NCBI GenBank assembly: GCA_903852815.1
Contig: CAINRW010000019.1
Location: forward strand, 1-52,280
Origin: an uncultured Actinomycetes bacterium
Lineage (GTDB): Bacteria > Actinomycetota > Actinomycetes > Nanopelagicales > Nanopelagicaceae
Reading direction: 5' to 3'
Length of the DNA: 52,280 nucleotides
The position numbers and the translations under genes are program-made. How positions within the stretch are numbered: position 1 is the stretch's first letter; each line of letters begins with the position of its first letter. The notes below the pieces were generated by a model. It searched no databases. It was not told where the DNA came from and saw only the letters and a list, made by a program, of their open reading frames with translations. Shown here one piece after another: positions 1 to 52,280 of this stretch.

Positions 1-1
1 A

Positions 2-721
2 ACTGAGTTGCCAGTCGTAACTCTTTCTCGTTTTGACACTTCTGCAACTTGGCATTACGCAGCCATTTCCTCAGATTACATCGGTGCATCTCTCTCCATC
101 CGCGGGAGCGGAGGCATACTCATTGAAGGTAAAACTCAATTACATGGTGGTTATAACTTCGATAACCTCTTGATGGCCGTTGCAATCGCAACAGAAAGCG
201 GAATCGACCCAATCGACATTGCGGCAATTTTGCCAATGCTTACTGGGGCTTCCGGAAGGTTAGAAGCCGTCCGACTCGGCCAGAGTTTTGCTGCACTAGT
301 TGATTACGCCCACTCTCCTGATGCAGTGAAGCGAGTTCTTGAGACGGCGCATGAAATTGGAGATGGAAAAGTAATTGCAGTTCTAGGTTGCGGTGGAGAT
401 CGAGACAAAAGTAAGCGCACACTAATGGGTCAAGCTTTAAATGCCGGGGCAGATATTGCAATCTTCACTAGTGATAATCCTAGAAGTGAAAACCCAGAAG
501 AAATATTAAAACAAATGGTGTTGGATATCGAAATTGTGCCCCCAAGTGAAATTATTGTGGATCGAGCAACGGCAATAAAGACCGCGGTTAATCACGCAAA
601 TCCCGGAGATGTTGTAATCATCCTTGGTAAAGGCCATGAAAAAGGTCAAGATATTGCTGGAGTTAATCATGAGTTCGATGATCGAATTGAACTTGCTAAA
701 GCGATTGAAGATAAAAAATGA
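2..721 (+). CDS. murE: UDP-MurNAc-tripeptide ligase MurE, C-terminal part (5' truncated by window)
   Basis: MurE adds the third stem-peptide amino acid, usually meso-diaminopimelate, to UDP-MurNAc-L-Ala-D-Glu in the cytoplasm. The frame is open from base 2, so the gene begins outside the window; about 240 residues of the central and C-terminal domains are seen. Mur ligase signatures are GRLEAV and VDYAHSPDAV, then GCGGDRDKSKR, then DNPRSE, which is the family's motif for meso-DAP recognition, and finally the C-terminal GKGHEKGQ. The DNPR motif indicates a DAP-type peptidoglycan. The stop overlaps the murF start by 4 bp (ATGA), implying translational coupling. The TTG at 8 lies inside the conserved domain and is not the true start. 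Confidence 0.95.
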   Translation, partial: TELPVVTLSRFDTSATWHYAAISSDYIGASLSIRGSGGILIEGKTQLHGGYNFDNLLMAVAIATESGIDPIDIAAILPMLTGASGRLEAVRLGQSFAALVDYAHSPDAVKRVLETAHEIGDGKVIAVLGCGGDRDKSKRTLMGQALNAGADIAIFTSDNPRSENPEEILKQMVLDIEIVPPSEIIVDRATAIKTAVNHANPGDVVIILGKGHEKGQDIAGVNHEFDDRIELAKAIEDKK

Positions 722-2094
722 TTACCCTAACTGCAGGAGAGATCTCACTTTTAGTGGGTGGTGAGTTATTTTGCGATAAAGATTTACTTGTCTCAAAAGC
801 ACCAGTATTTGACTCTCGTCGTGCAACGCCTGGATGTTTCTTTCTAGCTTTTAAAGGAGAAGTTACAGATGGACATGACTTTTCAGCCGACGCATATCGA
901 AATGGTTCAGTCTTTGCCTTAACTACCCATCGGATAGATGGGCCATGCATAGTTGTTGCCGACGTTTTGATCGCATTAACGATAATTGCGACTTTTGTTA
1001 GAAATCGTCTTGAGAACTTAACTGTTATAGGAATTACTGGCTCACAAGGAAAAACCAGCACAAAGGATTTGTTAACAAATTTGCTTGGCGCAGTAGGACC
1101 GACTGTGGCTCCGCTCGGTTCATTTAATAATGAGCTCGGTATGCCAATTACTTTATTAGAATGCGATGAGCGCACTCGTTTTTGTATTCTTGAAATGGGC
1201 GCACGGCATAAAGGTGATATCTCAAAACTGTGTGAAATTGCTCAGCCAAATATTGGAGTTGTGCTTACAGTTGGTTTGGCGCATATCGGCGAATTTGGAT
1301 CGCAGCAGGCCATTGCGCAGGCAAAGAGTGAGTTAATTCAATCTCTCGACAAAAATGGCGTTGCAGTTCTTGGTGCTTATGATGAATTCACTCCTGCAAT
1401 GGCTTCACTTCATGGTGGGCGCAGCATTATTTTCGGTGAGAGCAATAATGTTGAAGTTCGAGCGACGGATATTGAAATGCGCGAAGGGTGTCCGCACTTT
1501 GATTTAGTCACTCCTGCAGGGCGAGAAGCAGTTGGAATGGGAGTAGTTGGTGCACACCAAGTTGCTAATGCCTTGGCCGTAGCAGCCATTGGAACAGCTT
1601 TGTCACTGCCTATCGAATTGATTGCAAGTTCGCTTTCAAATGCCAAAATCTCAAGTAAATGGCGAATGGAACTCCATGATTGCGCCGAGCTACTAATTAT
1701 CAACGATGCTTACAATGCCAATCCTGATTCAATGGCTGCTGCACTCAAATCCCTGATGTTATTTGCGCAAGAGCGTGGGGGAGCGGCTTGGGCATTTCTT
1801 GGAAAAATGAGAGAACTCGGCGAGTCTCAAGCAGGCCAAAGCGCGGCTATTGGCACTCTTGCTAATGAGATTGGCATAGATCACTTAGTTGTTATCGATG
1901 CCCCAGAGTACGGATCCCCAGAAGGTGCCATGAAAGTTCATCATTACCCCGACTTTGATTCAGCACTTAATCTTCTTGAGCACTTTAATCCTGGAGATGT
2001 AGTGCTTGTTAAAGCTTCCAGGTCTGAACACTTTGAAGTCTTGGCGCAGGAGATCGAGAATTTGTGGATTGATAAGAATGGAGCACGCGAGTGA
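718..2094 (+). CDS. murF: UDP-MurNAc-tripeptide:D-Ala-D-Ala ligase MurF
   Basis: MurF joins D-Ala-D-Ala to the UDP-MurNAc tripeptide, the last cytoplasmic step of the stem peptide. It is 458 residues, normal for the family. The ATP-binding P-loop GITGSQGKTS lies at residues 105-114, followed by the typical NNELGMPITLLE, the central EMGARHKGDI motif and the C-terminal-domain motif INDAYNANPDSM. Start ATG overlaps the murE stop (ATGA) and its own stop overlaps the GTG start of mraY (GTGA), so the three genes are probably translationally coupled in one operon. No oddities seen. Confidence 0.96.
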   Translation: MITLTAGEISLLVGGELFCDKDLLVSKAPVFDSRRATPGCFFLAFKGEVTDGHDFSADAYRNGSVFALTTHRIDGPCIVVADVLIALTIIATFVRNRLENLTVIGITGSQGKTSTKDLLTNLLGAVGPTVAPLGSFNNELGMPITLLECDERTRFCILEMGARHKGDISKLCEIAQPNIGVVLTVGLAHIGEFGSQQAIAQAKSELIQSLDKNGVAVLGAYDEFTPAMASLHGGRSIIFGESNNVEVRATDIEMREGCPHFDLVTPAGREAVGMGVVGAHQVANALAVAAIGTALSLPIELIASSLSNAKISSKWRMELHDCAELLIINDAYNANPDSMAAALKSLMLFAQERGGAAWAFLGKMRELGESQAGQSAAIGTLANEIGIDHLVVIDAPEYGSPEGAMKVHHYPDFDSALNLLEHFNPGDVVLVKASRSEHFEVLAQEIENLWIDKNGARE

Positions 2095-3155
2095 CTCAGA
2101 TTTTATTTGCAGGAGCCTTTGCTCTGGCATTTGCGCTCTTTGGAACTAAAGGTTTAATTCACATCCTTGCAGGTCGAGGTTATGGCCAAATAATAAGAGA
2201 TGACGGACCATCAACACACAAAACAAAGCATGGAACACCAACGATGGGTGGAATTATTTTTATTTCTGCCGCAATTATTGGCTATCTTTTTGCGCATCTA
2301 TTAACCGCAACTCCAGTGACTACTTCGGCAATTTTAGTTATTGGTTTGGTTGTTGGTCTGGGTCTCGTTGGTTTTCTGGATGACTGGTTAAAAGTTTCTC
2401 GCCAAAATTCTCGTGGATTAAAAGGTAGATATAAATTACTTACGCAGGCAGCTCTAGCAGGCATCTTCGGATACTTAGGTTTGCAATTCAAGGATGCCAA
2501 TCAGTTATCGCCGATTTCTGAGTATTTATCCGGTGTAAGTGAGACCACTATCTATTTGGGAACATTTCTCGTTGTACTTTTTATTATCGTGATGGTCATG
2601 TCGGCAAGCAACGGTGTTAATTTAACCGATGGTTTAGATGGCTTAGCTACTGGCGCAACGATTATGACCTTTATTGCTTTTGTACTTATTGGTGTCTGGG
2701 AGTTCGGCCAAAATTGTCAGCTAGATGGAATCGTTGCTAGTAATTGTTATCAAGTTCGCGATCCTTTGGATTTAGCGGTACTGGCGGCAGCTTTTGCTGG
2801 AGGCTGTACTGGATTCTTGTGGTGGAACACTGCTCCGGCAAAAATCATCATGGGTGATACCGGATCTTTAGCTTTAGGTGGTGCAATTGCAGCCCTTGCA
2901 GCGACTTTGCGTGTTGAGTTATTACTCATTCCACTCGGCGGTCTATTTGTAATCGTCACAATGTCGGTTGTAATTCAAACTCTCTATTTTAAAATTAGTG
3001 GTGGTAAAAGAGTCTTTAGAATGGCGCCACTTCATCATCACTTCGAATTAAAAGGGTGGGCAGAGATAACAGTAGTAATTCGTTTTTGGATTATCTCTGG
3101 ACTTTGTGTTGCCGGAGGCATCGGCCTTTTCTATGCGCAGTGGGTAGTTAAGTAA
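2091..3155 (+). CDS. mraY: Phospho-MurNAc-pentapeptide translocase MraY
   Basis: MraY transfers phospho-MurNAc-pentapeptide to undecaprenyl phosphate at the inner face of the membrane, making lipid I. The 354-residue product has the multiple hydrophobic segments expected of this roughly ten-helix enzyme. Family motifs are visible: THKTKHGTPTMGG near the N terminus, LDDWLKVSRQNSRGL with the paired Asp residues, NLTDGLDGLA with the catalytic Asp, IMGDTGSLALGG, and the cytoplasmic MAPLHHHFELKGW triple-His loop. The start is GTG, fixed by the 4-bp overlap with murF. A 5-bp gap separates it from murD. Confidence 0.97.
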   Translation: MTQILFAGAFALAFALFGTKGLIHILAGRGYGQIIRDDGPSTHKTKHGTPTMGGIIFISAAIIGYLFAHLLTATPVTTSAILVIGLVVGLGLVGFLDDWLKVSRQNSRGLKGRYKLLTQAALAGIFGYLGLQFKDANQLSPISEYLSGVSETTIYLGTFLVVLFIIVMVMSASNGVNLTDGLDGLATGATIMTFIAFVLIGVWEFGQNCQLDGIVASNCYQVRDPLDLAVLAAAFAGGCTGFLWWNTAPAKIIMGDTGSLALGGAIAALAATLRVELLLIPLGGLFVIVTMSVVIQTLYFKISGGKRVFRMAPLHHHFELKGWAEITVVIRFWIISGLCVAGGIGLFYAQWVVK

Positions 3156-3160
3156 CATCC

Positions 3161-4555
3161 ATGCCCACACTTTTCTCGCAGGGCAACTTCCTCATTTTAG
3201 GCGCTGGCGTTACTGGCAAGTCTGTTGGAAGAGTTCTTAAAGCACGCGGCGTGGACATCACATTAGTCGATGAAAATTTAGAGAAATTTGAAGATTTCAA
3301 AATCGTCAAAACTTCAGAAGTAGAAATTTCTAAATACGACGCCTTAGTCGTTTCGCCAGGTTGGCGTTTTGATCACAACTTAATCCAAGCAGCTCTAAAT
3401 TTAAATATTCCGCTATTGAATGAGATTGATATTGCTTGGAATCTTCGAAGTGAGTTGGCACCTAATCAACGCTGGGTGGCACTAACTGGAACTAATGGAA
3501 AAACTTCGACTGTTGAATTGACCGCGGCAATGCTACGCGCAGGAGGATTATCTGCAGTTGCCTGCGGAAATGTAGGAGATACGGTGATTGATGCAGTTAG
3601 TACCGAAAAACCTTTTGATATTTTGGTGCTCGAACTTTCCTCTTTCCAACTCCATTGGTGCAAGAACGTTGAATTCGTGGCTAGTGCAATTCTTAATATC
3701 GCGCCCGATCACATAGATTGGCATGGAAGTTTCGAGTCATATGCGCAAGCCAAAGTATCAATTCTCTCGCATTCACAAGTGGCTATCCTCAATGCCCAAG
3801 ATGGTGAAGTTGTTCAGCGGTGTAATAATTGGAAAGGCCGTAAAGTTTTTTATTCGCTAGAGACCCCATCACCGGGCGAAATCGGCTTAGTTGAAGAACT
3901 CTTGGTTGATAGAGCTTTTGTTTCAGATGTATCGGAAGCTTCAATGTTTGCAGAACTAACTGAAGTGGCCCCAATGTTGCCACATAATGTTTCGAACACT
4001 ATGGCAGCAGCTGGACTAGCTCTGGCTGTGGGTGTGAGTCATGAAGATATTCGAAGAGCAATTGTTGAATTTCGCCCCGGAAAACACCGAATTGAACTCA
4101 TTGCTGAGCACAATTCAATTCGCTGGATTAATGATTCAAAAGCTACAAACCCACACGCCGCCAAGGCTTCACTCAAGGCTTATGAGTCAATAATTTGGAT
4201 TGCGGGTGGCTTGGCAAAAGGGGCAGAGATGGACAATCTCATCTCAGATTGCTCAAAAAATATAAAAGCGGCAATCCTTATAGGGTCGGATCGAAATCTT
4301 ATTGAGGATGCATTTAATAAATTTGCACCAAAAATTCCACTTCTGCGGATAGATCCAGAAGAAGGTTATAAAAAGGACAGCGAAACTAATTTATTTATGG
4401 AAAGTATCGTGCGGGCCGCCAAAGATTTGGCTACCGAGGGGGACGTTGTCCTTTTGGCACCTGCATGTGCATCGATGGATCAATTTCTTTCTTATTCAGA
4501 CAGAGGTCTTCGTTTTAGTGATGCAGTAAAGAAAGAGATAAGTCATGGAGCATGA
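3161..4555 (+). CDS. murD: UDP-MurNAc-L-Ala:D-Glu ligase MurD
   Basis: MurD adds D-glutamate to UDP-MurNAc-L-alanine in the cytoplasm. The 464-residue product opens with a Rossmann-like segment (LILGAGVTGKSVG, about residues 11-23), carries the ATP P-loop GTNGKTS at residues 110-116, and has the Mur central-domain motifs LELSSFQL and LNIAPDHIDWHGS and the C-terminal INDSKATNPHA and LLAPACASMDQF. It lies in the usual place between mraY and ftsW, and its end overlaps the ftsW start by 11 bp. Start ATG at 3161, 5 bp after mraY. Confidence 0.96.
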   Translation: MPTLFSQGNFLILGAGVTGKSVGRVLKARGVDITLVDENLEKFEDFKIVKTSEVEISKYDALVVSPGWRFDHNLIQAALNLNIPLLNEIDIAWNLRSELAPNQRWVALTGTNGKTSTVELTAAMLRAGGLSAVACGNVGDTVIDAVSTEKPFDILVLELSSFQLHWCKNVEFVASAILNIAPDHIDWHGSFESYAQAKVSILSHSQVAILNAQDGEVVQRCNNWKGRKVFYSLETPSPGEIGLVEELLVDRAFVSDVSEASMFAELTEVAPMLPHNVSNTMAAAGLALAVGVSHEDIRRAIVEFRPGKHRIELIAEHNSIRWINDSKATNPHAAKASLKAYESIIWIAGGLAKGAEMDNLISDCSKNIKAAILIGSDRNLIEDAFNKFAPKIPLLRIDPEEGYKKDSETNLFMESIVRAAKDLATEGDVVLLAPACASMDQFLSYSDRGLRFSDAVKKEISHGA

Positions 4556-5714
4556 GCGCGAAACATTTTTCAATAGACCTGTAAATCTCTATTACATGTT
4601 AGTTGGCAGCACCGCACTTTTGAGTATTTTGGGACTTGTTATGGTGTTTTCTGCCTCCTCTATCTACTCATTAGAAAATAAGGGAACGATGTATGCGATT
4701 GTCATACGTCAAGTAATTTTCTTAGCCATTTGCATTCCGATGACATGGGTTCTCTCACGATTTACTTTAGATCGTTGGAAATTCATCGCACAATATGGCG
4801 TAATAATCTCTTTTGCGCTTCTTTTGACCGTAAAAATTCCCAATCTTGGAAAGAGCGTTAATGGAAATAATAACTGGTTGAATCTTGGCTTTATCGATGT
4901 CCAACCTAGCGAGCTTGCAAAGTTTTTCATGATTCTTTGGGCAGGCTTTGTCTTAGCCAAACGTGAGCGCAATGGTAATCTGCAAATAAATGTTGTAAAA
5001 CTTATTACACCAGCGTTCTTCATTTGTATCGTACTAATTATGTTAGGAGATGATTTAGGAACTGCTTCGGTATTTGCTTTCATCTTTGTTGGCCTCTTGT
5101 GGGTTTCTGGAATTGGCTACGCTTTGTTCTTGCTTATAGTTACAGTTGGATTTGCTGCAGTTGCAAGCTCAGTAGTTACATCCTCATATCGATTAAAAAG
5201 ATTTTCAGTTTTTCTCAATCCTTTTGCTTCAGATCAATATAAAAATTTTGGTTGGCAACCCGCACATAGCCTGCTAGGAATTGCAAGTGGTGGTTTTTTT
5301 GGTGTTGGTTTAGGAGCCAGCCGACAAAAGTGGGGTAATTTATCCCAAGCACACACCGATTTTATTTTCGCGGTTATTGGTGAAGAGTTGGGATTGTTCG
5401 GAACTGTCGCAACTTTGCTTCTTATCTCTATTTTAATATTTTCAATCTTTAAGATTGCCCTCCGAACAGTAGATCCCATGGTGCGATATGTGTGTTGCGG
5501 AATCGGATGCTGGATTGGAATTCAATCGACTTTAAATATTGGTACCGCACTCAGTGTTTTGCCCGTTGTCGGAGTAACGTTACCTCTCGTGTCATATGGA
5601 GGTTCAGCCCTAGTTTCAACATTTATCGGTATCGGTTTTGTAATTGGAGCTGCTCGTCGCGACGCGGCGATTTATGGTGAACTTCAGAAATCTGGTTGGT
5701 CATGGCTTCGATAG
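4545..5714 (+). CDS. ftsW: SEDS peptidoglycan glycosyltransferase FtsW
   Basis: FtsW polymerises lipid II at the septum together with a class B penicillin-binding protein. The 389-residue polytopic protein shows the SEDS signatures: the N-terminal VMVFSASS, the loop WLNLGFIDVQPSELAKF, the catalytic-region AHTDFIFAVIGEELG and the C-terminal LPLVSYGGSALVS. Position between murD and murG identifies it as FtsW rather than RodA. The cytoplasmic tail after the last helix is very short (about 15 residues), whereas mycobacterial FtsW has a long tail. The gene overlaps murD by 11 bp and murG by 13 bp. Confidence 0.95.
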   Translation: MEHERETFFNRPVNLYYMLVGSTALLSILGLVMVFSASSIYSLENKGTMYAIVIRQVIFLAICIPMTWVLSRFTLDRWKFIAQYGVIISFALLLTVKIPNLGKSVNGNNNWLNLGFIDVQPSELAKFFMILWAGFVLAKRERNGNLQINVVKLITPAFFICIVLIMLGDDLGTASVFAFIFVGLLWVSGIGYALFLLIVTVGFAAVASSVVTSSYRLKRFSVFLNPFASDQYKNFGWQPAHSLLGIASGGFFGVGLGASRQKWGNLSQAHTDFIFAVIGEELGLFGTVATLLLISILIFSIFKIALRTVDPMVRYVCCGIGCWIGIQSTLNIGTALSVLPVVGVTLPLVSYGGSALVSTFIGIGFVIGAARRDAAIYGELQKSGWSWLR

Positions 5715-6784
5715 TTTTTGCTGGGGGAGGAAGCGCAGGTCACATTGAACCGGCGCTAGCGGTTGCACGAAAATGGAGAGAATCAAGAAGTAGTGATCAG
5801 ATTACATTTTTGGGAACACAAGTTGGTTTAGAAAATTCACTGGTGCCCGCATCAGGTTTTAAACTATCAACGATTCCAAAAGTTTCAATTGCACGAAAAA
5901 TATCGATGAGTTTGCTCAAAGCCCCATTTGATTTGATTTTTTCAGTCAAGGCGGCAGGTGATGTGCTTAAGGATGCAGACCTACTTATTGGTTTTGGTGG
6001 CTATGTCAGCGGACCTGCATATATCGCTGCAGCTCTGCGCAGAATCCCTATCGTGATTCATGAGGCAAATGCAAAGCCTGGCCTAGCAAATAAACTTGGT
6101 GCCCTATTTACCAAGAATCTCGGTGTTGCTTATGCAGTCAACAAAGGTGCATTTAGCAAAGCAAGCCTTGTGGGATTACCTTTGCGATCTGATGTCGAGC
6201 AAGCACTTGTTAGTGCAACTAAGGATTGGCAAGCGGCACGAAAGAAAGCGAAAGAGCGTTTAGGTTTTAGTAATTCACTACCGCTCATTTTTATCATGGG
6301 AGGTTCCCAAGGTTCAGTTGCAATTAATAAAGTTGTATCTGATTCACTTGGAGAACTTTCAACGCGCAATATTTCAATTCTGCATTCCGTAGGCACTAAG
6401 AATGAATTACCAACTGGCAGCGATTTTTATCGCCCCGTTCCGTATGTGGATGCGATGGCGGATGCTTATTTAGCCAGTGATGTAATCATTGCCAGAAGTG
6501 GCGCAGTTACATGTAGTGAATTCAGAGCCGTTGGACGATACGCTTTGTTTATTCCACTTCCCATCGGCAATGGTGAGCAGTTTGTTAATGCACAGGGTCT
6601 AGTGACAGATGGTCGAGCGATAGTTGTTACGCAACAAAATTTCACTTCTCAATATTTACTTACGCACTTAGATCAATTGTTAGAATCATCTAGGAATTCA
6701 CCAATTGAAGGTTCACAAGCAGATAGCGGTGCAGCAATGAAAATTATGGAGCTCGGCTTAACTGCCTTAGGAGCCAAAGGATGA
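5702..6784 (+). CDS. murG: UDP-GlcNAc:lipid I N-acetylglucosaminyltransferase MurG
   Basis: MurG adds GlcNAc to lipid I to form lipid II at the inner membrane face. The 360-residue GT28/GT-B protein has the N-terminal glycine loop FAGGGSAGHIEPALA, the second loop GGSQGS around residue 200 and the donor-binding RSGAVTCSEF late in the sequence. I chose ATG 5702 because the conserved protein begins directly with Met-Ala-Ser-Ile-Val-Phe-Ala-Gly; an in-frame TTG lies 6 bp upstream at 5696. The start is inside the ftsW end and the stop overlaps the murC start (ATGA). Confidence 0.95.
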   Translation: MASIVFAGGGSAGHIEPALAVARKWRESRSSDQITFLGTQVGLENSLVPASGFKLSTIPKVSIARKISMSLLKAPFDLIFSVKAAGDVLKDADLLIGFGGYVSGPAYIAAALRRIPIVIHEANAKPGLANKLGALFTKNLGVAYAVNKGAFSKASLVGLPLRSDVEQALVSATKDWQAARKKAKERLGFSNSLPLIFIMGGSQGSVAINKVVSDSLGELSTRNISILHSVGTKNELPTGSDFYRPVPYVDAMADAYLASDVIIARSGAVTCSEFRAVGRYALFIPLPIGNGEQFVNAQGLVTDGRAIVVTQQNFTSQYLLTHLDQLLESSRNSPIEGSQADSGAAMKIMELGLTALGAKG

Positions 6785-8166
6785 AACCAACACTTGCCGC
6801 ACTACTTGGTCATCGAGTTCATTTCATCGGTATCGGTGGAGCAGGTATGAGTGGTTTAGCTCGGATTGCACTTTCGCATGGCATTACTGTGAGTGGCTCT
6901 GATTCTAAAGAGTCTTCTGTCGTCATTGCTTTGCGGGCACTAGGTGCAGAAATTCACATTGAGCACAGTGCGAAAAATGTTGAAGGGGCAGACTACGTGG
7001 TTTACTCATCGGCAATTTCGAGCCATAACCCTGAGTTTGAACAAGCAATGGCACTTGATATTCCGATTTTGACTCGGGCTGCAGCGTTATCTGTATTGAT
7101 GTCGGAATCAAAAAGTATCGCGGTAGCGGGTACGCATGGAAAGACAACAACATCATCGATGTTGGCCGTTGCGCTTCAGGCATGTGGCGTCGATCCTTCC
7201 TTTGCAATTGGTGGCACCATCACTGCATCGGGTTCGAATGCACATCGCGGTACGGGCGAAATATTTGTTGCAGAGGCCGATGAATCTGATGGATCATTTA
7301 TCGAATACCACCCATATGCAGCAATAGTTACAAATGTGGAACATGATCATGTTGATTTTTTTGCTACCCCCCAAGAAGTTACGTCAGCATTTGAAGCGTT
7401 TGCCGCAACTATTTCACCAAATGGATTCCTGACGTACTGTCGTGATGATGAGGGAGCTTGCGCATTGGCAAATGTTGTAAGCAATTGCGAACTTGCTTCT
7501 TATGGAATTAACCCGGAATCAGATTTGGTTCTAGATAATGTCGTCTTGGAAGCCATGGGATCTAACGCTCGAGCTATTTGGCATGGAAAAGTAGTGGGCA
7601 CTATTGAACTTCAAGTGCCAGGCCATCACAATCTTCTTAATGCCGCGGCAGTATTGTTGACCGGATTAACTTTGGGTTTTAGTGCAACTGACTTGCTAAC
7701 TGGCTTATCCACTTTCAGAGGAACTGGACGACGCTTTGAAGTCAAAGGCACCGTGCATGGAATACGAGTTGTTGATGACTACGGTCACCACCCAACTGAA
7801 ATCGAAGTAACACTAAAAGCTGCGCGACGATTTGCTGGAGAAGGAAGATTGCTTGTCATCTTTCAACCTCATAGATATTCACGAACTCAAGCATTTTTTA
7901 AAGAATTTGCCGCATCCCTCAGTCTGTCCGATCAAGTACTTGTGCTTGAAATATATGCAGCTAGTGAAAAGGAAATTCCGGGAGTCTCGTCGAAAATGAT
8001 TACCGAATTAATGTCTAATGGTAGATACGTACCTAATTTCTTAGAAGCAACTGAATTAATTGTTGAATCTGCTCAACCTTTAGATGTGATTTTAACGCTC
8101 GGTGCCGGGGATGTAAGTTCACTTGCTCCAATTATCCTTGACGGTCTTAATCGGCGATTTCCTTAA
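6781..8166 (+). CDS. murC: UDP-N-acetylmuramate:L-alanine ligase MurC
   Basis: MurC attaches L-alanine to UDP-MurNAc, the first amino acid of the stem peptide. The 461-residue product has the N-terminal GIGGAGMSGLA nucleotide loop (about residues 17-27), the ATP P-loop GTHGKTT at 117-123, the ADESDGSF motif, the TNVEHDHVDFF motif and the C-terminal-domain DDYGHHPTEI. It ends one base before the ftsQ ATG, so the two are probably translated in sequence. Order murG-murC-ftsQ is the usual actinobacterial one. Confidence 0.96.
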   Translation: MKPTLAALLGHRVHFIGIGGAGMSGLARIALSHGITVSGSDSKESSVVIALRALGAEIHIEHSAKNVEGADYVVYSSAISSHNPEFEQAMALDIPILTRAAALSVLMSESKSIAVAGTHGKTTTSSMLAVALQACGVDPSFAIGGTITASGSNAHRGTGEIFVAEADESDGSFIEYHPYAAIVTNVEHDHVDFFATPQEVTSAFEAFAATISPNGFLTYCRDDEGACALANVVSNCELASYGINPESDLVLDNVVLEAMGSNARAIWHGKVVGTIELQVPGHHNLLNAAAVLLTGLTLGFSATDLLTGLSTFRGTGRRFEVKGTVHGIRVVDDYGHHPTEIEVTLKAARRFAGEGRLLVIFQPHRYSRTQAFFKEFAASLSLSDQVLVLEIYAASEKEIPGVSSKMITELMSNGRYVPNFLEATELIVESAQPLDVILTLGAGDVSSLAPIILDGLNRRFP

Positions 8167-8808
8167 ATGTGGAGAAAACGGATCGCACTTATATTAGGTG
8201 TCCTGTTACTTGGCGGGGCATCGTATGTTCTTGGCTGGTCAAATCTACTTACAGTTCAGCAAGTTAGAATTGTGGGCACTCCTCACTATTTGCAAGAATA
8301 TGTAACAGTTGGTGAGAAACTGGCACGAATAGAGCCACGAGTGATTGCAACTAAATATGAATCAATAGATTTTGTGAAAGAAGCTAAAGTTTCTCGAAAT
8401 TGGCTCACAAGAAAAGTAACGATAGAAATTACCGAACGAACTCCAAAAGCGATTTTTAATACGAAATTAATAGACTCTGAAGGAAAAGAATTTGCACAAC
8501 CCGAAGGTTTTACAACCCATTTACCAGTTATAAAGGCCACTGATTCAAAGGCAGCTCTTTGGGCGCTTTCATTGTTGGATAAATTGCCTTCACGTTTTAT
8601 ATCTGATCTCGAATATATAGCCGTCGAGAGTGAGGATTCATTTCTATTGGATATGAAATTTAGCGAGCGAACAATTCAAGTTCGCTGGGGGAGCGTTGCT
8701 CAAAGTGCGCTAAAAGCAAAGGTCTATCAAGCACTTATTGACTTGCCTGAGAACGTGAAAATTAATGGGGTAGATCTTTCAGCACCACACGCACCAATAG
8801 TTAAATAA
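8167..8808 (+). CDS. ftsQ: Cell division protein FtsQ (POTRA domain, single membrane helix)
   Basis: FtsQ is a bitopic divisome protein that links FtsB/FtsL with septal synthesis. The 213-residue product has a very short cytoplasmic N terminus (Met-Trp-Arg-Lys-Arg), one membrane helix at about residues 6-24, then a POTRA-type region beginning TVQQVRIVGTPHYL, followed by the FtsQ beta domain with a typical LPVI. The cytoplasmic tail is far shorter than in many actinobacteria. Identification rests on the POTRA motif plus location between murC and ftsZ, since FtsQ is poorly conserved. The ATG follows the murC stop directly. The 132 bp after it hold the ftsZ promoter region. Confidence 0.88.
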   Translation: MWRKRIALILGVLLLGGASYVLGWSNLLTVQQVRIVGTPHYLQEYVTVGEKLARIEPRVIATKYESIDFVKEAKVSRNWLTRKVTIEITERTPKAIFNTKLIDSEGKEFAQPEGFTTHLPVIKATDSKAALWALSLLDKLPSRFISDLEYIAVESEDSFLLDMKFSERTIQVRWGSVAQSALKAKVYQALIDLPENVKINGVDLSAPHAPIVK

Positions 8809-8846
8809 AGTTAGCAAGCAACACAGTAAATAAATCATGTCGGTGT

Positions 8847-8875
8847 TTGATTAACAAGCAATAGCACTTTACGTT
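8847..8875 (+). promoter_or_regulatory. Candidate ftsZ promoter
   Basis: The 132-bp gap between ftsQ and ftsZ contains TTGATT (8847-8852), a 17-bp spacer and TACGTT (8870-8875). The -35 half is a fair sigma-70-type match and the -10 half is weak. A transcript from here would have a leader of about 60 nt carrying the strong ribosome binding site. Other promoters inside ftsQ are possible. Confidence 0.3.
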
Positions 8876-8929
8876 CACCTTATCGAAAAACATTGAATTA
8901 TAAGGCTCAAGTTGAGGTTTATGGTTCAC

Positions 8930-8936
8930 AAGGAGG
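8930..8936 (+). promoter_or_regulatory. Strong ribosome binding site of ftsZ
   Basis: AAGGAGG lies 4 nt before the GTG at 8941. It is the strongest Shine-Dalgarno match I noticed in the window and decides the ftsZ start against an in-frame TTG at 8893. Confidence 0.85.
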
Positions 8937-8940
8937 AAAC

Positions 8941-10077
8941 GTGGCTTCACCGCAGAACTATTTAGCAGTCATCAAAGTTGTAGGCATTGGTGGCGGTGGA
9001 GTTAACGCAATCAATCGAATGATTGATGTTGGATTAAAAGGTGTTGAGTTCATTGCAATCAACACCGATGCACAACATTTATTAATGAGTGATGCCGATG
9101 TGAAATTAGATATTGGTCGCAAAACTACTCGCGGTCTTGGTGCAGGAATGGATCCTGAAAAAGGACGTGAGGCCGCACTTGATCATGTTGATGACATTGA
9201 AGAAATACTGCGTGGTGCAGATATGGTTTTTGTTACCGCTGGTGAAGGTGGCGGAACAGGAACTGGCGCAGCACCAGTTGTTGCAAAGATTGCGAAAGAA
9301 CTTGGCGCATTGACTATTGGTGTAGTAACGCGGCCATTTTCTTTTGAAGCAAAACTTCGTTCTGCTCAAGCCGATATTGGAATTGAAGCTTTGCGCGAAG
9401 AAGTTGATACGTTAATTGTTATTCCGAACGATAGGTTATTAGCAATCTCTGATCGTTCGATTACCTTGGCTGATGCATTCAAGAGCGCAGACCAAGTTCT
9501 GCTATCTGGTGTGCAAGGAATAACTGAAATTATTACTCAGCCAGGATTGATTAACTTGGACTTTGCGGATGTGAAAGCAGTTATGTTAGGTGCAGGGTCT
9601 GCGCTTATGGGAATTGGTTCTGCGCGTGGTGAAAATCGCGCAATCCGAGCAGCAGAGTTAGCAATATCGTCACCGCTGTTGGAAGCATCGATTGATGGCG
9701 CAATGGGAGTTTTGCTTTCGATTTCGGGTGGCTCTGATTTAGGTCTCTTCGAAGTTAATGAAGCGTGCGAACTTGTTCAATCTGTAGTGCACCCAAATGC
9801 AAAATTTATTTTCGGAACAACAATCGATGATGCTTTAGGTGATGAAGTTAGAATCACGGTCGTAGCCGCAGGCTTTGAAGGCGGTCAACCACGCAAAGTG
9901 GCAACTCCTGTAATTAATGCAGCAACTCTGGGTGGAGTCGCCAATCCAATTCCCGCCAACGATCCGATTTCAGTCGCCTTGGATTTAGATGAGGAACCCG
10001 CGGTTCGCCGCAGAGTTACTTTCGAAGTGCCGTCGATGAGCGACGATGAAATTGATGTACCTGATTTCATGAAGTAG
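8941..10077 (+). CDS. ftsZ: Cell division GTPase FtsZ
   Basis: FtsZ is the tubulin-like GTPase that forms the Z ring. The start is the GTG at 8941, 4 nt after AAGGAGG; the protein then begins [19 protein letters not shown], which matches actinobacterial FtsZ N termini. It is 378 residues long. The tubulin signature GGGTGTG is at residues 103-109, the T7-loop region (DFADVKAVM) follows, and the C-terminal conserved tail ends [11 protein letters not shown], the segment that binds SepF and other partners in actinobacteria. The C-terminal linker is short. sepF lies two genes downstream, consistent with SepF acting as the membrane anchor. Confidence 0.98.
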
Positions 10078-10083
10078 GAAAAT

Positions 10084-10743
10084 TTGCCAACTCTTTTTAC
10101 TAATCGCCAATCCGGATTTAGTGATGCTCCTTTTGACTCTTTTAATTTAGGTCTGCATGTTGGAGATGATATCGACTCAGTGGTTAAAAACCGTGAACAA
10201 CTTCAAAAGTTGGTAGGTCCTTTACAATTTATGAATCAAGTTCATGGTGATTCAATTTTTGAAGTACATGAAGTTGTAAGTCAACCAACCGCTGATGCAT
10301 TGATTACCCAAGTTCCAGGTATCGCGCTTGCAGTACTAGTTGCAGATTGCATCCCATTGCTTTTAGCTAGCGGAAATGTCATCGCGGCAGTTCATGTTGG
10401 ACGTAAAGGGCTTTTCAATAAGATTGCACTCAAGGTTATTTCTCACATGCAAGATTTAGGCGCTGAAAATATCCATGCCCAGCTGGGACCTTCTATTTGT
10501 GGGAATTGTTACGAAGTCAATGCCGAAATAGTTGAGGACGCTATAAGTGATTACGAAGAAGCTATCCTCACAAACGAATCTGGAACCATGTTTTTAGATC
10601 TGCCGCGTGCGCTCATCAAGGATTTAGTCCATGCAGGAGTTACGTATGAAGCTAGTCAAATTTGTACAAAGGAAGATTTAGATTATTTCTCGTATCGACG
10701 GCGCAACGTAACTGGAAGAACAGCTGGGGTGATTTGGTTATGA
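10084..10743 (+). CDS. pgeF: Peptidoglycan editing factor / multicopper polyphenol oxidase-fold protein PgeF (YfiH/YlmD)
   Basis: The family (YfiH/YlmD, once called laccase-domain proteins) includes PgeF, which removes mis-incorporated muropeptides. The 219-residue product has the family motifs NQVHGDSIFEV, VLVADCIPLLL, AVHVGRKGL and GPSICGNCYEVN, containing the His-Cys-His metal or catalytic set, and ends YRRRNVTGRTAGVIW. Start is TTG at 10084 with AGGA 4-8 nt upstream. It sits 6 bp after ftsZ and overlaps yggS by 4 bp, the standard actinobacterial arrangement. The His of the AVH motif is followed by Val-Gly-Arg rather than the more common Ala-Gly-Trp. Confidence 0.9.
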   Translation: MPTLFTNRQSGFSDAPFDSFNLGLHVGDDIDSVVKNREQLQKLVGPLQFMNQVHGDSIFEVHEVVSQPTADALITQVPGIALAVLVADCIPLLLASGNVIAAVHVGRKGLFNKIALKVISHMQDLGAENIHAQLGPSICGNCYEVNAEIVEDAISDYEEAILTNESGTMFLDLPRALIKDLVHAGVTYEASQICTKEDLDYFSYRRRNVTGRTAGVIWL

Positions 10744-11414
10744 GTCGTAGGCAAGAGATAGCCACCAACCTTCAAAATGTTCAGGAAAAGATAGTTCAAG
10801 CTACCCTGGAAGCAAATCGATCTCCTGAGGAAATTACGGTGATTGCAGTAACGAAGACTTACCCACATGAGGATATTGAAATTTTGAAGAGCCTAGGAGT
10901 CAATAACTTTGGTGAAAACCGTGACTCGGAAGGTGCATTTAAATCCAAGGAAGTCGCTGGTGTCTGGCATTTTCAAGGTCAAATTCAGAGTAATAAATTA
11001 AAATCTATAACCTCATGGGCGCATGTGATTCATTCACTTGATGATGTTAGGCATTTTGAAATCATCGATCGAGTTGCCCCGCATCCGCTAGGAATATTCT
11101 GCCAAGTCTCTTTGGATGGAGTTGAAAACCGCGGAGGAGTTGCCAGTGAAAATCTTTATCAACTTGCCAGTGCCATTGAAGCCTCTACCAACCATAAACT
11201 TTTGGGTCTCATGTCAGTTGCACCCCTGACTAGCACGGCTGATGAAGCATTTGCTCAACTTGCGCAAATTCAACGGGCTTTTGTGGCCGAATTTCCCAAT
11301 GCAACTCAGCTTTCTGCAGGGATGAGTGGTGATTTCGAAAGCGCTATCCGGCATGGAGCGACACATATTCGGGTGGGTAGTTCAATCCTAGGTTCACGCT
11401 CGAGTGCGATGTAG
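10740..11414 (+). CDS. PLP homeostasis protein YggS/YlmE family
   Basis: Members bind pyridoxal phosphate and maintain vitamin B6 and amino acid homeostasis; no catalytic reaction is firmly assigned. The 224-residue product has the PLP lysine in VIAVTKTYP, then NFGENRD, WHFQGQIQSNK, GLMSVAP and the phosphate-binding C-terminal LSAGMSGDFESAI and RVGSSILGSR. I use ATG 10740, which overlaps the pgeF stop (ATGA); an upstream in-frame start at 10662 would add 26 residues inside pgeF with no family match. It lies between pgeF and sepF as in other Gram-positive division clusters. Confidence 0.93.
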   Translation: MSRRQEIATNLQNVQEKIVQATLEANRSPEEITVIAVTKTYPHEDIEILKSLGVNNFGENRDSEGAFKSKEVAGVWHFQGQIQSNKLKSITSWAHVIHSLDDVRHFEIIDRVAPHPLGIFCQVSLDGVENRGGVASENLYQLASAIEASTNHKLLGLMSVAPLTSTADEAFAQLAQIQRAFVAEFPNATQLSAGMSGDFESAIRHGATHIRVGSSILGSRSSAM

Positions 11415-11423
11415 CGTTGGAAC

Positions 11424-11894
11424 ATGGCTAATGCACTTAAACGAGTCGCAAACTACTTAGGTTTGATGGACGATCCTGAATTTGATACCCCGGCGACGTT
11501 GCCTCTTGTTCCACTGTCGGGTGATGTTCGTGTTAAGACTCGCGGACCCCGCCACGTTAGTTCAGTCGTCGAATCAGCATCCTACGAGGTATCACCCCAA
11601 TTAGAACTTCCTGTCCTTGATCGTATCGTGACCCTTCACCCACGTTTTTACAATGAAGCACGAACCATCGGCGAACACTTTCGCAAAGGAAATCCAGTCA
11701 TTATTAATTTAACCGACATGGATGAATCTGATCATAAGCGCCTTGTTGATTTTGCAAGTGGTTTAGCTTTCGGTTTGCACGGAACTATTGAACGAGTCAC
11801 CAAGAAAGTTTTCCTACTTTCACCAGCAAATGTTTCAATAGATACAGAAGATAAATCTGCCGCCGCCCAAGCAAGCTTCTTTAATCAGAGCTGA
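11424..11894 (+). CDS. sepF: Cell division protein SepF
   Basis: SepF links FtsZ to the membrane and is essential for division in actinobacteria. The 156-residue product begins with a typical N-terminal amphipathic segment (ANALKRVANYLGLMDDPEFD region, residues 2-21), then a charged linker, then the SepF core with VTLHPRFYNEARTIGEHFR, PVIINLTDMD and RLVDFASGLAFGLHG, and ends in a short tail. The core motifs are unambiguous. It follows yggS by 9 bp and precedes yggT. Confidence 0.96.
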   Translation: MANALKRVANYLGLMDDPEFDTPATLPLVPLSGDVRVKTRGPRHVSSVVESASYEVSPQLELPVLDRIVTLHPRFYNEARTIGEHFRKGNPVIINLTDMDESDHKRLVDFASGLAFGLHGTIERVTKKVFLLSPANVSIDTEDKSAAAQASFFNQS

Positions 11895-11899
11895 TATTT

Positions 11900-12181
11900 G
11901 TGCGCATAGGAACTCTGCTCGCCTACATTCTTCAGTTATTCCTGCTTGCCCTACTCGCGCGTTTAATTCTTGATTATGTCCGCATGTTCTCTAGAAATTG
12001 GCGCCCTAAGGGAATCGTCCTTTTACTTGTTGAACTTGTTTACTCCATAACTGATAAGCCAATGAGATTTGTAGCGCGCTTTGTTCCGCCACTTCGTTTA
12101 GGAACAGTAAGCCTTGATCTAAGTTTTATCGTGCTCTTCTTTGGAGTACAACTACTTAAAGGCTTTGTTATTCTGCTTTAG
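11900..12181 (+). CDS. YggT family small membrane protein
   Basis: This 93-residue protein has two hydrophobic helices, at about residues 4-25 and 70-92, around a conserved central segment with SRNWRPKG and VELVYSITDKP, as in the YggT family. Its molecular role is not established; it is regularly found next to sepF and is thought to affect membrane or division function. Start GTG at 11900, 5 bp after sepF. The 3' end overlaps the 3' end of the convergent ileS by 14 bp. In many actinobacteria divIVA (wag31) is the next gene, but here it is missing. Confidence 0.9.
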   Translation: MRIGTLLAYILQLFLLALLARLILDYVRMFSRNWRPKGIVLLLVELVYSITDKPMRFVARFVPPLRLGTVSLDLSFIVLFFGVQLLKGFVILL

Positions 12182-15100
12182 TCAGCACAAGCGTTAGACC
12201 AAAATCTCCACCTGCAATTACAAGTGAGGAATCATGCTCAAGCGCCAATGCAAGAACTTCATCGCAAATATGGGTGCTTCCAGAATTAATTGCTTGAGCA
12301 ATTTCATCGTTTGCATTCCACTTAATTCTTATACGATCTGAGATTTCAAAGCCGTCGGATTTACGGCGCTCTTGAATAAATCGAATGACTTCGCGCATCA
12401 ATCCAGCGCTAATTAATTCAGGGGTCAGTTGTAAATCTAAGGCAACACTTTCACCTTCGTGTGAAGCAACCATCCAACCTGATTTTGGAACTTCGGTAAT
12501 GACTAGATCTTCCAGCGCGATTTCCCAAGTACCAATTGTTGTAACTCCGGAACTGCGCAGTAATTTAACTAGGGAAGTGGCATCACTTGCCGCAATAGCT
12601 TTAGCGATTTCCTGAACTGCACCACCAAATTTTGCTCCGAGCGATTTGAAATTTGCTTTGATTGAGATATCAACTAAATCTCCATCGGCATCGGCAATAT
12701 CTTGGAGTTCGACGACATTAAGTTCATCGGCGATTTGTTCACGCATTTGCGCAGGCAATGCCGACCAGCCAGAGGCAGCAATAAGTGCTCGGCCAAGTGG
12801 TTGGCGAATCTTTACTCCTGATTCAGCGCGAGAAGCACGTCCCAACTCCACAATTCTTCGAGTTAAGGCAACTTGTTCCCCAAGGTTTCGATCAATGTGA
12901 GCTTTATCTGCAACCGGGAAATCAGAGAGGTGTACAGATGCCACTGCAGATGAGTCGGCTTGAATCACTAATTCTTGCCACACTTGCTCAGTTATAAATG
13001 GAACCATTGGAGCGAGAAGTTGAGTAAGAGTTACTAGACATTCATGCAAAGTTGCGAGTGCACTTGCTTCTCCATCCCAAAAACGCCGTCTTGAACGTCG
13101 TACATACCAGTTGGATAAATCGTCAATAAAACGTGCCAAGCATCGACCGGCGCTTTGAGAGTCGAAATCAGTTAAGGCTGCATCTACTTCTTCAATCAAA
13201 ATATTGAGTTCAGAAATAATCCAACGATCCATGAGAGGGCGATACTCAATTTTCGGACTATCGCTCAATTGAAAGTTTGAGGCGTGGGCATAAAGTGCGT
13301 GGAACGAGACTGTGTTCCAATAAGTAAGAAGTGTTTTTCTTACAACTTCATTAATTGCTTCGTGTCCAACACGACGTGCTGCCCACGGTGATCCTGCCGC
13401 CAACATGTACCAACGAACTGCATCAGCGCCATGTTGATCCATTAGCGCCATTGGCTCGAGAACATTTCCAAGATGCTTGCTCATTTTGCGACCATCTTTG
13501 TCAAGAATATGACCTAAGCAGAGCACGGTTTTATATGATGACTTATCAAAAACTAAAGTTCCAATTGTCATTAATGTGTAAAACCAACCACGTGTTTGGT
13601 CGATTGCTTCACAAATGAAATCGGCGGGATAGGACTCTTTGAATTTTTCTATAGAGCCTTCTTTGTGCGGATATCCCCATTGTGCAAATGGCATAGCGCC
13701 TGAGTCGTACCAGCAGTCAATAACTTCAGGTACGCGATTCATCACTGAACCACACTCGCTGCAGTTGAAAGTGATGTCATCAACGAATGGGCGATGGGGA
13801 TCTAACGTAGATAATTCCTGCCCAGCTAATTGGCCAAGTTCGGCGAGTGAATCCACACAGATTTCATGCTTATTTTCACAATGCCAAATTGGAAGTGGAG
13901 TTCCCCAGAATCTATTTCTTGAAAGTGCCCAGTCAATATTGTTATTGAGCCAATCGCCGTAGCGGCCATCTTTAATAGTTTCTGGATGCCAATCCGTTGC
14001 GGCATTTTCACGTAGAAGTGCTTGCTTGATAGAAGTAGTGCGGATGTACCACGATGGTTGCGCGTAATACATCAACGGTGTGTGACATCTCCAGCAATGC
14101 GGGTATGTGTGTTCGTATGGCTGATGCTTATAGAGAACTCCGCGCACTTTTAACTCTTTCACAAGCGTCTTATCGGCTTCTTTGAAAAACATGCCACCGA
14201 CAATTTCAACTTCAGGCAAAAAATGTCCATCAGGGGCAATCGGGTTTATAACTGGAAGTCCATACGAACGGCATACTTGTAAATCGTCAGCACCAAAAGC
14301 GGGAGCCTGGTGCACTAACCCGGTTCCATCTTCAGTAGTGACATACGTTGCTAGAACTACATAATGTGAATTAGGGATTTCGACAAAATCAAATGGACGC
14401 TTATATGTAACGTGTTCAAGGTCTTTACCGAGCATCTTCTTGACTATTTTTTTCTCGCCTTTAACGCTTTCAAGCAGCGCTTCTGCAACTACAAAAACTT
14501 CAGTAACATCATCAACGCTTACTTCCACTGCTACATAATCAACTTCTGGATGAACAGCAACGGCAGTGTTTGAAACAAGCGTCCATGGTGTTGTGGTCCA
14601 GACTAATAAGCTGGCATTAATGGCAGCTAACTCACCTGAAGTAACTGGGAATCGTACGTAGACAGACGGGTCTACAACATTTTCATAGCCTTGTGCTAAC
14701 TCGTGATCGGAAAGACCAGTTCCGCAGCGAGGACAGTAAGGAGCAACGCGATGATCTTGAACCAATAAACCTTTTTTCCAAATTTCTTTTAACGACCACC
14801 ACACGCTTTCAACATAATCAGGCGACATAGTCCAATAAGCCTCATCAAAATCAACCCAAAAACCCATCCGATCTGTCATGTCTGTAAATGCACTGACGTG
14901 GCGTTGAACTGAATCGCGACATTTGTCATTAAAAGCAGCTATGCCGTATTTTTCAATGTCGCCTTTTCCTGCAAAGCCCAACTCTTTCTCAACGGCAATC
15001 TCAACTGGCAGACCGTGACAGTCCCACCCAGCTTTTCGAATGACGTATTTGCCTTTCATTGTATGAAAGCGGGGAAAGACATCTTTAAATACACGGGCCT

Positions 15101-15280
15101 CAATATGGTGAGTGCCCGGCATTCCATTTGCTGTGGTGGTCCTTCATAAAACATCCAAGAGTCAGCGCCTTCACGGGCCTGGACGGTTTTTTCAAAAATT
15201 GCGTTATCGCGCCAGAACTTTAAAATCCCATGTTCAACGGCAGGCAAATCAACAGCTGCGGCAATTGCGCGAAACGACAT
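12168..15280 (-). CDS. ileS: Isoleucyl-tRNA synthetase, with an apparent 1-bp deletion near the 5' end
   Basis: IleRS charges tRNA-Ile and edits valine. Two frames together encode a complete enzyme of about 1037 residues: residues 1-49 (start 15280, ending FYEGPP) in one frame, and the rest (from TANGMPGTHHIEARV) in the next. The frames break at about 15134/15135, where CCACCACAGCA is read but CCACCAACAGCA is expected. The HIGH-region motif is GTHH, the KMSKS-type loop is KMSKHLGN, and Cys pairs suggest zinc sites (CPRCGTG, CWRC). This is the eukaryote-like type II IleRS seen in actinobacteria. GGAGGG lies 6 nt before the ATG. As the gene is essential, a sequence or assembly error is likelier than a true pseudogene. 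Transcription opposes its neighbours; a T-box leader precedes it. Confidence 0.92.
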
Positions 15281-15469
15281 AGAAAACCCTCCACGAGTTC
15301 ATAACTCTGGAGGGACGTGACCTGCTGGTGCAGATCTCGCGGTACCACCCGCCTTGCGTGAAAACACGCCACTTATATAACTATCTGCAGCCGGTTCTAG
15401 ATGGGACGTGCCCATTTCTTCCGACAAGCTCGTGAGGTGATAGCCCCGTCAATGCTTAGGCGCAGTAGG
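15281..15469 (-). ncRNA. T-box riboswitch leader of ileS (translational type, Ile specifier)
   Basis: The minus strand carries the T-box core GGGTGGTACCGCG (15338-15350), which pairs with the uncharged tRNA 3' end. Upstream, a short stem I exposes AUC followed by A (15439-15441), an isoleucine specifier codon. A hairpin at 15401-15415 could be stem III. Downstream, CCCTCCA (15308-15314) can pair with TGGAGGG (15287-15293), whose GGAGGG is the ileS ribosome binding site, with an inner GAGTT/AACTC stem. This sequestrator blocks translation, and uncharged tRNA-Ile would release it. No U-tract terminator is seen, so control is translational, as in other actinobacterial ileS leaders with short stem I. 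Confidence 0.9.
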
Positions 15470-15475
15470 TGGGTA

Positions 15476-15481
15476 ATCATA
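15476..15481 (-). promoter_or_regulatory. Candidate -10 of the ileS T-box transcript
   Basis: TATGAT on the minus strand lies about 25 nt upstream of the predicted stem I, giving a start near 15469 and a leader of about 190 nt. I see no good -35 at 17-18 bp. Confidence 0.4.
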
Positions 15482-15518
15482 ACTGCAAATTGAGGGTGGT
15501 AGCCGCAAGCGTGGCGAA

Positions 15519-15548
15519 TTGGTAACGGAGGCGCTAGGGGAATAAGGT
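15519..15548 (+). promoter_or_regulatory. Promoter of the traR-like gene, leaderless type
   Basis: TTGGTA (15519-15524), an 18-bp spacer and TAAGGT (15543-15548) end 7 nt before the ATG at 15556, so the transcript would start at the start codon. No Shine-Dalgarno site is placed sensibly before this ATG. Confidence 0.5.
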
Positions 15549-15555
15549 TCGCGTC

Positions 15556-16383
15556 ATGCCAACGAAGCCAATAAAGAAGACCGCAGCTAAAAAGGCTGCG
15601 CCTAAGGCTCCTGCGAAAAAGGCTCCTGCGAAGAAGGCCGCTGCTGCAAAGAAAGCGGTAGCAAAGAAAGCCCCAGCAAAGAAAGCGCCAGCAAAGAAAG
15701 CCCCAGCAAAGAAAGCGCCAGCGAAAAAAGCTGCACCAGTAAAGAAAGTTGCCGCGAAAAAAGCGGCGCCAGTTAAAAGCATTCCAGTTAAGAAAGCTCC
15801 AGGAAAACCTTCCCCTTCAAAAACAACGTTGACCGTAGATGAGAAATCTCAAACAGTTTCAGTTTCAACAGTTACTGCGCCAGTGGCGGTACCAGTGATT
15901 GAAGAGCGTCGACTGGTGATGCCACCACCTGCAAGACCAGTTAAGAGTGGAAAGAAAATTGCACCACTGAAACCAATTAAATCTGCACCTACGCCTCTTG
16001 TTGCAAGTGAGAGCGAATCGCCATGGAGTGCGGCAGAGTTAAAAAGTATTCGATCCCAGATATCTAAAGAGTTGGCGCGCTTGCGTCTTGAGCTCGAGAA
16101 GATAGAAGTCGAAATGGATACTTTAATTCAGGAATCTGGTGAAGGCGCAGGCGATGATCAGGCCGATGCTGGAACTAAGACTTTTGAGCGTGAACATGAA
16201 ATGTCACTAGTAATCAATGCCCGAGATATGGTTTTGCAAACTGAACGTGCATTAGAGCGAATTGATTCAAAGAGCTACGGAAACTGCGAAGAGTGTGGAA
16301 ATGCAATTGGAAAGGCTCGATTGCAAGCATATCCACGGGCCACCTTGTGCATGGTCTGCAAGCAGAAAGAAGAACGGCGCTAA
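15556..16383 (+). CDS. TraR/DksA-type C4 zinc-finger protein with Lys/Ala/Pro-rich repeat tail
   Basis: This 275-residue protein has two parts. Residues about 1-90 are a low-complexity basic tail built of KKAPA/AKKA units, like histone H1-type or HU tails, likely to contact nucleic acid. Residues about 150-275 are DksA/TraR-like: an acidic coiled-coil region (LRLELEKIEVEMDTL and REHEMSLVINARDMVLQTE) followed by a Cys4 zinc finger (NCEECGNAIG and TLCMVCKQKEE). DksA-family proteins act in the RNA polymerase secondary channel; the actinobacterial homologues next to lspA are little studied. It lies just upstream of lspA as in Streptomyces. It is probably leaderless. Function in transcription is inferred from the family. 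Confidence 0.85.
   Translation: MPTKPIKKTAAKKAAPKAPAKKAPAKKAAAAKKAVAKKAPAKKAPAKKAPAKKAPAKKAAPVKKVAAKKAAPVKSIPVKKAPGKPSPSKTTLTVDEKSQTVSVSTVTAPVAVPVIEERRLVMPPPARPVKSGKKIAPLKPIKSAPTPLVASESESPWSAAELKSIRSQISKELARLRLELEKIEVEMDTLIQESGEGAGDDQADAGTKTFEREHEMSLVINARDMVLQTERALERIDSKSYGNCEECGNAIGKARLQAYPRATLCMVCKQKEERR
15646..15735 (+). repeat. 15-bp tandem repeats coding for Lys/Ala/Pro units
   Basis: Six consecutive 15-bp units of the form GCAAAGAAAGCNCCA fill this stretch. Bases 15661-15690 and 15691-15720 are two identical 30-bp copies. Degenerate units continue upstream to about 15608. Each unit encodes Ala-Lys-Lys-Ala-Pro or a variant. Identical copies point to recent slippage or recombination, so copy number may vary between strains. 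Confidence 0.9.
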
Positions 16384-16385
16384 AG

Positions 16386-16868
16386 GTGCGCGTATGGCGC
16401 ACACTCTTAAGTGTTGCCTTGATTGTTTGGTTAATCGATCTTGCAACTAAAATTTGGGCTGTTAATTTCTTATCGAGTCGAGCAAATGTTCGCGTAATTG
16501 GCGATTTATTTCAGCTTACTTTTGTTAGAAATCCTGGCGCAGCTTTTTCATTTGCAACCGGTGCGACCTTTATTTTGACGTTTTTTTCAATTCTGGTGCT
16601 GAGTGTGATTCTCTATTTTTTACCCAAAATAACATCAAAAGGCTGGGCCGTAGTTCTTGGTTTGGTTATGGGAGGAATTTTAGGAAATCTTAGTGATCGC
16701 GTATTTCGCGAACCAGGTTTTTTCAGAGGTCATGTGATTGACTGGATGCAACTTCCGCATTGGCCGATATTTAATATTGCGGATTCAGCTATTGTTGTTG
16801 CAGCGCTAATTTCCATGATTCTTTCAATTCGAAATATTTCACCCATTCAACAAACTAGCGAAAAATAA
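16386..16868 (+). CDS. lspA: Lipoprotein signal peptidase LspA (signal peptidase II)
   Basis: LspA is the membrane aspartyl protease that cleaves signal peptides from diacylglyceryl prolipoproteins. The 160-residue product has four hydrophobic segments and both catalytic-Asp motifs: GNLSDRVF followed by GHVIDWMQL, and FNIADSAIVVA. The NPGAAFS motif is also typical. I start it at GTG 16386, 2 bp after the traR-like stop; the longer reading from 16293 would overlap that gene and add residues without family match. Lgt, which acts in the step before, lies at 32459. It is followed 10 bp later by rluD. Confidence 0.93.
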   Translation: MRVWRTLLSVALIVWLIDLATKIWAVNFLSSRANVRVIGDLFQLTFVRNPGAAFSFATGATFILTFFSILVLSVILYFLPKITSKGWAVVLGLVMGGILGNLSDRVFREPGFFRGHVIDWMQLPHWPIFNIADSAIVVAALISMILSIRNISPIQQTSEK

Positions 16869-16878
16869 AAGAGTTAAT

Positions 16879-17820
16879 ATGAGCGAGCGAGAATTAAGAA
16901 CACTTTCCGTACCAGAGGGTGTAGCTGGGGAGCGAATTGATAGCGCCCTGACTCGAGTATTGGGTCTTTCTAGAACTGCAGTAGTGAAACTGCTTGAAGA
17001 TGGTGACATTACAACTTCCGGTAAATCAATGAGCAAATCTGAACGCGTTTCTGCCAACCAACTCATTGAAGTTTTAATGCCGGCCGTAGTTCACGCGCAG
17101 CCAATCCCGCTCACACCGTTAGAGGGATTACATATTGTTTATGATGATGATGCAATTGTTGTCATAGATAAGCCTGTCGGATGTGCCGCTCATCCAAGTC
17201 CAGGCTGGATGGGTCCTACGGTAGTAGGTGCACTGTTAGCAGCTGGCTATTCAATTTCAACGAGTGGTTCACAGGAACGACAAGGAATTGTGCATCGCTT
17301 AGATGTTGGTACAAGTGGATTAATGATTGTTGCTAAGAGTGATCGGGCATTTACCGTTCTGAAAGATGCATTTAGAAATCGCACAGTTGAAAAGATTTAT
17401 CATGCATTAATTCAAGGTCACATGGATCCCACCACTGGCACAATTGATGCGCCAATCGATCGACATCCAAAAGAAGATCACCGTTTTGCAGTCATGGCAA
17501 CGGGAAAAGATTCAATTACTCATTATGAAGTCATTGAGTTTTATCGTGGAGTCTCTTTAGTTCAAGTCGAACTGGAAACCGGACGCACACATCAGATTCG
17601 CGTTCATTTTTCAGCTTTGAACCATCCATTGGTTGGCGACACTACCTATGGCGCAGACCCGGTATTGGCTAAATCCCTGGAAATGCGTCGGCCTTGGCTG
17701 CACGCTAAAGAGTTGACCTTTGACCACCCGATAACTGGGGCGAAAATGAACTTTAGTGCGCCTTATCCAGCCGATCTCACACGCTCGTTGGCGTTGCTTT
17801 CTGATGCCGTACTTCCTTAA
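16879..17820 (+). CDS. 23S rRNA pseudouridine synthase, RluD/RluA family
   Basis: The enzyme converts specific uridines in 23S rRNA to pseudouridine. The 313-residue protein has an N-terminal S4-type RNA-binding domain (about residues 15-75, with ERIDSALTRVLGLSRTAVVK region) and the RluA-type catalytic domain: VVIDKPVGCAAHPSPG, the catalytic Asp motif HRLDVGTSGLM, and the C-terminal ELETGRTHQIRVHF. The site specificity is not visible; RluD is the usual name for this lspA-linked gene. It lies between lspA and dnaE, the standard actinobacterial context. Confidence 0.93.
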   Translation: MSERELRTLSVPEGVAGERIDSALTRVLGLSRTAVVKLLEDGDITTSGKSMSKSERVSANQLIEVLMPAVVHAQPIPLTPLEGLHIVYDDDAIVVIDKPVGCAAHPSPGWMGPTVVGALLAAGYSISTSGSQERQGIVHRLDVGTSGLMIVAKSDRAFTVLKDAFRNRTVEKIYHALIQGHMDPTTGTIDAPIDRHPKEDHRFAVMATGKDSITHYEVIEFYRGVSLVQVELETGRTHQIRVHFSALNHPLVGDTTYGADPVLAKSLEMRRPWLHAKELTFDHPITGAKMNFSAPYPADLTRSLALLSDAVLP

Positions 17821-17839
17821 GCAATAATCTACGTCCACT

Positions 17840-20800
17840 ATGTCTTCGCAAAATTTCGTTCACCTCCACGTTCACACTGAGTATTCAATGCTCGATGGTG
17901 CTGCCCGTGTACCCGATTTAATGAATGAAGTTGCACGACAAGATATGCCCGCAATCGCCATGACAGATCATGGAAATGTTTTTGGTGCTTATGAATTTTA
18001 TAAGCAGGCTAAAAAAGCTGGCGTGAAACCAATCATTGGAATTGAAGCGTACGTTGCACCCGAATCTCGCTTTGAGAAAAAGCGTGTGCAGTGGGCAAGT
18101 GGCGGCGAAGATGACGTCTCTGGTGGCGGGGCATATACGCACATGACAATTTTGGCTGAAAATAATATTGGCTTAGGCAATCTATTTCGTTTGTCATCAT
18201 TGGCTTCGCTTGAGGGTTATTACTACAAACCTCGAATGGATCGTGAACTTCTTGCTGCGCACTCAATGGGATTGATTGCAACAACTGGCTGTCCCGGTGG
18301 TGAAATTCAAACTCGACTTCGAATGGGTGCTTATAAAGAGGCGCTTAAGGCGGCAAGTGATTACCGCGATATTTTCGGAGAAAATAATTTCTTCCTAGAA
18401 GTAATGGATCATGGAATTGAGATTGAAAGTCGCGTAAGAACTGACCTGCTAAAACTAGGCAAAGATCTCAACTTGCCACTACTTGCAACGAATGATTTGC
18501 ACTACACACTTCAAGCAGATTCTGGTGCCCACGAAGCTTTGTTATGCGTGCAATCGGGTTCTACGTTGGCTGATCCAAAACGTTTCAAATTTGATAATGA
18601 CAGTTTCTATGTAAAGACCGCCAGTCAAATGCGTGAGTTGTTTAAAGATATTCCAGAAAGTTGCGACAACACTCTCTTAATCGCCGAACGTTGTAATGTC
18701 ACTATGCGCGAAGGCGAAAACCTGCTTCCGCAATTCACTGTGCCTGAAGGTGAAAGTGAAGATTCCTGGCTTAAGAAAGAAGCGGTGCGTGGAATGCGCC
18801 AACGCCTTGGCGAAAAACTCACTCCTGCCCACGAAGCTCGCCTTGATTACGAACTTGGTGTTATGGAAAAAATGGGTTTCCCTGGATATTTCTTAGTTGT
18901 TGCAGATTTAGTTGCACATGCAAAACAAGTTGGAATTCGGGTTGGTCCTGGTCGAGGTTCTGCTGCAGGTTCGTTAGTTGCTTATTCACTTGGAATCACC
19001 GGATTGGATCCACTCGAACATGGATTGCTTTTTGAACGATTCCTAAACCCTGAACGTATTTCTATGCCAGATATCGATCTAGATTTTGATGAACGTCGTC
19101 GCAGCGAAATGATCAAATATGCAACGAATAAATATGGTGAAGATCGAGTTGCTCAGATTATTACTTACGGCACCATTAAATCTAAACAAGCAATCAAAGA
19201 TTCAACGCGAGTACTTGGTTATCCATATGTGATTGGCGAAAAACTAACTAAGGCTTTGCCACCAACGGTGATGGGTAAAGATATTTCTCTTGCCGGAGTC
19301 TTTGATTCTAAAGATGAGCGCTATGGGGAAGCGGGTGAATTTCGTGCATTGTATGAATCAGATCCTGATTCAAAACGCGTCGTTGACACTGCCCGCGGAC
19401 TTGAAGGTCTCAAGCGCCAATGGGGAGTTCACGCTGCAGGAGTAATTCTCTCTCGCGAACCTCTCTTAGATGTTATTCCCATTCATCGCCGTGAAGCCGA
19501 TGGGGCAATAATCACGCAGTTCGATATGGGCGCTTGTGAGGCAATTGGTCTTTTGAAAATGGATTTCTTGGGTCTTCGAAATCTCTCGGTATTAGATGAT
19601 GCATTGCTCAACATCAAGGAAAATCAGGGAATCGATGTAGTTCTTGAAGATTTAACTTTGGATGATAAAAAAACTTATGAATTACTTTCACGGGGAGACA
19701 CGTTAGGAGTATTCCAACTAGATGGTGGGCCAATGCGCGCCCTGCTTAAATCCATGTCGCCAGATTCATTCGAAGATATTTCTGCAGTTATTGCCCTATA
19801 TCGACCAGGGCCAATGGGCGAAAACGCACATAATAACTATGCCGATCGCAAGAACAATCGAAAGCCAGTTGAGCCAATTCACGCTGAACTCTCTGATGCA
19901 CTAGCCGATATTTTGGGAGATACCTACGGTCTGATTGTTTATCAAGAACAAGTAATGGCCATTGCTCAAAAAGTTGCGGGCTTTTCACTCGGCCGCGCAG
20001 ATTTACTGCGAAAAGCCATGGGTAAAAAGAACAAAGATATTTTGGATAAAGAGTATGTCCCCTTTGAAGCTGGCATGAAGGAGAATGGATTTTCTACTGC
20101 TGCAATCAAACGCTTATGGGATGTGTTGATTCCATTCTCTGATTACGCTTTCAACCGTGCGCACTCTGCAGGTTACGGTGTTGTTTCTTACTGGACTGCT
20201 TACTTAAAAGCTAACTACCCAACTGAGTACATGGCAGCACTTCTAACAAGTGTGCGTGATGACAAAGATAAATCTGCACTGTATCTGAGCGAATGTCGCC
20301 GAATGGGAATAAATGTTCTTCCACCTGACGTGAATGAATCTAATGGCGAATACACACCGCGTCAGCGAGATATTCGTTTTGGGCTTGCTGCAATTCGAAA
20401 TGTTGGTGAAGGTGTAGTTGCTTCCATTAAAGCCTCGCGCGAAAGCAAAGGGCGCTTTACTTCATTCGGAGATTTTCTGGCAAAAGTAGATGCACAAGTG
20501 TGCAATAAGAAAACTATTGAATCCCTCATTAAAGCTGGAGCTTTCGGTTCACTTGGAGCAACACGAAAAGGTTTAATGGCGATTTATCTTGAAGCAATTG
20601 ATTCAGTAATTGAAAGTAAACGCGCGGAGGCAATCGGCCAGTTTGATTTATTTGGGGGAGAGGCTGTTACTCAGGTTTCCGGTTTAGATATTGAAATTCC
20701 AACCGGTGAATGGGATAAAGCAATGCTGCTTAGCTATGAGCGAGAAATGCTCGGCTTATATGTCTCAGATCATCCATTACTTGGCGTAGAGCATGTGTTG

Positions 20801-21337
20801 CGTGCCAGTACAGATATGTCTATCAGTGAATTAGTTGATGAAGGTGCACAGCACGAATCAATCGTGACAATCGGCGGATTAATTACAAGCGTTACGCGCA
20901 AAGTATCCAGACAGGGTGCGTCATGGGCGGTAGTCACGGTTGAAGATTTAGAAGGTTCTCTTGAAGTTCTTTTCTTTTCTAATACTTACAATCAATACTC
21001 GATGTCGCTCACTGAAGACCGCATCGTAACTGTGCGTGGCCGAGTGGATCGCCGTGAAGAGAATCTTCGTTTTACCGCACTCGAAATGTCTATGCCAGAT
21101 ATTTCAGCCGGTCCAACTGGACCACTTGTAATTTCTTTGCCAATGTCGCAATGCACGCCTCCTGTCGTTGAACGAATCAAGGAGATCTTGCGTTCACATC
21201 CAGGTAAAAGAGAGGTCCATTTATCTTTGCTTGATAACGGCACCAATACGGTTATGAAAGTTGAAGCTTTAGTAACTGCGTCACCTTCATTGAGCGCAGA
21301 TCTCAAATCCATTCTTGGTCCTAACTGTCTGGCATAA
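17840..21337 (+). CDS. dnaE: DNA polymerase III alpha subunit DnaE
   Basis: DnaE is the replicative DNA polymerase. The 1165-residue product is normal for actinobacterial DnaE1. It opens with the PHP domain (HLHVHTEYSMLDGA, residues 8-21, metal-binding His residues retained, so the intrinsic proofreading exonuclease of DnaE1 is probably active). The polymerase active site PDIDLDFDERRR is at about residues 410-420, GPGRGSAAGSLVAY precedes it, the helix-hairpin-helix region follows, and a C-terminal OB-fold (TIGGLITSVTRK, about residue 1013) and tail complete it. A TANNNT box (TAATCT, 17825-17830) lies 9 nt before the ATG, so it may have its own promoter. No intein. Confidence 0.97.
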   Translation: MSSQNFVHLHVHTEYSMLDGAARVPDLMNEVARQDMPAIAMTDHGNVFGAYEFYKQAKKAGVKPIIGIEAYVAPESRFEKKRVQWASGGEDDVSGGGAYTHMTILAENNIGLGNLFRLSSLASLEGYYYKPRMDRELLAAHSMGLIATTGCPGGEIQTRLRMGAYKEALKAASDYRDIFGENNFFLEVMDHGIEIESRVRTDLLKLGKDLNLPLLATNDLHYTLQADSGAHEALLCVQSGSTLADPKRFKFDNDSFYVKTASQMRELFKDIPESCDNTLLIAERCNVTMREGENLLPQFTVPEGESEDSWLKKEAVRGMRQRLGEKLTPAHEARLDYELGVMEKMGFPGYFLVVADLVAHAKQVGIRVGPGRGSAAGSLVAYSLGITGLDPLEHGLLFERFLNPERISMPDIDLDFDERRRSEMIKYATNKYGEDRVAQIITYGTIKSKQAIKDSTRVLGYPYVIGEKLTKALPPTVMGKDISLAGVFDSKDERYGEAGEFRALYESDPDSKRVVDTARGLEGLKRQWGVHAAGVILSREPLLDVIPIHRREADGAIITQFDMGACEAIGLLKMDFLGLRNLSVLDDALLNIKENQGIDVVLEDLTLDDKKTYELLSRGDTLGVFQLDGGPMRALLKSMSPDSFEDISAVIALYRPGPMGENAHNNYADRKNNRKPVEPIHAELSDALADILGDTYGLIVYQEQVMAIAQKVAGFSLGRADLLRKAMGKKNKDILDKEYVPFEAGMKENGFSTAAIKRLWDVLIPFSDYAFNRAHSAGYGVVSYWTAYLKANYPTEYMAALLTSVRDDKDKSALYLSECRRMGINVLPPDVNESNGEYTPRQRDIRFGLAAIRNVGEGVVASIKASRESKGRFTSFGDFLAKVDAQVCNKKTIESLIKAGAFGSLGATRKGLMAIYLEAIDSVIESKRAEAIGQFDLFGGEAVTQVSGLDIEIPTGEWDKAMLLSYEREMLGLYVSDHPLLGVEHVLRASTDMSISELVDEGAQHESIVTIGGLITSVTRKVSRQGASWAVVTVEDLEGSLEVLFFSNTYNQYSMSLTEDRIVTVRGRVDRREENLRFTALEMSMPDISAGPTGPLVISLPMSQCTPPVVERIKEILRSHPGKREVHLSLLDNGTNTVMKVEALVTASPSLSADLKSILGPNCLA

Positions 21338-21355
21338 ATTCAGACACATCCTCTG

Positions 21356-21373
21356 TCGGCTAGCCGATACAAT
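21356..21373 (+). promoter_or_regulatory. his operon promoter -10 with abutting palindrome
   Basis: TACAAT (21368-21373) ends 6 nt before the GTG of hisD at 21380, so the transcript should begin at the start codon. Immediately upstream is the perfect 12-bp palindrome TCGGCTAGCCGA (21356-21367), lying where a -35/-10 spacer would be. No clear -35 is visible. The palindrome is a plausible operator for a histidine- or amino-acid-responsive repressor; that role is inference. Confidence 0.5.
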
Positions 21374-21379
21374 TTGGAT

Positions 21380-22687
21380 GTGATTCGCACAGTAGATTTA
21401 CGCGGGCTAAAGCTCACCAAGAGCCAATACATCGCCAAACTTCCACGCGCGCAATTAGATGTAAATGAAGCCATGAAATTAGTTGAACCTATTTTGCAGA
21501 GAGTTCGAATCGGCAATGAAGCCGAATTAATAAAGTTGGCCGAGGAATACGATGGCGTAACCCCAACTTCTATACGAGTTGCGCAAAGCGCGCTCGATGA
21601 TGCTTTGGCCAATCTTGACCCCGAGATAAAAATCGCACTTGAACTAGCGATTGAACGTGTACGGAAAGTTCATGGCGATCAAAGCCGCAGCGATAAGACA
21701 ACGCATGTCGTTGATGGCGGAAGTGTCACCGAACGCTGGATTCCAGTAGATCGCGTTGGTCTCTACGTTCCGGGTGGACGTGCCGTTTATCCAAGCAGTG
21801 TTGTAATGAACGTAGTTCCCGCACAGATTGCACAAGTTCAATCCATCGCAGTTGCATCACCGCCACAAAAAGAGTTCAACGGATTGCCGCATCCAACAAT
21901 TTTGGCAGCATGTGCATTATTGGGAGTCACGGAAGTTTTTGCCGTGGGAGGTGCGCAGGCAATTGCAATGTTTGCTTATGGCGTTGATGGTCTCTGTGAA
22001 AAAGCAGATTTAGTAACGGGACCTGGAAATATCTACGTCGCTGCTGCTAAACGTGCACTTCGCGGAAGCATCGGAATTGACTCAGAGGCAGGACCTACAG
22101 AGATTGCTATCCTCGCAGATTCAACTGCTATCGCTGCAGATGTAGCGGCAGATCTGATCAGTCAAGCCGAACATGATGTTATTGCCGCGGCGATTTTAGT
22201 AACCGACTCGCTGGAGTTAGCCACCAATGTTGAACGCGAACTTCAAGTGAGACTGGAAAATACTAAACATGCTGTTCGCGTAAGGGCTGCACTCTCCGGA
22301 GTTCAATCAGCAATCGCGTTAGTAGATGATATGGAGCAAGGCCTGGATGTTGTAAACGCTTACGCCGCCGAGCATTTAGAAATCCAAACGAAAAATTCAC
22401 AATCAGATGCTGCCAAAATTAGAAATGCTGGCGCAGTTTTTATTGGCAGATTTTCACCCGTCTCACTCGGCGACTATGTTGCTGGTTCTAATCACGTTCT
22501 ACCAACCGGAGGGTGTGCATGTCACTCGAGCGGTTTGTCGGTTCAAACATTTTTACGGGGCTTACATTTCATCGAATACAACGAGCAAGCTTTCACGAAA
22601 TTAATTCCAACGGTAGTTACTTTGGCAAACTCAGAAGATTTACCGGCACATGGTCAAGCCATGACTGTGCGTTTGGAGAATCCATAA
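21380..22687 (+). CDS. hisD: Histidinol dehydrogenase HisD
   Basis: HisD oxidises L-histidinol to L-histidine in two NAD-dependent steps at the end of the pathway. The 435-residue product shows [18 protein letters not shown], the signature [12 protein letters not shown], the zinc-site SQAEHD, and AAEHLEIQ with the catalytic Glu-His pair. I start at GTG 21380 because the protein then reads Met-Ile-Arg-Thr-Val-Asp-Leu-Arg-Gly as in other actinobacteria and because the -10 box is 6 nt upstream; a TTG at 21374 would add two residues. It is the first gene of the his-trp run. Confidence 0.95.
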
Positions 22688-23773
22688 ATGAGTTGGCCCT
22701 CATGGTTACCACTTCGAGCGGATTTGCAACCTCTGTCGCCTTACGGTGCGCCACAAATTCCAGCTAAGGCAACGCTGAATACCAACGAAAATCCTTACCC
22801 ACCTTCACCTGCACTCATCGAAGCGATTGCAGATGAAACAAGAAAAGTTGCGACGAATTTGAATCGCTATCCAGATCGTGATGCGATTTTGTTGCGAGAA
22901 AAACTTGCAGATTTTATCAATGGTTTAAGTGGGACAACTTTTGACTCAGAAAATGTTTGGGCAGCAAATGGAAGTAATGAGATTATTCAGTCAATCTTTT
23001 TTGCATTTGGAAAAACGGTTGCCCTTGGATTTACTCCGTCTTATTCAATGCACCCATTAATTGCAAAAGTAAGTGGAACGATTTGGGTTGATGGAGCACG
23101 AAATTCTGATTTCTCAATTGATCTCAACCAAGCTATTTCGCAAATTCAGGAGCACTCACCAACTTTAACTTTCGTAACAACACCTAATAACCCTACGGGT
23201 GGCGCGGTTTCTTTAGCCGAGATTGAGCAATTGGCACAAGCAACCAAGGCAATAAGTGGATTATTAGTAATAGACGAGGCTTACGCTGAGTTTTCTACCG
23301 AGCCGTCAGCCGTGACCTTAATTGAGAAATATCCTCATATCGTTGTGATTAGAACAATGAGCAAGGCATTTGCCTTTGCGGGAGCACGTGTCGGATATTT
23401 AATCTGTAACTCCGTTGTTAAAGATGCATTAATGCTGGTGAGATTGCCGTACCACCTCAGCGCTCTCACACAAGCCGCAGCCAATGTTGCTTTAGATTTC
23501 AAGGAAGAACTCCTTGGTTATGTTTCAACACTCGTCAGTGCACGTGAAGATTTGGTCAGTCAATTAGAAAAGTTGGGTCTGACCTGCGTTCGAAGTAGCG
23601 CAAACTTCATATTATTTAGTGGTTTCCCGCAATCTGCCCCTAAACTTTGGTCACAACTCTTGGAGAAAGACGTCCTCATCCGAGATGTTGGACTACCGGG
23701 ATATTTGCGAGTCACCGTCGGCAATGAGGCCGAAAATAAAGAATTTATCGCTGCTTTGAAAGATCTTGTCTAA
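22688..23773 (+). CDS. hisC: Histidinol-phosphate aminotransferase HisC
   Basis: HisC transfers an amino group from glutamate to imidazole acetol phosphate. It is a fold-type I PLP enzyme of 361 residues. [11 protein letters not shown] near the N terminus, [18 protein letters not shown] and the PLP-lysine motif [15 protein letters not shown] identify it. The ATG follows the hisD stop directly, with GGAG about 8 nt upstream inside hisD. In some actinobacteria HisC-like enzymes also use aromatic amino acids, which cannot be judged here. Confidence 0.95.
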
Positions 23774-23783
23774 GGAGAACCAC

Positions 23784-24368
23784 ATGAGAACAGCCCGCGT
23801 CGAACGAGCAACTAAAGAGTCGCACGTCTTAGTTGAACTCAATTTAGATGGACAAGGCATCATCGATGTTGCAACTGGAGTTCCATTTTTTGATCACATG
23901 ATGTCGCAACTCGGTAAGCACTCAGGCTTTGATTTAACAATTAAAACTAGTGGAGATGTTGATGTCGATTCGCATCACACAGTCGAAGACACATCTCTGG
24001 CATTTGGACAAGCTCTTCGTGAAGCCTTGGGTGACAAAGCAGGAATTCGCCGCTTCGGAGATTCGATGGTTCCACTGGATGAAGTTCTCGTTCAGGCAGC
24101 AGTAGATCTTTCAGGTCGACCATATTTGGTACATCGCCAACCTGAAATTGTTGAACTTATTGGAACTTTCGATACAACTCTTGGAAAACATATTTGGGAA
24201 TCAATCGTTGCAGAAGCACGAATTGCCTTGCACATACGTGTGCTTGAAGGCAGAAATGCACACCACGTGTTTGAGGCGCAATTCAAAGCCGTTGCTCGGG
24301 CGCTGCGCGATGCGGTATCTATTGATGGGCGAGTAACGGGAATTCCTTCAACTAAGGGATCTCTTTGA
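23784..24368 (+). CDS. hisB: Imidazoleglycerol-phosphate dehydratase HisB
   Basis: HisB dehydrates imidazoleglycerol phosphate. This is the monofunctional 194-residue form, without the phosphatase domain of enteric HisB. Motifs are [29 protein letters not shown] with metal-binding His residues, and [13 protein letters not shown] 23784 is set by AAGGAG 6 nt upstream; a TTG at 23766 would overlap hisC and is not needed. The stop overlaps the TTG start of hisH by 4 bp. Confidence 0.96.
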
Positions 24369-24958
24369 TAGCGATTCTTGATTACGGCTCTGGCAACCTT
24401 CGTTCTGCGCAGCGCGCCTTTGCCGCCTCGGGAAAAGATGTTGTAGTTACTTCACATTACGACATAGCAATGGAAGCTGAAGGGTTAGTCATCCCTGGCG
24501 TAGGTGCTTTTGCTGCATGCATGGTTGGACTTGATTCAGTGAAAGCTCGCACCATTATCACTGAGCGAATTAAGAGTGAGCGACCAATATTGGGAATTTG
24601 TATTGGGATGCAAATCCTTTTTTCGAAAAGCACCGAACATGGAATTCATGAAGGTGTTGGAATTTGGGATGCAGAGGTTTCTCAACTACAAGCACCAATC
24701 TTGCCGCACATGGGTTGGAATACCATCGAGACTTCTGCTGACTCAATTCTATTTAAGGGAGTAGAAAACGAGTCCTTCTATTTCGTGCACTCATATGCAG
24801 CTAAAGAAAAAGTTGGAAAAGTACAAAGTTGGAGCATTCATGGAGAGCGATTTCTAGCCGCAGTGGAAGATGGGTATGTCTGCGCAACACAGTTTCACCC
24901 TGAGAAATCTGGGGATGCAGGACTTGCATTAATTAAGAATTGGACACAGTCATTATGA
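24365..24958 (+). CDS. hisH: Imidazole glycerol phosphate synthase, glutaminase subunit HisH
   Basis: HisH releases ammonia from glutamine and channels it to HisF. It is a 197-residue class I glutamine amidotransferase. The nucleophile Cys is in [10 protein letters not shown], and the His-Glu of the triad is in [20 protein letters not shown] at the N terminus and VPGVGAF-like [12 protein letters not shown] are typical. Start is TTG overlapping the hisB stop (TTGA). It lies beside hisA and one gene before its partner hisF. Confidence 0.95.
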
Positions 24959-25680
24959 GTTACTTAGAACTTCTTCCTGCGGTAGATGTTAAAGATGCAC
25001 GCGCGGTTCGACTCGTGCAAGGCGAATTAGATAAAGAAAGTATTTACGGCTCTCCGTTAGAAGTTGCGTTGGAGTTTCAAGGCGCTGGCGCCGAGTGGCT
25101 GCACCTTGTTGATTTAGATGCCGCTTTTGGCCGTGGCTCAAATGCCCAACTCTTAGCAGAAGTAGTCGGTGCACTCGACATTAAAGTCGAACTCTCCGGA
25201 GGAATTCGTGATGACGAATCATTAAAGCGCGCACTTGCCACTGGCTGTCGACGCGTTAATTTGGGAACGGCCGCACTCGAAGATCCAGAATGGACATCGC
25301 GAGTTATAGGCACGTACGGAGATCGCATTGCTGTAGGTCTTGATGTTCGAGGACACGTATTAGCTGCGCGCGGATGGACACAAGAGGGTGGAGATCTCTT
25401 CGAAACTATCGAACGATTAGAAAAAGATGGCTGCAGTCGATATGTCGTAACTGATGTAACTAAAGATGGAACCTTGGCAGGTCCAAATCTTGAATTACTT
25501 AAATCGGTATGTGCGGTAACTAATAAACCAGTTATCGCCAGCGGTGGCATATCTTCACTTGCCGATATCAGTGCACTAGTTGAATTGAACTCCATAGGTG
25601 TTGAAGGCGCAATTGTAGGAAAGGCTCTCTACGCAGGTGCTTTCACTTTACAAGAAGCATTAGAAATTACTTCACGATGA
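24955..25680 (+). CDS. hisA: Phosphoribosyl isomerase PriA (HisA, probably also TrpF activity)
   Basis: HisA isomerises ProFAR to PRFAR. In actinobacteria the enzyme (PriA) commonly also performs the TrpF reaction of tryptophan synthesis. The 241-residue TIM barrel retains Asp11, Arg19 and Asp171, and the Arg139-Gly-Trp141 motif corresponding to the Arg/Trp pair that lets PriA accept both substrates. Long matching stretches to mycobacterial PriA include [13 protein letters not shown] and [13 protein letters not shown]. No trpF lies in the adjoining trp cluster, consistent with dual use. ATG 24955 overlaps the hisH stop; a TTG at 24940 is less likely. Confidence 0.93.
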
Positions 25681-26450
25681 GCCTTTCAGTCCGAATAATT
25701 CCATGTCTTGATGTAACTGATGGACGTGTTGTTAAAGGTGTTAATTTTACGAACCTTGTAGATGCTGGCGATCCAGTTGAAATGGCTGCGCTATACGGCC
25801 GCGAAGGCGCAGATGAGTTAACCTTTCTAGACATCTCGGCAAGTGTTGCTGGACGAGAGACAACTTTGGATGTTGTTCGACGTACTGCAGAACAAGTTTT
25901 TATTCCATTAACCGTAGGCGGAGGAATAAGAAGTGTTGGCGATGTCGACCGCTTACTTCGCGCTGGCGCAGATAAAGTCTCTATTAACACTGCTGCCATC
26001 GCTCGCCCAGAATTAATCGCAGAAATCGCTGACCGCTTCGGCTCACAAGTGCTGGTTTTATCTGTAGATGCCCGTCGGGCACGTAGTGAGTCTGGTTTTG
26101 AAGTTACTACTCATGGCGGCCGAGAGAGCGCCAATATTGATGCGCTTGCATGGGTTGAGAAAGCGTGTGCGCTAGGAGTTGGCGAGATTTTGTTGAACTC
26201 AATGGATGCCGATGGCACACGTGCCGGATATGACATTGGAATGATCACAGCAGTTCGAGCAGTATCAAAAGTGCCGCTGATTGCAAGCGGCGGTGCAGGG
26301 GCGTTAAGTGATTTTTCTGCAGCCCTTGATGCGGGTGCCGATGCATTACTGGCAGCGAGTGTTTTTCACTTTGGAATTCACCGCATTAATGATGTCAAGA
26401 GCTATTTAAATTCGCACAATTATTGTGTCCGCGCAAGTGCGGGCAAATAA
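25677..26450 (+). CDS. hisF: Imidazole glycerol phosphate synthase, cyclase subunit HisF
   Basis: HisF uses ammonia from HisH to convert PRFAR into imidazoleglycerol phosphate and AICAR. The 257-residue TIM barrel has the catalytic Asp in [16 protein letters not shown] and the second in LSVDARR, plus the phosphate sites [10 protein letters not shown] and IASGGAGAL. Start ATG overlaps the hisA stop (ATGA). Its 3' end contains the dyad CACAATTATTGTG (26415-26427), upstream of hisI. Confidence 0.96.
26415..26427 (+). repeat. Perfect inverted repeat near the hisF 3' end
   Basis: CACAAT-T-ATTGTG is a 13-bp perfect dyad within the last codons of hisF, about 39 bp before hisI. A poor -10-like CAGAAT (26453-26458) lies 7 nt before the hisI ATG. 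A regulatory role is possible but coding constraint may explain it. Confidence 0.3.
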
Positions 26451-26465
26451 GGCAGAATTAGCGAT

Positions 26466-26819
26466 ATGAATTCCTTGGATCCGCAGATTTTGCAGAAGCT
26501 AAAAGATCCTATGGCGCTTATTCCTGCGATTGTTCAAGATACAACCACGCAGCAAGTTTTAATGTTGGCATATATGAATAGCCATACTCTGGCAATGACA
26601 CTGTCGACTGGAAAAGCGACGTACTGGTCGCGTTCTCGCAATGAAATCTGGGTTAAAGGTGCAACTTCTGGACATTTTCAAGAAGTGCAAAGCGTTGCAT
26701 TGGACTGCGACGGTGACGCGCTGTTAATTGGCGTTAAACAGATTGGTGTCGCCTGTCATACGGGCGAGCTCACTTGTTTTCATACTCCACTTACATCGGC
26801 GGTAATAAATGAATCTTGA
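26466..26819 (+). CDS. hisI: Phosphoribosyl-AMP cyclohydrolase HisI
   Basis: HisI opens the purine ring of phosphoribosyl-AMP, a zinc-dependent early step. The 117-residue product is the monofunctional form, without the HisE domain. Motifs are VLMLAYMN, ATYWSRSRNEIWVKG, DCDGDALL with metal-binding Asp residues, and CHTGELTCF with the zinc Cys residues. It follows hisF by 15 bp and overlaps trpE by 11 bp, joining the his and trp gene runs. The pathway genes hisG and hisE are not in the window. Confidence 0.95.
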   Translation: MNSLDPQILQKLKDPMALIPAIVQDTTTQQVLMLAYMNSHTLAMTLSTGKATYWSRSRNEIWVKGATSGHFQEVQSVALDCDGDALLIGVKQIGVACHTGELTCFHTPLTSAVINES

Positions 26820-28293
26820 ACAATTTAGAGAGTATGCGAAAACTTCAAATGTTATTCCAGTCTCACGCAGAGTTTTAGCCGACGCTGAAACACCATTAGG
26901 TGTCTACAAGAAATTAGCGCAATCTGCGCCCAATACTTTCTTACTTGAATCTGCCGAACATGGTGGTGCTTGGTCACGGTATTCCTTTATCGGAGTTCAT
27001 AGTGAAGCAACGCTTAGCGAACAAGACGGTAAAGCGTATTGGCAAGGAAATGCACCGGCAGGTGCACCTACAGGAATAGATCCACTTGAAGCACTTCGGC
27101 TTTCTGCCCAACATTTAAAGTCACCAGTAATAGCCGGCTTACCACCATTAACTGGGGGATTAGTTGGTTTCATGGGTTACGACGTTGTTCGCCGCCTTGA
27201 GAAATTACCGAATCTTGCAACAAAAGATCTTCCAATACCTGAATTAAGTTTTATGTTGACGAGCGACTTAGCTGTGATGGATCACAGCAACGGAACTATC
27301 ACATTGATTGCTAATGCAATTAACTGGGATGGAAGCAATGAGAGAATTGATGAAGCTTTTGAAAATTGCAATGAACGCTTGGACCGAATGGAAGCTGATT
27401 TAAAACGTGCACTGCCTGGTGATATAGCTCAAATTGATACTCATGGAGCCCCGCAATTTGATGCCAATATGACTGGTGAAGCGTTCAAAGCGAAAATTGC
27501 ACAAGCAAAGGAAGAGATTCTTGCAGGTGAAGCTTTTCAAATAGTTTTGTCGCAACGCTTTTCAATGCCATGCGAAGCCGACGCCCTAGATGTTTACCGA
27601 ATGTTGCGACTTAATAATCCAAGTCCTTATATGTACTTATTTCGCTTTAATGAAGGAATAAATATTGTTGGATCTAGTCCTGAAGCTTTAGTAAAAGTAA
27701 ATCAAGGTGAAGTGATGATTCATCCGATTGCCGGAACCCGAAAGCGATCAGCATCCCCTGAAGAGGACCACCGCTTGGGTGAGGAACTCTTGGCAGATCC
27801 GAAAGAGCGAGCTGAGCATTTAATGCTTGTTGATTTAGGGCGAAATGATTTAGGGAGATGTTGCGCGCCAGGAACGGTTGAAGTTATCGATTTCATGCAC
27901 ATTGAGCGTTATTCACATGTCATGCATATTGTTTCAACGGTTACTGGCAAATTGTCAGAAAACTCCACACCAACTGATGCGTTATTTTCAGTGTTCCCTG
28001 CTGGAACTTTATCGGGAGCTCCAAAACCAAGGGCTATGGAAATTATTGAGGAGTTAGAACCAACTCGACGTGGAATTTACGGGGGAATAGTTGGTTACCT
28101 CGACTTCACGGGAAATATCGATACATGTATCGCCATTCGCACGGCACTTCTTTTTGAAGGGACTGCCTACGTCCAAGCTGGGGCCGGAATTGTTGCCGAC
28201 TCTGATGCTGAATCTGAAAATCAGGAGTGCAGAAATAAAGCGGCAGCTGTATTAGTTGCAGTGGATGCGGCAAATAGATTGAGAAAAGATTAA
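26809..28293 (+). CDS. trpE: Anthranilate synthase component I TrpE
   Basis: TrpE makes anthranilate from chorismate, using ammonia from the TrpG glutaminase. The 494-residue product has an N-terminal domain with the LLESAEHGGAWSRYSFIG region (residues about 42-60, the tryptophan feedback site in homologues) and the chorismate-binding domain: IVLSQRFSMP, SPEALVKV, PIAGTRKRSASPEEDH, MLVDLGRNDLGR and GTLSGAPKPRAMEII. trpG is not in the cluster, nor is trpD. The ATG is 11 bp inside hisI, leaving no room for a trp attenuator here. Confidence 0.95.
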   Translation: MNLEQFREYAKTSNVIPVSRRVLADAETPLGVYKKLAQSAPNTFLLESAEHGGAWSRYSFIGVHSEATLSEQDGKAYWQGNAPAGAPTGIDPLEALRLSAQHLKSPVIAGLPPLTGGLVGFMGYDVVRRLEKLPNLATKDLPIPELSFMLTSDLAVMDHSNGTITLIANAINWDGSNERIDEAFENCNERLDRMEADLKRALPGDIAQIDTHGAPQFDANMTGEAFKAKIAQAKEEILAGEAFQIVLSQRFSMPCEADALDVYRMLRLNNPSPYMYLFRFNEGINIVGSSPEALVKVNQGEVMIHPIAGTRKRSASPEEDHRLGEELLADPKERAEHLMLVDLGRNDLGRCCAPGTVEVIDFMHIERYSHVMHIVSTVTGKLSENSTPTDALFSVFPAGTLSGAPKPRAMEIIEELEPTRRGIYGGIVGYLDFTGNIDTCIAIRTALLFEGTAYVQAGAGIVADSDAESENQECRNKAAAVLVAVDAANRLRKD

Positions 28294-28463
28294 TGAACGA
28301 AACTGTGAAAATTGTTGTAAGCATTGCGGTTGTATTTCTTCTAACAATTCTTATAAGTAAAAAGTTTAAACTTTCCACCCGTTATGAAAGAGCACCTCGT
28401 GAATTAAATAGTTGGAGCGCTTTAGATAAAGGCTTGGACCCTACGGATCGAGATGGTGAATGA
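28293..28463 (+). CDS. Small single-helix membrane protein in the trp operon, unknown function
   Basis: A 56-residue ORF fits exactly between trpE and trpC. Its ATG shares one base with the trpE stop and its stop overlaps the trpC start (ATGA), the same coupling as its neighbours, so it is very probably translated. Residues about 5-22 form one hydrophobic helix (VKIVVSIAVVFLLTILI), followed by basic KKFK and a soluble acidic tail containing ELNSWSALDKGLDPTDRD. I do not recognise a family. Other actinobacteria have a larger membrane protein gene in this same slot, so it may be a shortened counterpart. Alternative: a minor translation-coupling ORF. Confidence 0.72.
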   Translation: MNETVKIVVSIAVVFLLTILISKKFKLSTRYERAPRELNSWSALDKGLDPTDRDGE

Positions 28464-29245
28464 GCGTTCTGGATGCAATTATCGAAGGCGTTCGAGAGGA
28501 CTTGGCAGCTCGCCGAAAATCTCTTTCGTATATTCAGGATGCTATAGATCAAGCTGCTGCACCGATTGATCCACTACCAAGTCTTTTGAGTTCGCAATTA
28601 TCTTTGATTGCAGAAGTTAAACGCTCATCTCCTAGTAAAGGCGCGCTGGCTAGCATTTCAGATCCAGCTGGGCTGGCCGAAAAGTATGAAGAAGCCGGAG
28701 CTAGCATCATTAGTGTGCTTACGGAGTCACGACGATTTGGCGGCTCGCTTGCTGACTTGGATGCAGTTCGTTCACGCGTACAAATTCCTATTTTGCGAAA
28801 AGATTTTATGGTTGATGAGTATCAATTTTTTGAGGCGCGAGCACACGGTGCAGATCTAGTTCTGCTCATTGTTGCCGCGCTCAGCCAATCTCAGCTAAAT
28901 GATTATCATCAACTTGCACATGGTCTGGGAATGCGCGCACTCGTGGAAGTTCACACAAATGATGAACTTGAACGTGCACTTGAAATTTCTCCACAAATAG
29001 TTGGAGTAAATTCTAGAAATCTAAAAACTTTAGAGGTAGACACACAAAGTTTTGCCGAATTGATTCCACGAATTCCAAATGAACTAATCGCTGTCGCAGA
29101 ATCTGGAATCTCTACTAGAGCAGATGTGGATTTTGCCCAACGAAATGGTGCACGTGCAATTTTGGTGGGAGAGGCATTAGTTCGGGCGGGCGATCCAAAA
29201 GCTGCAGTGCGAGAACTTCTTGGTGAGGATAAGGTTGCGCAATGA
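28460..29245 (+). CDS. trpC: Indole-3-glycerol phosphate synthase TrpC
   Basis: TrpC closes the indole ring to give indole-3-glycerol phosphate. This is the monofunctional 261-residue TIM barrel; no TrpF domain is fused. Active-site motifs are [12 protein letters not shown] with the catalytic Lys, [11 protein letters not shown] with the second Lys, [12 protein letters not shown] with the Glu, GVNSRNLKT and AESGIS. It overlaps the small ORF upstream and trpB downstream by 4 bp each. Confidence 0.96.
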
Positions 29246-30438
29246 GTATTGAGACCAGCGAAATCCTTGGCCATTTTGGCCAATACGGCGGGCGATTTGT
29301 TCCAGAAGCTTTGATCGGTGCGCTCAATGAACTTGAAGCCGCACACGTTGCCGCACAGAAAGATCCCGTTTTCCAAGCTGAATTAGCCGAACTCCATCGC
29401 ACATATACAGGACGCCCCAGCATCATTACTGAGGCTAAGCGTTTTGCGCAACATGCGGGCGGGGCTCGGATTTTATTAAAGCGAGAGGATCTCAATCACA
29501 CTGGTAGTCACAAAATAAATAATGTTTTAGGTCAGGCATTGCTGACTAAGAAAATGGGTAAGCAACGCATCATCGCTGAAACTGGTGCTGGTCAACATGG
29601 TGTTGCTTCAGCAACGGCAGCTGCGTTGATGGGTCTTGATTGTGTTGTTTATATGGGTGAGGAAGATACGAGACGCCAAGCTCTCAATGTTGCACGAATG
29701 AAGTTGCTTGGGGCAGAAGTAATTCCAGTGACAACGGGATCTAAGACACTCAAAGATGCAATTAACGAAGCGATGCGCGACTGGGTCACAAATGTTTCTA
29801 CAACACATTATCTATTGGGAACTGTTGCAGGTCCGCACCCATTCCCAACAATGGTGCGAGATTTTCACAAAATTATTGGTGAAGAAGCGCGCGCACAAGT
29901 TCTGCAATTGATTGGAAAACTTCCAGATGCAGTTTTAGCGTGTGTCGGTGGCGGATCAAATGCAATTGGGATCTTTCACGAATTCATTCCCGACACACAG
30001 GTCCGTTTAATTGGATTAGAGGCAGGTGGTGACGGCGTAGAAACTGGTCGCCATGCAGCAACAATCACAGGTGGTTCTCCCGGTGTATTGCATGGAACTC
30101 GTTCCTATGTTTTACAGGACAAAGATGGCCAGACCATCGAATCACATTCAATTTCAGCTGGTTTGGATTATCCAGGAGTTGGCCCAGAGCATGCCTACCT
30201 CCATGACATTGGACGCGCCGAATATCGAGCCATCAATGATGATGCAGCGATGAATGCATTTGCCCTGTTATGTAAAACTGAGGGAATAATTCCTGCGATT
30301 GAAAGCGCGCACGCACTTGCGGGAGCTTTAATTGTGGGACAAGAACTTGGACCAGATGCAACATTGCTTATTAATCTCTCTGGGCGCGGTGATAAAGATG
30401 TATCAACTGCTGCCGAGTATTTTGGAATTAAATTATGA
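29242..30438 (+). CDS. trpB: Tryptophan synthase beta subunit TrpB
   Basis: TrpB condenses indole with serine using PLP. The 398-residue product has [13 protein letters not shown] at the N terminus, the PLP-lysine motif [26 protein letters not shown], the phosphate-binding GGGSNAIG and the C-terminal NLSGRGDKD. This is the standard TrpB1 type that pairs with TrpA, which follows with a 4-bp overlap. Confidence 0.97.
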
Positions 30439-31241
30439 CAAGCACGGCGCTCGACCAGCTTTTTCAAAAGACTCGAGCTGAAAATCGCGCAGCGCTTATC
30501 GCGTATATCCCTGCGGGCTTTCCATCTAAGGCAGGGTGTGAACGCGCAATTAAAGCTCTCGCTGAATCTGGTGTAGATGCAATTGAAATAGGTTTTCCAT
30601 ATAGCGATCCAGTAATGGATGGACCGACAATTCAAGAGGCGGCAGAGATTTCACTTAAAGGTGGAACTAGTGCTGCTGATGTTTTTTCGGCCCTTAAAAC
30701 CGCAAGTTCAAGTGGTGTGGCTGCAGTTGTCATGACGTACTGGAATCCAATTGAAAAATATGGCGTAGATGAATTTGCTCAATCGATTCGTGAGAACGGT
30801 GGGTCCGGCGTAATCACTCCTGACTTAACTATTGAAGAATCGGGACGCTGGTTATCTGCGACAAGTAAGCATGAAATTAATCCAATTTATGTAGTTGCTC
30901 CCAGCACTTCTGATTTACGTTTAGGTGAAGTCACATCTAAAACTGGCGGATTCGTTTATGCAGCCTCCGTCATGGGTGTTACAGGCGCACGAACTAATGT
31001 GTCGGTAGATGCCAGTGAACTTGTGCAGCGAGTGCGTACAACTACTTCGTTGCCGGTTTCAGTAGGTCTTGGTGTTTCTACAAGAGAGCAAGCTAAGCAA
31101 GTTGCCGCCTATGCAGATGGCGTGATTGTTGGTTCAGCTTTCATTAAATTACTTCTTAACGCCGCAAGTGAGGATGAGGGAATAGCTGCAATCTCAGAGT
31201 TAGCTAAAGAATTGGCGCTAGGAGTGCGTGAAGGACGATGA
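30435..31241 (+). CDS. trpA: Tryptophan synthase alpha subunit TrpA
   Basis: TrpA cleaves indole-3-glycerol phosphate and channels indole to TrpB. The 268-residue TIM barrel has [11 protein letters not shown] near the N terminus, the catalytic Glu and Asp in [19 protein letters not shown], and the phosphate sites VMGVTGAR and [10 protein letters not shown]. It overlaps trpB and the following MauE-like gene by 4 bp each, so the operon continues past the tryptophan genes. Confidence 0.96.
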
Positions 31242-31735
31242 AAAAATTTAATGCACAATATCAATCAATCATCACTTTGATTGCTCGTTTAGTTGTGGGT
31301 GGAGTTTTATTAGTTGCCGGTGGACTCAAAGCTTTTAAACCTTCAGAAGCCGCATCCGCAGTGGCCGCATATAAAATTCTTCCCAACAATATTGCCCACG
31401 TCATTGGTTACGCCCTGCCGTGGCTAGAAATTGCCGTTGCAATCCTGCTCATTATTGGACTTTCTGCACGTTTTGCCGCGATAGTTTCAGGAGCCATCAT
31501 GGTGGTTTTTGTTGCCGCCATCATTTCAGTCTGGGCTCGCGGGCTCTTAATTGACTGTGGATGCTTTGGTGGCGGGGGAGCCATTGATCCAGCCAAAGCA
31601 GCCGAAGTGCATAGAACTTATTTCTTGGAGATTTTGAGAGATTTGGGATTGGCACTGCTTTCCTTATATCTATACTTTTTCCCTTACGGACGTTTAAGCA
31701 TCGAAAAACCAGCCAAGATCAACGAGGAGCAATAA
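31238..31735 (+). CDS. MauE/DoxX-like four-helix membrane protein
   Basis: The 165-residue protein has about four membrane helices (near residues 10-30, 53-70, 78-98 and 125-145). A loop after helix 3 contains DCGCFGGGG, whose Cys pair resembles the redox loop of MauE-type proteins. MauE/DoxX members often pass electrons to or from thioredoxin-like partners, and the next gene (1-bp overlap) encodes a DsbA-like protein. I infer a disulfide redox pair. An analogous DoxX-DsbA pair occurs beside lgt and trp genes in other actinobacteria. The exact substrate is unknown. Confidence 0.8.
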   Translation: MKKFNAQYQSIITLIARLVVGGVLLVAGGLKAFKPSEAASAVAAYKILPNNIAHVIGYALPWLEIAVAILLIIGLSARFAAIVSGAIMVVFVAAIISVWARGLLIDCGCFGGGGAIDPAKAAEVHRTYFLEILRDLGLALLSLYLYFFPYGRLSIEKPAKINEEQ

Positions 31736-32454
31736 TGGCAAAGCAGAAGAAAGCAGCAACACCTAAGAGTGGAGATAAATTCACACGTTGGTTAGTCATT
31801 GGCATGGTGACTTTAGTTGTCGCAACTGGCGCAATTTTCAGTGTTATTAGTCAGAAAGCTAAAGCCGAAGAGTCATTTGCTGCGCTCAAAGGTTTCAAGC
31901 CAGGTCCTGCAATAACTGCAAAAGTCGATACTGCAAATGGTTCAGGGATTTTGCTTGATACGGGAGCCTCAAAAAACCTTGACTTGTGGGAAGACCCACA
32001 ATGTCCAATCTGTAATGATTTTGAAAAAGCTAATGGCGCATATATCGATGATTTAGTTCGAAACAAGAAAGCAAATGTAACTTTTCACGTAGTCTCCTTC
32101 ATTGGTGATGAGTCAGTTTCTGCAGCTAATGCCGAGTACTGCGCTGCGGACGAAGGTCACTATTTAGATTTCCACAAGGCTGTTTATTTAGTTCAGCCTG
32201 CGCTAGAAAACTCAGGGTTTTTCACAACAAAGAATTTAATTAAAATCGGAAGCAATGTTGGCTTAACTTCACAAAGCTTTATTGATTGCGTGACTAAGGT
32301 TTCTAAACTCGATCAGGTTAAAGCTGCCTATGACTCGATGACAAAGTACAACGTCAAAGGAACGCCTACAGTATTTATTAATGGAAAACTTTGGCAGCGA
32401 AAGAACTCAGCTTTCGTACTGGATGAATTCAGTGCAGCTGTAGAGGCTGGCTAA
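31735..32454 (+). CDS. Membrane-anchored DsbA-like thioredoxin-fold protein
   Basis: This 239-residue protein has a basic N terminus, one signal-anchor helix (about residues 18-38) and an extracytoplasmic thioredoxin fold with an inserted helical region. The active site is Cys90-Pro-Ile-Cys93 in WEDPQCPICNDFEK. The cis-Pro loop is KGTPTVFING at about residue 210. A further Cys pair (EYCAAD and DCVTK) lies in the inserted region. The family (thioredoxin_4/DsbA) oxidises or isomerises disulfides in exported proteins; in actinobacteria a DsbA-VKOR or DsbA-MauE pair is usual. It overlaps the MauE-like gene by 1 bp and precedes lgt by 4 bp. Confidence 0.85.
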   Translation: MAKQKKAATPKSGDKFTRWLVIGMVTLVVATGAIFSVISQKAKAEESFAALKGFKPGPAITAKVDTANGSGILLDTGASKNLDLWEDPQCPICNDFEKANGAYIDDLVRNKKANVTFHVVSFIGDESVSAANAEYCAADEGHYLDFHKAVYLVQPALENSGFFTTKNLIKIGSNVGLTSQSFIDCVTKVSKLDQVKAAYDSMTKYNVKGTPTVFINGKLWQRKNSAFVLDEFSAAVEAG

Positions 32455-32458
32455 AAAG

Positions 32459-33265
32459 TTGCACCGCTCAATTCCTTCACCGAGTATTTCGGTGTTGGAG
32501 TTTGGCCCCTTCACTTTTCACCTCTATGCCGTATGCATAATTTCAGGTATTGCTGTTGCTATTTGGTTAGGCGATAAACGATTTCGTGCAGTTGCACCCA
32601 ATGGAAAATCTGTTGTTTCCGAAGTTGCAATAACTGCGGTTCCTTTTGGAATTATTGGTGGTCGCATGTATCACGTGATCACATCCCCGGATGCCTATTT
32701 CGGATCAACAGGTCACCCAATTGACGCGCTTAAAATTTGGCAGGGCGGCTTAGGGATCTGGGGAGCAATCTCTTTAGGTGCAGTTGCTGCGTGGGTTAGA
32801 TACAAGCAATTAAGTAGAAGAATTGAACTTCCACGTTTTGCATTTTTTCTAGATGCCCTTGCACCTGGAGTTCTCTTTGCGCAAGCAATCGGTCGATTTG
32901 GTAATTGGTTTAACATCGAACTCTTTGGCCGCCCACTTAATGCACCATGGGCGCTGCAAATCCCACTTCAATATCGCCCGGTTGGATATAGCGCCTTCGA
33001 AACTTTTCATCCTACTTTTCTTTACGAATCGTTGTGGTGCGCGGCTTTAGCAACTGCTTTGATTATTACCGGAAAGAGATTAAAAACGGGCCAAGTTTTC
33101 TCGCTGTACATACTTGGTTATTGTGTTGGACGTCTAGCCTTTGAACTAATTCGTATCGACTCTGCTCACATTATTTTGGGTCTTCGATTAAATGTGTGGG
33201 TCAGCATCGTGGTTGCCACCGTTGCCGGGGTGACACTGCTCTCGCAATCAAAGAAAGTGGATTAA
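32459..33265 (+). CDS. lgt: Prolipoprotein diacylglyceryl transferase Lgt
   Basis: Lgt transfers diacylglycerol from phosphatidylglycerol to the lipobox Cys of prolipoproteins. The 268-residue polytopic protein has the family signature AIGRFGNWFNIELFGRP at about residues 142-158, GGRMYHV and HPTFLYESLW. Start is TTG at 32459, 4 bp after the dsbA-like stop. It ends the his-trp gene run. LspA, the next enzyme on the pathway, is at 16386. Confidence 0.94.
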   Translation: MHRSIPSPSISVLEFGPFTFHLYAVCIISGIAVAIWLGDKRFRAVAPNGKSVVSEVAITAVPFGIIGGRMYHVITSPDAYFGSTGHPIDALKIWQGGLGIWGAISLGAVAAWVRYKQLSRRIELPRFAFFLDALAPGVLFAQAIGRFGNWFNIELFGRPLNAPWALQIPLQYRPVGYSAFETFHPTFLYESLWCAALATALIITGKRLKTGQVFSLYILGYCVGRLAFELIRIDSAHIILGLRLNVWVSIVVATVAGVTLLSQSKKVD

Positions 33266-33273
33266 CCATCAGG

Positions 33274-33279
33274 TAGGCT
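33274..33279 (+). promoter_or_regulatory. -10 box of the VIT-family gene, leaderless type
   Basis: TAGGCT, a common actinobacterial TANNNT box, lies 7 nt before the ATG at 33287. No Shine-Dalgarno sequence precedes the ATG. No clear -35 is seen. Confidence 0.5.
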
Positions 33280-33286
33280 GACGGAC

Positions 33287-33994
33287 ATGGCTTTAGAAGA
33301 GGTTTATCAGAGAAATTTGCAGCATCGAACCCACCGCGCTGGTTGGCTTCGCGCAGCTGTCTTAGGTGCAAATGACGGCCTCGTCTCAACAGCCTCTCTC
33401 ATGATTGGAGTCGCAGCTGCGGGCAAGAATGATTTTCTTATCACTGCAGGGCTAGCTGGAATTTCTGCCGGAGCCATGTCGATGGCAGTAGGTGAGTACG
33501 TCTCGGTTCGCTCACAAAATGATGTTGAAGAATCCGATCGCCTTTTAGAGATTGAACATTTAGCGGTAGATCCCGAAGGTGAACTTCAGGAACTGGCTGA
33601 GATTTACGTCAAGCGCGGTCTCTCGCCCGAACTTGCAATGACGGTAGCGACAGAGATGCACAAAGTTGATCCATTGGCTGCGCACCTTCGTGATGAACTT
33701 GGACAACACCCGCATACAAAAGCTAAGCCAGTACAGGCCGCCGTTGCTTCAGCGATTAGTTTCACAGCCGGGGGATTCATCCCATTTCTTGGAGCTTTCG
33801 CACCCAATCTAGGCGCAAAGGCGTGGAGCATTGTCGCCTTTACGGTGATCGGTTTAGTCGTAACTGGAATCGTTAGTGCCCGTACAGCCGGGTCAAAAGT
33901 TCTTATTCCGACTATTCGGGTAATCCTTGGTGGATGTTTAGGCATGCTCATCACCGCTGGAATCGGTCAATTAGCAAATGTTTCAGGGATTTAA
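33287..33994 (+). CDS. VIT1/CCC1 family iron/manganese transporter
   Basis: VIT/CCC1 proteins move Fe(II) or Mn(II) across membranes by proton exchange. The 235-residue product begins with a soluble segment ending HRAGWLRAAVLGANDGLVS, the family hallmark, followed by GLAGISAGAMSMAVGEYVSV in the second helix, a charged cytosolic metal-binding region (about residues 90-140) rich in Glu and His, and three C-terminal helices. Five helices overall, as usual. It stands alone between lgt and gltB with its own -10. Its relation to neighbouring metabolism is unclear; detoxification or storage of iron is a family-level inference. Confidence 0.88.
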   Translation: MALEEVYQRNLQHRTHRAGWLRAAVLGANDGLVSTASLMIGVAAAGKNDFLITAGLAGISAGAMSMAVGEYVSVRSQNDVEESDRLLEIEHLAVDPEGELQELAEIYVKRGLSPELAMTVATEMHKVDPLAAHLRDELGQHPHTKAKPVQAAVASAISFTAGGFIPFLGAFAPNLGAKAWSIVAFTVIGLVVTGIVSARTAGSKVLIPTIRVILGGCLGMLITAGIGQLANVSGI

Positions 33995-34049
33995 TTTCTT
34001 CTACATTGCTGGGGTTTGTTGCTACTCTTTGCCAGCATTACTAAGGGCC

Positions 34050-34068
34050 AAGGTTGTCCCGCAACTTT
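34050..34068 (+). other. Small hairpin upstream of gltB
   Basis: AAGGTTG and CAACTTT pair around a 5-nt loop, in the 101-bp gap before gltB. TACTCT (34023-34028) may be a -10 upstream, which would put the hairpin in the gltB leader. Both assignments are weak. Confidence 0.25.
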
Positions 34069-34095
34069 CTTTATGACAACAGGAGCTCTGACGCC

Positions 34096-37000
34096 GTGGC
34101 ACTGTCTTCCAATTATCCAATTGCTCAAGGTCTATATGACCCAGCAAATGAGCATGACGCATGTGGTGTTGCCATGGTCGCAACACTCAACAAAGTTGCC
34201 ACTCATGAAATTGTTGACAAAGCATTAACGGCGCTACGAAATCTTGAACACCGCGGAGCCTCAGGGGCAGAACCCGATAGTGGTGATGGTGCCGGAATTC
34301 TCATTCGTGTTCCAGATGCGTTCTATCAAGCAGTAACGAGTTTTGATCTTCCAGCAGCTGGTTCATATGCAACAGGCATCGCATTTATTGAAGTTGGCGT
34401 AGACATTAAATCTGCAATTGAAAAAATTGCAGTTGAAGAAGGTTTGAAAGTATTAGGTTGGCGCGAACTTCCAATTAACTCTTCTTCCCTTGGAAAGACC
34501 GCGTTGTCGGTCATGCCAAATTTTCAGCAACTTTTCATCGCTGGATTAAATAATGAATCTGGTTTGATGTTAGATCGATTGGCTTTCTGTTTACGCAAGC
34601 GCGCAGAGCACGCCTTGAAAGTTTATTTCCCTTCCTTGTCCTCTCAGACAATTGTCTATAAAGGCATGCTCACGACAGGTCAGTTAGAAGAGTTTTTCCC
34701 AGATTTATCGGATGAGAGAGTTGTTTCACCGCTTGCTTTAGTTCACTCCAGATTCTCTACAAATACTTTTCCATCGTGGCCACTTGCTCACCCTTACCGC
34801 TTTATTGCACACAATGGCGAGATTAATACGGTGAAGGGAAATCGTAATTGGATGCGTGCCCGTGAATCTTTGCTGGCTAGCGATTTAATTCCGGGTGATC
34901 TAAAGAGATTATTTCCAATCGTTGAAATGTCAGGCAGTGACTCAGCATCTTTTGATGAAGTCTTAGAACTTCTCTACTTAGGTGGGCGCTCACTTCCACA
35001 TGCAGTTTTGATGATGATTCCTGAAGCGTGGGAAAATCATGAAACGATGCCTGAAAATCGCCGCAATTTCTATGCTTTTCACGCATCCCTTATGGAGCCA
35101 TGGGATGGACCTGCCTGTGTAACTTTTACCGATGGAAATCAAGTGGGCGCAGTGCTCGATCGCAATGGTCTGCGACCTTCCCGCTTTTGGGTAACCACTG
35201 ATGGATTAGTTGTGTTGGCATCTGAAGTCGGGGTACTTGATATTCCCGCTGAAAAAATTGCACGCAAGGGACGCCTGCAACCAGGCAAGATGTTTTTGGT
35301 CGATATCGAAGCCGGTCGAATTATTGAAGATGGCGAAATCAAAGATAACCTCGCAGATGCTGCGCCGTATGGTGATTGGTTGCATGCGGGCATTGTGAAA
35401 TTAAATGAATTACCTGCACGTGAACATATTGTTTATCCGCACTCTTCAGTTATTCGTCGTCAGCGAGCTTTTGGTTACACCGAAGAAGAAGTTCGCATTC
35501 TCATCACGCCTATGGCAAAAAATGGCATGGAGCCGCTAGGTTCGATGGGTACAGATACGCCAATTGCAGCGATCTCGGAAAAGCCCCGATTGGTTTTTGA
35601 TTACTTTTCACAGTTATTTGCCCAAGTTACTAATCCGCCACTTGATGCAATTCGTGAAGAGTTAGTGACAAGTCTTGGAACTTCAATGGGGCCAGAGAAC
35701 AATCTTTTGAATCCTGGACCAAGCAGCTGCCGCCAGATTTCTCTAGCATTTCCGGTAATTGACAATGATGAGTTAGCGAAAATAATTCATATCAATGCCG
35801 ATGGTGACCACCCTGGTTTGAGCGCACATGTGATTCGTGGACTTTTCTACGTCGCAGATGGCGGAGATTCACTGCGTGAGCGTCTTGAAGAGATCAAAGC
35901 AGAAGTAAGCCAGGCAATTACTGACGGCGCACGAATTATTGTTTTATCCGATCGCGACGCAGATGCTGAAGAAGCTCCGATTCCTTCCTTATTACTCACT
36001 TCCGCAGTGCATCACCATTTAATTCGTGAAAAATCTCGAACTAAGGTGGGCTTGGTCGTTGAAGCTGGCGATGTTCGCGAAGTACATCACGTCGCACTCT
36101 TAATTGGTTACGGCGCAGCTGCAGTAAATCCATATCTTGCAATGGAAACTGCTGAAGATTTAGTTTTACAAGGCGTGATTACAGGAATTACTCCTGAAAA
36201 AGCGGTTCGCAATCTTATTAAGAGCCTTGGTAAAGGTGTTCTTAAAGTTATGTCAAAGATGGGAATTAGCACCATTGCCTCATATACGGGTGCGCAAGTA
36301 TTTGAAGCCATTGGTTTAAGTCAAGAGTTGGTTGATGAATATTTCGTTGGCACAACTTCGCGTTTAGGTGGAGTTAATCTAGATGTAATTGCACAAGAAA
36401 CTATTGCGCGCCATCACATTGCGTATCCACCAGGGGGAGAAGTTCCTGGCACAAAGCGCTTACCTATCGGCGGTGAATATCAGTGGCGACGTGAGGGAGA
36501 ACCTCATTTATTTGATCCAGAGACTGTTTTCACTTTGCAACATTCAACACGCAATAAGCGTTATGACGTTTTCAAGCGCTACACAAATCGGGTAAATGAT
36601 CAGAGTTCTCGATTGATGACTTTGCGTGGCCTCTTTGCTTTCAACCAGAGTGTTCGTCCTGCAATATCAATCGATGAAGTTGAACCAGCTTCAGAGATTA
36701 TGAAACGTTTTTCAACTGGTGCGATGTCATACGGCTCAGTTTCGCAAGAAGTTCACGAGACGCTGGCGATTGCAATGAACCGCTTAGGAGCAAAGTCCAA
36801 CACCGGTGAAGGTGGAGAAGATCCAGCGCGATTTATTGCGATGGAAAATGGAGATTCAAAGCGTTCATCTATTAAGCAGGTTGCCTCTGGGCGATTTGGA
36901 GTAACTAGCGACTACCTAGTTAATTCAGATGATATTCAAATCAAAATTGCGCAGGGCGCAAAACCTGGCGAAGGTGGTCAGCTGCCGGGAAATAAGGTGT

Positions 37001-38613
37001 ATCCGTGGATTGCAAAAGTGCGTTATTCAACGCCTGGAGTTGGTTTAATTTCACCACCTCCACACCATGATATTTATTCAATTGAAGATTTAGCGCAGTT
37101 AATTCATGATCTCAAAAACGCTAATAAAAATGCACGCGTTCATGTGAAGTTAGTTGCTGAAGTAGGTGTTGGAACTGTCGCTGCAGGTGTCAGTAAGGCG
37201 CATGCCGATGTAGTTTTAATTTCCGGTCATGATGGCGGAACTGGCGCATCGCCATTGACTTCACTCAAGCATGCAGGCGCCCCATGGGAGCTTGGTTTAG
37301 CTGAAACCCAGCAGACCTTGTTGCTCAATAATCTGCGTGATCGCATCGTGGTTCAAACTGATGGACAGCTTAAAACCGGCCGTGACGTTGTCATCGCAGC
37401 GTTGCTTGGAGCTGAAGAGTTCGGCTTTGCAACTGCGCCACTTGTTGTTTCAGGTTGCGTGATGATGCGTGTGTGTCATTTGGATACGTGTCCAGTTGGT
37501 GTTGCAACGCAAAACCCTGAGCTTCGCAAACGTTTTAGCGGCAAGCCAGAGTTTGTTGAAACTTTCTTTGAATACATCGCCGAAGAGGTTCGCGAAATTC
37601 TTGCAAGCCTTGGATTCAAAACTTTACTTGAAGCCGTAGGCCATGTTGAATTTTTAGATACTAAGCGGGCAGTGGATCACTGGAAAGCAAGTGGTTTAGA
37701 TCTTGCGCCGCTATTAGTTCGACCAGATGTAACCAGTGCGCTGCATAACACCCAAAAGCAAGATCATGGTTTAGTTGCCGCTCTCGATAACACGCTGATT
37801 GCATTGGCCGAGAAAGCTTTAACTAGCAAAGAGCCTGTGCGCATCGAACAGGCAGTTCGAAATGTCAATCGAACTGTTGGCACAATGCTTGGCGCAGAAA
37901 TTACTCGCAACTTTGGGGGAGCAGGACTTCCAAATGACACTATTGACATCACTTTGCGCGGATCTGCAGGACAATCACTTGGTGCATTTATTCCAAGTGG
38001 CTTAACGATTCGATTATTTGGCGATTCCAATGATTATGTTGGCAAGGGAATTTCTGGGGGACGAGTAATTCTTCGCCCGGATGAAAAATCTACCTTCGCT
38101 TCAGCAGAAAATGTAATCGCAGGAAATGTAATTGGTTATGGTGCAACGTCGGGTCAGATAATGATTCGTGGTGTTGTCGGAGAACGTTTCTGTGTTCGAA
38201 ACTCTGGAGCTAGTGCAATAGTCGAAGGCATTGGCGATCACGGTTGTGAATACATGACTGGCGGAACCGTTGTAGTGCTTGGTCGCACAGGTCGAAACTT
38301 TGCTGCTGGAATGTCTGGTGGTCGTGCATTCGTTTTAGATTTAGATCCAGCAAATGTAAACACTGACATGGTGGATATTCTTGCTTCACCTGCCGATCAA
38401 TCTGAAAGCTTGCGCGCTTTAATCTCCGATTTTGCGACAGAGACGCAATCACAAGTTGCCGAAGCTTTATTGGCTGATTGGGAAAGCGCAGTCAAGCGAA
38501 TCTCACTTGTTATGCCACGTGATTATGCGCGCGTTCTTGAAGCAATGGCCCGAGCAACTCGGGAAGGTTTACCGGTTGATGCTCTAGTAATGGAGGTTGC
38601 AGCAAATGGCTGA
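34096..38613 (+). CDS. gltB: Glutamate synthase (NADPH) large subunit GltB
   Basis: GltB makes glutamate from 2-oxoglutarate and glutamine-derived ammonia. The 1505-residue product has an N-terminal class II amidotransferase domain whose nucleophile is Cys23 ([10 protein letters not shown]), released by removal of a 22-residue propeptide. The central and FMN-binding domains follow ([32 protein letters not shown]), then the 3Fe-4S cluster CysX5CysX4Cys ([13 protein letters not shown]), and the C-terminal beta-helix GXXGXXXG domain. I chose GTG 34096, which has AGGAG 10 nt upstream; a TTG at 34054 would overlap that site. gltD follows with an 8-bp overlap. Confidence 0.96.
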
Positions 38614-40060
38614 TCCAAAGGGATTCTTAACTACGCCACGTGAAACTCCAACGCGCAGAGCTGTTGACGTTCGCATTCAAGATTGGCGTGAAGTGTATGA
38701 GCCACAAAGTTTTGAGCACCTGCAGAAACAAGCTGGGCGCTGCATGGATTGCGGTATTCCTTTTTGTCACTCTGGATGCCCGCTCGGAAATCTAATTCCT
38801 GAGTGGAATGACTTAATTTGGCGCGGCGATAAAACAGAAGCAATCAATCGACTACATGCAACAAATAATTTTCCAGAGTTCACTGGACGTTTATGCCCAG
38901 CACCTTGTGAGACTGCTTGTGTTGTAGGAATTAACCGCGATGCAGTAACTATTAAACAAGTGGAGCTTCGCACGATTGAAGAAGCCTTTGACTCTGGAAA
39001 TGTTAAACCGCTTGCTCCAGATCGTATTTCTGGAAAGACGGTCGCAATTATTGGTTCAGGGCCAGCAGGTTTGGCTGCCGCGCAGCAGTTAACGCGTGCA
39101 GGGCACACAGTGGCAGTTTATGAACGGGCTGAAAAAATTGGCGGTTTATTGCGCTATGGAATTCCTGAGTTCAAGATGGAAAAACATATTTTGGATCGCA
39201 GACTTTCCCAGATGGAGAAAGAAGGAACACGTTTTCGTGCAGGAGTAGATGTTGGCCAAGAAATTACTGGTGCCGATTTGCGCAAGAAATACGACGCAAT
39301 TGTTTTGGCAGTAGGTGCAACTAAGTGGCGCGACTTGCCAATTCCTGGTCGTGAACTAAAAGGCATCTATCAAGCCATGGAGTTCTTGCCATGGGGAAAT
39401 AAACAAGCACTGGGTGAAGTAGAAACTCCACCAATTAATGTCACTGGAAAGCACGTCGTTATTTTGGGTGGTGGAGATACCGGCGCTGATTGCTTAGGAA
39501 CTTCAACACGTCAAGGAGCTGCAAGCATCACGCAGTTAGAAATTATGCCGCGCCCGACAGAGGAGCGACCAGCTTCCCAACCTTGGCCAACGTATCCAAT
39601 GATCTATCGAGTTTCTAGTGCGCATGAAGAAAAAGACAATCGCATGTTTTCTGTAAGTACTGAGGAATTTATCGGCGATGAAAATGGAAATTTGCGTGCG
39701 TTGCGCATCGTGGAAACAAAATTTGAGAATGGAAAATTCGAACCTATTCCTGGAACACAAAAAGAGATTCCAGCAGATTTTGTTTTCTTGGCAATGGGAT
39801 TTACTGGTCCTGAGCAATCTCCAATAATTTCCCAACTCGAAGTAGAGCTCGATGAACGGGGAAACATCAAGCGAAATGCTAACTTTGAAAGTAGCGAAGA
39901 AGGCATTTTCGTTGCAGGCGATGCTGGCCGCGGCCAATCGCTGATTGTGTGGGCCATCGCAGAGGGCAGAAGTACTGCAGCGGCAGTTGATAGATATCTC
40001 ACTGGAGAGACACAACTGCCTTCGCCGATAGAGCCAACTACTCGTCAGCTAATGGTTTAA
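38606..40060 (+). CDS. gltD: Glutamate synthase small subunit GltD
   Basis: GltD takes electrons from NADPH through FAD and 4Fe-4S clusters to GltB. The 484-residue product has two Cys clusters near the N terminus ([17 protein letters not shown] and [13 protein letters not shown]), the FAD loop [15 protein letters not shown], the NADPH loop [15 protein letters not shown] and the C-terminal [15 protein letters not shown] 38606 has GGAGG 9 nt upstream; the TTG at 38597 would add three residues. The stop codon overlaps the putative -10 of pyk. Confidence 0.96.
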
Positions 40061-40063
40061 GGT
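40058..40063 (+). promoter_or_regulatory. -10 box of pyk, leaderless type, overlapping the gltD stop
   Basis: TAAGGT begins at the TAA of gltD and ends 6 nt before the pyk ATG at 40070. The same hexamer precedes the traR-like gene. No Shine-Dalgarno is present. Confidence 0.45.
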
Positions 40064-40069
40064 AGCCCA

Positions 40070-41509
40070 ATGCGTAGAGCGAAAATTGTGTGCACCATGG
40101 GTCCAGCTGTTGAGTCACCTGAAAAAGTTAAGGAACTCATCGATGCGGGAATGAATATGGCCCGTTTGAATCTTTCTCATGGATCCTATGAAGAGCATCA
40201 GGGTCGTCTCGATCGCGTTCGTGCGGCGGCAAAAGAGGCAGGCCGTCCAGTTGCAATTTTGGTCGATCTGCAGGGACCAAAAATTCGTTTGGCTCGTTTT
40301 GCTGCTGGCCCACATGATTTAGCTCGCGGCGATATTTTTACAATCACAACTGATGAAGTTGAAGGCACAAAAGAACGCGTTGGTACTACGTACAAAGGGT
40401 TACCAGGAGATTGCAAAGCCGGAGATCGTATTTTGATCGATGATGGAAAAGTTACTGTTGAAGTAATTGAAGTCAAAGGAAATGACGTAGTAACTAAAGT
40501 TATTGAACCTGGCGCAGTGAGCAATAACAAAGGCATAAACCTTCCAGGTGTAGCCGTATCTGTTCCAGCGCTTTCTGAAAAAGATATCGATGACTTGCGC
40601 TGGGGATTGCGCGCCGGTGCAGATTTCATCGCGCTCTCATTTGTGCGAAGCGCTGAAGACATCAAAGATGTTCACAAAATCATGGATGAAGAAGGTTTCC
40701 GAGTTCCAGTAATTGCGAAAATTGAAAAGCCGCAAGCCGTTGAAAATCTTGTTGGAATTGTGGAAGCCTTCGATGGCATCATGGTTGCTCGCGGTGATCT
40801 CGGTGTTGAACTTCCAAATGAAGATGTTCCACTAGTTCAAAAAATGTGTGTTGAGCTAGCTCGCGATATGGCAAAGCCAGTAATTGTTGCGACTCAAATG
40901 CTTGATTCAATGATTACCAATTCTCGTCCAACACGCGCCGAGGCAACAGATTGTGCAAATGCTGTTCTCGATGGTGCAGATGCATTGATGCTCTCAGGTG
41001 AAACAAGTGTGGGAGATTTTGCAATTGAAGCCGTACAAACAATGGCGCGCATTATTCAGAAAACTGAAGAAGGCGGACTCGATCGAATTCGCCCAATTAA
41101 AACTGCTCCACGCACGAAAGGTGGCGCAATTACTAAGGCGGCCACTGAAGTTGGCGCAATTCTTGGCGCTAAGTACTTAGTTGCATTTACTCAAAGCGGT
41201 GACTCGGCCCGTCGAATGTCGCGTCTGCGCTCACCAATTCCAATTCTTGCAATGACTCCAGAATCTGGAACGTACAACCGTCTTGCACTTTCATGGGGTG
41301 TGGAGTCAATGCTTACTCCAGTTGTCGGTGCAACTGACGAGATGGTCAAATTAGTAGATAAGTCATTACTTGATTCAGGTCGCGCACATACTGGCGATGA
41401 AGTCATAATCGTGGCTGGCTCGCCTCCAGGAATTCCTGGTTCAACCAATGCCATGCGCGTTCATCGCGTTGGCGACGCAGTTGCTGGCGTAGCAGCGGCT
41501 TACCGCTAA
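40070..41509 (+). CDS. pyk: Pyruvate kinase
   Basis: Pyruvate kinase converts phosphoenolpyruvate and ADP to pyruvate and ATP. The 479-residue product has KIVCTMGPA at the N terminus, MARLNLSHGSYEEH, DLQGPKIRL, the active-site signature VIAKIEKPQAVENL with the catalytic Lys, MVARGDLGVELP and KPVIVATQMLDSM, followed by the C-terminal domain. Length is that of ordinary actinobacterial enzymes. It lies 9 bp after gltD. Codon use leans slightly more to AAG/ATC-type codons than the mur genes, compatible with high expression. Confidence 0.97.
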   Translation: MRRAKIVCTMGPAVESPEKVKELIDAGMNMARLNLSHGSYEEHQGRLDRVRAAAKEAGRPVAILVDLQGPKIRLARFAAGPHDLARGDIFTITTDEVEGTKERVGTTYKGLPGDCKAGDRILIDDGKVTVEVIEVKGNDVVTKVIEPGAVSNNKGINLPGVAVSVPALSEKDIDDLRWGLRAGADFIALSFVRSAEDIKDVHKIMDEEGFRVPVIAKIEKPQAVENLVGIVEAFDGIMVARGDLGVELPNEDVPLVQKMCVELARDMAKPVIVATQMLDSMITNSRPTRAEATDCANAVLDGADALMLSGETSVGDFAIEAVQTMARIIQKTEEGGLDRIRPIKTAPRTKGGAITKAATEVGAILGAKYLVAFTQSGDSARRMSRLRSPIPILAMTPESGTYNRLALSWGVESMLTPVVGATDEMVKLVDKSLLDSGRAHTGDEVIIVAGSPPGIPGSTNAMRVHRVGDAVAGVAAAYR

Positions 41510-41533
41510 GATTTCACCCGCTGGTAATTAAAA

Positions 41534-41606
41534 GCCTCGGTACTCCAACGGTAGAGAGGGCAGTCTCAAACACTGCATAGTGTCGGTTCGAATCCGACTC
41601 GGGGCA
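41534..41606 (+). tRNA. tRNA with CAA anticodon (Leu by code) but class I structure
   Basis: Acceptor GCCTCGG (41534-41540) pairs with TCGGGGC (41599-41605), with two G-U pairs, and A73 follows. The D arm has a 3-bp stem (CTC/GAG) and GG in the loop. The anticodon stem GCAGT/ACTGC is perfect, with loop CTCAAAC and anticodon CAA at 41567-41569. The variable loop has only 5 nt (ATAGT), then the T arm GTCGG-TTCGAAT-CCGAC. CCA is not encoded. Leucine tRNAs normally have a long variable arm, so identity is uncertain although A73 fits leucine. It lies between pyk and the ANTAR regulator. Confidence 0.85.
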
Positions 41607-41640
41607 CGCACGTTAGGCATCCTGGAAGGATGAATAAAAC

Positions 41641-42216
41641 ATGGGTGTTCGCATTCTGGTTGCTGAGGATGAAGCACTTATCCGCATGGATCTTGTCGAA
41701 ATGTTGCAAGGTGCAGGTTATGAAGTAGTTGCCCAAGCCAGCAATGGGCAAGAGGCGATTGAACTAACTAAAGAACATAAACCAGATTTAGCAATTCTCG
41801 ATGTCAAGATGCCGGTTCTGGATGGAATTTCAGCGGCAGAGCAGATTATTGAACTTGCTCCCGTGCTTATGTTGACCGCATTTTCACAAAGAGAGTTAAT
41901 TGATCGAGCTCGCGATGCTGGCGTCATGGCTTACGTTGTTAAACCTTTCACAATTGGCGACTTAGTTCCTGCAATTGAAATCGCCATAAGTCGTCACACC
42001 CAGATGAAATCATTGGCTGAAGAAGTTGCTGATTTGCATGAGCGACTTGAAACGCGCAAAGTCATTGATCGAGCCAAAGGTATTTTGATGAAAGCTCTCA
42101 ATCTCTCGGAGCCAGAAGCTTTTTCCTGGATTCAACGAGCGGCCATGGATCGCCGGCTCACCATGAAGCAAGTGGCTCAGGCCGTCATTAGTCCGGACGC
42201 CGTACCTGAGCACTGA
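41641..42216 (+). CDS. pdtaR: ANTAR-domain response regulator (PdtaR type)
   Basis: The 191-residue protein has an N-terminal receiver domain with acidic pocket EDE (9-11), phospho-acceptor Asp54 (AILDVKMP), Thr79 and Lys101, and a C-terminal ANTAR RNA-binding domain (about 125-185; RKVIDRAKGILMKALNLSE and the AAMDRRLTMKQVA signature). ANTAR regulators bind paired RNA stem-loops to affect termination or translation. The architecture equals mycobacterial PdtaR (Rv1626), partner of a PdtaS kinase; that kinase is not in the window. GGAAGGA lies 10 nt before the ATG. It sits upstream of the liv genes, as the equivalent gene does in Streptomyces. Targets are not evident. Confidence 0.93.
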   Translation: MGVRILVAEDEALIRMDLVEMLQGAGYEVVAQASNGQEAIELTKEHKPDLAILDVKMPVLDGISAAEQIIELAPVLMLTAFSQRELIDRARDAGVMAYVVKPFTIGDLVPAIEIAISRHTQMKSLAEEVADLHERLETRKVIDRAKGILMKALNLSEPEAFSWIQRAAMDRRLTMKQVAQAVISPDAVPEH

Positions 42217-42257
42217 AGCCGGCGCATTGCGGTAAATCGTTACACAAAAATAACAAA

Positions 42258-42280
42258 ACTGAGACATATTTAGGCTCAGT
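42258..42280 (+). promoter_or_regulatory. Inverted repeat upstream of the livK promoter
   Basis: ACTGAG and CTCAGT flank an 11-nt loop, 6 bp before the putative -35. It may be a weak terminator of the regulator gene or an operator for livK. No U-tract follows. Just upstream, GTTAC-6-ATAAC-6-GAGAC (42239-42265) loosely resembles a GlnR half-site series. Confidence 0.35.
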
Positions 42281-42285
42281 CGCAC

Positions 42286-42315
42286 TTGTTACTAGGCGTG
42301 GCCTACCAGTACCCT
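42286..42315 (+). promoter_or_regulatory. livK promoter
   Basis: TTGTTA (42286-42291), an 18-bp spacer and TACCCT (42310-42315). The same -10 and spacer length occur at the rpsA promoter. The transcript would start near 42322 and carry a leader of about 38 nt. Confidence 0.5.
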
Positions 42316-42326
42316 CAACTCCTCCC

Positions 42327-42338
42327 TGTCCCGGGACA
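42327..42338 (+). promoter_or_regulatory. Perfect palindrome in the livK leader
   Basis: TGTCCCGGGACA is a perfect 12-bp palindrome just after the predicted transcription start, an operator-like place. Alternatively CCTGT (42325-42329) pairs with ACAGG (42344-42348), touching the ribosome binding site AGGAAAGG (42346-42353). Confidence 0.4.
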
Positions 42339-42359
42339 CAAGAACAGGAAAGGCAATAC

Positions 42360-43508
42360 ATGAACAAGAAGATCAAGCAATCCCTTGCGATTGTTACTGC
42401 TGCAGCCCTTGCATTTGGCTTAGCATCAGTTTCATCAGCAAGTGCAGCTGCGAAGACTTACACAATCGGTTACCAAGGTCCACTTTCTGGTGGAGAAGCA
42501 TCAACAGGTATCGATGAGCAAAACGCAGTTAAGTACGCAATCAAACTATTTATGGCTAAGAATCCAACAATCAAGATCAAGCTAGTTTCAATCGATGATC
42601 AGGGCGACCCAGCAGTAGCTGGAACAGTTGCTCCAGGAATCGGAACTAACAAGAGCATTCTTGGAATCGTTGGACCTGCTTACTCAGGTGCAACAATCGC
42701 ATCACTTCCTTATTACAAGGCTGGCGGATTAGCACTTATCTCTCCATCAGCAACACGCGTATCACTAACAGATCCAGCATCTCCTGACTTCGGTTCACCT
42801 GTATTCCACCGCAACGTGGCAACAGATGACAAGCAGGGTCCAGCGTTGGCTAAGTACGCAACAAAGGGTGTTTCAAATGCAAAGGTATTCATCTTTGATG
42901 ACCAATCTGCATATGCAGTACCTCTTGCAGGTTATGTAACTTCAGGTTTGAAGTCTGTATCAGGTGCTTCACTTGTTGGAACAGATTCAGTTCCTAACAC
43001 AACAACAGATTTCAGCCCAACAATTGCAAAGATCAAGACATCTGGTGCAAACGTTGTTATTTACACTGGTTACTACAGCCAAGCTGCAGTATTCATTAAG
43101 CAACTTCGTGACTCAGGTTCAACAGCAGTATTTGCTGGTGGCGACGGCGTATTCAACGCACAGTTCGCAGTTCTTGCTGGAGCATCTGCTGAAGGTTCAC
43201 GCCTTACAGGTGTAGCTGGACTTGCAGATGTCGGTGCAAAGGTTGAAGCAGCGTTCAAGAAGTCAATGGGCGTATCTTCAGGTGTTTATGCTGTTGAAGC
43301 TTTCGATGGCGCAAACATCTTCCTAAACGGAATCAAGGCTGGTAAGACAACTCGTGCTGCAATGCTCAAGTGGGTTAACTCCTACAAGGGCAAGGGCATC
43401 GGTGGAGCAACTCTTGGTTTCGACAAGAATGGTGACATCGCTGTTGGTGGATTCTCAGGATTCACAGTTACAAAGGGTCTACTAAAGAACACAGGTCCAG
43501 TTAAGTAA
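42360..43508 (+). CDS. livK: Branched-chain amino acid ABC transporter, substrate-binding protein LivK-like
   Basis: This exported protein binds branched-chain (possibly other) amino acids and delivers them to LivHM. The 382-residue product has a signal peptide: basic NKKIKQS, a hydrophobic stretch, and an Ala-rich cleavage region SSASAAAKT near residue 30. The mature part is a type I periplasmic-binding fold (TYTIGYQGPLSGGEA; VGPAYSGATIASLPYY; FDDQSAYAVPLAGYV). There is no lipobox and no Cys in the whole protein, unlike most actinobacterial binding proteins. AGGAAAGG lies 6 nt before the ATG. Codon use is strongly skewed (mostly AAG Lys, ATC Ile, GCA Ala), indicating very high expression. 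Confidence 0.93.
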   Translation: MNKKIKQSLAIVTAAALAFGLASVSSASAAAKTYTIGYQGPLSGGEASTGIDEQNAVKYAIKLFMAKNPTIKIKLVSIDDQGDPAVAGTVAPGIGTNKSILGIVGPAYSGATIASLPYYKAGGLALISPSATRVSLTDPASPDFGSPVFHRNVATDDKQGPALAKYATKGVSNAKVFIFDDQSAYAVPLAGYVTSGLKSVSGASLVGTDSVPNTTTDFSPTIAKIKTSGANVVIYTGYYSQAAVFIKQLRDSGSTAVFAGGDGVFNAQFAVLAGASAEGSRLTGVAGLADVGAKVEAAFKKSMGVSSGVYAVEAFDGANIFLNGIKAGKTTRAAMLKWVNSYKGKGIGGATLGFDKNGDIAVGGFSGFTVTKGLLKNTGPVK

Positions 43509-43535
43509 TTAACTAGCCCCAACGCTTAACAAGTC

Positions 43536-43583
43536 GGTGGGTGTTTTGGAAAACTCTTGAAAAAGAGGGCCAAGACACCCACC
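43536..43583 (+). terminator. Strong hairpin between livK and livH
   Basis: A 14-bp stem (GGTGGGTGTTTTGG at 43536-43549 with CCAAGACACCCACC at 43570-43583, one G-U pair) encloses a second hairpin CTCTT-GAAA-AAGAG (43554-43567). No U-tract follows, so it may act as a partial terminator or as a 3' stabiliser of a livK-only transcript. A small hairpin (43585-43599) follows. Confidence 0.65.
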
Positions 43584-43603
43584 ACTTGCGTAAGGCAAGG
43601 CTT

Positions 43604-43609
43604 TATAAT
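43604..43609 (+). promoter_or_regulatory. -10 box for livHMGF
   Basis: A perfect TATAAT lies 28 nt before the livH ATG, after the livK hairpin. With a start near 43616 the leader is about 22 nt and carries GAAGGAG before the ATG. No matching -35 at 17-18 bp. Confidence 0.5.
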
Positions 43610-43637
43610 CGCGCAGTTGCATTAGCGAAGGAGAACA

Positions 43638-44588
43638 ATGTTTAAAGTGCTGATTGACCAATTTTGGTCTCTCACAATTTCTGGAGTGGCTCTGGGATTT
43701 ATCTATGTTTTGATTTCTCTTGGGTACACCATGGTTTACGGCGTTCTACGCATGATTAACTTTGCAAACTCCGAAATATTTATGTGGGGAACTTTTGGAA
43801 CGGTCGTAACCAATCGAGATCTATTCCATTACACACAGTTGTCAGAACCTGCCAAGGGATTCAAATTAGTTTTTGTTCTCTTGAGCGCACTTCTTGTATC
43901 AATGGCCATTGCAGGCATAACTGCAGTCTTTGTTGAGTTCGTCGCTTATCGACGCTTGCGCGCTAAAGGCACAAATCGCTTAGCTACTTTAATTTCAGCT
44001 ATCGGTATTTCAATCGCACTTTCAGAAGTGATGCGTCTACTTACTGCATCACGTCCAGTTGGATCACCACGTGTTCTTGAAAAATTAATTTTGACTGAAG
44101 TGTGGGGCGCAAACATTCGTCTCGACACCGTAATTACGATTATTGCCGCCGCCATCATTTTCTTCATTCTTGAGCGCTTTATTAAGTTGTCTCGAATGGG
44201 TAAGGCGATTCGCGCAGTTTCAATGAATGAAGATGCCGCAAAACTTATGGGCGTCAACCTCAACCGTGTAATCACAACAACTTTCTTAGTAGGCGGTCTT
44301 GCTACAGGTGCAGCTGGATTCTTCTATGTAACAGTTTTCGAGTACACCAAATTTAATATTGGTTTCACAATGGGAATGGCAGCATTTACTGCAGCCGTAC
44401 TTGGTGGAATTGGAAATATTCGAGGTGCATTTTTTGGGGGAGTATCTCTTGGTCTCCTAGAAGTGTATGCATCAGCCGTACTAGGAACGCAGTGGAAGGC
44501 CGTAACAGTCTTCATCGTTTTGGTACTTGTCCTTCTCTTTAAGCCAAATGGATTATTTGGCGAAGCCGTTCAGACAACGAGGGCATAA
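43638..44588 (+). CDS. livH: Branched-chain amino acid ABC transporter permease LivH
   Basis: LivH forms one half of the membrane channel. The 316-residue product has about eight hydrophobic helices, the N-terminal family motif VLISLGYTMVYGVLRMINFANSE-like region (about residues 26-48) and the ATPase-contact loop KAIRAVSMNEDAAKLMGVN at about 190-210, then GGIGNIRGAFFGG. GAAGGAG stands 4 nt before the ATG. It begins the livHMGF run after the hairpin. Confidence 0.94.
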   Translation: MFKVLIDQFWSLTISGVALGFIYVLISLGYTMVYGVLRMINFANSEIFMWGTFGTVVTNRDLFHYTQLSEPAKGFKLVFVLLSALLVSMAIAGITAVFVEFVAYRRLRAKGTNRLATLISAIGISIALSEVMRLLTASRPVGSPRVLEKLILTEVWGANIRLDTVITIIAAAIIFFILERFIKLSRMGKAIRAVSMNEDAAKLMGVNLNRVITTTFLVGGLATGAAGFFYVTVFEYTKFNIGFTMGMAAFTAAVLGGIGNIRGAFFGGVSLGLLEVYASAVLGTQWKAVTVFIVLVLVLLFKPNGLFGEAVQTTRA

Positions 44589-44590
44589 TT

Positions 44591-45628
44591 ATGAAAATTA
44601 GAAATTATTGGAATCTTCGCGACTGGGGCGCAAGTGTTTGGGAAGGCGCAAATCGTACAAAGCGCGTGGCCATCGCATTAACCGCCATCGTTTTAGTCGC
44701 GCTACTACCTTTTGCTGGAGCTTCATTTTTAGCAACACCTATCGCTTCCTACGATGCAGTATTGGTTTACCCAGTCGGTATCTTTGTTTTGATGGCGTTA
44801 GGTCTCAATATCGTTGTTGGTAAGTCTGGAATGCTCGATCTTGGTTATGTTGCATTCTTTGCAATTGGTGCCTACACGATGGCATTGATGGGAACTCATA
44901 CCGGGTTAAATACTTGGGAAATCATGCCTTTCGGTATCGCCTTTGCGATGATTGCAGGCGTTCTGCTTGGTCTGCCAACTCTTCGACTGCGCGGTGACTA
45001 CCTAGCAATCGTTACTTTGGGCTTTGGTGAAATTGTTCGCCTAGTTGTTTTGAACTCAACATGGAGTAAAGGTCCTAATGGAATTGCAAACGTTCCAATG
45101 CCTCCAGATATCGGTCCACTAAAATTTAAACTCGATGATCAGAAGGTTTTCTTCTGGGTGGTGGTCATCATGATTCTGTTGACCATCTGGATGATTCGTC
45201 GCCTCAGTGTTCGTCGTCCAGGTCGTGCTTGGGAAGCTATTCGCCAAGATGAAGATGCCGCAGAACTTATGGGTGTACCAACGTTGAAATACAAGATTTG
45301 GTCATTCACATTAGGCGCGGCCGTTGGCGGAGCCGCAGGAGTTCTCTACGCTTCTAAAAACCTTTTCATCGCACCAGAAATGTTTACTTTAAATGTTTCG
45401 ATTCTGATTCTCTCTTGTGTTGTTTTTGGTGGAATCGGAAATATCTGGGGAGTAGTTGTTGGAGCAACGATTTTGGGTTACTTGCCAGATCGCATCCGCT
45501 TCATTTCAGATGCTCGAATGCTTGTTTTTGGAACTGTTCTCGTTGTAGTTATGAATTTCCGTCCAGATGGCTTGCTTCCACGTAAGAAGCGCGAAAAAGT
45601 TATCGTTAAGAAAGAGGTGGTTGCATAA
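44591..45628 (+). CDS. livM: Branched-chain amino acid ABC transporter permease LivM
   Basis: LivM is the second permease half. The 345-residue product has a cytosolic N terminus of about 30 residues, about ten hydrophobic segments, the motif [20 protein letters not shown] near residues 76-95, [16 protein letters not shown], and the coupling loop [16 protein letters not shown] at about 215-232. It follows livH by 2 bp and overlaps livG by 1 bp. Confidence 0.94.
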
Positions 45629-46404
45629 TGTCTGAAACTCTTCTTTCCTTGCAAAATGTCACAATGAAATTTGGTGGCGTTACTGCACTTGGGGATGTCA
45701 GTCTTGAAGTTAAGAAAGGCGAAATCCTCGCGCTCATTGGTCCAAATGGTGCTGGTAAGACAACTGTTTTCAATGTTGTCACAGGCGTCTATAAACCAAC
45801 GAGCGGAACGATTACTTTTGCAGGTAAGCAAATCACGAAGCAAAAGCGTTTTGAAATTACCCAAATGGGAATTGCACGTACTTTCCAAAACATTCGCCTG
45901 TGGGGCGATATGACAACTCTTGAAAATGTCATCACTGCAACTGATGCACATAAAAAGAGCGGACTCGTTGGAGCGCTTTTCGGTCTTCCACGTGCCCGTC
46001 GTGAAGAGCGTGAAAACCGAGAACGCGCACATGAGATCTTGAAGTTCATTGGAATCGATGAGTACTCAGATCGCCTTGCAAAGAATCTGCCTTATGGTGT
46101 GCAACGACGTCTTGAGATCGCTCGAGCTATGGGTACAAACCCACAGCTCTTGTTGCTCGATGAACCAGCTGCAGGCTTTAACCCGGCAGAAAAAGTTGAA
46201 CTAGCAACGCTGATTAAGAAGATTCGCGATGCAGGCTATACCGTGCTTCTCATCGAGCATGACATGTCACTGATTATGGGAATCTCAGATCGTGTTGCAG
46301 TTCTAGATTTTGGAATCAAGATTGCAGATGATCTACCAAGTAAAGTTCAAAACGATCCAAAGGTGATTGAGGCCTATTTAGGAGTACCAGCTGATGCGTC
46401 TTGA
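45628..46404 (+). CDS. livG: Branched-chain amino acid ABC transporter ATPase LivG
   Basis: LivG is one of the two ATPases of the importer. The 258-residue product has Walker [13 protein letters not shown] (about residues 38-49), the Q loop in [10 protein letters not shown], the ABC signature [15 protein letters not shown], Walker [11 protein letters not shown] and the H-loop IEHDM. The LivG-type insertion between the Q loop and signature is present. It overlaps livF by 11 bp. Confidence 0.95.
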
Positions 46405-47116
46405 AATTAAGGATTTACATGTCCACTACGGCAAAATTGAAGCAATCAAAGGAATCTCTGTTGTCGTAAATGAGGGTGAGATTGTTACTCTCATTGGAGC
46501 TAACGGTGCTGGTAAGACAACTACATTAAAAACGATTTCTGGTCTTCGCAAAGTAAGTTCAGGCGCAATCATTTTTGATGGTCAAGACATTTCAAATGTG
46601 CCTGCCCATGAGCGCGTTGATTTAGGCATTTCACAAGCACCTGAAGGTCGAGGAATCTTTCCTGGAATGACAGTTCTTGAAAATCTTGAAATGGGTAAAT
46701 TCCACCGTAAGAATCGCAAAGCTGAGATGGATGAAGATCTCGATAAGGTCTACACCTTATTCCCACGCCTGAAGGAGAGAATTTCTCAAGCTGGTGGAAC
46801 TCTTTCTGGTGGCGAACAGCAGATGTTAGCCATTGGTCGCGCACTTATGTCACGTCCAAAGGTTTTGCTGCTTGATGAGCCTTCAATGGGTCTTGCACCA
46901 CAAATGATTGCAAATATTTTCCGCATCATTACTGAAATTAATAAAACTGGTGTGACGATTTTGTTAGTTGAGCAAAATGCCCAGCAAGCTCTACAACGTG
47001 CACATCGTGCCTATATTTTGGAGACAGGAAATGTAGTTAAAGAGGCCAAAGCCTCTGATCTACTTAACGATCCTGCAGTACGTGAGGCATACCTTGGAAC
47101 GGGTGCTCACTCGTAA
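46394..47116 (+). CDS. livF: Branched-chain amino acid ABC transporter ATPase LivF
   Basis: LivF is the second ATPase. The 240-residue product has Walker A GANGAGKTTTLK, the LivF motif APEGRGIFPGMTVLENLEMG, signature LSGGEQQMLAIGRAL, Walker B VLLLDEPSMGLAP and VEQNAQQAL at the H-loop (Gln in place of His nearby, as is normal for LivF). It ends 2 bp before the end of the convergent thioesterase gene. Confidence 0.95.
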   Translation: MRLEIKDLHVHYGKIEAIKGISVVVNEGEIVTLIGANGAGKTTTLKTISGLRKVSSGAIIFDGQDISNVPAHERVDLGISQAPEGRGIFPGMTVLENLEMGKFHRKNRKAEMDEDLDKVYTLFPRLKERISQAGGTLSGGEQQMLAIGRALMSRPKVLLLDEPSMGLAPQMIANIFRIITEINKTGVTILLVEQNAQQALQRAHRAYILETGNVVKEAKASDLLNDPAVREAYLGTGAHS

Positions 47117-47118
47117 CA

Positions 47119-47532
47119 TTATTTTCTTTCAGCCAAAATTAGGCAGGTGATTCGCGCAGTACATGTGCGTTCACCTGCCTCATTTGTTATAACGATGTCC
47201 CAGCTACACAGCGTTTTGCCTAAAGAGATTGCAGTTGCGACACCTGTTACTAAACCAGAAGTTGCAGATTTATGATGAGTCGCATTGATATCAACACCTA
47301 CAATTTTTCGTGTAGGACCTGCATGCAAGGAAGTTCCGATAGATCCTAAACTTTCTGCCAATACAACATTTGCACCACCATGCAAGAGACCAAATGGTTG
47401 CGTATTGCCTTCAACTGGCATTGTTCCTACTAGTCGACCTGGCTCTATTTCGATAATTTTTATTCCCATTTTTTGGTCAAGCGCACCGCTTCCGCGCTCT
47501 TTATAAAACTTAAGAAACTCTTCGTTGATCAC
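47119..47532 (-). CDS. PaaI-type hotdog-fold thioesterase
   Basis: The 137-residue protein has the hotdog thioesterase signature FGLLHGGANVVLAESLGSIG (His-Gly-Gly, then Glu in the central helix), IVGVDINATHHKSA and a C-terminal ITNEAGERTCTARIT strand pair. Such enzymes hydrolyse acyl-CoA esters, including aryl-CoAs or menaquinone precursors (DHNA-CoA); the substrate is not evident. I start at GTG 47532, since TAGAAT ends 7 nt upstream; longer reading to 47553 starts at a TTG upstream of that box. It is divergent from polA and convergent with livF, the same thioesterase/polA neighbourhood as in Streptomyces. Confidence 0.85.
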   Translation of the reverse strand: MINEEFLKFYKERGSGALDQKMGIKIIEIEPGRLVGTMPVEGNTQPFGLLHGGANVVLAESLGSIGTSLHAGPTRKIVGVDINATHHKSATSGLVTGVATAISLGKTLCSWDIVITNEAGERTCTARITCLILAERK

Positions 47533-47539
47533 GAGAAGT

Positions 47540-47561
47540 ATTCTAGTGTGCAACCTAGGAT
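47540..47561. promoter_or_regulatory. Overlapping divergent promoters, thioesterase (-) and polA (+)
   Basis: Minus-strand TAGAAT (47540-47545) ends 7 nt before the thioesterase GTG. Plus-strand TAGGAT (47556-47561) ends 6 nt before the polA ATG. The two start codons are only 35 bp apart, so both genes are probably leaderless and polymerase could not occupy both promoters at once. Confidence 0.55.
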
Positions 47562-47567
47562 GTGCCC

Positions 47568-50153
47568 ATGAGCAAACGCCTATTACTTATCGATGGGCAC
47601 TCGATGGCATATCGCGCCTTTTACGCCTTACCTGCTGAAAACTTCACTACAGCTCAAGGCCAACACACCAATGCAATCTACGGGTTTGCAACGATGTTGC
47701 TCTCGCTACTTAGTAGCGAAAAACCCACACATGTGGCAGTGGCATTTGATGTTTCACGTAAGACTTTTAGATCTGAGATTTTTCCAGATTACAAAGCAAA
47801 CCGCGCCAAGACTCCCGATGAATTTCGTTCCCAAATGTCCTATTTGCATGAACTTGTGAGCGCATTTGGAATTACACAGTTTGAAGTTGAGGGCTATGAG
47901 GCCGATGACATTTTGGCAACAATTACGAAGCAGGCAGAGCGAGAAGGCGCAGAAGTTTTAATCTGTACTGGAGATCGCGATTCTTTCCAGTTAGTTAATG
48001 AGAAAACCACCGTGCTTTATCCAAAGCGTGGAGTGAGTGATTTGGCCCGAATGACTCCCGAAGCAGTCATCGAAAAATATGGAATGACGCCAGCACAGTA
48101 TCCAGATTTTGCTGCCTTGCGTGGAGACCCAAGTGATAACTTGCCATCAATCCCAGGAGTGGGTGAAAAAACTGCAGCTAAATGGGTAGTTGAATATGGC
48201 TCACTCCAGGAACTTCTTTCAAATGTAGATAAAGTGGGCGGCAAAGTTGGCCAAGCTTTGCGCGATTCAATCGATAACGTGATTCGAAATCGCGAATTAA
48301 CTCAATTAGTTTCCGAAGTTCCACTTGAATTATCAATCGATGCGCTGGCTTGGAGCGGAGTCGATGAAAATGAAACTAACCCACTTTTTGAGCGTTTAGA
48401 GTTTAAAACTCTAAAAGATCGAATGAAACCTATTCTTATCAAAGGTGTTAGCAAAACAGTAGAACCAGAGTTTCAACTCTTTGCCGATGAAATGAGCGAG
48501 GGAGTTCTAACCCCAGCTGAACTCGATGCAAAAATTGCGGGACATCAAGGAACAATTGGTGTGGCCTTCTCATTAGTTGAGGAGAAATTACATCGGTACG
48601 CAGTTGCCTTTTCTCGAGATGAAGTTTTCTTAGTGCATTCAGCGACTATGGGGGATTGGGCCCGCGATTCTACAGTTGGAAAAATTGCGCACGATGCCAA
48701 ATCTCTTGCACGAACAAATGGATTCAAAGGGGTTATTTTTGATACCTCGCTCGCGGCATATCTAGTTAATCCAGGGGTTAGAACCCAAGAACTTAAAGAT
48801 ATTCAAGAGCGTTGGGGTGATGGCAGTGCCATAAATCTTTCATCACCCGAACAGGAACTTTTGACTTCTGCTCGAGCGCTTTTTACCTTGCAGGATTCTT
48901 TGACCCGCGAATTAAAAGAGCGAAATCTATGGGATCTTTTTCTCACAATGGAGCTTCCAATTGCCGAACTTTTGGCAACAATGGAATCGGTAGGAATTGC
49001 TGTTGATAGAAAAGAACTTGAGAAATTGGCTGCCTTTTTTGAAGGTGAAGTCAGCCGCGAAACAAAATTAGCACACAGCGCAGTTGGTCACGAGTTCAAT
49101 GTGGCTTCGCCAAAGCAATTACAAGTTGTCCTCTTCGATGAATTGAAACTACCAAAGACCAAGAAGATTAAGACTGGCTACACAACTGATGCCGAAAGTT
49201 TGGATTGGCTCCATCAGAAGAGTGGGCATCCAGTGCTTACTTCATTACTTCGCATTCGAGAAACTAAAAAATTGGGCACAACTGTTGAAGGTCTCATAGC
49301 TGAAATTGCAAAGGATGGGCGAATCCATACTCATTTTCAACAAACAGTTGCAGCAACCGGTCGCTTATCTTCCACTGGTCCTAATTTGCAGAATATCCCA
49401 GTGCGCACAGAAGAAGGCCGCTCGATTCGAAACTGCTTCATCGCTGGAAAAGGTTATGTGGGTTTACTTACTGCCGACTACAGCCAAATTGAAATGCGCA
49501 TAATGGCGCACCTATCCCATGACGAAAAGCTTCTAAAGGCTTTTGAATCCGGGGAAGATTTGCATGCAACTATCGCAGGTCAAATTTTTGGAGTCGCTCC
49601 ACATGATGTTGATCCCCAAATGCGCAGGCAAATAAAAGCCATGTCCTATGGACTTGCTTACGGTTTATCTTCTTATGGACTATCGGCCCAACTAGATATC
49701 TCACCACCTGCAGCGCAGGACTTGATGGATAAATATTTTGAGCGCTTTGGTGGTATTCGTGATTACTTAAAAATTGTTGTCGAGGATGCTCGCAAAGTTG
49801 GTTACACCGAGACAATTATGGGTCGACGCCGATATTTGCCGGATTTAATGCACGATAATCGTCAACGTCGAGAGGTTGCCGAACGCATGGCACTCAACGC
49901 ACCCATTCAAGGTTCGGCTGCAGACATTATTAAGTTAGCAATGCTTAAAGTGCAGGCGGCAATTGAGAAAGAAAAATTGGCGTCGAGATTGCTTCTACAA
50001 ATTCATGATGAATTAATTGTGGAGGTTGTTAAAGGTGAAGAAGATCAAGTTGCAGAATTAGTTAAACGTGAAATGGGTGCTGCATACCCACTGCGCGCAC
50101 CATTAAATGTTAGTGCTGGCCTTGGTCTTACTTGGCATGAGGCTGCGCACTAA
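47568..50153 (+). CDS. polA: DNA polymerase I
   Basis: PolA fills gaps and removes RNA primers. The 861-residue product has an N-terminal 5'-3' nuclease domain (residues about 1-290; LLLIDGHSMAYRAF, EGYEADDILAT, CTGDRDSFQLV), a degenerate 3'-5' exonuclease-like domain lacking the DXE motif (GTIGVAFSLVEEK region), and the family A polymerase: motif A LTADYSQIEMRI, motif B RRQIKAMSYGLAYG, motif C LQIHDELIVEV. So no proofreading is expected, as in other actinobacterial PolA. I use ATG 47568, since TAGGAT is 6 nt upstream; a GTG at 47562 would add two residues. The 3' end overlaps the convergent MFS gene by 4 bp. Confidence 0.97.
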   Translation: MSKRLLLIDGHSMAYRAFYALPAENFTTAQGQHTNAIYGFATMLLSLLSSEKPTHVAVAFDVSRKTFRSEIFPDYKANRAKTPDEFRSQMSYLHELVSAFGITQFEVEGYEADDILATITKQAEREGAEVLICTGDRDSFQLVNEKTTVLYPKRGVSDLARMTPEAVIEKYGMTPAQYPDFAALRGDPSDNLPSIPGVGEKTAAKWVVEYGSLQELLSNVDKVGGKVGQALRDSIDNVIRNRELTQLVSEVPLELSIDALAWSGVDENETNPLFERLEFKTLKDRMKPILIKGVSKTVEPEFQLFADEMSEGVLTPAELDAKIAGHQGTIGVAFSLVEEKLHRYAVAFSRDEVFLVHSATMGDWARDSTVGKIAHDAKSLARTNGFKGVIFDTSLAAYLVNPGVRTQELKDIQERWGDGSAINLSSPEQELLTSARALFTLQDSLTRELKERNLWDLFLTMELPIAELLATMESVGIAVDRKELEKLAAFFEGEVSRETKLAHSAVGHEFNVASPKQLQVVLFDELKLPKTKKIKTGYTTDAESLDWLHQKSGHPVLTSLLRIRETKKLGTTVEGLIAEIAKDGRIHTHFQQTVAATGRLSSTGPNLQNIPVRTEEGRSIRNCFIAGKGYVGLLTADYSQIEMRIMAHLSHDEKLLKAFESGEDLHATIAGQIFGVAPHDVDPQMRRQIKAMSYGLAYGLSSYGLSAQLDISPPAAQDLMDKYFERFGGIRDYLKIVVEDARKVGYTETIMGRRRYLPDLMHDNRQRREVAERMALNAPIQGSAADIIKLAMLKVQAAIEKEKLASRLLLQIHDELIVEVVKGEEDQVAELVKREMGAAYPLRAPLNVSAGLGLTWHEAAH

Positions 50154-51376
50154 TTTGTCTCATCTGCGTTATCGCGCATCGCTCTTAAATCACTCGCAGG
50201 GTTTATTTTAATATTTGCTGCAGCTAATGATTTACGACCAGCAATTAAAATTAGCGCGCCGATTGCAATACATGCAGGGGTGATTCCGAGCGCGATTCTT
50301 GGTGAATACTCTTGAGAAACAAAACCACCAAAAGCAGATCCAAGTGCCATAAAGGATCCTTCAATCGTCCAGATCCATCCAATAGAGGAGACTTCTGACC
50401 CTAACGGACGCACCGCCTCAAGTACTTCCCAATAGAAAACCTGTTGCGCACCGCCGACAAATCCTAAGAGCGCACCGACAAGTGCCAGACTCCAACCAGG
50501 ATAAGTAAGACTCAATGGAAGTGCTAGAACTAACCACAACATGTAATTGCGCATGAACCAACCCAGTGGTGTGTATCGCTTTGAAACAATTCCCGCAGCG
50601 ATTCCGCCAATGATGCTCGCAATACCCATAGCCCCAAGAATCCACGCGGTGCGTGCGGGAAGTTTTTCTAACGTAGCAAAGGCAGGAACGGCTACATCAA
50701 AGACGCCCCAACCAAAACCTATAAAGATTCCTTCAATCATTAATAACTGCATCGAACGGTGTTTCCATAAAGCTTTTTGACCAGATTTCTTTTGTTCAGG
50801 AATCCATGCGCGAGATACTGGATTGATAGCTAGTAAACCTCCACCAAGTGCCATGCAACCTGCGGCAAAGAGAAGGGCTGATTGCGGGTGCACAGATAGA
50901 GCTAGTGCTGTTGCAAGAACTGGACCTAAGACACCTGCAGCATTAATTACCGCAGTGTCAATGGCATATGCGCTGCGTAAGAGTTCTTCCGGAACGATTG
51001 CTTTCCATAAAGGACGAATTGAAAGATTGATGGGCGGCGCACTGACACCAAGTAGAAAAGCAAAACCAATAATTGTTGGTCGAGTGTGTGCAAAACTCAA
51101 AACGATAAGCATCGTCGTATAACCCGGAACGAGAATTCTAAGTGGCCACTTTTGTCCGTAGCGATCCATGATCGATGAACGAACACCAGCCGAAAGCGAG
51201 CCAGCAACCGAGTTGATTCCAATGACGAGTCCAGCGAAAGCTATGGAATGTGTTTCATGCTCAGCCTTGAAAAAGATTGATAAACCCACCATCCCGTAGG
51301 CGATTCGTGCGGGAAAAGAGGCAACAAATAAGACCACGACCTGGGGGGTTCGAAAGAAATCAAGGTAGCGCTTCAT
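50150..51376 (-). CDS. Major facilitator superfamily transporter, unknown substrate
   Basis: The 408-residue protein has about twelve hydrophobic helices in two halves. An MFS-like loop occurs between helices 2 and 3 (SIMDRYGQKWPLR) and a central loop of about 15 residues after the sixth helix (WIPEQKKSGQKALWKHRS). The substrate cannot be inferred; it resembles drug/metabolite exporters of the kind often found next to polA and rpsA in actinobacteria. GAGGAT lies 5 nt before the ATG. TAGACT (minus strand, 51387-51392) may be its -10, giving a very short leader. Confidence 0.85.
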   Translation of the reverse strand: MKRYLDFFRTPQVVVLFVASFPARIAYGMVGLSIFFKAEHETHSIAFAGLVIGINSVAGSLSAGVRSSIMDRYGQKWPLRILVPGYTTMLIVLSFAHTRPTIIGFAFLLGVSAPPINLSIRPLWKAIVPEELLRSAYAIDTAVINAAGVLGPVLATALALSVHPQSALLFAAGCMALGGGLLAINPVSRAWIPEQKKSGQKALWKHRSMQLLMIEGIFIGFGWGVFDVAVPAFATLEKLPARTAWILGAMGIASIIGGIAAGIVSKRYTPLGWFMRNYMLWLVLALPLSLTYPGWSLALVGALLGFVGGAQQVFYWEVLEAVRPLGSEVSSIGWIWTIEGSFMALGSAFGGFVSQEYSPRIALGITPACIAIGALILIAGRKSLAAANIKINPASDLRAMRDNADETN

Positions 51377-51420
51377 ATGAATCCTCAGTCTACCGAGGCG
51401 GGCCCACGTTAGGCATGGAT

Positions 51421-51450
51421 TTGCTCAAACTCACGCGTAAACCGTACCCT
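51421..51450 (+). promoter_or_regulatory. rpsA promoter
   Basis: TTGCTC (51421-51426), an 18-bp spacer and TACCCT (51445-51450). The start would be near 51457, with a leader of about 48 nt that contains a small hairpin CCGC-GTAA-GCGG (51461-51472) and CGGAG just before the rpsA TTG. It matches the livK promoter in -10 and spacing. Confidence 0.5.
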
Positions 51451-51504
51451 TGCCCTTCAGCCGCGTAAGCGGGAACTACTACTCATCTATCCCTACGGAG
51501 CAAA

Positions 51505-52280
51505 TTGACTACAGCACCAGTAATTGCAGTAAATGACATTGGATCAGCTGCCGACTTTCTAGCAGCAATCGAAGGAACAATCAGAAATTTTAATGACGGA
51601 GATCTAGTAACAGGAACAATCGTTCAAGTTGGACGCGAAGAAGTTCTTGTTGACATCGGATATAAAACAGAGGGAGTCATTCCTTCACGCGAGCTTTCAA
51701 TTCGCCACGATGTAGATCCAAGTTCACTTGTGAAGGTGGGCGAGTCAATCGAAGCTCTCGTTCTTCAGAAAGAAGATAAAGAGGGTCGCCTGATTCTTTC
51801 TAAGAAGCGCGCACAGTACGAACGCGCATGGGGAGATATCGAAGGCAAGAAAGAACGTGACGAAGTTGTTATCGGAACGGTTATTGAAGTTGTTAAGGGT
51901 GGACTCATTGTTGACATCGGATTGCGTGGCTTCTTGCCAGCATCTTTGGTTGAAATGCGTCGCGTTCGTGACCTTACTCCTTACATTGGCAAGCAGGTTG
52001 AAGCTCGTATTATTGAATTAGATAAGAATCGCAACAATGTTGTTCTTTCACGTCGTGCATTCCTTGAGCAGACACAATCTGAGTCTCGCACTACTTTCCT
52101 TAACCAACTTCAAAAGGGTCAAGTACGCACTGGCGTAGTTTCATCAATCGTAAACTTCGGTGCTTTCGTTGACCTTGGTGGAGTAGATGGACTTGTTCAC
52201 GTATCAGAGCTTTCATGGAAGCACATCGATCATCCAGGTGAAGTTGTTGAAGTTGGCGATGAAGTAACTGTTGAAGTTCT
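51505..52280 (+). CDS. rpsA: 30S ribosomal protein S1 (3' end outside window)
   Basis: S1 is the RNA-binding ribosomal protein that helps load mRNA. The first 258 residues are seen. Start is TTG with CGGAG 4 nt upstream; no other start exists in frame up to there. After TTAPVIAVNDIGSAADF the S1 repeats begin: one at about residues 34-103 (GTIVQVGREEVLVDIGYKTE), one at 117-182 (VEVVKGGLIVDIGLRGFLPAS-like) and a third from about 205 (GVVSSIVNFGAFVDLGG). Codon use is skewed like livK, as expected for a highly expressed gene. The stop lies outside. Confidence 0.96.
   Translation, partial: MTTAPVIAVNDIGSAADFLAAIEGTIRNFNDGDLVTGTIVQVGREEVLVDIGYKTEGVIPSRELSIRHDVDPSSLVKVGESIEALVLQKEDKEGRLILSKKRAQYERAWGDIEGKKERDEVVIGTVIEVVKGGLIVDIGLRGFLPASLVEMRRVRDLTPYIGKQVEARIIELDKNRNNVVLSRRAFLEQTQSESRTTFLNQLQKGQVRTGVVSSIVNFGAFVDLGGVDGLVHVSELSWKHIDHPGEVVEVGDEVTVEV

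Follow-up and report, generated by a model that had tools for sequence, protein, structure and literature searches.

A leucine tRNA gene without the long variable arm, kept beside a pdtaR-like regulator gene in Actinomycetota

According to textbooks, every bacterial leucine tRNA carries a long extra arm. In actinomycetes, the decoding of UUA and UUG is regulatory, as known from bldA. A 2023 review describes the long arm as universal outside animal mitochondria. The determinants of leucine identity are A73, A15-U48, G18G19, and A20a, with A14 acting together with A73 in a mitochondrial comparison, and the sequence and folding of the long arm are unimportant in E. coli (PMC9976931). In the open-licence literature we found no bacterial tRNA-Leu of class I described; such a paper could have appeared in a subscription journal. 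The original prediction presupposed class II for all bacterial tRNA-Leu, which does not hold for Actinomycetota, as described here.

The window, i.e., the whole 52,280-nt stretch of DNA analyzed, comes from an uncultured member of the Nanopelagicaceae whose assembly (G000) amounts to 1.63 Mb in 149 contigs. ARAGORN calls a tRNA-Leu(CAA) at 41534-41607, and exactly 41534-41606 matches the Rfam tRNA family (RF00005) with 52.1 bits, against a cut-off of 29. The gene and its surroundings are composed as follows.

40070..41509, + strand: pyk (pyruvate kinase), the upstream neighbor; an open reading frame whose stop lies 24 nt before the tRNA, co-conserved in the genus and in several families
41534..41606, + strand: class I tRNA-Leu(CAA) gene, 73 nt, CCA unencoded (ARAGORN, Rfam RF00005, conserved family)
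41534..41540, + strand: 5' strand of the acceptor stem, GCCUCGG, forming 7 bp with 41599-41605 (Rfam alignment; covariation of helix 1)
41543..41558, + strand: D arm with the leucine-type loop AAC-GG-UAGA (A14, A15, G18, G19, A20a; comparison with the tRNAs recovered from the genome)
41567..41569, + strand: anticodon CAA, reading UUG (ARAGORN)
41577..41581, + strand: variable loop AUAGU, 5 nt (class I), with U48 at its end (Rfam alignment; parsed loci)
41582..41598, + strand: T arm GUCGG-UUCGAAU-CCGAC with a 5-bp stem (Rfam alignment; covariation)
41606..41606, + strand: discriminator A73 (A73 in 196 of 196 parsed class I loci)
41641..42216, + strand: pdtaR-like ANTAR response regulator, 34 nt downstream of the tRNA (open reading frame, tblastn neighbors), marking the conserved tRNA-Leu(CAA) locus

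We take the product of 41641..42216 to be PdtaR-like from the original prediction and from knowledge of the family. The D stem of the tRNA counts 3 bp (10-12/23-25, with 13/22 mismatched) and the anticodon stem 5 bp, closing a CUCAAAC loop. The whole is a four-arm cloverleaf with a variable loop in the 4- to 5-nt range of class I, lacking the stem-loop of at least 10 nt that defines class II. This loop measures 5 nt in all 196 parsed class I loci. A73 was imposed by no search pattern, while U48 is built into the pattern, so that its invariance is not independent. The class I body with a CAA anticodon, 5-nt variable loop, and A73 first proposed from the letters is thus borne out by ARAGORN and by the Rfam score, and the counter-case raised with it, an ordinary tRNA read in another anticodon register, was tested and not encountered.

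The conservation of this structure is far beyond chance. In an alignment of 42 sequences, 98.7% of the cells are paired (100% in the acceptor helix), against 34-54% when the strands are slid, and both sides have changed in 17 of 20 pairs, the changes being compensatory across the phylum. The tRNA is 96-100% identical in 32 genomes of its genus; in other families, its homologues retain the 5-nt loop at 75-88% identity. Among the matches listed, the identical tRNA and gene order recur in Candidatus Planktophila and other Nanopelagicales records.

The window tRNA is a member of a phylum-wide family of short-armed tRNA-Leu, with CAA or UAA anticodons, in Actinomycetota. Of 242 good Actinomycetota genomes, at least 61 matched a pattern that requires a UAA/CAA anticodon to lie at class I distance from the T loop, a lower bound because Mycobacterium genes with GAGTTC (e.g., that of G127) escape it, and the reversed control pattern matched none. 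When named genomes were scanned, 119 of the 120 matched stretches belonged to Actinomycetota, among the matches listed. The families in which one or both UUR-reading leucine tRNAs lack the long arm include Streptomyces, Mycobacterium, Micromonospora, Bifidobacterium, and the freshwater Nanopelagicales.

Several other matches deserve a brief record. Extra class I tRNA-Leu(CAA) genes lie in arrays of 6-13 tRNA genes (L139, L162, and L207, one of them from a contig recorded under a Xanthobacteraceae metagenome-assembled genome), possibly phage or plasmid tRNA arrays. A 46-nt pattern match, TCAAA...GGCGGGTTCGATTCC, is a tRNA-Sec by its own sequence and was set aside; another, on a Bacillus plasmid, is a tRNA-Trp. 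The class I tRNA-Leu(UAA) at L273 (G134) is read by ARAGORN as tRNA-Phe(AAA), one register off, which shows how class I tRNA-Leu genes can be misnamed. Near a contig end of the source assembly, a 31.3-bit tRNA match for which ARAGORN makes no call (L065, G000 C38:4420-4497) is possibly a tRNA remnant.

The complete, single-contig genome of a relative from the same genus (G014) bears on the decoding role of this tRNA. Its leucine tRNAs are UAG and GAG of class II and UAA and CAA of class I, with no others, and the window's own assembly has the same set. Counting the leucine tRNAs, a check proposed with the original prediction, revealed no other CAA tRNA, hence no class II CAA alongside class I, and no class II UAA tRNA in G014; this leaves class I tRNAs as the only readers of UUA and UUG codons. 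UUA is readable there only by the class I UAA tRNA; for UUG, the UAA tRNA could serve as a second reader beside the CAA tRNA. Among 64 genomes, none combines the two classes for one anticodon; each anticodon is represented either by class I or by class II. UUR makes up 117 of the 238 leucine codons (49%) in four genes of the window. Where homologues from other families agree at 90% or more, the UUA and UUG codons of the window genes fall on leucine columns in 12 of 12 cases (4 UUA, 8 UUG).

The tRNA possesses the full set of leucine elements, namely, A73, A14, A15-U48, G18G19, and A20a. Among class I genes, A15 and A73 occur in 128/128, A14 in 126/128, and A20a in 124/128, and the same elements are found in 26 class II leucine tRNAs. 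Each of 12 genomes contains one LeuRS gene above the cut-off. We propose that LeuRS most likely charges the tRNA through A73 and a tertiary core (A14, A15-U48, G18-G19, A20a) that would be common to class II leucine tRNAs, bacterial LeuRS presumably having no need of the long variable arm, whose absence should also keep SerRS away. Together with the class I tRNA-Leu(UAA), whose gene lies at another place in the genome, the presumably expressed CAA tRNA would then supply all UUA/UUG decoding in the genus. Outside these elements the two forms do differ, with A9 and C13 in class I versus G9 and G13 in class II; given these differences, their cores might not be the same.

Within the genus, the tRNA stays between pyk and pdtaR, at a spacing of 34 nt to the latter. 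That it would be kept at this locus in other actinobacteria had been guessed from the window alone, and indeed pdtaR adjoins 107 of 118 class I CAA loci among the matches listed in the named-genome sample. The same place is also held by class II tRNA-Leu(CAA) in several families. In one genus, g19, which the pdtaR tree assigns to Streptomycetaceae, the class II form of G179 and the class I form of G054 occupy the same position, and G248, which is class II, groups with class I rows of Micromonosporaceae. Over the 134 rows of this tree, class II rows are scattered, with 12 changes by parsimony and at least 7 class switches, of whichever direction, forced by strongly supported branches; the marker is short and the sampling favors class I. 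A parallel exists for UAA, for which G107 (class II) and G097 (class I), members of one family, agree in the position of a pyk-like gene. Across Actinomycetota, the CAA gene occupies a fixed place beside pdtaR, where class I and class II have repeatedly replaced one another. Since the forms differ beyond the arm (A9/C13 versus G9/G13), replacement of the whole gene appears likelier than simple loss of the arm.

Phages may offer one route for such replacements. In phage Baka of cluster J, the integrase is flanked by an attP that corresponds to the 3' half of a class I tRNA-Leu(CAA). Its exact 45 nt recur in the Mycobacterium-type genus (61 of 248 genomes), lying within the class I gene beside pdtaR in 5 of the 6 loci read. 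PMC10865867 reports that cluster J phages use attB-11, a site overlapping the tRNA-Leu-CAA of M. smegmatis, for integration. From the phage attP and related genomes, we infer that this host tRNA is class I. The paper further reports that phage Gaia integrates at tRNA-Leu-CAA without rebuilding the gene and carries a tRNA-Leu-CAA of its own; we find the latter to be 83 nt long, with the long arm of class II, a class difference from the host tRNA that goes unremarked in the excerpted text. Since related mycobacteria have a class I gene at the locus that Gaia disrupts, and Gaia brings a class II gene, the class II tRNA appears to replace class I in living lysogens.

Two Mycobacterium-type genomes contain the CAA 3' half in duplicate, with a separation of about 10.6 kb (G319 C34:162553 and 173184; G513 C492:125407 and 136072, L292), one of the two copies in G513 being without its 5' half. 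The duplicated halves probably represent an integrated element that uses the tRNA as its attachment site. With Pfam, no integrase gene was detected between the tRNA and a displaced pdtaR at L221, L233, L243, and L248, nor around the half-copy L292, and phage-driven swapping at these loci is accordingly conjectural. On a Tsukamurella tyrosinosolvens plasmid, a class I tRNA-Leu(CAA) (L084:1501-1577) lies near a pdtaR-like response regulator and adjoins a site-specific integrase at 1590-2780. Class I-length tRNA-Leu genes with anticodons GAG, CAA, UAG, AAG, and UAA are also present in phages of Mycobacterium, Pseudomonas, Erwinia, Lactobacillus, and Prochlorococcus (L078, L079, L080, L081, and L082), hosts mostly outside Actinomycetota; such short phage genes are annotated in GenBank records without comment. 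It is tempting to extend the argument and see class I and class II tRNA-Leu as freely interchangeable alleles of one Actinomycetota locus, swapped by integrating phages carrying the other class, as with Gaia, the choice being under selection, e.g., for escape from tRNA-cutting toxins or phage-defence nucleases specific to one form; we consider this generalization rather unlikely.

The original prediction had considered an unusual leucine tRNA, a tRNA charged by another synthetase, and a regulatory tRNA-like RNA. The first option is now strongly supported by the class I pair as sole readers of UUA and UUG, by the 12 of 12 leucine columns, and by the identity set. That the tRNA has another identity (e.g., derived from a Trp, Ala, Arg, or Asn tRNA) and mistranslates or reassigns UUG is suggested by its class I body and by U8-A9 and C13, which resemble those of the genome's ordinary class I tRNAs. 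Against this, all eight UUG codons at conserved columns fall on leucine, A73 is absolute, and the combination of A14, A15-U48, an 8-nt segment after GG containing A20a, and A73 is confined to leucine tRNAs among the tRNAs recovered from this genome. Furthermore, a class II tRNA-Leu(CAA) holds the same place in relatives and, following PMC10865867, in Gaia lysogens. We therefore judge charging by another synthetase to be very improbable.

The adjacency to pdtaR, conserved across families and with its 34-nt spacing in the genus, could also be taken to indicate a regulatory RNA, such as a cis element or a target of the neighboring ANTAR regulator. A fixed cis position upstream of the regulated gene is not what the loci display, since the tRNA is divergent from pdtaR in 93 of 154 class I cases, and in most families. 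All arms covary as in a tRNA, Rfam matched nothing but the tRNA over the window, and the class I UAA partner loci read gave no pdtaR match. With the class II gene at the same place and the mostly divergent orientation, the neighborhood reflects gene order, not a regulatory leader, and is best read as old gene order combined with a favored integration site. The regulatory option thus goes unsupported and is, in our estimate, slighter still than that of a foreign identity. tRNA genes are common integration scars, and the doubled 3' halves, one of them without its 5' half, could evoke a decayed or mobile-element remnant without function. Decay had been named as a possible counter-case from the start; it is at odds with the 96-100% identity in 32 genomes, with the 98.7% of paired cells and their compensatory changes, and with the complete relative G014, which has no other CAA and no class II UAA tRNA, and we give it the least credence of all. 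We hold with high confidence that 41534-41606 encodes a functional, UUG-reading class I tRNA-Leu, presumably charged by LeuRS, which together with its UAA partner performs all UUA/UUG decoding in the genus, and that the two classes have been swapped beside pdtaR.

This family represents a natural experiment on leucine identity and fits the in vitro activity of E. coli tRNA-Leu variants without the arm. Comparing sister species with different classes at a single locus makes the real purpose of the arm testable. Annotation is concerned as well, since genes of this type may be misjudged by isotype models or tRNA-seq pipelines that presuppose a long leucine arm.

Compared with bldA of Streptomyces, the anticodons, A73, A14, A15-U48, A20a, and the 3-bp D stem are common to both forms, as is, for CAA only, the chromosomal locus beside pdtaR; the class I form differs in lacking the long variable arm and in having A9 and C13 in place of G9 and G13. 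Animal mitochondrial tRNA-Leu(UUR) likewise has no long arm and is recognized via A73 and A14 (PMC9976931), whereas the actinobacterial form is a full, stable cloverleaf in free-living bacteria, with class II leucine isoacceptors alongside and apparently the same LeuRS. A known tRNA-Met-derived class I tRNA bears the same leucine CAA anticodon on a class I body, but it is a recent copy with barely detectable expression, while the actinobacterial tRNA keeps its leucine identity elements throughout the phylum. Finally, the class I tRNA-Leu genes of phages Bonray, phiEa21-4, and P-SSM7 share a leucine anticodon, a length of 73-78 nt (ARAGORN), and a similar sequence; these are accessory genes with varied anticodons, whereas the chromosomal form is the only copy and sits at a fixed locus.
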